From: Zarea fungicola
Taxonomy: Eukaryota; Ascomycota; Sordariomycetes; Hypocreales; Cordycipitaceae
Assembly: GCA_900169235.1 (NCBI GenBank)
Contig: FWCC01000068.1
Span: forward strand, 186,001-250,000
Direction of reading: 5' to 3'
Length of the DNA stretch: 64,000 bases
Positions 1 through 64,000 of the stretch are shown here, piece after piece. Both the position numbers and the translations under genes were made by a program. Numbering within the stretch: position 1 is the first letter of the stretch; each line of letters opens with the position of its first letter. Under the pieces are notes generated by a model, which searched no databases, had not been told where the DNA came from, and saw only the letters and a list, made by a program, of their open reading frames with translations.

Positions 1-829
1 GGGTTGCATGACTTGACATGAATTACGTGGTCGATTCCCTATCCTAGTTGTTTCCCCTCTGCTTTTAAAACGAGTACCACATCATCCAACTATTCATTTG
101 CCAACTAATCCATATTTTAATTGAACATAATCCTAATAGCCACTCTCTACCCCTATTGACTCATGGAAAGTAGTGAGATTAGGTTGGTTACTTATAGTTC
201 GGTCCGGACTATCCATAGCATTTTACGTAAATGCACGTCCTCATCACTGGTGGCGAACATTCGTCAATAAAAGGTGATGCACAAGTGGTACATATAGGAC
301 GAGGCTAAGTAACGACTATTCGACAGCTTTGGTATATTGACTTAGTTTTCTTGATTTTCTTGATTTTCTTAATTAACGATAGTGAGCCGGTTGATGGGTT
401 TAAAACGGTTCAAGCGCGCAGCTGAATCTGATCTAGTCAGCCACCGTATCTGCCCATGACTTATACAACGAAGACAAATATGCTAGGTTGACAGTGTAGG
501 TTCCGCATCAATGGAATCTACAAATAAGTATACATTTGGTATCTCAAGCAGAGAATATTTGGAGGTTTCATTTCACGCCGCCTCCACGTATAGTTCGCCG
601 GCTGGGAGGTTCCGACTGGAGGCTTATCATGCCTCTCGCCCCACCAACTCCACGAACACGACTCTGCGCCTTCTCTTTTGTAATCTACGCCCTTTATTAA
701 CATATACACGTGTTCTTCAGCAAATACACACAGTTTCTTTTTTTCTTGGGCTCTACTCTTTTTGCCGCTTTTAGGTCGTTCTTCGGTCCTTTCATTGGCA
801 TAAACAATTAGCGGCTTACGGCTCTCATC
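1..829. other. Intergenic, upstream of the TPR gene
   Basis: No gene is recognisable here. The open frames are short and unlike known proteins, and the 518-1093 minus-strand frame runs into the TPR gene as its antisense shadow. A small direct repeat of TTTTCTTGA lies at about 345-370. The last 200 bp are pyrimidine-rich and probably hold the promoter and 5' leader of the gene starting at 830. Confidence 0.6.
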
Positions 830-2500
830 ATGGACTACTACGATCTCGGCACCCATTCCCGTCCCGTCACTACATCCAGTAAAGATGCGCAGCTCTGGTT
901 TGACCGCGGTCTGATCTGGTGCTACGGCTTCAACCACGAAGAAGCCGCCAAGTGCTTCGAGAAGGCCATTGCCGCTGATGAAAAGTGCGCAATGGCCTAC
1001 TGGGGCCTTGCCTACGCATTGGGGCCAAACTACAACAAGCCATGGGAGCTCTTTGGCGAGGATGAGCGAAAATCGGCCACGCAACGTACTCACGATGCCA
1101 TGGAGAAGGCAGCATCCGTTCTCGCCAATGATTCCTCTGTATCACCAGTGGATCAGGCACTTATCCAGGCTCTGCGTCATCGTTATCCGCAGAGAGAAGC
1201 TCCTGCTGCTGCTGACAATGAAGCAAAGACGTCCATTTGGAACACAGAGTATGCGGATGCGATGAGTGCCGTTGCAGCCCAGTTTCCAGACGACTTGGAT
1301 ATTGCAACACTGTACGCCGACGCATTGATGAATCTCACCCCTTGGGCTCTATGGGATATTCACACGGGCAAGCCTGCAGAGGGTGCCAGGACGCTGGAAA
1401 CGAAGCGAGTCCTCGATCATGCCCTGTCTCTCCCCACCGGTCGCCAGCATCCCGGCGCACTCCACATGTATATTCACCTCATGGAGATGTCCACGACACC
1501 AGAAGCTGCGCTGCCTGCCGCCAATGACCTCCGCGGCTTGGTCCCGGACGCCGGCCATCTCAACCACATGCCGAGCCACATTGACATACTCGTCGGCGAC
1601 TACGACACCGCTAACCGCGCCAACTCGGCCGCTGTCGCCGCTGACGAAAAGTTCCTCGCGCGCGAGGGTGCCCTCGGTTTCTACACGCTCTACCGCAGCC
1701 ACGACTACCACTTCCTGCTCTACGGAGCCATGTTCTCCGGCCAGTCGGCGCTCGCGCTTGAGACGGTCGGCCGCCTGGAGGCGAGCATCACGGAGGAGCT
1801 GCTGCTTGTCGAGTCGCCCCCAATGGCAGACTGGCTGGAGGCGTTCCTCGCCATGCGTATCCACGCCTTGATTCGATTCGGGCGATGGGAGGACGTGTTG
1901 GCACTTGAGGTTCCCAAAGACAAGGACCTGTACTGTGTCTGCACCGCGCTGATTTATTATGCCAAGGGCGTGGCCCATGCGGCCTCTGGCAGAGTGGAAG
2001 AGGCAATGGCGCAGCAGGCGCTGTTTGATGAGGCGCGGGCCAGTGTCAAGGAGTCGCGCACGCTGTTTAACAATGTGTGCGTCGATATTCTAAAAGTCGG
2101 CGCAGCTCTGCTCAGTGGTGAGATCGAGTACCGCGCCGGCAACTTTGACAGCGCCTATGAGCACCTCCGCGAGTCGATTAGTCTGTATGATGCCCTGCCC
2201 TATGACGAGCCTTGGGGCTGGATGCAACCCGCGAGGCACGCATATGGTGCGCTGTTGCTGGAGCAGGGTCATTTGGAGGAGGCTTTGGCAGTGTATAAAG
2301 CCGACTTGGGGTTGGATAACTCTCTGCCCCGCGCACACCAGCATCCTAATAATGTATGGTCGCTGCATGGCTATCACGAGTGTCTGGTAAAGTTGGGTAA
2401 AAGCGATGAGGCGAATGCTATTAGTGGACAGCTCAAGGCAGCGCTGGCATTGGCGGACGTGCCAATCAAAGCCTCTTGTTTTTGCCGAACCAAAGTTTAG
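830..2500 (+). CDS. TPR-repeat protein (single exon)
   Basis: This encodes 556 aa in one exon. The N-terminus (residues 1-70) reads as a tetratricopeptide unit: WFDRGLIWCYGFNHEEAAKCF, then a conserved AMAYWGLAYALGPNYNKPW segment. More TPR-like helices follow at about 330-540 (for example AYEHLRESISLYDALP and ALLLEQGHLEEALAVYKADL). I recognise this as a cytosolic TPR family of about 550 aa that also occurs in bacteria. TPR scaffolds bind partner proteins, but the partner is not known. There is no signal peptide or membrane segment. The ATG at 830 follows a pyrimidine-rich leader, and the protein begins MDYYDLG, as I expect for this family. Nothing is truncated. The function beyond scaffolding is open. 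Confidence 0.85.
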   Translation: MDYYDLGTHSRPVTTSSKDAQLWFDRGLIWCYGFNHEEAAKCFEKAIAADEKCAMAYWGLAYALGPNYNKPWELFGEDERKSATQRTHDAMEKAASVLANDSSVSPVDQALIQALRHRYPQREAPAAADNEAKTSIWNTEYADAMSAVAAQFPDDLDIATLYADALMNLTPWALWDIHTGKPAEGARTLETKRVLDHALSLPTGRQHPGALHMYIHLMEMSTTPEAALPAANDLRGLVPDAGHLNHMPSHIDILVGDYDTANRANSAAVAADEKFLAREGALGFYTLYRSHDYHFLLYGAMFSGQSALALETVGRLEASITEELLLVESPPMADWLEAFLAMRIHALIRFGRWEDVLALEVPKDKDLYCVCTALIYYAKGVAHAASGRVEEAMAQQALFDEARASVKESRTLFNNVCVDILKVGAALLSGEIEYRAGNFDSAYEHLRESISLYDALPYDEPWGWMQPARHAYGALLLEQGHLEEALAVYKADLGLDNSLPRAHQHPNNVWSLHGYHECLVKLGKSDEANAISGQLKAALALADVPIKASCFCRTKV

Positions 2501-2841
2501 CAGCACACGTTAAGAATATAAACGGACATTTATGAGAACTGCTGTTCTGTTTAGATCTGTTGAGTTACACGACTCACTTGGGCTTTTCCTACAAATCACG
2601 ATGATGTTAGTACTATATGTATCCCCGGTGAATCAATGGTAAGCACAAGCCACTGGGGCAGGTCAACAGGTGCAGCGTGTAGATATGCTGAAGTTAGTCT
2701 TGGCCGATTTGTGCCAGTCACAGAGAGTGGAAAGGAGCAAAAGCTTGGCAATCAAATTCTAGCGATAGCGAATCTCCACCGCAAGTATACAATGCGAACT
2801 TCGAACGCAAAGACTACGGGCATGTTCGTCTCCGTCTCTCT
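2501..2841. other. Tail-to-tail intergenic spacer
   Basis: This spacer lies between two convergent genes (TPR on plus, Atg22-like on minus) and should hold both 3' UTRs and polyadenylation regions. I see no other coding feature. Confidence 0.6.
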
Positions 2842-4527
2842 TCATGCTGTCACAGCACTCGCACCATCATCGGCCCCCATCCTGACCCTTTCTTGTACCA
2901 GGAACACTTCCTGCTCACGAGCGCTCTTATCCAGATCGAGAAACACCCACAAACCCACGGCGCTAAGCAAACTCAAGGCAAACAAGAAATAAAACGGCGC
3001 GCTGTTGTTTGTGCCACCGGGGGTCGCATCGATGATGCGACTGCTGATGAGGGGTCCGATGAAGCTCGAGGCCTTGCCGATGATGTTGAAGACGGAGAAG
3101 AAGAGGAACTCATGGCCGCGTGGGGTAACGGATGAGATCATGATCTGGGAGTAACTGTACCATGGGCAGACAGCTAGGCCGTAGAAGGCCTGGTACAGCC
3201 AAATCTCCCACTCGTTGTGAAAGCCAAATTTGTTGGTCCAGTTGCCCACCATGCCCCAGCCATCGAGCAGCAGGATGGAGATCATGACGGCGTTGAACAT
3301 GGTCTTTGCTCTAAGTTTCAGGTGCTTCTGCGCGAGCCAGAACAGGCCGATACCGGCCGCCTGCGCGACGATGCCGACGATGAGCAGGTAGGTCAGCTTC
3401 AGCGTGTCGTAGGCAATCACTTGGTTTTGCAATGTCGCGATGACGGTGACGGTCGTGTTGAGGGAGTCGCCGAGCAGGAAATACCCGGCCAGGAAGATGA
3501 GACTCTGCTTGAGCTGCCAGATTTGGGTGGCCGCCTCATACAGCTGCCAGAAACCAACAGTCACGATGTTCAGGTTGTCCGGGACCTTCATGCCCGGTCG
3601 CTTCTTCTCCATGAAGAACCACGGTAGGGAAAGCAGCAACCAGACGCCCGTGGCAAAGGCAATCAGCACCGAGAGGCCCCAGTTGTTGTCGGCTACACTC
3701 CGCTGCACATGCACGCCATACATGACGCCGACAATGACGGCGAGGATGACGACCTCGGAGACTGACTGGACATAGAAACCGACATTGCTTAGCCGGCTGC
3801 GCTCCATCTCGTCGCGGTGGTCCATCTCATGCAGCGTAATTTCTCCATTGGCAAAGGCGGTATGCGACTCCTTGATCCACGGCGTGTTGCGGGCCAGCGA
3901 GGGGAAAGCGGCCGTCCAGTATGTGAGAGTGAGCTGGTATGCGATGAGGCCGACAATGTAGAGGCCGGCAGCGATCTGCCACTTGCTGGGGTCATGGACG
4001 CCGAGCCAGGCGAAGCCTATGGCGTACGCGACGAGGGACCAGATGACGAGGACCCAACGGCGGCCCGTGCCAAAATCGGCCCAGGCGCCGATGAGCAGGA
4101 ACAGCACGGCCTGCAGCGCGAATGAGATGCCGTTGGCCAGAAGCACGATGCTGTTGACATCACGGTCGCCACCGGCAAAGTGCAGCAGACCCGTGTCGCC
4201 ACCGGCCGCTTGGCTGAGGAGATTCTGGAACGCCGTTGGGCCAAAGTTGAAGAGAGACAGGCCATTGGCGCCCATGTAGTAGGTGTACCACGCCCAAATC
4301 TCCGCCTTTGTCGTTGTTGGAATGTTCGTGTCCGTCAAAACGGGCATCACCAGGCCGGGCTTGAGCACCTCGTCGGCTCCGCGCTCCTTGCTGGGAGGCG
4401 CGACATGGGCGCCAGGTGCCTGGTCATCGCCATTGCCAGCGTCTGATCGAGCGGGGGATACATGCTGAACCTCGGGGCCACTTTCATTCGTCGCCTTTTT
4501 CCCATCCATTTTCGGTAGAGAATCCAT
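2842..4527 (-). CDS. Atg22-like vacuolar amino-acid permease (MFS)
   Basis: This single-exon gene encodes 561 aa. Residues 1-85 form a polar cytosolic tail, followed by about 12 hydrophobic segments. The block after TTTKAEIWAWYTYYMGANG matches the N-terminus of the Atg22 family, and IGAWADFGTGRRWVL is the usual short cytosolic loop after TM2 or TM3. Atg22 proteins are vacuolar-membrane MFS transporters that export leucine and other amino acids released by autophagic breakdown. A long loop at about 230-260 (FANGEITLHEMDHRDEMERS) is also Atg22-like. The length is close to yeast Atg22. Fungi carry several Atg22 paralogues, so this may be a paralogue with another substrate. The ATG at 4527 is followed three codons later by a proline-rich polar tail. 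Confidence 0.85.
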   Translation of the reverse strand: MDSLPKMDGKKATNESGPEVQHVSPARSDAGNGDDQAPGAHVAPPSKERGADEVLKPGLVMPVLTDTNIPTTTKAEIWAWYTYYMGANGLSLFNFGPTAFQNLLSQAAGGDTGLLHFAGGDRDVNSIVLLANGISFALQAVLFLLIGAWADFGTGRRWVLVIWSLVAYAIGFAWLGVHDPSKWQIAAGLYIVGLIAYQLTLTYWTAAFPSLARNTPWIKESHTAFANGEITLHEMDHRDEMERSRLSNVGFYVQSVSEVVILAVIVGVMYGVHVQRSVADNNWGLSVLIAFATGVWLLLSLPWFFMEKKRPGMKVPDNLNIVTVGFWQLYEAATQIWQLKQSLIFLAGYFLLGDSLNTTVTVIATLQNQVIAYDTLKLTYLLIVGIVAQAAGIGLFWLAQKHLKLRAKTMFNAVMISILLLDGWGMVGNWTNKFGFHNEWEIWLYQAFYGLAVCPWYSYSQIMISSVTPRGHEFLFFSVFNIIGKASSFIGPLISSRIIDATPGGTNNSAPFYFLFALSLLSAVGLWVFLDLDKSAREQEVFLVQERVRMGADDGASAVTA

Positions 4528-6050
4528 AGTATGAGAAAAGGGTGTGTGGTTCAGTCAGAATAGTAGAGTTTGTTTATAGATATCTTCAACCCTGGCAACA
4601 AGAGATAGCCATATGGGGGTTGGTGAAGAGAGGGGAAAGAGGAGGAAGAAGCATGATAAGGAAGAAAGAAGGTTTCGTCGGCATATGCACGCGAGCAGGC
4701 AGCTCGTTACACTGCAAACCATGCAAATCCCATGTTTTCCCCGGAACTGTCTGACCACAGGCCTTCTACTACCATGCTGGTGTGCATCCAACTCGGGCCT
4801 GGGTTGCTGGTTTAGACGGGTTTGACGGCAAACGTGGCTTCAGTAGTGCAGACGTAGCGTAGCTTAGCTGCCCGTTGATAGGAAGCTCTGGGGGCGAGCG
4901 AAACCTAGTGGCATGGGGGTTCCGTCTTCCTACGTCACATTACGGGGCATTACTCTCGAATCGCCTTGATTTTAGTGGTCAGCTAGGTTCTTGCTTTGGT
5001 TTTTTACAGGAATTACGTGGGATTTCGGCTTAAATCCCTCATCGTGGGAGACGATAGTTGGCAGATGGCAGATGTCGTCTGGGAGCCGGTTCCGTGTCAC
5101 TGGGAAGTAGGTTGCAGCCGGAAAGAGCAGGACGATGAGTGTTTATTCGATGGAGCTGCGCAAGCGCTGCAGCCAAATCGACGAGGAAGCTGAGCTAATG
5201 AGCCTATCAGCTTGGTGGTTGGGGGATTTTAGCGGATTTAGACATTAGCTTGTCGTGAACAGGAGTGGCGCCATGCCGGCAAGTGGCTCTCCTTGTGTAG
5301 GATACCGTTGTCAGTGTGAGATGAGACTACAGGGCTGCAAAGCCAGCTGGAACGCTGTGGCGTTTCTCGCGCACTAACTGTCAACGGCCAAAGTCCAAAT
5401 GATTCGGTAAAGAAATGGAATGGCATTTCCGTCTGTGCTGCAATAGCGAAGAAGCTGCCGATATGATGGTATTCCGTTCAGCTCAGAGACAGACAATCGG
5501 ACAGCTCTCATTCCCGGTTCGTCGCTAGCACTAAATCGACAGCAGCAATTAGCTGTTCTGATCGTCCCTTCAATGTCCCACTGGTGGCGCAACGCTACAG
5601 GGGTTGACATTCGCCTTTATAGGGCGCACTACTTGGCCTCGACATCCTGCCTTTGCACAGATACGGCCTTTTGATAGCCTAGCTTGGTAACAACTACGAG
5701 AGTACAAAGCTAAGTAACCAGTCACTTTCGCACTCTATATCACGCCTTTTAAGCAGCTGCCTAGGTACTACCTTTAGTAGACGGAACTGCCGAGGACTGG
5801 CTCTCTGCAGACCTGTGCCACAGACACTACACCAGCTCTAAAGCTCACATTGTTGTTGACTCCGAAAGCAGTCGGGCCTTCCGAATTATTAAAATAATAT
5901 ATCGTATTAGTCGGAATGCAAACCGCGGTTGATTAATAAAGAAGAAAAGAATGCTGTAGATTTCCCATTTCCCAAATGCTGCGTTAATGATGCAAAGCTA
6001 TAAAAATAAACGAAGCGCTTTGCCACCGCAAAAGTAATTGTTCGTCCCTT
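4528..6050. other. Intergenic, 1.5 kb
   Basis: This region lies upstream of the Atg22-like gene (transcribed leftward) and downstream of the SDR gene, also leftward. The short open frames lack family similarity. Purine-rich tracts at 4610-4680 could be Atg22-like promoter sequence. I see no RNA gene. Confidence 0.5.
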
Positions 6051-6908
6051 CTACCACGGCAAAACCTTACCATCATAATTATAAAATGTGGCCGAATCTT
6101 GTGGCTTCAGCTTCCTGACTACGCTGAGAATACCTGCTGCGCTCTTGGAAGGGGGCATACCACCATCACCTGAAAGGCGGCCCATGTCCGTGGCGACCCA
6201 GCCCGGGTGGATGGGCACGACAGTGAAGCCGTCGGACTCGTGAAGCTCGTTGTGAAGCTGCACGGCAACCATGTTGAGGGCCGCCTTGGAGACAGCATAG
6301 GGCCCTCGGAAGCCGGTCTTTGCGTTGACCTGACGGGTGAGTGAGCCCGAGGTTGACGAAACGAGCACAATCTGTCGCGTCTTGCGAGCCTTGAGTGCCG
6401 GGAGGAAGGCCTTCACCACGCGCAGCACGCCCGTCACGTTGATATCCATGTACTCAGCCATGCGCTCATCAGATGTCTCCAGCAATGACTCGGCGTCTCC
6501 AATAGCGGCATTGATGATGAGCGTGTCGAGTGCAGTGACAGCACTGGCAGCCTCACTGATAGACTTGACCGAGGACTGGTCAATGATGATGGACTGGATA
6601 TTGAGATGGTCACCAAAGTCGACGGCGCTCCGCACCGAGGCAATGACCTTGGCGTTTGGCTGCTGCTGAGAAAGCTGCTGCACCAGCTCTTTCCCGAGAC
6701 CTCGAGATGCTCCAATAACGAGGGTTGTCCTGGGCTCCGGTGATGAAGTACTCGACATGGTGGCGGCGGCTGCAGCTTCCATAAGCTGTTGGTGTGATGC
6801 AGAAGGATCGTAGCCAGTGTAGTCGGGTGGTGTCAAGTACATCTGGACGCTACCAAAGCCATCCATTTTGTACCTCAGCGACTGGCTCCTCAGCCCAAAC
6901 ACCTCCAT
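6051..6908 (-). CDS. Short-chain dehydrogenase/reductase (C-factor/sniffer-like)
   Basis: The open frame is 285 aa. The Rossmann fold begins at about residue 63 with VIGASRGLGKE (dinucleotide motif). The IINAAIG segment replaces the usual NNAG, and the catalytic S-Y-K set is visible as VLVSSTSG followed by GPYAVSKAAL. The C-terminal HPGWVATDMG segment fits NAD(P)-dependent SDRs of the C-signal or sniffer type. The first about 50 residues (up to MEAAAAATMSS) are not part of the fold and are low in complexity. Translation may really begin at the internal ATG near 6758, giving about 235 aa, closer to the family norm. The substrate cannot be told. The gene stands alone, with more than 1.4 kb free on each side. 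Confidence 0.8.
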   Translation of the reverse strand: MEVFGLRSQSLRYKMDGFGSVQMYLTPPDYTGYDPSASHQQLMEAAAAATMSSTSSPEPRTTLVIGASRGLGKELVQQLSQQQPNAKVIASVRSAVDFGDHLNIQSIIIDQSSVKSISEAASAVTALDTLIINAAIGDAESLLETSDERMAEYMDINVTGVLRVVKAFLPALKARKTRQIVLVSSTSGSLTRQVNAKTGFRGPYAVSKAALNMVAVQLHNELHESDGFTVVPIHPGWVATDMGRLSGDGGMPPSKSAAGILSVVRKLKPQDSATFYNYDGKVLPW

Positions 6909-8610
6909 CTTGCTAGCTTGGGCGGCGGAGGCAAAGGCGGAGACGCTGACAATTGTAGGATCGCTGTTAGACGACCCATTAGGCGATGGTGAGGAGCTTC
7001 CTGGTAGCCGTGGTCCGGTTGGAAAATGAAGTCGTCCAGTTCCTCAAATTTGCTCTCTTTATCGACTACGGATACGTAGAGGGAAGAAAAGAGGTGCGAT
7101 GGGGTTGCTAGATGAGAAGGAGAAAGAAGACAGTGGCCAAGGGAGCGCTGCCCAGGTTTTGCGGGTTGGCCAAGGCTGATGGGCGCAGCCCCTTCTCTTC
7201 TTGGCACTGCCTTCTCGTTTTGTCTTTTTGTAAGTTCTTCAGTTTTTTTTTTGCCAGGTCTACACTTGCGCCGCAGTACCTGGTTTTTAAATATTCTTGT
7301 ATCCTAATTTTCAGGCCGGCCCTCCCACCGCCCGCCAAGACCGACGTAGCGTGACAGGTCAGCTCCCCGTGTGCAAGTGTTGGTGAGCATGGGCATAGCC
7401 GAGTGCTTTGTTTGCTCTTATTTCCTGCTGTGGCACTTCCTCTCCGCTTAAATACAGCGCCCCTTTTGGTGGCCATTTAAGCTTCTTTTCAGAGCCTAAT
7501 TTCCTCACCAGATGGCTTCATATCCGGACGCGAAATCACCGACGAACCGCCACTGTCCACGCGATCAAAACGCCATGTTTCTCCTTACCACTTCGGTGAT
7601 TCCCAGACCGTTCCTTTGCCAGCAGGATGGTGTAAAATAGTCGATTAAGGGAGTGCCAAGAGTGACTAGCCCCAGGTCTGGCGCTCGGAAGTTGCTGTTA
7701 CAACCACTGGTTTTCACACCACTCATTACGCAATCGGCCCTGTAACTAGACCCATTAGGCTGGGTCCATGCAGGCCCAATTTCCGTATTTATTGTTGAGA
7801 ATAACGTAGTTTATAAAACGGTTGAAGCTAAACGCGACTGGTCTACCTGCATTAACTAACTGGCGTGCTGACTTTGAACCTATAGTGGTTTCGTCAGCAC
7901 AGTGTGTAAATGGTCAGCCCAGCATGCTTTCCAGATTCCTCTCTACCGATTGCATCGGTATAGTACTATTCATCGACAACGATTCCTCGTCGATCACGCA
8001 CATCCGGAACATCCTGATAAACTAGCCGATCTCCTCTTCGGTCCAGAGGATTAGCTACCGAGCCGTGCGCCGAGAGCACATGTAATACGGCTGAGGGCAC
8101 AACTCCACCGCTGCCATACTGGGGACGACAATCTCACCAAAAATGGTGCTTACCGGTGATTCAGTATATTACCCGGCTTGCAGCAAACGGTGCGTGCGTT
8201 TTGTTGCGCGATGTGTCTGTCCTCCAAATATACCAAGGGAATCTGAGTCTGGCTTTTACAGTTGTTCACCGCTACATTCCGTTGCATAACTGGTACCTTT
8301 GCGACAGAATGGTAGTGCTTGTGACATCCCTTGGCCAGTTTTGCCATCTAAGAACAAACGGAGCCACTAGAAGCTACCAGTCGCTCGGTTTTCTTGATGC
8401 GTATTGGCCACGTATGTTTGCGGGTACTGGATGAATATAACTAGTAGATTTTTGTCTATTTACCCTGCCTTTCCTTCTATGTGACAAAGAGGAAAATAAT
8501 CGGGTAGGTCGCATATTTGCAGTTGGCGATGCCGCATCAGAGTCATCCAATCTTGTAAGTCTTGGCTGGACCGAGGTTGTCACCATCCATAACTTGCTCC
8601 CGCGACACCG
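6909..8610. other. Intergenic, 1.7 kb
   Basis: This should contain the promoter of the SDR gene (leftward) and the 3' flank of the PaiB-like gene. Short T-rich and A-rich stretches occur at about 7200-7260. No supportable gene is present on either strand. Confidence 0.5.
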
Positions 8611-9408
8611 TTATGCGCTGACCTTGGCAGCTTCCTTTTTTGCTTTTTTCATTGCACTACGCTCCGCTACCGTCTTAGCCATGGTGTTGCCCAGGTCTGT
8701 GCCCAGATTCTTGAAGCCGGAGATAACACCTGCCACATCCCCATCGCTAGACTCTTGGCTCATCTTGAACTTTCCCTCCAGCCTTTCAATCTTGATCTCG
8801 ACACCAATAATGGCCTTTTTCAACAACGTGATGTAGCTATCGGGTGCATCGGCCACTTTCCATCCCGTCTGGGCCGCGCCTTTGCCGGTGTGCCCCATGA
8901 TTGATGATTCGCTCAAATCGGTCAGGTCTGAGATCTGCTGGGCCAGGTAGCCACCCGCCTCGTCCGACTTGCTATCATGGTAAACCCTAATCCGGCCGTA
9001 GACTTGCGCCGCGGCGTAGTTCCATGTCGGTACGACTTTGCCCGTGTCTGGCTTTGTCTCGGTGTAGAATTTTGGCGTAACGTAGTGGTGTGCTGGCAGG
9101 TTAAATAGCACCATTATCTCCTGCTCCAGATACCCATCCCAGGATCCGTCAGCAGCCGCCTTGGCCTGCGCTGCCTCAATGAGTGCCTTGCTGTGTGGAT
9201 TTGCGCGTGCCATGTGGCCGCGGAGAACACCTTTCTCCCCTCCGCTTGTTTCATTCGGGTCGTCGAGCACGAATGGTATATGACTGCATTGAATGAGAGG
9301 GAAGCTATCTGAGGCGATTGCCGTTGTGAAGATGCCTAGTGGATTGTCATGAATGAGCTGGCGCAAGGCTGCAGCGTCGGCGTCGGCGTGGATAGAGCGT
9401 AGATACAT
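8611..9408 (-). CDS. PaiB-like FMN-binding split-barrel protein
   Basis: This single exon encodes 265 aa. It matches the PaiB/FMN_bind_2 family: a start of the MYLRSIHADAD type, then a split-barrel core with HIPFVLDD, VLRGHMARANPH and the diagnostic segment around VVPTWNYAAAQVYGRIRVY (residues about 130-150). Members bind flavin. Bacillus PaiB is described as a negative regulator of sporulation and protease genes, while fungal members are of unknown function and often labelled transcriptional regulators by transfer. A lysine- and alanine-rich helix ends the protein (SAMKKAKKEAAKVSA), longer than in bacterial forms. The ATG at 9408 starts directly at the family N-terminus. Confidence 0.85.
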   Translation of the reverse strand: MYLRSIHADADAAALRQLIHDNPLGIFTTAIASDSFPLIQCSHIPFVLDDPNETSGGEKGVLRGHMARANPHSKALIEAAQAKAAADGSWDGYLEQEIMVLFNLPAHHYVTPKFYTETKPDTGKVVPTWNYAAAQVYGRIRVYHDSKSDEAGGYLAQQISDLTDLSESSIMGHTGKGAAQTGWKVADAPDSYITLLKKAIIGVEIKIERLEGKFKMSQESSDGDVAGVISGFKNLGTDLGNTMAKTVAERSAMKKAKKEAAKVSA

Positions 9409-12073
9409 GATTGATGTGAGTGAAGTGTGATGGAAAATGCTCAGTTCTTAGTTCCGATTATGAGAAAGGAAGGTATTCCTCTTATTCTTCTATCTTCATG
9501 GAATCATGAACAGTTCGGTAACCATTCATGCTGTCATGTTGTGGAGACTGCCATCCGGTGTAGGGCGCGGAGCGGCATCGGACCAATCTCAGTCGTTGTA
9601 ATTGTCAACGCCAAAGCGTAAAAGGCAATTGTATTACCAGTTCCTGAAATGAATCATTCTGTGCCATGTATTATCATAATGATTTGCTTACTTGGCGGCT
9701 ACAAATGATGTTTCAACTGCATCTTAATGTTGTAGCTTTCTATAAACCTGTTGCTGCTTTTTCAGCAGTGTCTCCCATATCAATCGTACTGCTCCAACAA
9801 AGCTTATAGAATTGCAAATATTCTGCCTGTTATACATTTCTGTCCAAATTCTGGTTCATGCGATACATGTTCCTACCTTAGGACAAATCATTCAGAGTCT
9901 CATCGATGCAGTTGAGGCTATGCGGGTCACTCTTTCTCCGCCATTTGTCACTGGATTCCACCGGCCGCCGCCCAGGCCAGTCATTTCTGTTGGTAGTGTG
10001 GTATTCTGAGGAACCGTTACTAAGTCTGCTGCAGCTTTCCACAATGATAATTTTTTGAACCCTCTACACCGTCGTCATAGGTAAGAAAGCGGGGAAGTAA
10101 TGCGAGGAGAGCAAATATCCAAGATAATCAAGGCGCCACATTCTTCATCGGATTGCTACATCTGTACCATTTGAAAGAAAAAACGTAAACATTAAGCTTC
10201 ACATTACCGGCCAGGCAGGCAGGCTTCCATGTCTCCGGTTTAACAGCTTGTGTGCGGGGTATGTCCCGACTGATGCGGCAATGCAGCATGTTCCCTCGGA
10301 GTGCGCTGGGTAGTAGCATGATACTCGCCTCCTTCCGCTTGTTTCCTCCTTTCTAGCTGTCAGAGCATCACGGGGACTAATCTCCCGCCGGCTACTCCCC
10401 CGGTTTCCATATTGGCATTGGCAGTTGACCGTACTGTACGACATACGAAGCAAGCGGAATAGTGTGACGCCGCTTGGTTGCTGGATATTGCCGGGAAATA
10501 CTGTCACCAAAAGCCTGCATCTACCCATCCATTTTATCAGCAGACCAGTGGTTGGTGCAGGCAGACATTTCGCCCATCACAAGCAGGGGGGTGCATTTTC
10601 TACTCCGCCCACAATGAAAGTAGGTATAAACCAGCCGCTCCAGCTAGCAGCGGGTCATAATATAAGAATAATTAAAGAATCAATTAAGCTATTAATATTT
10701 GAAGAATACAGAAGGAAATCGTTGAGCTATTACGCAGAAGGATTCTGCATGTGCATCGTGTAACATCTGCCCAACGGACTCCTTGATTTTGTTGTCGACA
10801 TCAGCTCTTCCACGTGCCAACGACCGGCATACTGGAACGGGATGTGTTCAGCTTTGCTAGATGAGGAGCTAGATGCCTTGATTTTGTTCCCCTTTGTGGT
10901 TTGTTTGCAGATGAAGGGGGCTTTTTTTCTCCCCCAAGTCGTTCTAGAGATAACAAATGTTTCCTCCTCACCGATGTGGATCTTGGCTTGCCAAAAGTAG
11001 CAGCCCAATTGGTCTCAATACCGCATCATGTAATCATCTCATGGCTACAGACCTTAAGCAGATTATATAGGATATCATGTGCATGTGCAGAGTCAGGCAT
11101 TTGAAATAGTGTGCCGGCTGGGTGGTGTCATGCTAGATACGTGATGCTCAGTTTATCCGCATCCTTAAAGATCATGCACATGCTTGACTGCGCAATAGTC
11201 CCTTTCATAGGACGTAAAACGGTGATTTGTTGCTTTTTAAATCATATATTGCATAGGTTTGAGGAAAAGTGCAGCGTATCATCACGCAGCCACTTTCGAC
11301 TAACGGAACGGTGAGTCCGGGGCAGAGGATCTTTTTCTAGTCGCACAAAGCCATTTGCAGTTTAATAAAACAGCTGGATACATTTCAGCCTCTTTTCACA
11401 TTCTCTTTGACCGCTTTTTCCTTTATTCCACCCCTTGCAATGAACCAGCCACACCAAAACCTACAGGATCCCACGTACGTATGAGAGCCTCAGTTCCTGT
11501 GTGCATGACGCATCTCTATATTCAATACCACGTGGCACCTTTCAAACACGTTAATTTAGAAACTCAAAAACGGTTAGTAAATGATGTCTTCCGGTACATC
11601 AATTTAGACAGGGTTTAATTTACACGCCGGAGCGAGAACGGCTCATTCCTAAGAAACCGGTGCGTTGCACGACCTCTCTCCTTTCTCTCTCCTCTCGCGC
11701 CACAGAAGGAATACACAACCAATCACGTGTAGTATTCCAAAAACTCCAATTTTTGGTATCTCAGTTGTACTAGAGGCTGAACGTGACGAAATGTTGAAGG
11801 CGGATGACTGGCGAACAGTGTAGTGGTTTGCGCCTACGATGGTAACAAGCCCTCCCAATGTCAGTGGTTAGGCCGCAACCTTATACATGCACGTCCATCT
11901 ATATAAATGTCTACCGACACCATCAGAAATTATATTAACACTAATATACTTAGATTAGGAACATCACCGTTAATGTTCACATCCACAATAGAGTTTTTAC
12001 TGAGCATTTCCAACTCGCCAGGGATAAAAGAATAATAGCATTTTCCTTCTGATTCCATTTGAAACCTAGTTCA
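9409..12073. other. Gene-poor AT-rich stretch, 2.7 kb
   Basis: No convincing gene is present. The longest frames (for example 10425-10763 plus) have no recognisable domain and no splice-compatible partners. AT-rich patches occur at 10,650-10,740 and 11,880-12,060. The last part presumably holds the promoter of the orphan gene at 12,074. I see no terminal inverted repeats or transposase remnants. Confidence 0.45.
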
Positions 12074-12653
12074 ATGTCAGACGGTAAACGTGCGCAACAT
12101 TCTTCCCACAAGGAGTCACTTCCTTGGGTGGTTCAGACCAGCGAGACTGCCTCTGCAAAGAGGCATACAGACACAGAGCTGCCAGGCACACGGAAGCAGT
12201 TTAATAGTCCAACTGAGGCTACAATTGCGGCCACATCTGAAGGCTACGGCGGTCTCACTTCACAAGGCTTCCAAGTAGCCGCTACCGCCGTGGCACAAAG
12301 CGGCCAACAAGTCGAGTGGGCTAGGTCTCCTACCAGTTCTCAACTCGAAAGGTTCACTATAAGGTAATAGCGCCTTTTTAATATAAATTTATTATTTAAG
12401 GAAGTACTGTTTCTCATTCTACCACAGTGAAATACACTTTAGCGATAGCGAAAACCAACAAAAACCAGCAATGCAAGACCAGTCGTCCCAACTGAGTCAT
12501 TTCATTCATGACAGGGACGCCTATGTCCCAATATCTCAACGAACTGTTCACAACAGCGTTGATGCTGCAGAGGCTTATTACATAGCCCGAGCCTCTGCAA
12601 AATTAGCAACGATGCGACTGGATGATTCGTTCCCACGCCATCGGAGACCGTAG
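12074..12653 (+). CDS. Orphan two-exon small protein
   Basis: This proposed gene encodes 171 aa: exon 1 12,074-12,363, intron 12,364-12,427 (GTAATA...CACAG), exon 2 12,428-12,653. Two open frames in different phases join cleanly across the intron (AG|T, serine), and each is rich in Ser, Gln and Thr. The C-terminal half (SVDAAEAYYIARASAKLATM) is probably helical. There is no signal peptide, membrane helix or known domain. I do not recognise the family. The evidence is the matched splice phase and even composition across exons. The intron's branch site is weak, so the model is tentative. It could be a lineage-specific gene. Confidence 0.45.
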
Positions 12654-13471
12654 GTCTGCTTTATCCTAGTCCATTTTCGGGTGCAGTTTCTTTATTCTAG
12701 CAGTATCTGTAAGTGGTTTTAAGTAAATATATGTTCCTGTATTTAATTTATATGGCCATTTTGGACAATTAATAGTTGTAAATAAACAAACGGCATTTTG
12801 CGCTCACGTCTTTCTCGTCTGAATCACATTGAGAACCAAGTGCATCGCGTCATCCAATTTTTTATTTTTATTTTTAAGAAAAAGGAGCATCAAATATGAA
12901 ATTAACAGGTGTTTTCGTTTCGATACTTCCTCCGGGCTCTTACAGTCCCTCAATAACATCAATGGCGGTGAATTGTTACCGTTCGGTGCCTGATCTACTA
13001 CTCCGCGAGTAGTCTTCCTAAATAGGAAACTGGTAATCGGTACCACAGCCAGGTCGCCCGCCTCGCGATTTAGAAACAATTAAAACAGGACCTAAAAGTA
13101 CGCCAAGTGCTAACCCGTGCGGTTTACTCCTTACGGGGCCTCCGACAGCTAATGTCCGTAGGAAAGGAGCTACAATAGGCTCCGAGTTGTATGAAGGCGA
13201 ATAATAGGGGGGGCCTTGAGAGAAGTTTTTTTTTTTTTTTGTTAAAGCAGTTCTTGATTGAAATGCTGGTCAGGCTTTTTCGAATCAAGCAATACGAACC
13301 TGTTGGCAACTAGATTAGGTGACTCTCCCAAGGCTCAATAACTGCGGCCCCACCAATCTGCCTCGCCAGTTTGACTCACACCGTTCAAAAATATAAATCA
13401 GGACCGTTTGGCGTCTGGTGCTTTCAAGTGTCAACATTCAGAGAACATTATTTCAAGAAATAAAATCAAAA
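12654..13471. other. Intergenic with a 15-nt T tract
   Basis: This is AT-rich sequence between the orphan gene and the RNA cyclase gene. A run of 15 T lies at 13,226-13,240. The final 150 bp hold the promoter and leader of the cyclase gene. No gene is seen. Confidence 0.5.
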
Positions 13472-14764
13472 ATGAGGCCAAGGGTCATTGAGCTCGATGG
13501 TACTACAGGCGAAGGTGGTGGCCAATTGGTTCGTGTGGCTGTCGGCTTAGCAGCACTCACTGGTCAAGGAGTGAGGATAGTAAATGTTAGGGGCAACCGG
13601 CAGCGTGGACACGGCGGTGGTACGTTGTAAGGAGCTTCACACTTTTCGTGGTCGTTTGTACTCAGAAAATTTTCTACAGGACTCAGGACGCAACATGTTA
13701 CATCCATCAAGTGGCTGGCAGAGGTCACCGAAGCTGAAGTTGAGGGCCTCAGTGTCGGGTCCACGTCACTTACATTCATCCCAAAGCGACCTCCAACCGC
13801 TCTTACTGGGCGTTCTTTTACTATCACAGCAAATTCACCGGCAGCAAGCGCAATGCTGATTCTGCAGGCGATTTTGCCCTTTATTTTATTCGCGGCCGAC
13901 GATGCAAACGAGCCGATTATACTCACTCTTAACGGTGGCACTAATGTGAGCTGGTCCCTCACCTACGAATACTTTGACCAGGTCCTCATGCCAACTCTTG
14001 AAGAGAGGTTTGGTATTCAAATAGAGAGAGAGCTTAAGCGTCGAAGCTGGAGTCTAGGCAGGTCGTCACATGGTTTAATAAAGCTCAAAGTCCATCCTGT
14101 TGCCAAGGGTGACAAGCTCAGCTACTCACCACCGGCGAAGTACATATACCCTGCTTCATATGAAGTCAAGACAGTCCATGTCAGCATGGTGACGCCTGCA
14201 TATTCTCACAAAAGTCTTCAGGACCAGATAATACTCGGTCTAGGAGAGCTGTATCCGGACGCTGGCATTCAGTTCAGAGTAACAGAGGATTCAGCATCAG
14301 ATGGGAGATGGAATGTACTTCTCGTCGCCGAGTCCGAAGGCGGCATTCGCTGGGCAAAGGACCTTCTTTGGTCGCTGCCGAAAAATTTTAAGTCGCCGGA
14401 TGGTTTCATTAGGAAACTCGCGAGCACTGTGTGTCGCGAGCTGTATAAGGAGACTTCGTTTGGCGGGCAGGTGGATGAGTATCTTCAGGATCAGCTGGTG
14501 GTGTTTCAGGCGTTGTGCGATGGGTATTCATCCTTTCTCAGAGGCGACCATCCCGGAGATGCAGAGCCTGAAGCAGCGCTCTCCGGTGCAATGAACAACC
14601 TTTCTTTGTCGGGCAGCAGAGTGAGAAAGGAAAAGACGAAAGGTCCGTTTGGGCATGGTTCAATGCATACACAGACGGCTCGATGGGTGGCGAGCGAGCT
14701 GCTACCGGCGGCTGAGTTTTACAACAAGGGCGATTTCGTGAAGGGAATCGGTTTCTCATTATAG
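13472..14764 (+). CDS. rtcA: RNA 3'-terminal phosphate cyclase
   Basis: This encodes 410 aa in two exons: 13,472-13,619 and 13,680-14,764, with a 60-bp intron (GTACGT...TACAG). Splicing joins HGG|GLRTQH at the family's conserved glycine-rich loop. RtcA enzymes convert an RNA 3'-phosphate to a 2',3'-cyclic phosphate with ATP through an enzyme-AMP intermediate. The start [21 protein letters not shown] is the classic N-terminus. VDEYLQDQL and HTQTA near the C-terminus match RTCA, and His379 of HTQTA corresponds to the adenylated histidine. The nucleolar paralogue Rcl1 lacks this catalytic motif, so this is probably the active cyclase. The ATG at 13,472 has A at -3, and an in-frame upstream ATG at 13,418 is less likely. 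It would act in the nucleus in RNA repair or processing. Confidence 0.92.
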
Positions 14765-15188
14765 ATATTCAGTGTAATTCACTGAGAGTTTACCTGCGAA
14801 GTTACCTCCATTGCGATGATGTAAAACTAAGAAGCTCAATGAAAAGCGCTTGTCAATTGCATTCATTACATTACAGGCATTAATGCCGCTATAAATGGCT
14901 CGGCGCAGCGCTACTTGCCCAGTGATGTTAGGCGTTATAGCAGGGCCGTCCCATTACTTATAGCGGCCTGATACACTGATTCAGCGGCAGCACGTCAGTG
15001 GAGTTCGGCGCCGGAGAAACCCTGGTCCCTCTAGGAGCTGCTTGCCCGTTGCTGGGCCAGAATAACTCCAAGAAATTTGTAGAACATCAATCAGCTTTGG
15101 TAGCTGAATTGGTTAATGCTACAGATCAATTAGCGCTGCTTTCCCCATTTCAGCATCTTTGGCATCGGTATTCGAAACATACTCCAAC
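14765..15188. other. Intergenic/promoter of the Nup53 gene
   Basis: This is a 424-bp spacer between two tandem genes. The small open frame 14,998-15,198 overlaps the Nup53 start codon in another frame and is not supported as a gene. Confidence 0.5.
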
Positions 15189-16630
15189 ATGCCTTTAATT
15201 CTCCACAATGTGCCTGATGAGGAGCGCTATGTTGGCGACGACGGTCAGGTTCGCCCTTATGCCATGCTCTTTGCCCAGTATGAACCCACCATCGTTGCTC
15301 CTAGTCTGCCTTGAAAATGGCAACCTCTATGCCGCAACGTGCCGTCGCTAATCATTTTATTTTCCTTGTTACAAACAGAAACGAAGCCGGAGCAGTAACA
15401 AACACACGAGCGCGCAGAGCAGTGCCAGAAACAGGCTCCTTTGGCAAGTCAACGCGGCGAAGGTCGCGATCTCGAACAGGCACACCAGCAGCTAGGGGTG
15501 CTCGCGAGAACCCAACGCTCGCCGCGGCCGACAAGCTGTTTGGAGACTGGGTATCAAACCAGAACACCACCAATAACAGCAACGGCAACAGCAACGCCCG
15601 AAAGTCTACCGGCGTGAACCAGGAGGACCCAGCACCAAAGCGCACGATACAGTCGACGCCCGTCGAGCTCACCCTCCGTGGCTACCGCTCGTCAACCCAG
15701 CAGTACGCCGCCATCTGCCACTACGAGGAGCTCGCCGGCCTCATTCTCGAGGACTACCCGCGCGATGCGCCTACCACACAACGACGCTACAAGTCGGATC
15801 TCCGCGACCCAGCCTACACGCGGCGACGAAACCTGACGCCTGACGAGCGTTCCCTCGTCAACCGCGCAGACGGCGGCGAGCACTGGGTCAAAGTCACCTT
15901 TGAGAGCGCCGAAGCCGCAAACGCCGCCATTTACGCCAGCCCGCAGCGCATCCTGGGTCACCTTGTCTACGCCGAGCCGTACCGCGGCATTCCGCCTGGG
16001 AGGGATGAGCCTTGCCCTGACAGCGGCGACCTGTTTGCCGATAGCGTTGGCCCAGGTGCGGTGGGACTATCGCGATCGCAGAGCGCGCCCTCTAACGTAC
16101 ATGATGGTGGTGTTGCGTCGCGACGTACAAATGGTGGTGGACTACCACAATCATTTAGCAGCCGCCTGCTGGATCTCACCGGTCCCGAAACGCACCGATC
16201 CAGCGATACCCTCGATACAGCCACGATTTCACCGTCCAGGGCATCCACTGCTACCATCAATGATCCCTTCGCCACAATTACAAATGTCCCGGGCGGTGCC
16301 TCATCATCATCAGATGCCACCACCGATCCTCACAATCTCCCAGCTCAGGATAGCGCCTTCTGCCGCAGGATACCCACGGCACGCCGCGCACACCTACTAC
16401 CAGCCGAGCAGGCACTGCTGCCACAGCAGTCTGTTGTGCAGCGCTTCATCGGCGCGGTGCCGTTTATCAACTGGTTCGGAGGCAGCATGATTGGCAACGA
16501 GGTGCCGCGCACAGAGACGGGCGAGTTTGACTGGAACCGCGCGAGTCTGTACTGGAAATTCATCTGGTGGCTGGACGCAACCTTTGGTCTTTTCAAAGGT
16601 GATGTGTACAGCATCGACAAGGATGAATGA
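15189..16630 (+). CDS. nup53: Nucleoporin Nup53/Nup35 (RRM-type)
   Basis: This encodes 446 aa in two exons: 15,189-15,277 and 15,379-16,630. The 101-bp intron has GTATGA, a GCTAATC branch site near 15,347 and ACAG. The N-terminus [20 protein letters not shown] and the [17 protein letters not shown] segment are characteristic of fungal Nup53. A non-canonical RRM (MPPN) domain lies at about residues 120-225 (ELTLRGYRS through LVYAEPYRG). A Ser/Thr-rich linker follows. The C-terminus ([29 protein letters not shown]) is aromatic-rich and amphipathic, as expected for the membrane-binding end. The protein would sit in the inner ring of the nuclear pore, bridging Nup170/Nup155 and the pore membrane. 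Confidence 0.9.
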
Positions 16631-17281
16631 GACACCTGGGTGGATTCGTCCGGTTTTTATCATCGCTGTATTTCTGCATCTGCCTTTGCTAGCTCAGACA
16701 CCCCGCCGAGACACGACATTGATGCCCTACACATCACTTTACCCTTTTTTTCTATATAAACATGGCGGCACGGGATGGCAATTAATGATCTGTTGGACTA
16801 CATTCAGGCGTTTTATACATTTTCTCTTCTTGTTCATAGAGACGGGAGTCGGCATATGGGGAAGAGAGCGGCAAGGATACTTTGACTTGACTCACATGAA
16901 CTTGGTTTAGTTTGAAAGCCACAGTTCTCGTTAATTCTATGTTGTACATGTCTAACTATACAAGAGAAATATCGGCATCTTTCCCCTCTCAAAAAGAAAG
17001 TACCCATGAACATAAACGCGCAATAGTGAGGTGGAAAAAAATTAGTTCGCTCAGCAGTAAGAACGACAAAAATGAGGATTAACCAGAACCAGCCAGCAAA
17101 CATGTGAAGCCCCTCCAAAACGCAACACTTGCAGAGATGAACGGGAAGACACAAACAAAACGCTAAGAATAAAAGGAATGCCAAACCCAAAGAAGACCGT
17201 CCAAAGTGATCCCGACCTTCTACACACCGGAAAACACACACCTGCTCCTGGATACACAGTGCAGGGCCCTCCTCTTGCCAA
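16631..17281. other. Convergent 3' spacer
   Basis: This lies between the 3' ends of nup53 (plus) and ivy1 (minus). It is A/T-rich and should hold both 3' UTRs. I see no gene. Confidence 0.5.
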
Positions 17282-18754
17282 TCAAGATCCCCAGCCTGCA
17301 CCAGGGGAGCTTTCGTCCGTCAAGAATCCCGGCTCATGTCTCGGCTCCGGTGTGGTCGACCATGATCGTCTCCCACGGTCATCATCCTCCATGACCTCCT
17401 CCTCTTGCACTTCCTCCTCTTCATTCTTTGACGTCTCAGCTGGATCGTCACCATTCTCCGTGGCGCCATTCTGTGCGGATGGCTCTTGCACTTGTGTAGT
17501 TGTCCGTTTCAGCGCATCATCATCGCCGTTTCCAAAGGCACCTAATGAATCCTCCGTCATCTCCATCGGGACACGTCGGATAGGCTGCGGCGAAAAGGGT
17601 CGAGCGTTGCGCGGTTTGTTGAAGTCGGCCGCCGCGGCGATGCTCTCCGCATCAATGACGCCGACAGGCCGTGGGTCGGACGCCAGCGCCGTGAGCGACT
17701 GATACCGTTCGGGGTCCGTCAGCAAGCTATCGCTTCTAGCATGACCTGGGCGTGACCCGTCGGTGACAGTCTCGGGTAGTATGCTCTTTGGTGGCAAGAT
17801 GGAAAACAGTTTCACGCCATCGCCGCTTCCACCACCACTACCGCCGCCGCTGCCGCCCAAAACGCCGCCAGTATACGCCCCCGTGTCCGTATCCGTGGCA
17901 AAGAGGTCCTGGCCCTTTTCAAGCAGGTCCTCCAGTCCGCCACCCGTCCAGCCCTTCTTGGCCAGGCTCTCAAAAATGTCCACCTCGGCGCGCACCAGGC
18001 TGCAGCTGGCATCCACGATGCGGGCGCTCGTGTCCTGGCTCTCACGCAGCATGGTCCGCGCATGGTCCGCGTGCAGCGTGGACATGCCATCCAGCTTGCT
18101 CGTCAGCTCGACGAGGTGGGCGCGGAAGCGCGCCACGTCCCGCCTCTTTTGCTTGTGCAGCTTCAGCCCGTCCTTTTCGAGCCTCTTGACCTCCTTTGCC
18201 TGTGCCTTGATCCGCGTCTGGTACGTCTCCTCCTCGTCGTCGATGACCGACTGCCACTTGTCGAGGTCGTGCAGCAGCGGGACCTCAAAGGAGCGGTAGA
18301 CGGTCTCGGAGAGGATCTGCTGGTGGTTGGCGATGAGGTGGTGCACGCCCGAGGCGGCCATGAGCGTGTCGGCCGTGCAGGTGCCCTTTGTGGTGAAGCT
18401 GGCCGTCATGCTGGCGCCCGCGCCCGCGGCCCCGATGGGTTCGGCGCGTGCCTCCTTAAGGCGTGCGCAGGATTCGAGCGCGGTGCCAAAGGCCGAGGCG
18501 GCTGTGGAGAGCGATGCGAGCGCCTGCCGGTAAGCTTTGGCAGAGGAGACGAGGTCCGAGTACGCCTCTTGCGAGCGTTCCAGGTCGGATTTCGTCAGCA
18601 CGGCGTGTGCAGGTCGCGGCGGCGGCGGCAGCGGGAGGTTGAACTGCGAAATGGGGTTGGCTGTCGAGGCGATTGAATACACTGGCGACGATGGCACCGG
18701 CGGGAGTTGCGACGGTGATGGCGACACCGGCCGCGACTCTTGGGCAAATGGCAT
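17282..18754 (-). CDS. ivy1: Ivy1-like inverse-BAR phospholipid-binding protein
   Basis: This single exon encodes 490 aa. A proline- and serine-rich N-terminus (1-50) precedes a long helical region (residues about 52-270) with VLTKSDLERSQEAYSDLVSSAK, an alanine-rich ALASLSTAASAFGTALESCARLKEA helix and a charged segment (RIKAQAKEVKRLEKDGLKLHKQKRRD). This matches the fungal Ivy1 I-BAR domain. Yeast Ivy1 binds phospholipids, Ypt7 and Vps33 on vacuoles and links HOPS and EGO/TORC1 signalling. A glycine/serine spacer (GGVLGGSGGGSGGGSGDG) and an acidic tail with a glutamate run near 440-455 complete the protein. There is no membrane segment. The gene converges with nup53. Confidence 0.85.
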   Translation of the reverse strand: MPFAQESRPVSPSPSQLPPVPSSPVYSIASTANPISQFNLPLPPPPRPAHAVLTKSDLERSQEAYSDLVSSAKAYRQALASLSTAASAFGTALESCARLKEARAEPIGAAGAGASMTASFTTKGTCTADTLMAASGVHHLIANHQQILSETVYRSFEVPLLHDLDKWQSVIDDEEETYQTRIKAQAKEVKRLEKDGLKLHKQKRRDVARFRAHLVELTSKLDGMSTLHADHARTMLRESQDTSARIVDASCSLVRAEVDIFESLAKKGWTGGGLEDLLEKGQDLFATDTDTGAYTGGVLGGSGGGSGGGSGDGVKLFSILPPKSILPETVTDGSRPGHARSDSLLTDPERYQSLTALASDPRPVGVIDAESIAAAADFNKPRNARPFSPQPIRRVPMEMTEDSLGAFGNGDDDALKRTTTQVQEPSAQNGATENGDDPAETSKNEEEEVQEEEVMEDDDRGRRSWSTTPEPRHEPGFLTDESSPGAGWGS

Positions 18755-19810
18755 CGTGAAAATATGAATGTCTTGACTCTTGACAGTTTATTGCCGTCGC
18801 GTATCGCTTCGGTCGTTCGTTTCACTCCCCTCTCTGTACTATACAGACGTGGGGCCGCCTGTATTAGTCGTCCCTTTTTTGTTTTTGCTTCGAACCTTTA
18901 GTCGGACATGGGAGGGGTTTGTTGTTGCATCAGTTACCAGTGCATCTGCGGTCAGATTTCTGCAGTGTCGTTTTTTTGAAAGTTGCAATATCCAACCCGT
19001 ACGAAAGGCAATGACAAAGTGTCCTGCACAGAGTGGGCAGACAATGGTTGGCACTGGTAGGCAGAAAATGGGACTGCGGATGGCATTCAATTTCGCCCGT
19101 TGCCATGCCGCTCCCCGTTCCTGCGGGTCTCGAGGCGGCGTCACGTCACCTGGCAGATTGCGCGGCATAGCGGGGGGCTCTTGAGCACTTGCAGGTGACT
19201 TGCATCCAAGACTACCTAGTTGCATGCATTATGGCATGCAGCTTGTTGATACATTGCAGAAATTTTTTGGGTGTAGAAAAAAAAGGGTTACTACATAGCA
19301 CAGCATTGCTCCTGTAGTGCCTTAAACAGTTGATACCGCTCCTATTCAAGCTCACTTTCCTGTCTGCACAAGTAGGCGTCTGTTACGCAATAACACGAAG
19401 AGCTCCTAAAAGAAACCAATTGTTAGCCGTAAAGGAAACGGGAATGGTAAAGCAACAAAATAAACAAATAAAACAAACCACTTAATTCGTATCGTCCTCA
19501 CGACGCTGAAGCCTGCCTGTTCCTATAAGACTGTTGCTGTAGGGTAAGGCTATCGCGAACCCCAACTGTGCCAACACAGATAAGAAATGTAGAGAGCCTG
19601 GGTCTGACACTCTTTAACTCTTCGCCTTTCAAAACACCGCAGCAGAAAAATAAAATAGAATCGATTCAACATGGCAAAATTTCCAATTATGTCCCAAATG
19701 ACTATATGGTACTGACTTGCATTACCCAGTATAATGTATATGCTAGTATAAACATAAATATAAATGCTTATTTTCGCTCCAAATGCCCTGCCAATAACTG
19801 TGCTCTTTTA
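18755..19810. other. Intergenic, 1.06 kb
   Basis: This is the promoter region of ivy1 (leftward) and the 3' flank of the LRR gene. A/T-rich from 19,260 to 19,800. I see no gene. Confidence 0.5.
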
Positions 19811-21394
19811 TTAATGCTCTAGAACGTTAATAGTAAAGTCCCCACTCCATCCCAAGTCAAGCTTTTTCCCCATCGGACTGCAAAGCCACGAGCAGGCACG
19901 ATGCCGGAATGGAAGAGCAATCTCATCCGTGGCTCTGCTCAGTGATATCAGCCTCGCCGCAATGTGTCCGGGCTCCATATCCCGGCCACCACCTGCCTGC
20001 AGCCAGTAGCACGTTCGGACGTCGCGCCACTCTACCCACTCTATCGCAGGCATCACCATGAAGCTCCCGCAAGTGCTACATGTTAGACCTCCAGAGTGCT
20101 TCTGGTTCCCAGTTTGGATAACCAAGGCTCGTAGTTGATGCAGTTCATCGGGTATATATTGCGAGAGCCCCTCTGGCTTGCCGATGCGGTGACTTGATCG
20201 AAGCGCAGCCTCTATCAGGCTCGGGACCCGGCTTTGCTTTGCGGCCATTGTATAGGCACTGCTGTCAATGTCCACTTGCTTCTGCTCGTCGCCAAATTCC
20301 TGCCTTGCAAACTCCACAGGAAGCTTCCCCGTTTCAAACGACAGAATGTACTTTGAAGTGACTCGGCCTTTGGAAGTCGTGAGCTGCAGTGGTGTCTGTC
20401 CCAGGAATCTACTGAGAACAGCAGGCCTGTAGGCCCCGCCAGGAGTGCTGACAATGTAATCGTGCGCGTCCATACTGCCGTCCTCGGATACATCGCCTAT
20501 TGCGCGGTCTGGCTGCGCAAAAGGGTTCGGAAATAACATCAGCTTCTTGAGCCGGCCAGTGGGCCCAATCAAATGCAGGAGCTGTGGTGGCAGTGTGCGG
20601 AGCTTGTTCTGGGCAATGTTGAGCTCCCTCAAATTAGTCAGCTTCGAAATTGACGAGGGAAGCTCCGTAAGCTTATTGTCACGAAGACTAAGGACTGTGA
20701 GGAAGGTCAAGTTAAAAAGACTGCCCGGCAGGCGCCACAACCTGTTTCTAGCCAGGTAGATTTTGAGTTCTGGATCCTTTTGCTCAAAGGCAACATCGCG
20801 AGTGACCTGGGGAATGCATGATAATTGCGTCAATGGCATAATTGTGTCATTCGAAATATCCTCCAGCCCCATTGACCAGAAGTCAATCGACTCATTGCCT
20901 TGGTCAAGGCATTCACGGATCTTCTCTTGTGCGACATGCTCCGACTCGGAGAACAATGGAACTGGCGGCCGTTCGATGCGGGGAGACTTGCTGTGGATGG
21001 GAAGCTCCATCATCTCCGGAACGCTCTCGTTGTCGGTCATGCCATCGCTTCCTAAGAACACACCACTATCGAGGTCTCGCCGCAAGGTTCGCTTGGGTCG
21101 TGGCAGAACTTGCTGGGCAACATCACTAAAAGCCGAATCCGAGGATGTAGGAAACTGCTGATACCAAGATCCAACATATTTTCGCTTGCGTCGCCCGCTG
21201 ACATAGTTATCAAGGCCAGGATCGTCGTCGCTGGAGAACACGGCAGGATCACTTGAGCTGTATAAACCTGGCGCTGTGCTACCTGTACTTGGATGCATGG
21301 GCCGGGGGCGCTTCCGGGAGCCTTTGGCAAATGTGTGGGATTGCTGGTTCCATGATATCGCGGGAAGCGTTGGCAGCGATGGTTCTTCAGACAT
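19811..21394 (-). CDS. Leucine-rich-repeat protein with Cys-pair C-terminus
   Basis: This single exon encodes 527 aa. The N-terminal about 190 residues are disordered, with basic clusters (GSRKRPRP, GRRKRKYVG) that could be nuclear localisation signals. About four LRRs follow at residues 210-290 (LKIYLARNRLWRLPGSL, LTVLSLRDNKLTELPSSI, LRELNIAQNKLRTLPPQL, LKKLMLFPNPF). The C-terminal 100 residues carry two Cys pairs (TCSTCG and ACSWLC), possibly a metal site. Similar LRR proteins are found across Pezizomycotina as hypothetical proteins. The function is unknown, and a nuclear or SDS22-like adaptor role is only a guess. The start at 21,394 begins MSEEPSLPTLPAISW. Confidence 0.75.
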   Translation of the reverse strand: MSEEPSLPTLPAISWNQQSHTFAKGSRKRPRPMHPSTGSTAPGLYSSSDPAVFSSDDDPGLDNYVSGRRKRKYVGSWYQQFPTSSDSAFSDVAQQVLPRPKRTLRRDLDSGVFLGSDGMTDNESVPEMMELPIHSKSPRIERPPVPLFSESEHVAQEKIRECLDQGNESIDFWSMGLEDISNDTIMPLTQLSCIPQVTRDVAFEQKDPELKIYLARNRLWRLPGSLFNLTFLTVLSLRDNKLTELPSSISKLTNLRELNIAQNKLRTLPPQLLHLIGPTGRLKKLMLFPNPFAQPDRAIGDVSEDGSMDAHDYIVSTPGGAYRPAVLSRFLGQTPLQLTTSKGRVTSKYILSFETGKLPVEFARQEFGDEQKQVDIDSSAYTMAAKQSRVPSLIEAALRSSHRIGKPEGLSQYIPDELHQLRALVIQTGNQKHSGGLTCSTCGSFMVMPAIEWVEWRDVRTCYWLQAGGGRDMEPGHIAARLISLSRATDEIALPFRHRACSWLCSPMGKKLDLGWSGDFTINVLEH

Positions 21395-21836
21395 GGCAAC
21401 AAATTATGTACCTAAATCTAGGATATAGATGTGAGGAGGCGAACGCTTCTACTCATATAAATGATAATACAAGCTGGCGGACGCGTCGAGACGCGTTTAA
21501 AGTACCCGCACGTGATATATTACTCCAAACGCCCCACTATGGATACGGGGCCTCCACCGTCAATTTCAGGGTCCTCCAACACATACCGTTGAGCAGGGGT
21601 TCAGTGCAATTTCTATATATATCGGTGCCGACTATCTAGTTGGTGGTTGGATTCGCTCAGAGATCTTGGGAATCTTTCGCATATCGAATAAGTTGGACGA
21701 AATTGTGCGCCGTTTTGAACACGACAGCAATTTCTTTTGGGTAATATTTGGGAGCTTTAATATGCAATGGCAGCTCAGCAAAACTAGCTGCGGCTCTATT
21801 TAAATTCTTTCTCCGTTTTACGCCATTTTAAATCCA
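21395..21836. other. Intergenic between tandem minus-strand genes
   Basis: This 442-bp spacer holds the promoter of the LRR gene and the 3' end of plp2. It contains a TATA-like ATATATAT stretch near 21,614-21,622. No gene is seen. Confidence 0.45.
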
Positions 21837-22679
21837 TCAGTCCCAATCATCATCGTCCTCATCATCATATTTGGACCGACCAGCAGTTCCCGTCTTGATC
21901 GTCTTGCCCGCAAGCCTTTCCTCTTCGGCATCCTCGGCAGCCTGCCGCCTCTTGATGATGCGCATATCTGATTCTGGAACTGCGCCTACCTCGACCAGCA
22001 TGTCGTCAATGTTGCGCATCGATGCCCGCACTCCGCCAATAGTCATGAGTGTGACTACCTGCTTCACAATGTCGCCCTTGTTGTACACGAGGATCGTCGG
22101 GCAGTTTCGGTCGGGATAGTTTTCAATGGCTTGGCTAGCGCGAATCTCACAAAATTTAATATCGCCATACTCTTTCGCAGCTTCTCTCCACAGCTCGGAT
22201 AGCAGACGCGACTCAACATTGTTACCCATACTCGACGTGAGGTTGACGAAGACCGGCCCCTTCTCCGAGGCTTCCGTAACCGCCTGCTGGTACTCGGGCT
22301 TAGAGATTGGGTATACACTGCCATGTATGGACTTCTTTTGCAAATTATTGAGCTCTGCCATGCGTTTATTGCGATATGCCTCAAGAAAGGTGTCGTCCTC
22401 GTCGTCTTCAAGCTCGTCCAGCTCGTCAAGGTCCTTGCCTTCTAATCTGTTTTCGTGCGCGAGTCGTCTTCCTTCGAGAATAGCTTCTTCGATCATCGGC
22501 GTAGGGCTCGGCGGCTTCTCCGGAATGACTCCATGCTTGCGAAGAATGTCATTCCTGTTGCGCAAGTTAGAGAGCTGTTAACTGTAGCTGTATGTTTAGT
22601 GCGGGGGAACCTGCCATTCCGTATCGGCATTGGGATCGTCGATTGGCACGGCTATTCTCTGTTCTGAAGGTGCCGCCAT
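21837..22679 (-). CDS. plp2: Phosducin-like protein PLP2 (thioredoxin-fold CCT cofactor)
   Basis: This encodes 260 aa. Exon 1 is 22,679-22,615 and exon 2 is 22,554-21,837. Exon 1 reads MAAPSEQRIAVPIDDPNADTE, and joining it to exon 2 restores the conserved EWNDILRKHGVIPEKPPSP. That junction requires a 60-bp intron with a GC donor (TG|GCAGGT) and AACAG acceptor. A CTAAC branch site lies 14 nt from the acceptor. The GT-AG alternatives give a 36-bp intron or an immediate stop. Phosducin-like class 2 proteins assist the chaperonin CCT in folding actin and tubulin. The thioredoxin-like domain spans about residues 100-220 (GPVFVNLTS, NCPTILVYNKGDIV), and the tail is acidic (DDEDDDDWD). The gene is divergent from the eS27 gene. 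Confidence 0.88.
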
Positions 22680-23185
22680 TTTGTGTCTGTTTTTGTCTAA
22701 AGGAAATAATAAAATAGCACCAAGTCAAAGTGTTATCAGACCAAGTCTTCTTTGCGGCAGCCTGGAGCCCACGTCACTGGCTCTCAGAGAAAGCTCAGCA
22801 TCGTCAAAACGGCGCTAAAAACCCCACCATCCTTTCCACGGGTGCCTGCCACAGTTGCATAACTTGCACAACTAGCCCCATAATTCACTGTGCATAAGAA
22901 ATTCCCAAAATCCGCCCCGATGAGTAACAAGACGGGGACATTCTGGCGAATCACAGCTGCCAAAATTTTCGTCACGTGTCGGTGGGCAGCAAAACCCTAT
23001 GGCACTAATCTGCTTTGGACGAAATTTTGAGCTGGAGGCGAACCAGAAGGCCCTCTTGAGTCCACCGAAGTTTTCCTCGCTTAACTCCTCTCACCCATCT
23101 TGCGAGCCTCCAAATCGTCCCAGATTTCGTCAAGCATTCGACTCTCGCAAGACACCCCGAAAATTTCTCGAGATAATTAGTCAAG
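22680..23185. promoter_or_regulatory. Divergent promoter of plp2 and RPS27
   Basis: This 506-bp head-to-head spacer holds a palindromic CACGTG at 22,973-22,978 and an AACCCTA element at 22,993-22,999. CACGTG is a common basic helix-loop-helix site. CCCTAA-like boxes bound by Tbf1 drive ribosomal protein genes in several ascomycetes, and the copy here is imperfect. Function is inferred from position only. Confidence 0.45.
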
Positions 23186-23751
23186 ATGGTAAGCGATACT
23201 TCAACCTATGCGAATGATGGAACATGAACCCGGCCGGATGGAATGGAAGGGTCGACGAAGGGATGGAATACGAAAGTGCCGACAACCGTGTCACGAACGC
23301 CGGGAAAAAAATCGAACCGTATCGACGACTAGACGATTATACTCGACATTGGGAGGATTGCTTCATGTTCCATTGTTCACTAGCAGGGAAACTCTGCATG
23401 GTTAGAGATGCTAACCAATGTCTGTTTAGGTTCTCGCTGTTGATCTTCTGAACCCTTCTGCGGCCTCTGAGGCCAAGAAGCACAAGCTCAAGGTACGACA
23501 TGTCCGACGCATCGTCAACAACCAACGGCACCAACGAATTGGCCCCTAACAAATAACTCTTTTCGCAGACTCTTGTCCCCGCCCCCCGCTCCTTCTTCAT
23601 GGACGTCAAGTGCCCTGGCTGCTTCGTCATCACCACCGTCTTCTCCCACGCCCAGACCGTCGTCATCTGCCAGGGTTGCACCACCGTCCTCTGCCAGCCC
23701 ACCGGTGGTAAGGCCAGACTCACCGAGGGTTGCTCTTTCCGAAGAAAGTAA
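23186..23751 (+). CDS. RPS27: 40S ribosomal protein eS27
   Basis: This encodes 82 aa in three exons: 23,186-23,188, 23,430-23,492 and 23,569-23,751. The first coding exon is the start codon alone (ATG|GTAAGC). Intron 1 is 241 bp with a GCTAACC branch site. Intron 2 is 76 bp with CCCTAAC and CGCAG. The protein reads [20 protein letters not shown] and carries the zinc finger CPGC...CQGC with 15 residues between the Cys pairs, followed by the family's [16 protein letters not shown] end. The length equals yeast Rps27 (82 aa). It is a structural protein of the small ribosomal subunit. Confidence 0.96.
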
Positions 23752-25942
23752 ACTGCTCGCATTGGGGCATGTTTCTTTTCCTTGGGTAAATTGATGACTC
23801 TTATGGTTCAAATTTCATGGTGATTCATCTCGGATCTGCAAAAACAACAACGACAATCACGCACTCTTACGGCCAGTGGGTGACAGACAACCTACTCGCT
23901 GGCGAACATAATCAATTTCTTTGCAGATGGAAGATGGGACACCCAGAACAGGGGCGTTTGGGGTCTCCGGCTATCTTGCATGGCACATCATTCTTCTCGT
24001 TTTTGCGATGTTATAAAAAACAAAGCCTTTTTTTTGTACCAAGGAAGTCGTTTCTTGAGGCAGGAACAAAATATCAAAAGCACTGCATGGGGTAGACAGC
24101 TGGAGGGAAAAAGCCTATTTCTTTTCACATTGAGTGTCTTGCTGGGAGGGGTTGGATGAATCCCTACTTTGGCATTGGACACGAGGACGTGGTTCTGCTG
24201 ATTTTTGAGGATCGCTACATACCCGGGTGCAGTGTGTATGTTTTAGAAAGGCACTGTGCTTTGCGAAATTCAAAAAAATTCCACGATCAAATCTGCAGAC
24301 CCTCATATCTTTTGTGATGGAGTGTATGTTGTATTTTATTTGTGTGACTGTATGACTATCGATGACGAATATTACAACTTATAGACGTTCCGAGTCCCTT
24401 GCATGCGTGAATGTCTGACGACATCTAATACATCTTGGTTGCCGAATGAGCCGGATGTTGAAACACTGGAGCAGGCACTGGCGATTCAGTGCTGTTTGAT
24501 ATTGTCACATTGACAAACTCAGTTGCTAGCCAATGCCCTAGTTACCGCTAGCGACCTGAGAGCTGGATCCATGTGTTTCTCATCCCTGAAGCATGTCAAA
24601 TGAAGACTTGAATGAGAGCCCTCCAATCAATGTCTGCCATATAATACCCCGATTGGTTCATCGCCAGACCATTGTTGCCCAATTTAAAATGTTTCTACTT
24701 TGCTCAACGAACTTTGTTCGGTCAAAGGTTGCCCATATGGTCGTCGCGAAAATCCCACCCCGGTCTCAGACTTTATGACACTGTGATGCTCAAACCAACA
24801 GTGCGGGAAGAAGCAGCTAATACCGGTCGGTTCAGAACAATGTGCCGCACTACATATTCACGGCGCGCCGAACTGCTCTTTTTTTCATCTAGGTAACTGG
24901 GGCTCGTGAAGCAAGTGAATTAAAAGACAAAAAAAACGAGAAAACCTTGAACCCGAAATTCTCAGGCGAGTCTCCCTGGGCTCTCCAGTACACTGCCTGA
25001 AAAGCGGGCAGGGGCTCGAGGTTGTCGTAAATCTCCATCACTATGGATACAAATTCCAGTTCCATCCTGTAAATTGCTGTGGACAAGATGAGCAATAGAA
25101 GGAGTAGAGAAAAACTTCTCGGTCGGTTCCATTTTTGGGGCAGAGGACAAAGCGACAGCTTTCCGTCGTGAAGACTCGAAAGACTGCAGCCAACTGCTTC
25201 GGCGTCTTTTATAATTACGCGGGCGGTAAAATAGCTTAGGGCTGCCTTCTTCATGCTGGCTCTCACCCTAGACATGTTGTTTTACACACTCTCCTACGTT
25301 GTGGATGTAGACAAGGTTATTAGTTGGCAAGTTTAATGTTGAAGGCGGAACTAGCGTTAAACTTTCCTATACGGAAAAGAATGTGTAGAGTGGGAGCCCT
25401 TTTATTACGATGGCATGCGGAAGAACCATTGTGGTATTCAGCCAGCAGTGCTTCGTACTGTTCCATTTACATGCTGAAACAGGCAGGGGTTGATGGGTGA
25501 CAATACGTACAGGTACTCGGCGACGGGAAGAGGTGGTCTTAGCTATTAGCACAGCCTTGTTTATGATCCCAACATTGATTTCTATATGTACTGACTACAG
25601 ATTATAAAGTACACCTCCAAATGCCATGGATGCCACTTTGTTTCCCGTGCATAGTTATCCGCTTAGAAAGCAGCAATGCTTATATTCACCATTTTGGGCC
25701 AGGTGGCGGCTTTATTTTATGGCCTGAAGGCCGTTATCCTCAACTACAAACCCCACAGAAATCCCACGCTGGCGGCCCGTGGCGTCGAGCAGGCTGACGG
25801 GGTATATTATAAGTTCACTATTCCGTACGTGATATATAATACCAGGCCGCCACCTCGCCGAGAAGTAAAATGCCGGCAAATTCCAAGCGCAAGTGTTTAA
25901 CCTTGCGATTGATCTCAACATTGATATATAGAACGCCTTAAA
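23752..25942. other. Intergenic, 2.2 kb
   Basis: No supportable gene is present. The best frames (24,889-25,275 minus; 25,676-25,900 plus) show no domain, no coherent codon pattern and no matching neighbouring exon. The region presumably contains the eS27 3' UTR and the promoter of the methyltransferase. Confidence 0.5.
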
Positions 25943-26978
25943 ATGGCATCAAAATCAGGCAACGGAAGGATCTATCAGCTTCCTAACCCAATCGATGAAG
26001 TCAGTGCTGTCACTTTACAATACATGCCACCTTGAACAAGCCTCACAAGCAGGATTGCATTGCCAAACGAAACTAATTTCTACAAGGACGAAACAACACG
26101 CCTCGATATTCAGCACGAGTTGTGGACCACGGCGCTTGGGAGTCTTTATGTCGCACCTCTCGGCAGCACTGATGTCAAAAGCGTACTAGATCTGGGATGC
26201 GGTACCGGCTCATGGGCCCATGCATTCTCCGTCCTGCACCCGCCAGCCCAGGTACTAGGGATCGACTTGAATCCGCCAGCAGCCTCTCCTGTTCATGCAA
26301 CGCCAGGCAACCTTGGTTTCAAGCATGGAAACATTGAGGGGCCGTGGAGCTCCTTTGCACCCGACAAAGGTGCCATTGACTTCATCTTCATGCGCATGCT
26401 GGCGCTGGGTGTGCGCGACTGGCCTACTCTCTTCGCGCGCGCCTTTGACAATTTGCCTCCGGGTGGCTGGATTGAGACCCAGGATACGTCGCTGACATTG
26501 CTGGCCGAGAACACCACTTTGGAGAATTCCCCGGCTTTGCGGTGGGGGGCCGCGATGGGAGCTGGTGCTGCTGCGCTGGGATACAACCCGCGCCTCGCGG
26601 ACCTCGAGGTGCGGAGGGACATGCTACAAGCTGCCGGATTTACTAATATGGTCTTCGTCGACATCAAGTGTCCAATCGGACCAAGCGGTTGGAGGACTGA
26701 GAAGGAGAAGAAGCTGGCGGCATTGAACCTCCTCAACGTCACTGGTTTCCTGCGGCCCGTTACAGACAAGGTCCTCGCACATGCGCCCTCGATGTCTGAG
26801 CATGAGAGGGAGCAGCTCTGCGAGGAGGCCAGGTGCGAAATTACAGAAGAGAGCAACAAGCGGTTCTACCTTCACTTGTGAGTCCGAAGCTGTACATTAC
26901 TATGCGATTTAACTGACCCATGCCTGGCTTAGCTCTGTGCACGCAGCGCAGAAACCGAATACCGCCTCGCACGAGTAG
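25943..26978 (+). CDS. LaeA/UMTA-like SAM-dependent methyltransferase
   Basis: This encodes 297 aa in three exons: 25,943-25,999, 26,087-26,877 and 26,933-26,978. Intron 1 (GTCAGT...CTAAT...ACAAG, 87 bp) joins YQLPNPIDE to DETTRLDIQHELW, the expected N-terminus of this family. Intron 2 (GTGAGT...CTGAC...CTTAG, 55 bp) adds the C-terminal VHAAQKP segment. Motif I is VLDLGCGTGSWA (residues 52-63), with Asp79 of LGIDLNP as the ribose-binding acidic residue. MRMLALGVRDWPTLFARAFDNLPPGGWIE is the post-motif block of fungal class I methyltransferases. Members include secondary-metabolite methyltransferases and LaeA-like proteins. No PKS, NRPS or terpene cyclase gene is nearby, so its pathway cannot be inferred. 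Confidence 0.82.
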
Positions 26979-27851
26979 GCTAATATATAGCTTAATTCTA
27001 CAATTGAAGATTTGTGCTGCCCCTGAGCCGAAAGAATTTGTAGAAATATCGTGTCATATTTAAGCTTGCAGGTAGCAATGTGGTTGCCAGCCCAGAGCGG
27101 ATTTCTATAAAAATCAATACCGGCTAAAACTTTGGGTTTTATCAGTCCAGTTGACTATGGAGACCTGTCAGCAGCTTTATGGTATTGCACTAGCGTTCAA
27201 GTAAGTGGCTAGAAGAGAGACAATAAAGAAGTACCACCATGCGATTAACATGTAACTGTGTGTTCAATTAACACTCGGAAAACTCAGTCTATAACATGTC
27301 CGGAGCACCTTGACACTGATCCGAACTTGGGAGTTTCATTGCTGACAATGAAGCTCATTATGATTGGGACTGGAACCACTTTACGCGAGAAAATCGCGAT
27401 TAGACGCGTTCGTCGTTGGTGCTGACGGCTGGCCCGCTTTTCTCTCGCCATGGCAACCCCTCGTACTTTGGTTGCAGCCAGGTTTTTGCCAGGGTCAACT
27501 GAACCCTCCTTGCTGACCTTGTTTCCATTGCATATCCTAGACAGCCCTGCATCAGTGACGCAACATCTCGCTTGCAACCCCTCTCAGACCCCTCTCCACT
27601 CTCATTGTCTGTTCATTTGGATAGCTTTGCATCCTGTTTTTGCAATCCTGACTTTAGCGAATTGAGATTCGTATCCAGCATCCATCACTCTGCAGCGTCA
27701 GCACCGACCAAAACTCTAATTGTTACCGCATTATCATCGACAAAGGACACGCATATCCAATCTCTTCCATTGCTGCCGGCCAGCAATAACAGAGGGCCCG
27801 CAACGTTTCCCTGCCGATTAATTTAATCAATCCTTCAGTTCCATCTTCGCC
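26979..27851. other. Intergenic and probable 5' leader of the Spd1-like gene
   Basis: The first half is AT-rich. From about 27,440 to 27,850 the plus strand is rich in C and T, which fits a promoter plus 5' leader of the gene at 27,852. No other gene is seen. Confidence 0.5.
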
Positions 27852-28538
27852 ATGTCCAACACCGCACGAGTCAAGCGTCCTTTCGCCGGCGCTTCGGCTG
27901 ATCCGTCCCAGCGCCAAATCACCTCCTTCTTCGCAAGCACTCCTGTTGGAGCTGGCACTGCCGCCGTCGAAACCGCCCGCCAGCAGCCCGTGTTGCCGGC
28001 CAGCGTCCAGTCCAACCTCCTGAGCGTCGGGATGCGAGTCCGCAAGTCGGTCCCTGAAGGCTACAAGACAGAGGGCCACAGCGCCTTCAAGATGTGGACC
28101 GACAACTCTACGCCCAACGCCCCCAAGATTCGCACCAGCACCAGAGTCACCTCCCGAGAGCTCCTTCCCTTTTGCGGCATCAATAAGGTCGGCGGACTTG
28201 AGTCGCAGCCTGCCTTTGTGCACGACGATGATGATGTCCCTGACGAGGACGCCGTTCCTGAGTTGACCATGTCCCAAGAGACGGTCGACGGTGACTTCGC
28301 TACGCCCTCTCGCAAGCGTTTCTACGATGAAGATGAGGATTTCCAGGAACTCCACGGCGAGCTCGGAGCTGAAAGCTATGGCAATGCTCGCCCCGTGGCT
28401 GTAGCGCATTCGCGTGTGAAGAAGAGTGCCACTCCCTACCGACGAATCGGCCAGGAAAACGTCAAAGTTGATCAAGACTTTGAAGATGCCGACTTCCTCG
28501 TTCTCGATGAAGAGCAGGACATGAGCATGATGGCATGA
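27852..28538 (+). CDS. Spd1/Dif1-like ribonucleotide reductase inhibitor with PIP box
   Basis: This single exon encodes 228 aa. Residues 20-27 (QRQITSFF) form a canonical PCNA-interacting peptide, Q-x-x-I-x-x-F-F. Residues about 53-72 (QSNLLSVGMRVRKSVPEGYK) match the conserved box of the RNR_inhib family that includes fission yeast Spd1 and budding yeast Dif1. The rest is disordered and acidic at the end (DEDEDFQEL, DFEDADFLVLDEEQD). Spd1 restrains ribonucleotide reductase and is destroyed in S phase and after DNA damage by PCNA-coupled CRL4-Cdt2. The PIP box suggests the same control, though the usual basic residue at +4 after the box is not evident. The gene ends 305 bp from the convergent GEMIN2-like gene. 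Confidence 0.8.
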   Translation: MSNTARVKRPFAGASADPSQRQITSFFASTPVGAGTAAVETARQQPVLPASVQSNLLSVGMRVRKSVPEGYKTEGHSAFKMWTDNSTPNAPKIRTSTRVTSRELLPFCGINKVGGLESQPAFVHDDDDVPDEDAVPELTMSQETVDGDFATPSRKRFYDEDEDFQELHGELGAESYGNARPVAVAHSRVKKSATPYRRIGQENVKVDQDFEDADFLVLDEEQDMSMMA

Positions 28539-28843
28539 GTCATGTAGCAGTGTAAAGTGATAGGCGACATCATGTACGTTTATTGTTTGGGATACTTGTT
28601 TTATTATGGGCAGGGTGTATGATTTTCACCCAATGGCGCACGGTGTTGGGACTCGCGAATAATCCAGAAAGGCTGTTGATATCGTGTAGCGGATTATACC
28701 TTTTTGGGGCTTTCAGGTTTTTGATTTTATTTAGAAATGGACTTTTGGCGATTAGCCAGGGTATCTTGGTTCTTAGTTGTACTTGGACAATTGCTGCAAG
28801 AGCACAATGCAACACCATATCCTACACTTCCACTTTTTTACTA

Positions 28844-30424
28844 TTACATGCCGACAAAGGGCTCTCGAAACTCGAGCAAGTCCCTTTGACCATAGAATTC
28901 ACCGGCAACTGTGAGAATCATGTTGAGCGTAGCACGCATGTTCATGCGCGAGCGCTCTCTGGCAGCGTCATGCTCATCGTGTGCATCATCCTCGTCGTCG
29001 GAGACTGGTGCCGCCAATTGAGCCAGAAGAGCTCGTTTGGCTTCTTCTAGAGAGTTGAGTTCCTTGGAAACTTTGCCATCTTTATCTTCTTGGATTTCAC
29101 CTTCGTCAGACTCGGACCCTAGATCCATTGCGACATCTTCTTGCTCTTCAATCTCTCCCTCGCTGGCCCATGCTGCGACGTCTTCCTTTGGTAAAGGCTC
29201 TGGTGCAGGCTCTGCTGCTTTCTCTATGGTTTCTTCCGTTGCTTTCCTTGGCGGCGTGTTTGTAGTTTCAAGTGTATCGGTACCGGGAGTCATGGCATCC
29301 TCATGAGGAGTCGGCTCATCCGCAACAACCTCCTCATCGCTGCTACTCTCATCCACGGCGTCATTCACTCCCAATCCGCCTTCAGCAAGCTCATCACGCA
29401 ATGCAGCCATTTCGGAGAGACTCCTACCGAGCAAGACGGCTCTTCGACCAAGATCCCTTATCCAACCAATCTCGGAATAGTTGAGCTCGCCACGGTCGGG
29501 CAGCTTCGCCAACAGAGCCCACAGCCAGCGACTGGTGCGCTCGGGCAACGGGTAGCCACGACGCAAGAATTTGCCCCCAATCATGATACGCAGTATTCTG
29601 ATGACAGTGTCCTTCGACATGAGCGCTACCTGAACGGGAGTCGGGTCCGTGTTGCGTAGTAGCGGCGGCCAGACCTTCATCGCTGTTGATCCGTGGCGGA
29701 ACGGAGCTGCAAAGGTAGCCTGTGAAGATGGCAGGCGCTTTGCCACATCTGAAGGTGGTGTTTTGCCGAGAAGTGCACGCATTTGCTGATACTGGCAGTA
29801 TATGGCCTCGAAGTACGCCTTTTGTACGGCAGTCTCTGACGCCTCTCCGCTCTCATCCTCCTCGCCACTCCAGCTGCTGTTGTTTTCCTTCTCCCAATCG
29901 TCGCTTCGGCCGATATATGCTCCATCATCGTAAAAACCTCTTGTGTCTCCACTTCCATTGTCGTATATGCTTCTATCGACTGGATCCTCGTCCTCCTCAA
30001 CTTCACCGTCTTCTGATTCCTTCGGTTTGGCAAAGTCACTCGGCAGCTGCGGTCCGATCTGTCGCTTTGGCGCAGCAATTACGTGCGGTATCCCGGACGC
30101 TTGGCTCCTGTAAGTACATAAAAGGTCAATCTCAGCTATACCGCGGGCAGGGTTGTAAAGCGAAGCGCAGTACCCAAGCAAACGAGGGCCATTTACATAC
30201 CTGACAGACATGAGATACGCCATTGCGTCGGCATCATCTTCAAAATCGGATTCCTCGCCAACAGGAATTGTTGTCGCATTGTGGTAACTGGCAAATACAT
30301 ATTTCTGACCCGAGTTGGGATCTACTGATGAGCTGTGCTGCGGGCGAGACTGACGAGCGCGCTTGCTCTCTGGTTCTGATTGCTCTGTGTCGTGCACATC
30401 ATCGTAGTCGCGTTTGGCAGACAT
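28844..30424 (-). CDS. gemin2: GEMIN2/Brr1-like SMN-interacting protein (SIP1)
   Basis: This encodes 495 aa in two exons: 30,424-30,201 and 30,107-28,844. The 93-bp intron (GTATGT...TTACAG) is a multiple of three and contains no stop, so the unspliced frame is also open. Splicing gives AYLMSVR|SQASGIPHVIAAPK, the conserved SIP1 block. Downstream, WPPLLRNTDPTPVQVALMSKDTVIRILRIM and LPERTSRWLWALLAKLP match the C-terminal helical SIP1 domain. GEMIN2 binds Sm proteins during spliceosomal snRNP assembly. An acidic, disordered insert (residues about 115-180) and a long acidic tail (residues 330-480) make it longer than the human protein (about 280 aa). The ATG at 30,424 is used, and the frame upstream is not ATG-initiated. 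Confidence 0.85.
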   Translation of the reverse strand: MSAKRDYDDVHDTEQSEPESKRARQSRPQHSSSVDPNSGQKYVFASYHNATTIPVGEESDFEDDADAMAYLMSVRYVNGPRLLGYCASLYNPARGIAEIDLLCTYRSQASGIPHVIAAPKRQIGPQLPSDFAKPKESEDGEVEEDEDPVDRSIYDNGSGDTRGFYDDGAYIGRSDDWEKENNSSWSGEEDESGEASETAVQKAYFEAIYCQYQQMRALLGKTPPSDVAKRLPSSQATFAAPFRHGSTAMKVWPPLLRNTDPTPVQVALMSKDTVIRILRIMIGGKFLRRGYPLPERTSRWLWALLAKLPDRGELNYSEIGWIRDLGRRAVLLGRSLSEMAALRDELAEGGLGVNDAVDESSSDEEVVADEPTPHEDAMTPGTDTLETTNTPPRKATEETIEKAAEPAPEPLPKEDVAAWASEGEIEEQEDVAMDLGSESDEGEIQEDKDGKVSKELNSLEEAKRALLAQLAAPVSDDEDDAHDEHDAARERSRMNMRATLNMILTVAGEFYGQRDLLEFREPFVGM

Positions 30425-30683
30425 GAATAGCACAGCTTACGCAGCAGATGCTAGTGGAAACCCAACTCTCTGCAGTGGCGGCGACCACAAATAAAGGCGA
30501 ATTTGCAGGGTTGCGGTGAAGTTTCGAGGTAGTCCTGCTGCCTAACGTCGTTTGGTCGCTGAAAAATGTCAAGCTCCAGCGGTGGAGTTCCGAACAAACA
30601 GCGGAACAGTGACGCTGTATTTCCTGAGCTACACGCTATATGCCGTCCCATTCTTGACAACGTCATATGGACAAATTTCAGCA

Positions 30684-32262
30684 ATGACTGCCGCATTGGT
30701 GCGCCATATGGCGAGATATCCCGCGAGGGCGAAAATTCAACAATTGACAAGCGTCACAGCGTCACGACGTACTTTGGTATCCTCATCGGCCATGCGCCGC
30801 GGCGCGTTCAACCACTTTGTCTCGCGTGGTAAGCTCCCATGCTGCTGAGCTCAAACTATAAAATGTCTAAACATATGTGATAGATGATACTGTAGGCGAC
30901 AATCAAGATGTGAATGGTGTACTCAGACTAGCCGTCAAAGACAACATCGCCACCGCCGACCTACCGACACAATGCGCTTCGGGCATTCTGGCCGCGCACG
31001 CCTCACCCTTCGAAGCCACCATTGTGAAGCAGCTCCGTGAACGCGGCGCTGTTCTGGCTGGAAAGACAAATATGGATGAGTTCGGAATGGGGTCACACTC
31101 AACAAACTCCAAGCACGGCGCCGTCTTGAACCCGCTCTCGACCGAGGCGCAGCTCTCAGCTGGTGGAAGCTCTGGCGGCAGCGCTGTCGCAATTCAGCTG
31201 GGGGATGCGGACATTGCGCTGGGCACAGACACGGGCGGCTCAGTGCGACTTCCCGCTGCCTATACAGGGGTTGTCGGATACAAGCCGAGCTATGGCATGC
31301 TGTCGAGGTTCGGTGTGGTGCCGTACGCTAATTCTCTGGACACTGTCGGCGTCCTGGCGCAGAAAGTTGAGACTATACAAGATGCAGTCTTCAAGACTGG
31401 AATCCATATGGAGAATGACCCCAACGACCCGACGTCTCTGAAAACAGAAACGAGAAAGCGGTGTGCCAAAGCCTTGCCCTCCAGTCTTCCTCCATTAAAG
31501 AGCATCACAATCGGCATTCCTGCCGAATACAACATAGAAGAGCTCGAGCCTACGGTTCGCGAGGCATGGGCTTCCACGGCTGAGAAGCTAGAAGCACAAG
31601 GCGCCCGAATAGTCTCGGTATCTCTACCTTCCACAAAGGAGGCCTTGTGTGCATACTACGTACTCGCGCCTGCCGAGGCCTCCTCGAATCTAGCCAAGTA
31701 TGATGGCGTGCGCTACGGTGTGCGCGGCGAACACGGCGATGCTGTCGGTGATACTCTCTACTCTGAAGCCCGCGGTGCTGGATTTGGAGAGGAGGTGAAG
31801 CGCCGCATCCTGCTCGGCACGTATAGCCTGAGCTCGGAAGCCATTGATAATTATTTTATCCAGGCGCAAAAGGTGCGCCGCAAGGTGCAGCAAGACTTTG
31901 ACAAGGTATTTAGTTTGGAAAACCCCCTCTACGAGCCGCGTCAGTTTGATCTCAGCGAAATGGCTGATGATATGGAACTGGAGGATAAGCGCGGCCCGGT
32001 GCAGGTGGACTTTCTGCTGTGTCCCACAGCGCCGTCGCTGCCGCCGAAGTTGGAAGACCTGAAGTCTAGAAGCAGTGTTGATACATATACAAGTGACGTT
32101 TTCACTGTACCGGCAAGCTTGGCTGGGCTTCCAGCTGTCAGTGTACCAGTGTGGCCGAAAGAGAGCGCTTTACCAGTCGGTATGCAATTGATAGCACAAT
32201 TCTGGGATGATCAGAGGTTATTAAGCATGGCGAGCAAATTGCAAGAAGCAATGAGCTCATAA
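30684..32262 (+). CDS. her2: Mitochondrial glutamyl-tRNA(Gln) amidotransferase subunit A
   Basis: This encodes 507 aa in two exons: 30,684-30,828 and 30,884-32,262. The 55-bp intron has GTAAGC, a CTAAA branch region and GATAG. The amidase signature triad is visible: Lys67 (RLAVKDNIA), cis-Ser144 ([10 protein letters not shown]) and nucleophile Ser168 ([13 protein letters not shown]). The first 48 residues are rich in Arg, Ser and Ala with no acidic residue, fitting a mitochondrial presequence. GatA hydrolyses glutamine and passes ammonia to GatB, converting Glu-tRNA(Gln) to Gln-tRNA(Gln) in mitochondria. Yeast Her2/Qrs1 is the counterpart. It is divergent from the GEMIN2-like gene, with 259 bp between start codons. 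Confidence 0.92.
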
Positions 32263-32542
32263 GTCTGTCTTTATGTATTATAGTGTATACATGTCATAAT
32301 TTTACACAGCCCCTAGGGTTATTGTACTTTCTGAATGTGCCATGGTGCTTCATTGATGGCCTCTGAGGCGACGTGCCGCAGGACTGGTGGCATTCGAATC
32401 TGCCGTTCCCTGTAGCCGAAGGTGTGCAAATTTTCGTCAGAAGACGAAATTGAGCAGGCATATAATGCCGTGGTCGGATGCCGCATCCTTTGGTTTTTAA
32501 TTTGAACGAAGAGCTTTTCACGGAAGAGCTTAAACTCTTTGT

Positions 32543-33319
32543 TCAAGGGCTTCGGGTGTTGCTTCTGCGCTCCTCAGCACGATCCACATTCATGCCATCT
32601 CGATCTGAGATTTCGCCCGAATCCTCTCGTCCGTTTCTATCCTCTTCTTCAGAATTCCCCTCCTGGTCTTTGTTGCTCTCCGCATCATCATCTTCCTCTA
32701 GCAGATCCTCCAAATCACCCAGCGCACTCACGCGCGGCTCCAAGACCTCCAGGTCCTCCAGCGTTTCACGCTTCGGCATCTTCCACAGACTTGTTGCGCA
32801 CACACGGTCTTGACTCAGCAAATCATCCACAAATTCGTCCATGTATGTCAGCGATGTGCCCGCGCGCCCCTTTCTGCGCAACTTGCGCCGGTCCTCCAGG
32901 TACGGCTCAAGCGTCTCGTAGACCTCCTTGGCCTGCCGCGTGAGCCGCAGGTAAAAGCAGGCCAGAGCGCGCAGGTATTTAAAATTCTCACCGCCGTAGG
33001 AAAGGTACTCGGCGAGAATGGCATCGGAAGGCGAGAGCTCGAGCAGCTTGAAGGCCAGGCACAGGAAAGGGCTTGGCTTCTGCGTCATGCCGTGTGTGCC
33101 GCCAATGAAGCGCACATGCTCCACCACGCGGTCGACAATGTCAGCCTCGTTGAGGGCGAAGCACTGCTCTTTGTAGAAGTAGCTGTCGATGATGCGGTCT
33201 TTGACGGCCTTTTCCATAATGTTGGCGGGGTTCAGGCCGTTTGGAGCAAGGCCGACGTTGCTGCCGCGCTCGTCGAGGAAGCGCCGCGCATCGGCCTGGA
33301 CTGTTTCGGATTTCGACAT
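32543..33319 (-). CDS. prp38: Pre-mRNA splicing factor PRP38
   Basis: This single exon encodes 258 aa. GLNPANIMEKAVKDRIIDSYFYKEQCFALNEAD is split here only by length limits: the block LNPANIMEKAVKDRIIDSY (residues about 29-47) and EADIVDRVVEHVRFIGGTHG are diagnostic of the PRP38 domain. SPFLCLAFKLLEL, YLRALACFYLRLTR and CATSLWKMPKRETLEDLEVL follow. PRP38 is a tri-snRNP component needed to activate the spliceosome. The last 70 residues are acidic and Ser/Arg-rich. The ATG at 33,319 lies just upstream of the conserved fold. The gene converges on her2 with 280 bp between stop codons. Confidence 0.93.
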   Translation of the reverse strand: MSKSETVQADARRFLDERGSNVGLAPNGLNPANIMEKAVKDRIIDSYFYKEQCFALNEADIVDRVVEHVRFIGGTHGMTQKPSPFLCLAFKLLELSPSDAILAEYLSYGGENFKYLRALACFYLRLTRQAKEVYETLEPYLEDRRKLRRKGRAGTSLTYMDEFVDDLLSQDRVCATSLWKMPKRETLEDLEVLEPRVSALGDLEDLLEEDDDAESNKDQEGNSEEEDRNGREDSGEISDRDGMNVDRAEERRSNTRSP

Positions 33320-33650
33320 ATTGTGGAGATGAAATGATTATTATTTTTTGACCTCGATTTTGTATTCGGGTCTCGCTAATTCGAATGGCGCTCAATCGTA
33401 ATCGCGGCAGCGGTGCCAAGGTTGAGCTTGCATCTGCACTGGAAAAGTTACGGGTGGTGGTCTGCGATAAGATTGTTGCTGTGCCAACGTGCACAGTGAC
33501 GCCATCCGCCTTGATTCTGCGCAGCCTCGCCGTCCACAGCCTGGAGCTAGAACTCCATGACAGCATGTTTTATTTATTTTCAACGATCTTGGAACATATC
33601 TTCTACCTATAACTTGTTAAATTTTTTCCGAGCCTGCACCATATGACAAG
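33320..33650. promoter_or_regulatory. Divergent promoter of prp38 and the TM-protein gene
   Basis: This 331-bp spacer separates two genes transcribed in opposite directions. The plus-strand frame at 33,385-33,612 is not supported as a gene. No specific motif was identified. Confidence 0.45.
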
Positions 33651-34332
33651 ATGAAGAGAGTGCTCCTTACCTCGTCCCAAGTCTCCATATTCTTGACGGG
33701 CTTCGTCAGTGAGTCGCATTCCACCCGGCCGCATGCCAACTACAACACGAAGTGCACCTATCCGAAACGAATCGGGTGCGCAGGACTTGAAAATGAAACA
33801 GTCTGCTAATTTTAGATTTTTCTCAGTTTTCCTGTGTACTTTGGCCCTCTTTCTCAGTGGCTACGTGATTCAACAGCGAACAGTCAAAGATTTGCGCGAG
33901 GCGATTAAACCACGGCCCAGGCACGTACGGAAACCGGACGCGCCTGACCGCTTTAAATCACGAATCGTTGAGCTCGAAGATGGATCAATCGTATTCTACG
34001 AGAATGAGGCAGGGGAGGACGCTCGCCAACAGCAACAGCACATTGAAGTACGCGAATCGACAAAGACGGAAATCGAGCGTCGAATGTTGAAAGAACCACA
34101 AATTGACCAAGATGAGGCGCTGAAGAAGGCAACATCGAAGCAGCGCCAGATGCTTCGGGATATAAAGGACAAAGCGGCAAAACATACATGGGCGGTGGAG
34201 AACCCGGACCCATGGGCAAAGAGCAAAGTGCCCATCAACGCAGTGGAGCGCCGACAAATGATTAGAGATGAGCTGAAGCGCCTCTCCGTCAGCGATGAGC
34301 CGGTGCCATGGTCTAAGAGAATCTGGTACTAA
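33651..34332 (+). CDS. Small membrane-anchored protein of unknown function
   Basis: This encodes 187 aa in two exons: 33,651-33,708 and 33,827-34,332. The 118-bp intron has GTGAGT, a GCTAAT branch site and TCTCAG. Splicing joins SIFLTGFV to IFLCTLALFLSGYVIQQRTV, completing one hydrophobic helix at about residues 11-32. The remainder is soluble and charged (RDIKDKAAKHTWAVENPDPWAKSK). Similar short one-helix proteins occur in Sordariomycetes as hypothetical proteins. An N-terminal anchor with a charged soluble part could suit mitochondrial inner membrane or ER, but no targeting call is safe. An AG 11 nt upstream of the chosen acceptor would give the wrong phase. Confidence 0.75.
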
Positions 34333-36000
34333 ATTGCGATGTTGATATGACCCCGCCTTCGAGACGTGGGCAGACCCTGTTTAATAATGACCTGTATGTA
34401 TTGATATAGCTTACCTGGATGGAATATGAGCATCTGGAAGTGAGGATGGTTATGAAATGTAGAGCACAAATAACAATCTTATTATTGGTAGCCCGTACCA
34501 TGATTAATGCATGACTTGAATCCCTCGAGAGGAGTAGTCATTGAGCGTGAAACGTTATTGAACACTTCACATGCTCACTGAACTTAATGCATACTGCTAT
34601 ATGCTACATGCTACATGCCCCACGCTACTACCAATAATCTCTCCAGCGATGTCACTAAGGACGAGAAAACGAGGCAACTGCACTGCGACAATGAATACTT
34701 CGGCACCTACATAGCAAATCTGGCTATGTAAGTGGATTGGCACTGCAGCTGTGCACCCCATGCCGCCCAAGATGCGATGCTTGGCAGAGTGACATTCACT
34801 TTAATTCAGTGGTTTTTACTAGAATTCCTCACGGAGGGGAATACTTTACGAGGAACATATCAATCAGCTGATACCCGGAAGGATACTCCCAGCCTGGAAG
34901 CTTCAAGAGTCGAATATGCTGAATGAGGGATCCGCAGACACTACCAGGAAGCCTGGGTCAAGTAGACTACAAGAATTCACCGTTGATTTATACTAACAGC
35001 TAGCTCTGCCTTCGTCTACCTTTTGGCCACCTGTTGCCTTGTAATTGTGCTCTGATAACGTTGTCTGACACCAATACATGTTAGTCATGTCACATGGGAC
35101 CCTCGTACGTGGATATGTTTTGTTAGTAGACAACGAAGGTTTTTACTAATTTTAAAGCTACCCTAAACTGCAAAAGAACTTTTGCTATTGAATTCGGCAT
35201 CTCCGCGGGCTGACTCTGGGCTGCTCTTTATTGGTGCTTGTTATGCAGCCGCGGCCAATTGCACGACGGGGTATTACTCCTCGCTGCATATGCGGAGACA
35301 GAAGCGGCAAAACGAGTCAAACTAATCACAACTTGGCAAATTTCGGACAAATTAAATCCAGTCCTTCTGCAACCTTCAGGCAAATGTTGCTGCGTCCCCA
35401 TTCTCGGAGAGCGGAACGAATAGTTGTTGCTGTAATTGCCAAAGAACATCTGATTATCCTGGCAGAAGTCTCGTGACGCATGACATTCTATAGGTATTTA
35501 AACGACTTATTCTTCTGATTAAAGAATAAAATCCCCGGAATGTTTTGCTTATCTTACCCTTGGCATATTCTACCTGGAACCAGTCATAATCCTTTATGTT
35601 AGGTATCGCAAAGTCAATACCTCACGCTCTCTTTCGCTATACTGGCACAGATTCTGCCTCTTGCACCAAGCAAACCTTGCTTCTCGAGTCTAATGAAGTC
35701 AAGGAACGTGAAAGCACGCTATATGCAGCTGTTTGCCAATACTGCAACTCGGACCACAATTTGTATGCATGATGCAGACACTTGTAATACGGATACATCA
35801 AATTACAGGCGACTTAGTACGGGGTAAGCATCTGTATTGTTCATTATGGCCGGGGAGGGGTTGTTTGACGCAAAACTATTATGGTGCCGTGCCTTTTGAG
35901 CTTTCGCAATCACCTCATAAGTGCTCTCGAGTCCCAGTTGCCTGCCATCTACCCAGGGTTTAAAAGCTATAGAACATCACGAAACCCCTTTTCAGACACA
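34333..36000. other. Intergenic, 1.7 kb
   Basis: This is the 3' flank of the TM-protein gene and the promoter of the catalase gene. A short tandem ATGCTAC repeat occurs at about 34,600-34,617. No gene is supported on either strand. Confidence 0.5.
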
Positions 36001-38506
36001 ATGGTGCGCGTTTCTAGTATCGCCACTGCACTCCATGTCCTCTCTGTTGCCAAAGCACAGTGCCCGTACTCTAATCCTTCTTACCTCTTTGCCAAAGATG
36101 AAGCTACGGAGTCCACCAACCACGGAAGCTCGAGAAATCACATGAAACGGTTTGAGGTTGATGACTCTTTGGGCTACATGACCTCAGAGGTCGGCGGACC
36201 GTTCGGTGATCAAGAGAGTCTGAAGGCAGGCAATCGTGGTCCAACACTGCTTGAGGATTTCATTTTCCGCCAAAAGATAACATCATTTGATCATGAGCGT
36301 GTATGTATTTCGGGAGTGCCAAATGAAAAGAAGACCCAATTAGTTAACAGGCGCACACAGGTTCCGGAACGAGCCGTACACGCCCGCGGTGCCGGCGCAT
36401 ATGGTACCTTTACCAGTTATGGTAACTATAGCAACATTACCGCCGCCTCGTTCCTCGGGGAAGAGGGCAAAATGACACCCATGTTTGTTCGTTTCTCCAC
36501 GGTGTTGGGCTCACGTGGCAGTGCAGACACTGCCCGCGACATACATGGCTTTGCTACCCGATTGTGAGCTTGTGGAACAGTTTGACCTTATTCGCAACTT
36601 GAACGGATTGCTAATTACAGTATTAGTTACACTGATGAGGGAAACTTTGACATTGTAGGCAACAATGCCCCGGTCTTTTTTATTCAGGATGCGATTCAGT
36701 TCCCCGACCTCGTTCACGCTCTCAAGCTCGAGTCGAAGAATGAGATCCCACAGGCATCCACTGCGCATAACACTGCCTGGGACTTTTTCAGCCAGCAGAC
36801 GACAGCCCTCCACTCTGTGTTTTGGGCATTGTCTGGTCACGGTGTTCCGCGAAGCTTCCGTCATATGGTGAGTTGATTTCCTTTCTCACAAAGCGCCGAA
36901 GGATTTAAGCACAAAGGAATTCTAACGTGGTGATTCCAGGATGGATTTGGCGTTCACACATATCGACTAGTAACCGACAAGGGAGAATCGAAACTGATCA
37001 AATGGCACTGGCGATCGAAGCAAGGTCTCGCTTCCCTCTACCAGGAGGAGTCACAGCACATCAGCGGTAAGGGTGCCGACTTTCATCGGCAGGATCTATA
37101 CGACGCCATTGAGGCAGGATACTATCCAGAGTGGGAGCTGGCAGTCCAAGTGGTTGATGAGGAAGATGTGCAAGCCTTTGGCTTTGATCTGCTGGACCCA
37201 ACAAAGTTGCTGCCCGAAGAGTCGGTACCTCTACAGACTCTTGGCGTCATGAGGCTAGACGCGAACCCTGTCAACTATTTTGCCGAGACCGAGCAAGCTA
37301 TGGTAATATAGCAAAGTTCATTTCTATGATCAGAGTTGAGGCTAATGTGGAAGACTCTAGTTTCAACCCGGACACATTGTTCGCGGTGTCGACTTTACTG
37401 ATGATCCATTGCTCCAGGGCCGGATCTTTTCGTACTTGGATACGCAAATTAATCGCCACGGCAATCCAAACTTTGAGCAGCTTCCAATTAACAGGCCCAT
37501 CGCAAGAATACACAATAACAATCGTGACGGCGCTGGCCAAGGTTTCACCTTTCAAAATGCAGCACCTTGTATGTCTTAAAAGCTCGACCCCATCCTACTG
37601 CAGTAGTGATTCTTGCTTCTCCCTCGAAATTATCATTTGCTAAATAACGCTTAAGATTCACCTAATACCATGAATAATGGGTTTCCACAGCAGGCAAACC
37701 AGGAAACTGGACGCGGCTTCTTCAGCGCCCCGTTCAGAAAAGCCCTGGGTCAGTTTTCCCGGAAGCATTCCGGGTCTTTCTCCGACCATTGGAGCCAGCC
37801 GCGACTCTTTTACAACTCTCTGAGCAGGACGGAGCAGCAGATGCTGATTGACCTCCTGCGTTTTGAGCTGAGCGTGCTAGCGCCCGCTATTCAAAAGAAC
37901 GCCCTCGTGCAGCTCAACAAGATCAGCCACGACATTGCCCGACGCGTGGGAGAGGCCATCCATTTGGATGCGCCGGCGGCGGACGACACCTACTACCACG
38001 ACAATAAGACGGTCCACATGTCGACATACGGCGTGAGGCTGCCAACCATTGCGGCGATGCGCGTGGGTGTGCTGGTCTCTAGTACATCAAACTCATCCGT
38101 TGCGCAGGGTACGGCTATTAAGAACGCATTGAAGAATTCCAAGGTCTTCGTGAGCACCTTGGGCGAAAGGACTGTTTCCGGGGTGGACAGGGCTCTGTCG
38201 GCAGTGGATGCGACCGTTTTCGATGCCGTCATCGTTGCGGACGGCACGTCGACGCTGTTTGACAGAAGTACCAAGTCGACATTTTATCCTCCAGGACGAC
38301 CCGCCCAGATCGTCACCGACAGCTTCCACTGGGGAAAGCCAATTGGGTTTCTTGGGAACGGTAGAGATGCCATGAATGGTACTGGAGTCAAGACAGGACC
38401 AGGCATTTATGAGTGCGATGGTGTTGATGCCATTGCCAAGAATATCAAGGAGGGGCTGGCGATGTTCAAGTTTATTGATCGCATCGCTCTAGATGACGAC
38501 AGTTGA
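36001..38506 (+). CDS. Secreted large-subunit catalase (clade 2)
   Basis: This encodes 721 aa in six exons: 36,001-36,300; 36,361-36,563; 36,627-36,867; 36,940-37,302; 37,361-37,568; 37,656-38,506. All junctions restore catalase motifs (for example [55 protein letters not shown]). Residues 1-19 form a signal peptide ending VAKA. Catalytic His107 (AVHARG), the distal Asn near 180 (VGNNAPVFF) and haem ligand Tyr394 (RIFSYLDTQ) are present. A flavodoxin-like C-terminal domain starts near residue 565 ([14 protein letters not shown]), typical of about 720-aa large-subunit catalases such as Neurospora CAT-3 or Aspergillus CatB. It degrades H2O2 outside the cell or in the wall. N-glycosylation sites such as NYSN and NITA are present. 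Confidence 0.93.
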
Positions 38507-41500
38507 TATGAGCTTAATCAGGTCCTTGGGTATTATTGAGTGGTTATATGACAGACTCCCTAGATATGGACTGCTAGAAGAGAGAATTGAACAAGGAGGA
38601 TTATTGATAATATTTGCCAAAGAGGAGTAATTACAATTATTTATCTTCACATTCTCTCGTCAACACGCCGACGAAGTTTCTTCGTCAGTGGACTACCAAC
38701 ACAGAGATTGTGATATACGACTGGCTGCAACATACTACAGCAAAAGTATAGTGACAGCATGAATGAATTATGCAATTTAAATCCTAAATTGTACTTTTAC
38801 TTGTTACGATAGTTACAGAGTGAGACATAGTGGCATTGTTACATGTGTGATGGCAGGTGCGCAAGGTAGCATTCACAGGTCGATCGATGCCGGGTAGATG
38901 CATGCAAGAAGATCCCGCATAATTTATCTGGCATTTTGACAGGGAAGCCTTGAAAGGATGGATTATTTCTTTTAAAAAAAACTGCCCAGTCATGCATTCC
39001 GGCCCCCATGTTGCCAACACAGACTGCATGAAGTATGTGTGCCCAACACACCTACACCGCTACCATCCCCGCGCGCGCAGGTCAAAATCTGCACCCCTCC
39101 AATGATTGCCAAAGAAAGCCTACAATTACAAATATGGAGGGCGGGGAGAGGTGGAGAAGCGTGATACTCGTTTTGCCCACATTGTACGATTTTCACCGCC
39201 AGAGGCCGTGCACAAGAGGAGTTGTTTAGCCCCAACCCAACAACCGTTTTATTTTAGGCCACGCTTTCGAGCTGCAGGTACCACTTTCATGCATAGCAAT
39301 GGGGGAAAAGAGGTGCAATTGAGTTACAGACTAGCAGATCAACGGAATGAGGGGTTCAAAGAGGGGGGGAATGGGTATTGCTCGAGTTTGGGTTTGACTT
39401 TACGGGCAAGCCGAGCTGAATATGGAAACTACTGGTAAGGTTTTATTCAGTGATTGGCGTTTTTGGCTTCAGCCGCTGCAAGATAGACCGAGGTGGCTGT
39501 GGCTTGACCAAAGGAGAGGGAAAAAGCCAAAAAAAGCTCGAACCAATGCTTTTCCATCTTGTACATCGGTTTTCTTCACCGCGTTTCTCATGACAGCACG
39601 GGTGAGTGTTATTTTCAAGCCCTGTGGGCTGATGTATGATAAAGAGAGGGATTTTCTTCGTCGTCATTTTTTGGTGGTCTGACGGGTGACATGATTGGAA
39701 AATCGTGGGAAATCCATTTTCGGTGATTATTCGTAGCAAATGCAATGGCACGATGCAAGTTGAGTCAAGCTGCGCGGATAGCGCAGTTGTGGCGCACACG
39801 CAAACTCAGTGTTGAAGCTGCGACTCTGCACTCGGCATGACTACATACCGAACGCCCGCCAAGCAAACGACGAGGACAAAGAAGAAGAGGCGAGTGCGGC
39901 CAAGATGTTGCAACGCCAATTATTTTGCCAATTGAGACACGCATGCCAAAGGATTCAGGATTCCAACGCCATGTCTGCTGACGCCTTTATTGCTTGATAA
40001 CGCAGGTAGTACTGTACTGTGCAGTAGTGGTTTTTATCAAGCAGCTAAATGCAGAGCGGTAGCTTATTGGGTGACAAGGATTTGCATGTTGTGGCGTTCA
40101 ACCCAATGATCACCTGGTGGTTGACTACCTGCATGTCAAGGAAAGAGTTTGCTCTACTGCCGTTACACGGCATCAAAATGCGGGGGGGGCGAGGGAGGGG
40201 AAAGTTTGGCGCCGGATTAGGAAGGAAACGGGCAAGAGTTATAGTTTTTTTTTTTTTTTTTTGAATTGATGGAATGCGGCAAAGCCGTTGTTCGCCCAGC
40301 ATGCCTGAGGTGTAAGAGGGAACTAATTATAACTAGTTACTGGCTAGTCGTTCAAACGATAGCAACCATCGTTTTTGATACAGTACTTTTCCGTCTTGTC
40401 TAGTTACTGTTGGGTTACAGCAGTACTGGGGTAAATAGCAAAATGCACTCAGTGGGTGAGAGTGCGGAAATGCAACCCATTTGACAAGGATTGAAAATTT
40501 GACACAAATTGATTGTCCAGAGTGGAGAAGAGCCTTTTTGACAAATTCGATTTCATGCCTGCAATTGTCAGATACTCATCAAGGCCCCGATGGGGAAATG
40601 CAAGACAACGAATAACACTGGTAGCGAGAAGCGGCGACAGAAGCAACGGTTTGGGTGTGTGCATTGAATCACACGCAAATTACTACGCGCCATCACTATG
40701 GTAGAGAAGTTGAATATCCTGGCCGCATGGCGCTGGACAAAGCAAAAAGAGGCCACGGATAATGCCATGGTGTTAATTTGGCGACGCAGTGTGGCTTGGG
40801 TAGAGATTGAGCGGTGACCACCACGCTTTTGTTGGAAGAAGGGCTAGGCCGCCCGTTGAAGAGGCACCTCAAAAAAAGTGAAGAAAAAGGAAATATCTCA
40901 TCGTGGTTTTTGTCTAGGTGCGTCCAGTGCAGGCGTCATAAATCGTCCCGCGGGAGTGTTGCTATTCGTCCTTTGCGCGGGAGGGGGGGAAAAGCAAGCC
41001 CACTTCACCGCCACGGCAATGGCGTGCCTACGGGAAGGCTTGCAGCCGGGTAGCAAGATGAATGGGATGGCAAAAAAGGAAAGAAAACAAAATTGAGCCC
41101 AAATTACGGAGTAGCACACATTGGAATAGGTTGTGGTTGGGTGTTGTCGGCAAATCGGGCATCGTATCGGGTAGCTACAAATGTTTTTTTTTTTTTTTTT
41201 GGTTTCTTGCCAGCAAGTATCCTCAATCAACATGGGCATCCGACTTCTAGATTTCTAACACTGAAACACGGAAACACGCGTGGGTTCTCTGTGAGACAAA
41301 TTTTTATTACAGCGATTGATGACAGTAATTAGTAAAGTCACTGACGAACCGATGGGACTCACCCCCGCAATGATGAGATATCGCAATTGACAAGGAGCGG
41401 CGTTAATTCCGAAAGTCACAGTCACGCGGTGACTCTTCGCTCTTCTGATTTATAAACCCTTGCTGCTACGGCCTCTATCTCTCATTTTAGTGTATCGGAC

Positions 41501-44500
41501 CAGGAAGCTACCTTGCAGGTGGCAGGCCCAAACTCGCCTAGCTACCTGCGTAGATCCCTGTCCTGCGGGGAAACCAGGTCGAGGTCAGCTGGACAAGCCA
41601 TCATGTCAGGGCCAGGAACCAGCCGCAACGCTTCGGCAACAGCAAAGCGAGAGCTAGCATTAAAAGCGGGCGGGGGCTGTCAAATAGTACTGAGTACGTA
41701 CGCAAGCTGTAGCAGTGTCATAGAAGAAATTGCTGTAGCCTTGAGGCTGGGGTTTGTGGCGATGGTGTCTAATTTCCGCAAATTCAATAGCTGAGTGGGA
41801 TTGACGCAGAAAAAGCAAAAACGACAGATCGCCTACAATAGAGCTAGTAATCATTGTTAGCATGCCCTACAAGACAGACCGCAGTGACGCAAAAGAATAG
41901 GTGCAGCGCCGATTTCCCAAGTGCCTTTGCTGATGCCCTTGTTGGGCTCCTCCCCGCGACGGTTCGGTGCGGAGCAACTTCAAATTGCATCACAGCCAAA
42001 AAAAAAAGAGGCTTCCCGTTCGGGCGGCTTTTTGATGTAATCCACGTACGAGCCGGACCAGTTCTATTAGTAGATACAATTTGGAACCCGAGCCAGGAGC
42101 TGGTTTGCACCAGAATGCTGGCTGGCATTGCTTGCGTACCAGTACACCATTCTACGTAGTACATATGTAAGTGTGTCTGTGACGCTGAGGCGAGGACGAC
42201 GCAGCCTCGCAGCGCCGTTTATTGTTTGACTCACGTCGGGCACAAGCCGATGGACAGTATTGTGAGCTGCAGTCGCCATTTGGCCTTAATATCGGGCGAC
42301 AAGAGACAGACAAGAGCGGTTTCTGAGCTGATTTTGCAGGTTTAACTTTGCCAAGGTCCCACTAGTGATTTCCCGATGGATAGACAAAAAACCAAGGGAT
42401 AAAAAATTATTTGGAGCTGTGCGCTTTTGGGGATACAGATAATGTCATTGGTCTTGGCGGACGTATCCGTATCACTACGGCCTGGATGCAGAACAGTTCG
42501 TGCGGAAAGGGCGGGACGGTTGGCGATTACCTGGTACACGCCTGAAAATGTTTGAAACTGCTGCGCTGGGAATCAGAACGTCATGCGGAGCCTCGCTGTT
42601 TCTTCTTGATACCCGCAGCCCCTGCATAGTAGAAGCTGCCAGTTATAGGCTCTGCCTCTGGCACCACTTCTTCGTATCGCATGAAAGCCCAATGATGTTG
42701 GTTTCTTTTTTTTGGCGCAAGGCTTCGCATTGGCTACTTGACTAATTCTGCAAAGTTTTGGTTGCAACCCGGCAACATGACACAGCCTGACAAAAGTCTT
42801 GGGGGCTTGGCTGATGAGATACGGATGAGGTCAGACTTTATTTTGTTGCCGTATGAGCCATGCCACTTTACCAAGTGTGGCGTAGTGCGGCTCGCTCCAT
42901 GTTGGTGTTTTCGTCAACTTGATGCTGTGAGTGGCTGCGTACCCCTGTGATCTGAGGGCAGGCCTGTTCGTGTCCCTCGGACTAGCAGAGTACGCTAAGT
43001 AGAATGATGATGCGAGAGCGAAAAGTTGTTTCCGAAACGGCGACATGTACTCTTTAGGATGGAAATAGAACGATTGGCAGAATTCGAAACACGCCGCTTG
43101 CTTGTTAAGGACATTGATTGATACCCCGCGTCAATCAACATGCAGAGCCTGTGTGGTAGTGATGAGGTGAGAGGGTGTTGCAACATGTATGGGTTGGTGG
43201 TCAAGTGGTGTTAGTTGAGCGTCATAGTTGCGTAAATACTGCATCCCTTTGATACGCCATGATGCCGTGCATCTCAACATTGGCGCAGGCATCGGATGCG
43301 CAAAAAGGATTTACAACTCAACCAACCAATGTATTCTCTTTAATTGCTTTTTTTTTTAATACGGTGTATTGGAACAAGAGACAAAAGATCGAAATGGGAG
43401 TGATTCCTTTGCAGGCACCGGTGATTGGAACTGCCGTGAATACATTTTGGCTTGGCGGCTCGGACGATTCGGCTCATCGTCATCACAGCTCAAAGTGTGC
43501 CAGTATATGTAGACTCACTAATTAAAAATTGCCGGGATACCGCATTACCGCAACGAGAGTGAGTTTTCCGTACAGCGGGGCCGAGGGACGAGATACTGTA
43601 TATTGATGTTGTATGTTATATAAAATAAAATAAAAAATACTCGAGCGAATGTGATGAGTATCTAGCATCTGGAACCGCTGGGGCATTTTGCAAGGGCCAA
43701 TTACCGATATGTGAATTAGATGAGCGTGAATCAATCACACGATCCAGGCAAGGTAGAGTTGATGAAAGTGTCCTGTCATTCACAGTGGATTGGGTCAATT
43801 ACTTGCAAGCTTCACGGTGGACACCTCGCGGAAAGAATGCGCCGGGAACGCGCTCTGTTACTGCTGTGTTGCCCATCAGAAAAGGAAAAAAAAAAAAAAC
43901 CAACAGATGCAACCACTTTAATTTACATTCCGCGGCAGTGAAGGACTGTCTCAGTCTGTGGTCATCGTCAGGTACAAGTCAGGAACGGAGGCAAAAGGTC
44001 AGACAGTGCTGTCGGAGGTGGGACTCGGAGGCGGAGGAGGAAGAGACAAAAGAGAAAAAGATAGAAAAAGCAAAGCTGCTAGTGATGAGCTGCATGCGTC
44101 AGTGAGGTACGGTGAGAGCGATATAGCGTGGATGAAGGAGCGTTTGATGGAGGTGAACAAGATTTGAGAGCCTACGGAGGAAAGCAGCCTGCCTGCCTGG
44201 CTCCAGGTACGAGTGCCAAGAGCAATCCATTGCGCACCCCACATCCCCATAATAATCCACACACACCCTTTGCTTGGCCTCACACCACTTGTCCACTTTT
44301 GTCGGTCGTTTTGGGCAGCTCGCACCTGCCAAACAGTCCCGTCCATGCTGTAACGCCGCAGTGCCGCAACGTCGTACCAGTAAAGCCAGAGCTGGCTTGT
44401 GCTCGAGGGCGGCATACGGAGTCCAGGCCGGTGAAGAGGCAAACACTGAAAAAGAAATGCAAGACAGACAGATAAACCAAGACGAGCAAGACAGTGACTT

Positions 44501-45305
44501 TCCATGTCCAGTGGTACAGGCATCCCCATCATCAGCTGGGCAAGAACCTAGGCTGCCACACTCAACACCCCCCACCACCCAAGGCCCTGGATTCCAAACT
44601 CCAGCAGCACTAACTGAACTCAGGCACAGAGACCACTGGGCTGCGCACTAAACCGCCCACCCGCCAAGCTGACCGCTCTCTCTGCCCAGACTATTGCTAG
44701 CTGCCTGCCAGCTATTGCCAGCCGGTGTTGCTGGCTGTCCGCCTCTTTTTTGTTTGTTTCTGGCTTTCTTCTTGCAGGTGTCTGGCTGGCGTCGCTACAC
44801 CCACCCACTGGCTTGCTGCTTGCCACGAGTCCAGTGGCCCCCATCGCCATCGTCATCCATCTCCACTCAGCCCACGCCCACCTTCTTGGCTGCACTCCTC
44901 TTCTGTCGGATTCAAGCCTTGGCTGCTTCTCTCTGCTCCGACACTTATATGTAATCTGTCCCGCCCGCCTCATCCGTCCGCCAGTCCATCTATCTGACCA
45001 ATTCATCCGCCGCACGTTTTATATATATCCTATGCATTTATCCTCTCGACTACTTGTCTACCCGGCTTACCCATTCCTATAAGCCACACTGACCACTTGA
45101 AACCGTTACGATAGTTGCTAGTGTGTCTACTACTTGACAAATCCCTACTACAAAAGTTCGACCTTGTTTGCCGACACACCCGCAAATCCTGGCAACCCAC
45201 CAAAAACGGCTCTGTGTATATAATCACTTATATACACGGGCTTCGTCACATACAATTTTTTAACTGCAAACGTTGTGCCATCTACGTACAACACACTCAC
45301 TCACA
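38507..45305. other. Gene-free stretch, 6.8 kb
   Basis: I find no gene with a recognisable domain or splice-consistent structure over 6.8 kb. Frames such as 43,999-44,532 (minus) and 44,274-44,651 (plus) overlap on opposite strands and are low in complexity. Homopolymer tracts stand out: 18 T at 40,245-40,262, 17 T at 41,184-41,200 and 14 A at 43,886-43,899. No terminal repeats, transposase or helicase fragments are visible. The right end probably contains an extended regulatory region for the gene at 45,306. Confidence 0.5.
45017..45030 (+). promoter_or_regulatory. TATA-box-like element
   Basis: TTTTATATATATCC lies about 285 bp upstream of the ATG at 45,306. It is followed by a pyrimidine-rich CT/CA leader. 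Position and sequence suit a core promoter with a leader of roughly 250 nt. Assignment is by motif only. Confidence 0.5.
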
Positions 45306-46118
45306 ATGCACGTTCTCAGCGGATTCAGCTCACGGCGCAAGACGCCCAAGCCCAGAGACCTGCATATCCGCAAGGTTTCCTTCTCCGGTTCATCACTCTG
45401 CTCCGGCTGCTCTATTTCCTCTTCCTCGACTACTTCTACTTCCACAGCACGCGGTCCCAGCCACACCCGCTCCAACAGCAATGCCAGCTACGATCCTCTC
45501 CGCCTACATCCCATCGTTCAGCCGCCTCCCCGCCTGCACGAGCGTCCTTACATTGTATCGCCAAAGCGCCAGGTCGAGACTTCCCGCTCAATACACAATG
45601 AACTCGACACGAGCAGCAGCAGCAGCAGCAGCAGCAACGACAGCAACTGGTACGGCTATGGCGTGAGCATCTTTGAGGATGACAGTGACTCGGAGCCCGA
45701 GGACGACGACGAGGATGACGTCTTTGACACTGTACAAAGCAACAGCATGCCTCCCATGAGCGGCTCAATGGACCATACCGACGACGAGTCTGATGACGAA
45801 GACTATTTCTTTATGCAACTTGCCAAGCGCCCGCCCATGCCTCGCTCTCACTGGTCCGAGTCGACCATCCAGACTCTGGCTCAGCTTACACCAGTCGCCA
45901 GCACCACTGCCACCACACCTGCCGAGAGACTCCAAGATCCCATCGAGCAGGCACGCATGATGCTTCCCAACTTTAGCTACAAGCATGCCACTGTTCCTGC
46001 CCGGCCACTGATGAAGACAATGGACAGCGTTGAACACCTGGCCAAGCGTGGCGGCTGGAAGCGCAAGGCGGTTGCGCTTGACAACCAAGAAAATGTCGCT
46101 CCGTCCGGCATGTTTTAA
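45306..46118 (+). CDS. Serine-rich acidic protein of unknown function
   Basis: This single exon encodes 270 aa. The basic N-terminus MHVLSGFSSRRKTPKPRDL is followed by Ser/Thr-rich sequence and an eight-serine run encoded by an AGC repeat. Two acidic clusters (EDDSDSEPEDDDEDDVFD and DDESDDEDYFF) lie at about 120-175. The C-terminus carries the best conserved segment, KTMDSVEHLAKRGGWKRK, which I have the impression of seeing in other fungal hypothetical proteins. There is no signal peptide, membrane segment or enzyme motif. The composition suggests a phosphorylated, regulatory nuclear or cytosolic protein. The ATG at 45,306 has A at -3 (CACAATG). Large free flanks (6.8 and 2.7 kb) suggest complex regulation. 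Confidence 0.72.
   Translation: MHVLSGFSSRRKTPKPRDLHIRKVSFSGSSLCSGCSISSSSTTSTSTARGPSHTRSNSNASYDPLRLHPIVQPPPRLHERPYIVSPKRQVETSRSIHNELDTSSSSSSSSNDSNWYGYGVSIFEDDSDSEPEDDDEDDVFDTVQSNSMPPMSGSMDHTDDESDDEDYFFMQLAKRPPMPRSHWSESTIQTLAQLTPVASTTATTPAERLQDPIEQARMMLPNFSYKHATVPARPLMKTMDSVEHLAKRGGWKRKAVALDNQENVAPSGMF
45612..45635 (+). repeat. AGC trinucleotide repeat, eight units, coding
   Basis: Eight perfect AGC codons encode a serine run inside the 270-aa unknown protein. Such repeats vary in length between strains without breaking the frame. Confidence 0.9.
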
Positions 46119-48852
46119 GTCTACTTCTCTTACTTAACAACACATACAAAACTCCACACACACATCTCTCTCTTTACGAATTACTTTTATTATATAATTT
46201 GCATTTATTCTCTCGGGAGTTTCTCTCTCCTTTTTTGTCATCTACTTGGGTTTGGACACATGGGAACATTTACGGCGCATCAGAATACCACATTTTTATC
46301 GGGCACAAGGATTTTATGGATGCTATACCACAGCTATTATCGGGCACAGTCCCCTCCACCGACAGGGTTTTTTTGTTATAATCATTTCAATTTTTGTTTG
46401 CTTTTCATATAGTTAGATTATTCGGGCATGGGACACCGATCCCACAAAGACCCTTGATACCAGCCAGCGCCAGGTGTGCGCCCAGCAAAGAAATTTACTA
46501 CTTTTTTTTTTTCCTTTTTTCAATTTTACACTTTGCTCCCATCTGCAATCTCGCTTGATCCGCCACAAAATCTCAACCATTACCATCTTCAGCTGAATTT
46601 GCCATGTGAGGGTGGATACATTCCCAACAGACTATTGCGGACTAAATTTTACAACTCTAGTCATTCTCAGCCCTTTTTTGGGTATTTGAGTTCCTGAGCC
46701 TCGTACGACTGCTGGCCAGTGGATACCCTCTAATTTCTTTCCTCTCTGCATCCCACTTTCCACTCTTTTAGTGTAATTGATCAGCTCAGCATAACAAGGG
46801 TTTAAATTTTTTTTTTCCTTGTTCCTCTTACCCGTGTTCGGACGACCAAAACTAGCAGTAGGCACTCGGACCAAGGACCCTTGAAAACCAGGGCTGTTGG
46901 CCGCGGGCTGCCTCGTACCACAGTGGCGCCATCTCACCACACCAACAAACGCCGCGTGCACTCGAAAACAACGGCTGAGGCGTTTGCTGGGTAGTCGTTG
47001 GTTGGTGGTCCGTGTCTGCTCACGTAAGTAGCCGCCTCTTGGTTTCTTTCTACTGAATTTGGAAGTAACTTTCCTGAGCCGTTGTCCTCCGCCCCCAACC
47101 TATACTCCATCTATTATGCATTATTAAGCCAACCGCTGTTTTATTTTTAAAAAAAGAACGTCTTTTTGAGTCTTTCTTCCACACTTGGCTTAGCGAATTT
47201 TGTTCACCTGTGAGAGAGTGCGTGTGAGTGTGTGTATATGTGAGTCTGCCATTACTCGTTTGGTACCTGGTGCCTGGTGCCTGGAAGAACGAGCTAAAAA
47301 AAAAAAAAAAAAGAACTGGTTCGGCGAGGCTCCGATGCCGAGATCTAAATTAAAATGCCCGCCAAAATTTAATGCGTTGGTAGTTGCGAACTTTTGGCGA
47401 TTCATGTCAGACTGAAAACTACCCACCACATTCCGTAACGACGGAAGAATCAAGACCCTTCGCCCTTCCATTTTGAGGCAGTGCAAAAAAGAACATGTTT
47501 CTTCTCGTACTCGCTAGCCTGCTCAAAATAGAACATTCTCTTTCTCCGCGTCTTCGTACATGACCAGTACACACACCCGTCTCATCACGACTCACCACAC
47601 ACAAATGCTCCTCTACTAATGACGGCAATCTTGAGATCCGGTCCGTGGAATTGGAAGCTTTGATGGTGTATTCTGGCCTTGTTTCGCAAGGACGCCATTT
47701 GGTTTTCCTTTTTCTTACCCTCTCTCTTCCTTCATCCTCCTACTGCCATGCTATTGTACTGCAGTATACCAAAATGCTTTGTTTCCTGCAACGTTGCCCT
47801 CATGCATGCTGCAGCCTCACGATGCGGCAGCCCTAAATCATGACAAGACGAACAGACGGGCTGCCAACCAGCAGAAAACCCTCCACGCCCCTTGTCTCTG
47901 ACCATCATTCCAATAGATAACACGATGTCTCAACATGGCACAAGGGGTTTCTTAGCGTTGGGACTACCCGGAGGAGGGGTGGCAGAACAACCATGGCCAT
48001 CCTTTACAGACCAAATGTGACTTTGCACAGGCCACACTCTCTGTTTGTGATGACCAAAGGAAAAAGCAAGCAAAACCGACGTGCGGAAGAGTCAAGCTTG
48101 GCCGAAGCCCTAAACTTTCCGCGTTTCTTTGCTTTTTCTTCTTCTCATTATTTTGATTTTCATGTCAATGACGCCTAGATTTATGCAACTGTCACGCCGT
48201 CACCGACTTTTTGCTGTATTTGATGTGCACCACTTAACGCGACCATTTGCATTCTCATCACACACACACCCCGCAAACACTTTAAGCTGTAGATCACCGC
48301 CATCGTGATTAACGAGACTGCCAAGAAAAAAAATTGTTTCCTGTTTCAGTCAGTTTTTAATAAAAGTGAGGTTACAGGGGCTGTCGATCACGGGTGTTTT
48401 GCCGCTTTCACTTTCCTTCCTTCCCTGTTGTGTATGCATCTCATTCCGTTGCATATTCAAACTCAGCGATGCTCAAATTACATTGTACGGGTGTAAACAA
48501 AAGCAAGTCAGCTCTGATATTACGTCAGAGGCGACATGAATACTTGGTACATTCGTCCGCCTATCTCGCTCCATTGCGAGAGAGAGCAATGTAGTGCTTT
48601 TCGTGATTCGTAGTACGGTTGCGTCTTTGTCGTAACGCTGTTTTAATTAAAACATAAATTCGTCGTCGGTGTAACCATCTACTAGGATTATCTCAAGACT
48701 ATCTCAAGATTATCTCAAACAAAGCAGTAATGGGTTGTGAGGAAAGACGATGACACTCTGCTTTCACTGGCATCCCTGTATTCATCTACTGCAACCTACA
48801 CTATCAAACATAACATCGAGAAACGAACATAAGAACATAATTTCAATCTACT
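46119..48852. other. Intergenic, 2.7 kb
   Basis: This holds the 3' flank of the unknown gene and the 3' flank of the NLR locus, which ends at 48,853 on the minus strand. A 17-nt A tract lies at 47,296-47,312. Three near-identical 11-bp copies of TTATCTCAAGA/CTATCTCAAGA lie at about 48,686-48,719. No gene is supported. Confidence 0.5.
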
Positions 48853-50484
48853 CTAAAATGTAGAGGTAAACTGCTCGTCAAGCATATCAACTTGCAGGTG
48901 CGACTCTACAGTTCTGAACAAACTTGGAGGTAACTTTTCCCACCAGGGCCAGTACTCCTCCACCTCTTCATCTTCCAATTCCTTCTTAATCAGCTTCGCC
49001 CCCCGAGAGGCAAGCATCCCTAGCATCGCGCGTTTTTTTGTCCACAGTTCTCTAGAATCCTGCCCTTGTCTCGCAGTTTCCTGGCACGAATTCCAAAGAA
49101 CCGTGGCCGCATTTCGTCCCTCTGTATCTACACCGTGTACATCTACTCCAGACTCAAGCAACATTCTCACAACGTCGTAACGGCTCTCCAGAGCAGCCAT
49201 CATGAGAGGCGTTTGCCACTCCGCATTGGCAGCCTCCTTGTCCGCGCCGTATTCGAGCAGTACCGCCACGACGGCAATGTTGCCCCAGAAGGCCGCAATT
49301 AGTAGCGGTGTTAGGTCCGTCAACTTGGGCTCACGAAAGCGCGCATAGCGGTGTATGAACTTGCGGTGCGCCTCGACGTGCGCGCCCCGGGCGAGGAGCA
49401 GTCTCGCCAAATGGGCATGGCCCGCCTCGCAGGCGAGCAGCAGCGGTGTCGGGAGCGGCCGGTCGAGCGAGTCGGGCCAGATTTCTCTGGCATCCATCTT
49501 GGCGCCGGCCTCGATGAGCGCGAGGACAATGGCCTCGGACCCCGCCGTGGCGGCAACCCGGAGAGCCGTCAGCCCGCGCAAGTCGTGCGCGTCAACGGCC
49601 GCCCCGTTGCGCAGCAGCAGCCCCACGACGCCGAGGTGGTTCCCTTTGCACGCCTCCATGAGCGGCGTGGTTAGCATTCTATCACTCGAATCGACATGCG
49701 CGCCGGCAGTGATCAAGACCTGCACCACGTCCGCATGCCCTTTGCCGGCGGCGCGGAATATGGCAGTCTCCCCAGCCTTGCTTTCAAAGTCGACATCTGC
49801 ACCACAGTCGAGTAGGGCCTCGACTGCCGCGGCATGCCCCCGCAGGGCGGCCGCCAGCAGGGCCGTGGTATGGTCTCTGTCAAAACTGGAGGTGCAGGAC
49901 ACAAGCAATCCATCAACCTCGGCACCCTGGGAAACCAGAAGCTTGATAAGCCTGGCTTGCCCATGTGAGGCGGCAGTCTCCAGCGGTGTGCTGCCGCGCC
50001 GATGTTGGGACATGTTGTGCGTTATCGAGGCCCCGCGACGAACCAGCTCCTTCACGACACGCTTTTTCCCGGTTCGTATCGCGTAAAAGACTGGTGTCCT
50101 GCCGAGGTCATCACAGATGTTGGCTGGGTCGTCGTATTTCCCGTCTTCATCATCTAGAAACACCTTGAGAGCTTCCAAAAGCCCAAAATGTGCCGCAAAA
50201 TGAAGGGCATTTCGACCGGACGGCCCAAACTCAAATCTCTCAAAGATATCGAAACCCCAGGCCAGGGCCCTTGAGCAGCGGTCAAGGCACTGAGTAGACT
50301 GCTGCAGAAAGTCCAGCACTGTGCTGCTGCGTTGGTAGTGCGCTGGAGCAGAGGCAAGATGATGGCCCCAGTGATCGGCCGCGTAGTCGAATAGCTTGTA
50401 CGCAGGCGATGTGACTCCATCAACGCCCGGCCACTCCCTCTTGTCCCATGTATATAGAAACGAGATACATGCTTTTGCAATCCG
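48853..50484 (-). pseudogene. Ankyrin half of NACHT-ankyrin NLR, beyond the in-frame UAG
   Basis: This is the continuation of the NLR frame past the UAG at 50,487-50,485. It is open for 543 codons. The first residues (RIAKACISFLYTWDKREW) match the sequence that follows the NACHT module in fungal NLRs. About ten ankyrin repeats follow (for example TPLETAASHGQARLIKLLVSQGA, TALLAAALRGHAAAVEALLDCGADVD, TPLMEACKGNHLGVVGLLLRNGA), each shown here in part. In intact NLRs the repeats form the ligand-sensing superstructure. No frameshift or second stop exists, so the lesion is recent, polymorphic, or read through. An independent start would have to be at or after the CTG/ATG codons near 50,320, which has no obvious promoter. 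Confidence 0.75.
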
Positions 50485-52220
50485 CTATTCGGCATCGGGA
50501 AGCCAGGTATCCTGGCGCTGCTCGAAATATTCCTGCGTCGTGTAGTGGACGAGGCGAACCACATTGCTCTCTTCGTCGACTATGACTAGACCTGCGCAAG
50601 CCGATATGACGTCTTCGACCTGCGGAACGTTATCGTCATCAAATACCAATTCAGTCTCGTCAATAGCTAGAGCTTGCAGGAGCTCAACCACCTTCAAGGG
50701 TCTTCGGGCGGAGACTATCCATAGCAGCGCATTCTCTGCAAGCATCCTAAACCCTGGCTTCTGCATTTGAATCCTCTCCATAGTTTGATCGTATGCTTGT
50801 GATAGAACTTCGAGCTTTGCGCCGTCACTGGCACTGGATCTTTTGCCCTGCTCCTCAAAGTAACCCAGGGCCCGCTGGACAGCCTTAACTGTCAGCTTGT
50901 CATCTAACTGTGAGATGTAAACTCGCGCCAAGAGAAACATTCCATCTGCCGCCTTCGTAATGGTAACCTTTATTTGATCCTGCAGAGCTGCATTGACTCT
51001 TATACAGTTGGACAGTTTGTCAAGGTTACCATCCAAGTATGCTCGCACATCATGATCCGGTGCCCGGATCTCGAGTTTGATTGTAGAATCCTGCTTGAAC
51101 GCATTATGAATCTCAGGACTGGGTCGGGAGGTTGCGAAGACGCTTGCTTTTCCGGTTTGTGCCAGGTTGCAGAGCGCGGAAATGAACTTGGCCCTGCAAT
51201 TATCGGCTGTCTGGCATTCATCCAAAGCATCCACTACGATGAATATCCGTTGAAATGAAGGTACATTGACGATTGTATCGAGAAATGCATTGAGCTCGTT
51301 TGTCGATGGCCGTGTCCTGGCTGCCTTATGGGTCTTTTCTAGTGACTTGAGCGCTTCAGCCGCTGACGGATCCTGTTGTACGAGCTGCTTCACCAAGCTT
51401 GCATAGAGACACCCTAGTTTCTGGTCTTCCTGGCGACGGAAATTAAGATAGACGTAGGCGATTCCAATCCCATCATCTGTCCGTGTACTAGACAGCAAGT
51501 GGTCGATGACGGACGCGGCCAGGATAGTCTTGCCTGCTCCGGGTATTCCAGGGCAATACATGATTGCGTTCGGTGTATCCAACCATTGGTGAAACTCTAG
51601 GGAGTCCAGAAGCCATCGTCCAGTGTCGGAGTATCGCCTACTAATCAAATCGCTATGCTCAGGGCCATATTCTGTTGGGGACAGCCATGCGAGCGTATTT
51701 TGGAATTCTTGGTTCTCAACGTGCCGTAGGAGATTCGACGTGGCCGTCCGAGTGATGCGATTATGAAAGGCATTGAGTAGGGCGGCATTTGCACTGAGCC
51801 GGATCTGCAGAGAGTGAGCGATCTCAGGAGACCAGTTGAACCTCGCCAAAGCCCTCTTGACTCTGTTCCTAGCCCCTTCTGCATCTTCTTCAAGCATGTT
51901 ATTTTTCCCGAGAAGCTCTGACAGCTCGAGCAGCACACTATGACATCCACGTGCGATTTGATGCAGATCTCTCGAGTCGGCGTCGGTGAGATCACAGTTC
52001 GAAGCGGAAATCTCAACATCCTCCAGAACAATGGAGAGACTCCTCACTCTGCCGAGCCGTGATTAGGTACATGTGAGTCAGCATTTATATGATATGGTTT
52101 TAAGACGTACTGGTCGGCAATCTGTTGAAACTGGCGCGGCGAGCTCGCAAAGTCCCTTCGCAGTTTTCTGCACAGATTGATGCCTAGCAAAAGCTCGCCG
52201 ACACTGACGCTGAAATTCAT
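50485..52220 (-). CDS. NACHT NTPase half of a fungal NLR, ends at in-frame UAG
   Basis: This encodes 557 aa before the stop: exon 1 52,220-52,111 and exon 2 52,048-50,485. The 62-bp intron (GTACGT...CGGCAG, CTGAC/CTAAT branch sites) joins QQIAD|QVRSLSIVLEDVE, the N-terminus expected for this family. Walker A is GIPGAGKT (residues 204-211), and Walker B is VVDALDEC (308-315). The final HYTTQEYFEQRQDTWLPDAE is the usual end of the NACHT-associated helical module. The frame then meets TAG where homologues continue without a gap. Fungal NACHT NLRs act in heterokaryon incompatibility and antagonist recognition. A truncated NACHT-only product might still be made. The gene is divergent from the SDR at 52,949. 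Confidence 0.82.
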
Positions 52221-52948
52221 TACATCTACCGTTCCCTACGCCCTTCCATATGCGCTATCGTAAAGGAATGATTGTGTAGCAGACCTTCCAGGAAGACCAT
52301 GCTGAAAGTGCTGCCTGATCTAGGCTGTCTGAAGACTCCAGGCAGTGCCGCTGTGGCTGAAGATTGTGATGCAACAACCCTGCAAACGGTCGCGATGATC
52401 AGCCGCAATCCCACATTCTACCAATAGAAGTGCAGTTCAAGTGAGCTTTAACGCGGTCCGTCCTCACTGTCAACTTGCAAACTTGGCCATCGATACTCTT
52501 TCCGTGATAGTTCTGGAACGATAAAATACAAACCGACGCTTGCCAGCTCTTGAAATATACTGAGATCCCGCTTGAGACGGCAACTGCTGAGGCCCGGTAA
52601 CCCGACTCCAGCCTTTGCCAGTCGTCCACTACGTTACACGTTCACATCACTGATCTTTACAGTCGATGACAAGAAGATGAAGAGTGGGTGGTTTACTTTA
52701 AATTTCCAGACAAGACTCGGTCTAAATATCTTTGTACCGGGTCGTCCGTGCTGCAGTTTCAACAATGTAGCATCAAACCGTAGCTGCACCGCGCCACTAA
52801 TAACGCTGACAGGCGTTCTGACGTAAACTTCCCCCGAGAGCCTCGGTATAAAGAGTACCCCTCTCTTCACAGACCTTGGCGAAAAAAGTCAAAGCAGTCA
52901 ATAAAAGATTAATTTCGTAAAAATACGACTCCGGAGAATTAGAGCACA
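52221..52948. other. Divergent intergenic region, NLR and SDR
   Basis: This 728-bp spacer lies between two head-to-head genes and should hold both promoters. A/T-rich AAAGATTAATTTCG precedes the SDR start. No gene is seen. Confidence 0.5.
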
Positions 52949-54050
<1,102 letters not shown>

Positions 54051-54614
54051 CATGGCTAAGGCATGAGCAAGGCAATGGGCTGCTCCCTGTGACAGCAATC
54101 GCAGTCCTATGGGAGAAGTGAACTTTTATAACAGTACAGAAGTGTACCATCTCAGATCCTCTTCTATTCTCGGGAAAACAGCTGTAACACTTGTGTTTCT
54201 CAAGATACGGTACCAAGTCGGCAAAAACCTAATCTGGGGTCAATTGACAGTTACCCCAGCTTAGAGATGACGAATAAAAAAGGATATAAAATTATAATCG
54301 GCCATGATTGTAGTATTCAGATCGAAATTAAGTACTGTCACATTTTCCATGTGGATGAGGGTTGGGACAAACAGGCTCATCAGACTGTGAGTCTCAGAGC
54401 TGGTAACCGACGCCATCGAACGATGCCTGCATTGAATTTGTTTGCTTTTTTCCTGCATAGTTGTCACATTATATATTAATGTGGCTGGCTACAAACGCCA
54501 AGTTGGCATTTAATATGGAGAATATGCAGCTTACGGTCATGTTTGTCCAAAAAGCAAACTTTCCAGAAGTTGGTGTCCTTCAAAGCCATAATATGGCCTC
54601 ATTCTTTCAACAAG
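54051..54614. other. Intergenic, 564 bp
   Basis: This is the 3' flank of the SDR gene and the upstream side of the tRNA gene. No gene is seen. Confidence 0.5.
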
Positions 54615-54686
54615 GGTCGCGTGGCCAAATGGCAAGGCGTCTGGCTACGAACCAGAAGATTGTGGGTTCGATCCCCACCGTGACCT
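54615..54686 (+). tRNA. tRNA-Arg (anticodon ACG), intronless
   Basis: The 72-nt gene folds into a full cloverleaf. The acceptor stem is GGTCGCG with CGTGACC (7 pairs, one G-U). The anticodon stem is TCTGG/CCAGA around loop CTACGAA, giving anticodon ACG (read as ICG, CGN arginine codons). The T arm is GTGGG-TTCGATC-CCCAC. The D arm is GCC...GGC. The discriminator is T. A/B-box-like internal promoter elements are present, and T runs follow within 12 nt. Confidence 0.95.
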
Positions 54687-54697
54687 GAAGATGTTTA

Positions 54698-54719
54698 TTT
54701 TTTGTGTTTTATTTTTTTT
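54698..54719 (+). terminator. Pol III terminator of tRNA-Arg
   Basis: A run of six T at 54,698-54,703 lies 11 nt after the tRNA, and a back-up run of eight T lies at 54,712-54,719. This is the normal RNA polymerase III stop signal. Confidence 0.8.
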
Positions 54720-55977
54720 ACTCTTCCTTTGTAACTTTTAATGGGTTGTGTTGGATCCATATTTGCATTCTGTCTAGTATTTTCTGGGTCTCCTTCCAAA
54801 TCAGTTTGCTGTAATAATACAAGGCTGAATCCGAGAACCCTGCTGTCTAATAGCAGCTCTAGCAAAGGAAAGAAAAACTAATGAGAACGACGAGCAGCTG
54901 GATGGAAGCTATTGGAGTTAGCCTGTCCGTGCGTTTCTTCAAGTACCCGTTGGGGCAGTTGTGGCCGTTGTCGCCTTTGGAGCTGATAAGGGTCCGTCCA
55001 GGTATGTACGCCTCTTTTTGCGCTGTTCGAGTCCAGATTCGGTCCGGCTGTTCCTGGTTTGATTATATTTTTTGTCGATTTATTTCAATGCATCTGGCCC
55101 ATGGGGATATGCGAGGCACGAGGCGTTTCCAGGCTTTTCAGAACAAAATTCTGGACGGTCTTTATACTGGTAGTTCCATTGAAGGCAAGGCAGTAAGCTA
55201 TAAGAGTTATTAAATGGCTCAAAAAAAGACGGCGTTGATGTTGTTTCTTTTTCTTTCATCCCTCGTTCATCCCATCGCACTTCTAAACTGCTAGATTGTA
55301 AATGTTGCTTTTGTGTGGCAACGTAGTTCTTCACTACGGGAGGTCCGTGCAAAAGATTTCATGAACGGATCCCTGTTGTGTGCGAATCCTCAGCTTCCCC
55401 ATCATACCACTCTTCAATCCAGATATGGGTAGTTGAACCGAGAATTCAATTGTTTGTCCTCATTAATAATGAATACCCCCTGCTACAGTTACTACCACGT
55501 CCTGTATGTACAGAGACAAATCTGGTTCGCATTGACCTCACGCGGTCTCCCGAGTTTCAGATCCACCCAATGCTAGCTCTCTGCAAGACGCCACCAGTTC
55601 TGCACTTCTGCACTATTACGCCCGATGTGACGGAGGTTGCATCCAATTCGGGCCTTGCTGTGGCAATTGCATCGACGGCTGCAATGGGGGGTGCGTCTGT
55701 GCGGATTCCCCTTTCCTGAGCCCCTGCGCAACGGCTCCCCTCCCCCTCTCCATGAGAGATCCCCCAGATGTCAGTTAGGACCCTGGAGTAATATAATGGG
55801 CAGATATTCCCTATATAGGTGATTGTTAATAAAATCATAGCAGATCAACTTTGGTACCATATGATATTATAACACTGTCGTGTCTCGCCTCACATCATTC
55901 AAAACAGGCTCCAATTGTGAACTGAGAGCACAGGACAAAATACGTATATACCTGCTTACACAGCCTGCACTGGCAAG
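54720..55977. other. Intergenic, 1.26 kb
   Basis: No gene is seen between the tRNA and the HypX-like gene. The last few hundred bp would be the promoter of the latter. The frame at 55,378-55,719 has no recognisable domain and no matching exon. Confidence 0.5.
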
Positions 55978-58248
55978 ATGAAAATTCTCTTCTTCTGCAC
56001 CGCTTTCAATTCCTTATCGCAGCGTGTATACCTCGCACTCTGCGAACAACACTACGTTACCATAGAATATGCCCTGTCAGAAGAACTCATGATTGAGGCT
56101 GCGGAGCTCGTCCAACCAGATCTGATTATTTGCCCTTTCTTGACTACACTGGTGCCGGCTCAGGTATATAGCAAGTTCCTGACGCTGATTGTTCACCCTG
56201 GGCCACCAGGTGATGCCGGCCCAAGCGCATTGGATTGGCTCCTCATGGGAGACAACGGAACAGAGCCGGATTCCAAAAGATTGCTTCAGCGGACGTCTCT
56301 GAGTGAGAATGGGCGACCATATTGGGGTGTCACGGTGCTTCAGGCCACGGCCGACTTTGACATGGGCCCTGTTTGGGCTTTTGAACAGTTCGCCGTTGAC
56401 ATTGACCAGCCCAACATTACCAAGTCGAGTCTGTACCGCGGCCCCGTCACCCGATCTGCTGTGACGGCCGTTCTCAAGGCCGTCGATCGCATCACCATAG
56501 CGGCGGATGTCCAGAGTGCCAGCTCTCGCGGACGTTCAGCCTCCCGCCCAAGTACATCTGGAAAGGATCGCACCAGCAACGACAGCAGCAGACCCAAATG
56601 CACCATCCATCCGACTCTAGTCGCAAATCCCCTCTTTGTACAGCTCTCGGTCGCTTCCGGAGAGCATTTTCAGGGCGGTACCACGCGCCATCGACCGCTG
56701 TTGCGCGCTGCCGATCGCGACTTTGATCCTCGAATCCACAGTGCCGTCGAGATCTCGCGGCGGATACGCTGTGCCGACTCCCAGCCTGGCTGTCTCAGCA
56801 GCCTCCTGGGACCCAAGCTGTACCTCTACGGTGGTATAGTGGACAGTGGAAAGCAGTCTGCCGGCGCTGTACCTGGCTCCATTATTGCCAGTCGTGACGA
56901 CGCCGTTTGCATTGCCACGTGCGATGGAAAAGGTATCTGGATCACGCACGTACGCCGCATCAAGGGTAAGACGGATGCTTCGCTGTGGCCCAAGGTACCT
57001 GCCGTGCAGGGCCTCATGGAGCTTTCGGAGCACAGGATGGGATACCAGAGCTTGCAACGGGCTGTATCGGTGCGTACACCCCAGCATTCTGGGCACGAAG
57101 AATGGTCCAGGGCAGCAAACAGTACGCTACAGGACATTTGGGTTGATTTTGAACCAATGAATGATGGTGGCCTGGCTGCGTATCTCTTCTTCGACTTCTA
57201 CAATGGCGCCATGAGCACCAAGCAATGTAGACGGCTGCTCAAGGCCATGAGATACATTCTCTCCGTCGCTGAGGTAAAGCCAGTCCGTGCTGTGGTGCTC
57301 ATGGGCGGATCGTACTTTAGCAATGGTATCCATCTCAATGTTATTGAATCAGCAGCAGATCCGGCCCTTGAGTCCTGGTTCAACATCAACGCCATTGACG
57401 ACCTTGTTTACGCCATCCTGTACGATTTCCCAACCCGGGGCCTCAAGACCATTGCGGCAGTCAGAGGCAATGCCGCTGCTGGCGGTGTGGCTTTGGCTAC
57501 TGCTTGCGATTATGTTCTCGCTGGCGAGGACGTTGTATTCAACCCCGCCTATCGTACCATGGGCCTCTATGGTTCCGAGTTCCACAGTCTCACATATCAT
57601 GCCCGATGTCGTGGTAGCGACGGAAAGAGAATACTCCGTGATATGATGCCTCTCAGCGCCAGTGCAGCAGGCCATCTGGGACTTGTCGACCACGTCCTGC
57701 CTGGCTGGGGTGCTACACTAGAGTCTGCGATCAAGGCTCAGGTCGCCGTCCTCATTTCGGTACTCGACGCCACTGGTGCTCCTTCGTTTGTGGCGGAATG
57801 GAAGCGCGGCTTAGATCTCTCGAGCGAACGTCTCGCCCGCGTTCGTGCCGAAGAGCTTGCCGAAATGGCGAAGGACTTTTGGAGTCCGCGTTCGCAGCGT
57901 TATCACCCGCGCCGACATGACTTTGTCCGCAAGGCCAAGGCAGCTGCCACGCCGAGACGATTTGCTATTCATCGCAAATGCGATGGGTTGGTCGACGAAG
58001 AGGATGACGACCGCTTCGACTCTGTCGAGTGGTTCATCATGAAAAACAGCATCGCTCAGTGCGAGAGCAGTCTGAATGGGGCAGCAGTGGAGATGCCATC
58101 GCGACCGAGGAAGTCATATGCGCGAAGCAAGGATGCGCAGTCCTCCAGTTGCGACACCATAGATGAGAAACCTTGGTCAGGGCAACCAGGTATCCCCAAG
58201 GCAAAGACTCGCGGGACAATCTTTTGCTGTTACTATGATGCCGACTAA
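55978..58248 (+). CDS. hypX: HypX-like formyltransferase/enoyl-CoA-hydratase fusion
   Basis: This encodes 756 aa without introns. Residues 1-170 are a formyltransferase fold starting MKILFFCTAFNSLSQRVYLAL, with LVQPDLIICPFL, the HypX-type active-site segment IVHPGPPGDAGPSALDW (His73, Asp86) and VTVLQATADFDMGPVWA (Asp128). Residues about 235-330 match the HypX middle domain (RHRPLLRAADRDFD, WITHVRRIKG). Residues about 395-620 are a crotonase/enoyl-CoA-hydratase domain with FFDFYNGAMSTKQCRRL, VLMGGSYFSNGIHLNVIE, NINAIDDLV, RGNAAAGGVALATACDYVLA and MGLYGSEF. Bacterial HypX makes CO from N10-formyl-tetrahydrofolate via formyl-CoA for [NiFe]-hydrogenase. This copy is longer because of a Ser-rich insert (175-205) and a C-terminal tail (690-756). 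No signal peptide is seen. Its role in a fungus is unknown. Confidence 0.9.
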   Translation: MKILFFCTAFNSLSQRVYLALCEQHYVTIEYALSEELMIEAAELVQPDLIICPFLTTLVPAQVYSKFLTLIVHPGPPGDAGPSALDWLLMGDNGTEPDSKRLLQRTSLSENGRPYWGVTVLQATADFDMGPVWAFEQFAVDIDQPNITKSSLYRGPVTRSAVTAVLKAVDRITIAADVQSASSRGRSASRPSTSGKDRTSNDSSRPKCTIHPTLVANPLFVQLSVASGEHFQGGTTRHRPLLRAADRDFDPRIHSAVEISRRIRCADSQPGCLSSLLGPKLYLYGGIVDSGKQSAGAVPGSIIASRDDAVCIATCDGKGIWITHVRRIKGKTDASLWPKVPAVQGLMELSEHRMGYQSLQRAVSVRTPQHSGHEEWSRAANSTLQDIWVDFEPMNDGGLAAYLFFDFYNGAMSTKQCRRLLKAMRYILSVAEVKPVRAVVLMGGSYFSNGIHLNVIESAADPALESWFNINAIDDLVYAILYDFPTRGLKTIAAVRGNAAAGGVALATACDYVLAGEDVVFNPAYRTMGLYGSEFHSLTYHARCRGSDGKRILRDMMPLSASAAGHLGLVDHVLPGWGATLESAIKAQVAVLISVLDATGAPSFVAEWKRGLDLSSERLARVRAEELAEMAKDFWSPRSQRYHPRRHDFVRKAKAAATPRRFAIHRKCDGLVDEEDDDRFDSVEWFIMKNSIAQCESSLNGAAVEMPSRPRKSYARSKDAQSSSCDTIDEKPWSGQPGIPKAKTRGTIFCCYYDAD

Positions 58249-58414
58249 AAGTGCTGACTTCTGGCTTCTTTTTACTTGTCTAGTCTTCTAGTTTTTATAT
58301 TGCCCATGCGGCAGACTTATAATGATTTGGACTCACGAAGAAATTGCGGGGGTATGACGGATACGATTTTCTTATGCTACATATATAGTATAATTAGTTG
58401 GCGTTTAATTTCAT

Positions 58415-59459
58415 TTATATGTTTGACTTTGCCGCAGCATCTAGCCAACTGCCATCTTGGAGTGTCTTGGCCACTACATCTGCAGCATCCTTAATCTTGG
58501 AGACCATCACGCCCGAGCCAGGAGTTCCGAAGGCCGGGCCAGGGTCATTGAACGTGGACACCTCCCTCGTCGTATCCTTACCCACCTCCAAAATGGTACC
58601 GCCCACTTTATCCTCGGCCTCGATGCACAGAAGCATGGCCTCTGCGACCTCGTCCGCAGTGATCCAGCTATCCTTTTCCTCATCGACAAGGGCCATATTG
58701 GTCACCGAGTCGGTCCACAGCGGTGTCTGAACCAAGCCTGGCGCCACTGCATTGACGCGGATGCCCACCGTGGGCTCCAGTTTCTCGAGGGAGCGCGTGA
58801 ACCCCGTTATTGCATACTTTGACGCGGCATAGAGTGGCCGGAGGAAGCTTGGGGTGTACCCCGCGATGGAGGCAATGTGGATGATGCGCTTCGGGTTCTC
58901 TGGCGTCTGCTGGGTTGCCCTTTCTGGCGCCAGCCAGTGCTGGAGCGCGAGTTGCGTGGTGCGGATCGGGTGGGTGATGTTAATGTCTAGCGTTGTGTAA
59001 TGGTTGGCGTCGAGAAAGTCTCGGCTCGCGTCTGTGCCGGGCGGGTGCCAGAAGTTGGACCAGCCCGGCTCGTAGATTCCAGCGCCGGGACAGACGATTT
59101 CAAAGCTGCCGAATTCAGAGATGGCCTTGGCGAGCATAGCCCGGAGATCATCCCAGGCTGTGACGTCGGTCTTGAGGAAGACGGCGCGGCCGGACCCCTC
59201 CCCGGCAGGTTTGCTATATTGGTCCAGCAAGGCTTGTGATTCGGATCGCAGAGCCAAATCGGCAATCAGCACATTGCATCCTTTCTTAAGGAGAAGTTTG
59301 GCAAAGACCAAGTTGATACCTGTCGCGCAGTTGTGTTAGAGAGGGGTATGAGAGGGGCTTAAGAGGGACAGCAATGACGTGAGACAAGGAGGATGGTAAT
59401 TTACCTGATCCAGCGCCTGTAACGACAGCAGTTTTGCCCTGGACTGAAAATACGGCCAT
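58415..59459 (-). CDS. Short-chain dehydrogenase (15-PGDH-like)
   Basis: This encodes 319 aa in two exons: 59,459-59,405 and 59,319-58,415. The 85-bp intron (GTAAAT...CTAAC...GACAG) joins MAVFSVQGKTAVVTGAGS to GINLVFAKLLL, rebuilding the dinucleotide motif TGAGSGI. Asp in VLIADLAL suggests NAD. VCPGAGIYEPGW replaces the NNAG segment, as in fungal 15-hydroxyprostaglandin-dehydrogenase-like SDRs. The catalytic set is IASIAGY and YAASKYAITGF, then NAVAPGLVQTPLW. Length and domain are complete. It converges on the HypX-like gene with only 166 bp between stop codons. The substrate is unknown. Confidence 0.9.
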
Positions 59460-60059
59460 TGTGGGATAAAATAGCAACCTATTGTTGAAGAGAATGGAGC
59501 TTGGAAAGGCAGACGTGGCGTCGGGATTGAAGTAAGCTCGGCGTCTGTCCAGTGACTCCGCTAGCTTCGAGTAGCATGCATACACGAGCGTTGTGGTAGG
59601 TTGCTGGAGGTCATCGTCTCCTCATTCCTGGGCCTGGTATCTGATTTACATCTATTCTCGTTTTATCTTCTTAGTAGCTAGCTTTTTTTTCTAATGAATT
59701 ACTTTTGTAATACATACAAGAGTCCCATTGAACCATAATCATTCCGCTTGACATTATACAGTGCCCAGTAGAGGGGTAGGTGGATAATATACACATGTAT
59801 TGTACAAAAAAGAAGGCCGTCCTTTGGAATTCTCTGATGGAGCATGCGATACTTGCTGTCTTTTTATGGCAGCTGCTCCCTTGAATAGTGACGCCGCCCG
59901 CAGCGTTGCCTTTGCCTGGTTTTCCCTCAGATTCTGGGAAAAGATGGTAAAATTGCTCGCAATTCCGGTCTGTTCGGTCATCCGAGAATATGATCAGAGC
60001 CGCAGCATGTGAGTTTCGCATAAATAAGACTGCCTTGGCCGATTTTATTCGGCATGGCC
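59460..60059. other. Intergenic, 600 bp
   Basis: This holds the promoter of the 15-PGDH-like SDR (leftward) and the 3' flank of cox16. No gene is seen. Confidence 0.5.
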
Positions 60060-60513
60060 CTATCGCAGGATGCCGTCGCTCTCGCCTGGTAGTCGTTCCA
60101 CGCGCTTCTGCTCCCAGTTATCCAGATCTCGGTTACCAGCCAGTCTCTATTCCACACTGCGTCAGCACATTGTCTCTAGAAAATAATTGCGCCGCCGCTT
60201 GACAGTGATGGGATGCACGACGCAAGGCCCGTAAACCTGAACGTACGTTGTATTCCTCCCGCATGTCCACCTTGCGCGCCGAGCGGCGCACGTTCAGCTC
60301 TTCTTCTCGTGACATCTGCCGCACGCGGCGATCGTGTCGCTCGTATCGAATCGCCGTCGCTGGCGTCAGGACAAAGGAGCCGGCCACCATGATGGCCAGG
60401 AACGGCAGCCCAAACATGAGAAAGGGCCGCTTGCTCATCGTGGCGCGGTATTTGGCCCCCCAGCCGTTGGTCTCGCCGGCGGCCCGGAATCGTTTGCGCT
60501 GGAATGTTGGCAT
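60060..60513 (-). CDS. cox16: Cytochrome c oxidase assembly protein COX16
   Basis: This encodes 117 aa in two exons: 60,513-60,247 and 60,146-60,060. The 100-bp intron (GTACGT...CTGAC...AATAG) joins KVDMREEYN to RLAGNRDLDNWEQKRVERL. The N-terminus MPTFQRKRFRAAGET, the single membrane helix (FLMFGLPFLAIMVAGSFVL, residues about 31-50) and TPATAIRYERHDRRVRQM are diagnostic of COX16. The protein sits in the mitochondrial inner membrane and helps assemble cytochrome c oxidase (COX1/COX2 modules). The length agrees with fungal members. Without the second exon, the frame would run into unrelated sequence. Confidence 0.93.
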
Positions 60514-61186
60514 ACTGGTCGTCTATTTTCAGACAAAATATTTGGATTGAGAGGTTATGTTACAGAATTGTACATGCGCGCATTCAGCAACCTTGGTTGT
60601 CGTTTGAGGCAGAGAGAATATCTGAGGCTGCCCACAAAATTAGAGACGTCACATGTGGAGTACCTCAGGCAAGCTTCTAATATAAGTAGACAAACTCTCT
60701 ATTCCCATTCCCTTCCTACCTTTTTATTTGCAACGAAAAAAAAATTCATGAATCAATACTCCGATTATGTATTTACAGTGGTTCGCAAAGTGACGTCGCT
60801 AAAAAACATGCCCTTGGTCGCTCTCTCAGCTATGCAAAAACCCAACAAAAAAATGTTGCCGGCTTCTAAACCGGCCTGCCTTCGTCCTCCAATTCGTAGT
60901 CGTAACAGAAAGTAAAAATATAAAACAATATTCGAGCTCATCATAAGTTCCATGCCCGCACATTGTGCAAATTCCATCTTAATCCCAAAATGCAAGCTCA
61001 ACATATATATGAAACTTGATATCAGTACAAAAACAGGGAAGAGAATAAACCCGCTAAAGCTTGACAGAGGAGATATGTCGTGGGAGGAGACGGCCACGGC
61101 CGTTGTAACGCAACTCGATTTGTGTGCTGTTGCAAAAGGCACGTGCCAGCAGACTTTGCTAGCCAAAAGGTTATACGGCCCTCGAT
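60514..61186. other. Intergenic, 673 bp
   Basis: This contains the cox16 promoter (leftward) and the 3' UTR of the FHA gene. T- and A-rich short runs occur. No gene is seen. Confidence 0.5.
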
Positions 61187-63412
61187 TTATCTCTCTAGGC
61201 GTGATGGAGGCGATTGCCATCCGTTTATCACGGCCATCATGCCCATGCCAATCAAAACAACACCCAGCATTGATGCATAAGGTAGCCCACTTTGGAGCCT
61301 TTCGTCTTGGAACGAGCCCCGTCTTTGTGCGTTCAGGGGAGTAATCGTGTTGGCTCGTGAGAGCATTGGGCTTTCCTCCAGCTCAGTAGGCTCTGCAGTC
61401 TTGGCGATTTCATTTTTAGTTACCATATTCGAGGCAGCATTGCCGACGACACCTTTGTCATTCTCTGATGTAACAAGGCTCTCATCTTGCAAGTGCCGTT
61501 CAGCAAGGGCCTTTTCCTCCGCTGCAACTCTCCGTGTCTCCTCTTCTCGAAGCTTGAGTACCATCTCGGCAAGTGACACCCGGCAAGCATCTCGCTCCGA
61601 TTCTGCTGTCTCACAGCGTGCTTTCCATAGCTCCATCTGACCCTTAAGCTCGTTGACTTGGGATTCCATCGTGCTCAGTCGAGCTTGCAAAGCGCTGTGC
61701 GCCTCTTCGATTCCATTTGCATCGGGCTCGCTTTCGTTCAACGATGGTTCCACGGATGCCTTTGCAGTATCTTCCGAGACTGTTGCATCTGGTACTAGTT
61801 GTTGGTCGTCTTCAGTAGCTAGGGAGGCAGTGCCATTCATATGGCTCTTGGCAGACTCTTCTAGGCTTCTGGCTACCTCTTCCGCCAGCGCCCTTGCTTC
61901 CCGTTCCTTGGCTAGCATTGCCTCGAGCTCACGCATTCTTGCGGTTTGCGTATCAATATCACGCTTGGCGTTGCTAAGAGCTTCTGTCAATTGCAAAATC
62001 TGACTGTTATTGTCTGGTCGGATTGGCGAAGAGACAGCAGAGCCAGACTTTGGCCGCTCCCCAGCAGCGCGTTTCAGCCCAGGTACGTCGGGCTTTTCTG
62101 GCAACGGCTGCTGGGGTGGAGGAGCCGGAGGGTCAGAGAACCGAGTCTTTGCATCGGTTCGTAGCGAGATCCCGTTTCCGTTGACCATCTGGGCGGATTT
62201 AGGTGCCTCGTGGGACTCAGCCTTCTCCAGATCCTTCAGGTCCTCTTTGGATAATAATGTTGTAACAAACTGATTTGTCCGACCCAAATCCTGTGCTTGC
62301 AATTTAGCATTTCGCATTTCTGTAGCAAGACGCTTCATTATCTGGTCGGTTGCTATTGGCGCCACAAAGTACGGGCGCTGCTGCATCATGCCGTTAGGTT
62401 GTTGGTTTGCTACCGGCCCGTTCGGCGTCATGCGAGCATTAGGCCCCATGCCAACATTAGCACCTGGCCGCCCTCGCATCTGCATTGCCCCTGGGGGCAT
62501 TATCATTGACCCATTTGCAGGATCCAAATCCCCAAAGTTCATATCCATTACATTATTTGAGGCTGTTAGGAATCCAGCATGTTCGACCTTGGCGGCGACT
62601 TTGTGGTGCACAACAGTCTTTTGGTCTTCGCTAACAATATCGATTCCGAGTTCGAGATGATCAGCTGTCTGCAGCTCGTGCGGCTCGGATTCTCGGTTTT
62701 CTTGTGAGAGACGTGTACCGTTGACGAATGTGCCATTGGAGGATTTGACATCACGGATGAAGATTTTGCCATTTCGCTCGGCGAAGATCTCGGCATGTTG
62801 CCTCGACAGGACCTTGCTGTCGAAAAACCCGTTGGTGGGAGTTGGTACCGTTTTCTGGTTAGTCTGGCGGCCTATACGCAATGTCTCAGGGAGAAAGGGT
62901 ACAGCGATTGTTTTGCGTTCAAAGGTGCCATTGAGAGACAGTAAATACAGGACAGGTTGTCCTCCCTGAAGCTGGTCTGATCCGGGAGGGCGCATCATTC
63001 CTTGTTGTGTCATTTGACCCTGCCCGCCGCCCGACTGTTGCATCATGCTGTGAGGCAGCATGCCATTCGGCCGCCCGGCAACTGCTCTAGGGAAGTCGTT
63101 GGGCATGTCTTTCCCCGTAGGCCACGAATTCTTAGGTTGGGGCCGTTTTCGTTGTGGGCCATTCGCTGACCATTGGCTGATCTCGGATGTGCTTGACAGA
63201 GGTGTGGCGTTTCCCTGGGAGCCGTTTGTGGCTACCGAGGTGTTGGACGAATCGGAAGATATTGAGGATGATGAGTTGCTGCGCGCTAGGTTCTTGCGTG
63301 GAACAAACATGACCCGTACGTCGTCTGGATTCATCGGGCTGTTTCCATTAATAGTACCCCATGATGAACGCGATACTTGAGGAAACGCTAGCGGATTGGC
63401 GACTGCAGTCAT
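61187..63412 (-). CDS. pro45: FHA-domain, coiled-coil, tail-anchored STRIPAK protein (PRO45/HAM-4-like)
   Basis: This single exon encodes 741 aa. A disordered Ser/Gln-rich N-terminus (1-150) precedes an FHA domain at about 155-265 with LRIGRQ (178-183), SRQHAEIF (203-210) and SSNGTFVNGTRL (224-235). A conserved segment YFVAPIATDQIMKRLATEM follows, then long coiled coils at about 515-665. A C-terminal hydrophobic helix (MLGVVLIGMGMMAVING, about 713-730) makes it tail-anchored. This matches the SLMAP/Far9-Far10 type subunit of STRIPAK, called PRO45 in Sordaria and HAM-4 in Neurospora, which acts at the nuclear envelope, ER and mitochondria in hyphal fusion and fruiting-body development. The ATG at 63,412 starts MTAVANPLAFPQVSRSSWG. 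Confidence 0.87.
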   Translation of the reverse strand: MTAVANPLAFPQVSRSSWGTINGNSPMNPDDVRVMFVPRKNLARSNSSSSISSDSSNTSVATNGSQGNATPLSSTSEISQWSANGPQRKRPQPKNSWPTGKDMPNDFPRAVAGRPNGMLPHSMMQQSGGGQGQMTQQGMMRPPGSDQLQGGQPVLYLLSLNGTFERKTIAVPFLPETLRIGRQTNQKTVPTPTNGFFDSKVLSRQHAEIFAERNGKIFIRDVKSSNGTFVNGTRLSQENRESEPHELQTADHLELGIDIVSEDQKTVVHHKVAAKVEHAGFLTASNNVMDMNFGDLDPANGSMIMPPGAMQMRGRPGANVGMGPNARMTPNGPVANQQPNGMMQQRPYFVAPIATDQIMKRLATEMRNAKLQAQDLGRTNQFVTTLLSKEDLKDLEKAESHEAPKSAQMVNGNGISLRTDAKTRFSDPPAPPPQQPLPEKPDVPGLKRAAGERPKSGSAVSSPIRPDNNSQILQLTEALSNAKRDIDTQTARMRELEAMLAKEREARALAEEVARSLEESAKSHMNGTASLATEDDQQLVPDATVSEDTAKASVEPSLNESEPDANGIEEAHSALQARLSTMESQVNELKGQMELWKARCETAESERDACRVSLAEMVLKLREEETRRVAAEEKALAERHLQDESLVTSENDKGVVGNAASNMVTKNEIAKTAEPTELEESPMLSRANTITPLNAQRRGSFQDERLQSGLPYASMLGVVLIGMGMMAVINGWQSPPSRLER

Positions 63413-64000
63413 GAGGAAGGATCGAGGTCTGTGAATGCCAGTAGTCGGTCTCGTTGAAGGTAGTAAGCAGATCGTTCCCGCCCAGTCCCTTGTTCTGACG
63501 CTCTATAACCGGAACGGACGAGCGAACATGCAGTCCGAGCCGCGGCCAGCGGTTTGAAACGTGTTCTACTAGTAGCCGCTCTGCTATTAGCACGGTTTGA
63601 ATGAAAATTTAGAGCGAGAAGCGACGCGGTCGATTGTTTCTGTGATGACAATATCGGTCAGATTCATGAAATTGTTCGAATCGCAGAGGAGCTTCGCTCC
63701 AGGGAAAATCTGGACAGTGATGGGGTCCATCATATACCACAGATGAACGCATAAGGCGCAAAGTATCGAGACTTACCGAAGAAAATGCAGACGGCTAGAG
63801 TGACTATGTGTTTTGGCGATGATGATTGACGGCACGGGGGCTTTAGCCTGGGGACAGGTAGTGTTGGACTACTACAGGTCTCGCTAGAGGCGCTCCTGAG
63901 CGGTCGCACAGTGGGCAGCGAACTCTGTTTCGGAAGCGGATACGTCACGCCACAGCTAACGGGCGCAGAGGAAACAGGTTTTCTTCTGGCAACAAAAGCG
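63413..64000. other. Upstream region of the FHA gene, window end
   Basis: This is the 5' leader and promoter of the minus-strand FHA gene. On that strand a GTAAGT at about 63,776-63,771 could be the donor of a 5' UTR intron. No coding gene is supported before the window ends. Confidence 0.4.

Follow-up and report, generated by a model that had tools for sequence, protein, structure and literature searches.

What does a protein of the HypX/HoxX family, otherwise known from bacteria, do in a filamentous ascomycete? The question is raised by a gene in a window of 64,000 nucleotides from Zarea fungicola (contig FWCC01000068.1, positions 186,001 to 250,000, forward strand), which is the whole stretch of DNA analysed and to which all coordinates refer. 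In bacteria, the HypCD scaffold is the presumed destination of the CO made by HypX. An earlier note, made from the letters of the window only, had read the gene as a HypX transferred horizontally from bacteria and reused in a fungus without [NiFe]-hydrogenase; of this interpretation, the HypX identity and, for four searched families, the absence of hydrogenase partners stood, and the transfer from bacteria is only plausible.

Gene structure and domain organization

The gene is an uninterrupted open reading frame of 756 codons from ATG to stop (55978-58248, plus strand), as had been described, and the sequence motifs quoted for it before are present in the translation. Its parts are as follows:

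55978..58248, plus strand, HypX/HoxX-family gene, 756 aa (open reading frame, Pfam, solved-structure match, protein relatives)
55978..56490, plus strand, N-terminal formyltransferase domain, residues 1-171 (Aquifex HypX alignment, 115.6 bits; Pfam Formyl_trans_N below cut-off)
56491..56682, plus strand, fungal linker, a Ser-rich, poorly conserved stretch, residues 172-235 (alignment)
56737..56970, plus strand, Formyl_trans_C domain, residues 254-331 (Pfam PF02911, E 1.7e-8)
57259..57714, plus strand, crotonase domain, residues 428-579 (Pfam PF00378 (ECH_1), E 9.4e-13)
57979..58245, plus strand, fungal C-terminal tail, residues 668-756 (past the end of Aquifex HypX)

The top match among solved structures was Aquifex HypX (6J0P, E 1.9e-98), to which residues 1-171 and 257-668 were aligned. 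ECH_1 and Formyl_trans_C passed the Pfam cut-offs, and Formyl_trans_N scored 15 bits against a cut-off of 26.1 bits. A formyl-THF transferase domain was found at the N-terminus, joined to a crotonase domain, and these alignments support the arrangement formyltransferase, middle domain, crotonase far beyond chance. The Pfam domains, the Aquifex HypX alignment, and the catalytic residues (see below) all agree with the HypX architecture proposed before, and based on sequence, domain order, and catalytic residues, membership in the HypX family appears close to certain. The enzyme is most likely cytosolic, because its frame, like that of Aquifex HypX, opens directly with the first strand of the N-terminal domain.

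The previously reported Ser-rich insert (approximately residues 178-206) and C-terminal tail (668-756) were both recovered, and neither has a counterpart in the aligned stretches of Aquifex HypX (Aquifex residues 149-182 lie outside the alignment used for this comparison). Relative to bacterial HypX/HoxX (Cupriavidus necator, Rhizobium leguminosarum, and Aquifex aeolicus 6J0P), with which it shares the domain order and the five catalytic residues proposed for Aquifex HypX, the window protein differs by an insert of about 20 aa (approximately residues 91-112), the Ser-rich linker, and an 89-residue tail with an F-x-C-Y-Y motif, and its assembly differs by yielding no match to HypC, HypD, HypF, or [NiFe]-hydrogenase.

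Two other folate-dependent families were considered and rejected. 10-formyl-THF dehydrogenase and methionyl-tRNA formyltransferase have their own C-terminal domain (ALDH) or stand-alone length. The window protein carries a crotonase domain instead of their C-terminal layout, and does not contain the His-Ser-Asp triad, as D79 aligns with the Asp that replaces Ser in HypX.

Catalytic and CoA-binding residues

PMC6802093 proposes His74, Asp80, and Asp109 of Aquifex HypX for formyl transfer, and Tyr416 and Glu426 for decarbonylation, and states that direct experimental results on the HypX reaction were not yet available in 2019. Later in vitro work, as summarised in a 2025 review (PMC12134894), has HypX yield CO through formyl-CoA. 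All five residues proposed in PMC6802093 are kept in the window protein (positions by alignment):

56194..56196, plus strand, codon of H73 (Aquifex His74)
56212..56214, plus strand, codon of D79 (Aquifex Asp80)
56359..56361, plus strand, codon of D128 (Aquifex Asp109)
57550..57552, plus strand, codon of Y525 (Aquifex Tyr416)
57577..57579, plus strand, codon of E534 (Aquifex Glu426)

Conservation was assessed in an alignment of a fungal set of 192 rows (191 proteins plus the window protein, rows without an organism name being assumed fungal) and 88 bacterial rows cut at 720 residues. H73, D79, and D128 were kept in 191/191 fungal-set rows covering them (P0012 is a C-terminal fragment), and Y525 and E534 in 192/192, an invariance that spans rows from at least three classes. 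Among the bacterial rows, four of these five residues were kept in 88/88 and the Tyr in 87/88; because L076 has Thr at this position, the Tyr is not strictly invariant in the HypX family.

Out of seven CoA contacts named in PMC6802093, five are kept in the window protein (Q15, R154, S268, Q269, N409), including all three contacts to the 3'-phosphate (S268, Q269, N409), and two are changed (Aquifex Arg9 to Ala, Arg542 to Lys). Near the THF, Aquifex Lys59 corresponds to Leu and Tyr108 to Phe; at these four changed positions, most of the 88 bacterial rows also differ from Aquifex. Relative to Aquifex HypX, the loop joining Y525 to E534 lacks one residue, a feature shared by 30 of the 88 bacterial HypX. 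Nothing in the alignment suggests a loss of either catalytic site.

Genomic setting

The contig is fungal DNA, given a spliced neighbour and ordinary eukaryotic genes (SIP1, PRP38, ATG22, catalase, FHA) among the other frames of the window, of which 20 of the 67 frames of at least 120 aa were scanned against Pfam. The neighbour adjoins the HypX gene, 166 bases past its stop:

58415..59459, minus strand, spliced short-chain dehydrogenase gene, start at 59459 and far end at 58415 (frames, Pfam, intron read by eye)

Removing a GT...AG stretch, identified by eye, restores its Rossmann motif. The contrast drawn in the earlier note between an intronless HypX frame and spliced neighbours was thus confirmed for this gene, and the contamination that it had named as a possible refutation can be set aside. 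The contig is at least 250 kb long in an assembly of 43.1 Mb and 456 contigs, in which one HypX copy was found.

Two further features of the window were recorded: a tRNA-Arg gene (anticodon acg; 54614-54687) upstream of the HypX gene, and, at 48853-52047, minus-strand frames for an NACHT/NPHP3-type ATPase with ankyrin repeats, an NLR-like fungal gene.

Hydrogenase partners and substrate supply

The assembly was searched with four families, and no match was obtained for HypD (PF01924), the [NiFe] large subunit (PF00374), the HypF zinc finger (PF07503), or HypC (PF01455). The search thus covers these four of the relevant families; it proceeded exon by exon, so that a strongly split gene could escape, and its models matched in 4 or 5 of 14 control genomes, the named ones being prokaryotes, a set without a spliced control. 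Co-occurrence with HypCD and a [NiFe]-hydrogenase was accordingly not seen in the assembly for these families, and no hyp or hydrogenase cluster surrounds the HypX gene among the 20 of 67 window frames scanned (at least 120 aa; two without a family). The lack of hydrogenase partners is supported for these four families in the one assembly searched. The formyl-THF synthetase (FTHFS) family is present in the assembly.

Distribution across fungi

Protein searches, evaluated for the best 120 of 7277 matches to the window protein and the best 120 of 4111 matches to a Venturia member, yielded at least 191 relatives, and those with an organism name are ascomycetes. Classes were looked up for Zarea (Sordariomycetes), Venturia (Dothideomycetes), and Dactylellina (Orbiliomycetes), placing the gene in at least three classes of Pezizomycotina among the matches listed. 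The highest-identity relative among the matches listed is a partial protein of Zarea fungicola (Cordycipitaceae; 92% over 63%), and at least one species, Mariannaea sp. PMI_226, has three or more copies (P0058, P0097, P0104).

The homologues, which include Pezizomycotina proteins named HoxX or "formyl transferase domain-containing" (Colletotrichum, Verticillium, Fulvia, Zymoseptoria, Venturia), are 49-92% identical to the window protein in the list of the first search (identities of those found only by the Venturia query were scored against the Venturia protein), and nearly all have the tail motif. The window gene does not differ from them in kind and is one more member. Many of the fungal rows are already labelled "hydrogenase maturation factor HoxX"; the gene carries its name in databases and finding it is not new, although a function would be. 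What is new is the setting, with no match to hydrogenase partners and a wide occurrence in Pezizomycotina, together with the tail; fold and name are not.

A literature search (mostly open-access, without bioRxiv) found no paper or assay on a fungal HypX protein. Three candidate reports were discarded: the name hypX of Penicillium marneffei occurs in a passage on a tyrosine gene cluster, the mention of HoxX in a Magnaporthe paper is a reference-list entry, and a urease paper concerns HypA and HypB. Protein P0246, filed under Apophysomyces (Mucoromycota), was not counted as fungal, having 77% identity to a Mycetohabitans protein and 34% to the window protein; it probably stems from an endosymbiont. 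Several HypX proteins (P0016, P0018, P0027, P0031, P0072, P0107) are labelled "C-type cyclin" or "RNA polymerase II CTD kinase beta subunit", apparently by inheritance from a gene model that was fused to theirs or lay next to it.

Phylogeny and origin

Two trees were calculated with bacterial rows cut at 700 residues (the frames used for L035, L039, and L041 stop early): a quick tree of 69 of the 88 bacterial loci (19 near-copies or early-ending rows removed), 14 of 120 proteins, and the window protein, and a careful tree of 31 of the 88 loci, 15 of 191 proteins, and the window protein. Warnings of uneven letter make-up concerned 16 and 13 rows, respectively. In both, the fungal rows form one side of a long, fully supported branch, whose length is 1.56 (fungal side) plus 0.04 around an arbitrary midpoint root in the quick tree and 1.26 plus 0.61 in the careful tree. 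Neither tree contains a supported bacterial sister of fungal HypX. In the quick tree, Nonomuraea rows group with the fungi under a long-branch warning, and without them, in the careful tree, there was still no supported bacterial sister. A genome scan for a close bacterial donor returned none among the best 80 of 592 relatives, the best-ranked plasmid match among these having 36.6% identity over 88% of the query.

Outside the fungi, the HypX family is known from bacteria, which makes a bacterial origin of the fungal members likely. A transfer, if there was one, was probably old and not specific to Zarea fungicola, since the gene occurs in at least three classes of Pezizomycotina, and intronlessness alone says little on transfer after a long time. 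The horizontal transfer suggested previously is hence plausible, but it lacks a supported bacterial sister, and the broad spread does not fit a fresh transfer into a single species.

Bacterial HypX with and without hydrogenase genes

The DNA flanking 88 bacterial HypX loci was searched by tblastn (E up to 1e-8), the queries being proteins from three hyp clusters. By this search, 63 loci are flanked by two or more kinds of hyp or hydrogenase gene and 25 by none, within 4 to 22 kb of flanking DNA at the latter. For 42 of 84 loci, the genome or record was searched for HypD (39 genomes and three plasmid records), with a match in 35; it had no match in two of the three plasmid records and in five of the 39 genomes, namely those of Acaryochloris, Methyloglobulus, Aliikangiella, Nonomuraea thailandensis, and a Cellvibrionaceae MAG (L004, L022, L030, L037, L077; MAGs may be incomplete). 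In the Shewanella genomes and the other Nonomuraea searched, HypX is unlinked and HypD lies elsewhere in the genome. The unlinked bacterial loci and the genomes in which HypD had no match make it probable that bacteria, too, have HypX separate from hydrogenase.

Bacterial HypX without a hyp or hydrogenase match in the flanking DNA include L082, L083, L084, L030, L077, L024, and L037. Unlinked HypX was also found on plasmids, in Mycetohabitans (hosts listed as Rhizopus microsporus) and in Acaryochloris. The neighbours of unlinked copies showed no shared theme (ten neighbours at six loci, nine with families), the sole recurring family being DUF1249 in the close relatives L059 and L077.

Unlinked bacterial HypX (Mycetohabitans, Aliikangiella, Cellvibrionaceae, Shewanella, Nonomuraea, Acaryochloris) resemble the window gene in having no hyp or hydrogenase match in the flanking DNA searched and in the short loop between Tyr and Glu; they differ in having no fungal tail motif and are not a supported sister. 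The short loop, present in 21 of the 25 loci without a hyp match versus 9 of the 63 with one, was rejected as a mark of unlinked HypX, as the association is not independent on the tree (four pairs on supported branches; sign test with a median p of 1 and a range of 0.5-1, a number of pairs too small for p to reach 0.05).

C-terminal tail

The tail of the window protein comprises 89 residues, and those of the fungal set have a median of about 90 (shortest 53). Two parts of it are conserved:

57994..58020, plus strand, acidic patch of the tail, residues 673-681 (D673, E675 99%, D681 97% of 192 rows)
58222..58236, plus strand, F-x-C-Y-Y motif, residues 749-753 (tail pattern search)

Columns kept in at least 70% of the 192 rows are D673, E674, E675, D/E676, D678, F680, D681, and V683 in the acidic part, and F749, C751, Y752, and Y753 at the end. 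In 190 tails (P0151 and P0168 gave no tail anchor), the acidic pattern occurs in 176, [FVL]-x-C-[YH]-Y in 181, and F-x-C-[YH]-Y in 180; the 181 consist of 168 strict F-x-C-Y-Y, 12 with His, and one with Leu first, and these counts are not independent events, since tail-bearing rows share kinship. At least four of the nine tails without the pattern carry Tyr for Phe, and P0013 and P0167 have nothing alike. Of the 181 patterns, 61 start 7 residues from the end, and the others start at other distances (up to 70; 8 in the window protein). None of the 88 bacterial proteins, which were searched uncut, has the pattern.

Docking or regulatory elements typically combine a fixed motif with a variable linker in front of it. 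The tail with its acidic patch and F-x-C-Y-Y is thus probably such an element, acting on a fungal partner or on the enzyme itself.

Proposed function

With moderate confidence, we propose that the gene encodes an active HypX-family enzyme which makes CO via formyl-CoA from N10-formyl-THF and serves a purpose other than hydrogenase maturation. In this scheme, the N-terminal domain would transfer the formyl group of N10-formyl-THF onto an enzyme-bound CoA, after which formyl-CoA would be decarbonylated to CO and CoA by the crotonase domain; given the conserved residues, CO production in the fungus is probable. With neither HypC nor HypD matched in the assembly, another use would be expected for the CO or, with lower probability, for formyl-CoA, and the acidic patch and F-x-C-Y-Y of the tail may dock a fungal partner or regulate the enzyme.

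The enzyme might instead relieve one-carbon metabolism by draining N10-formyl-THF to THF and CO, with CO only as waste. The substrate route is present (FTHFS), no partner is obvious among the 20 of 67 window frames scanned (at least 120 aa), and the unlinked bacterial copies share no neighbourhood theme, all of which would fit; the conserved tail motif across a variable linker suggests a specific partner or control, and CO is toxic to respiration, which together make such a drain unlikely. Formyl-CoA itself could be the useful product, the enzyme being a folate-dependent formyl donor for another acceptor with weak or suppressed decarbonylation. Formyl transfer to another acceptor is possible, and a product other than CO retains some probability, as no known CO receiver was found among the four families searched in the assembly and Y525 and E534 are separated by fewer residues than their Aquifex counterparts; yet both residues are kept in every fungal-set row and the short loop also occurs at 9 of the 63 bacterial loci with hyp or hydrogenase genes, so that we regard this alternative as rather improbable. 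Bacterial contamination or a recent transfer decayed without function, for which the single intronless frame could speak, is refuted by the spliced gene just past the stop on a contig of this length, and by relatives in many named ascomycetes with conserved catalytic residues.

If the favoured CO-forming enzyme is active, a large fungal group makes CO from one-carbon units without haem and, as far as the one assembly searched can tell, without the hydrogenase for which HypX is known. Fungal CO would then be open to genetic study, and the chemistry of HypX could be taken apart from the maturation of hydrogenase. More tentatively, Pezizomycotina may possess a haem-independent, folate-fed CO synthase that hands CO or formyl-CoA to a receiver recruited by the F-x-C-Y-Y tail. 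Such a receiver would imply a metal-carbonyl maturation or CO-signalling step of a kind which, to our knowledge and according to our searches, is not yet described in eukaryotes, and the conserved tail would offer a direct way to fish for it.
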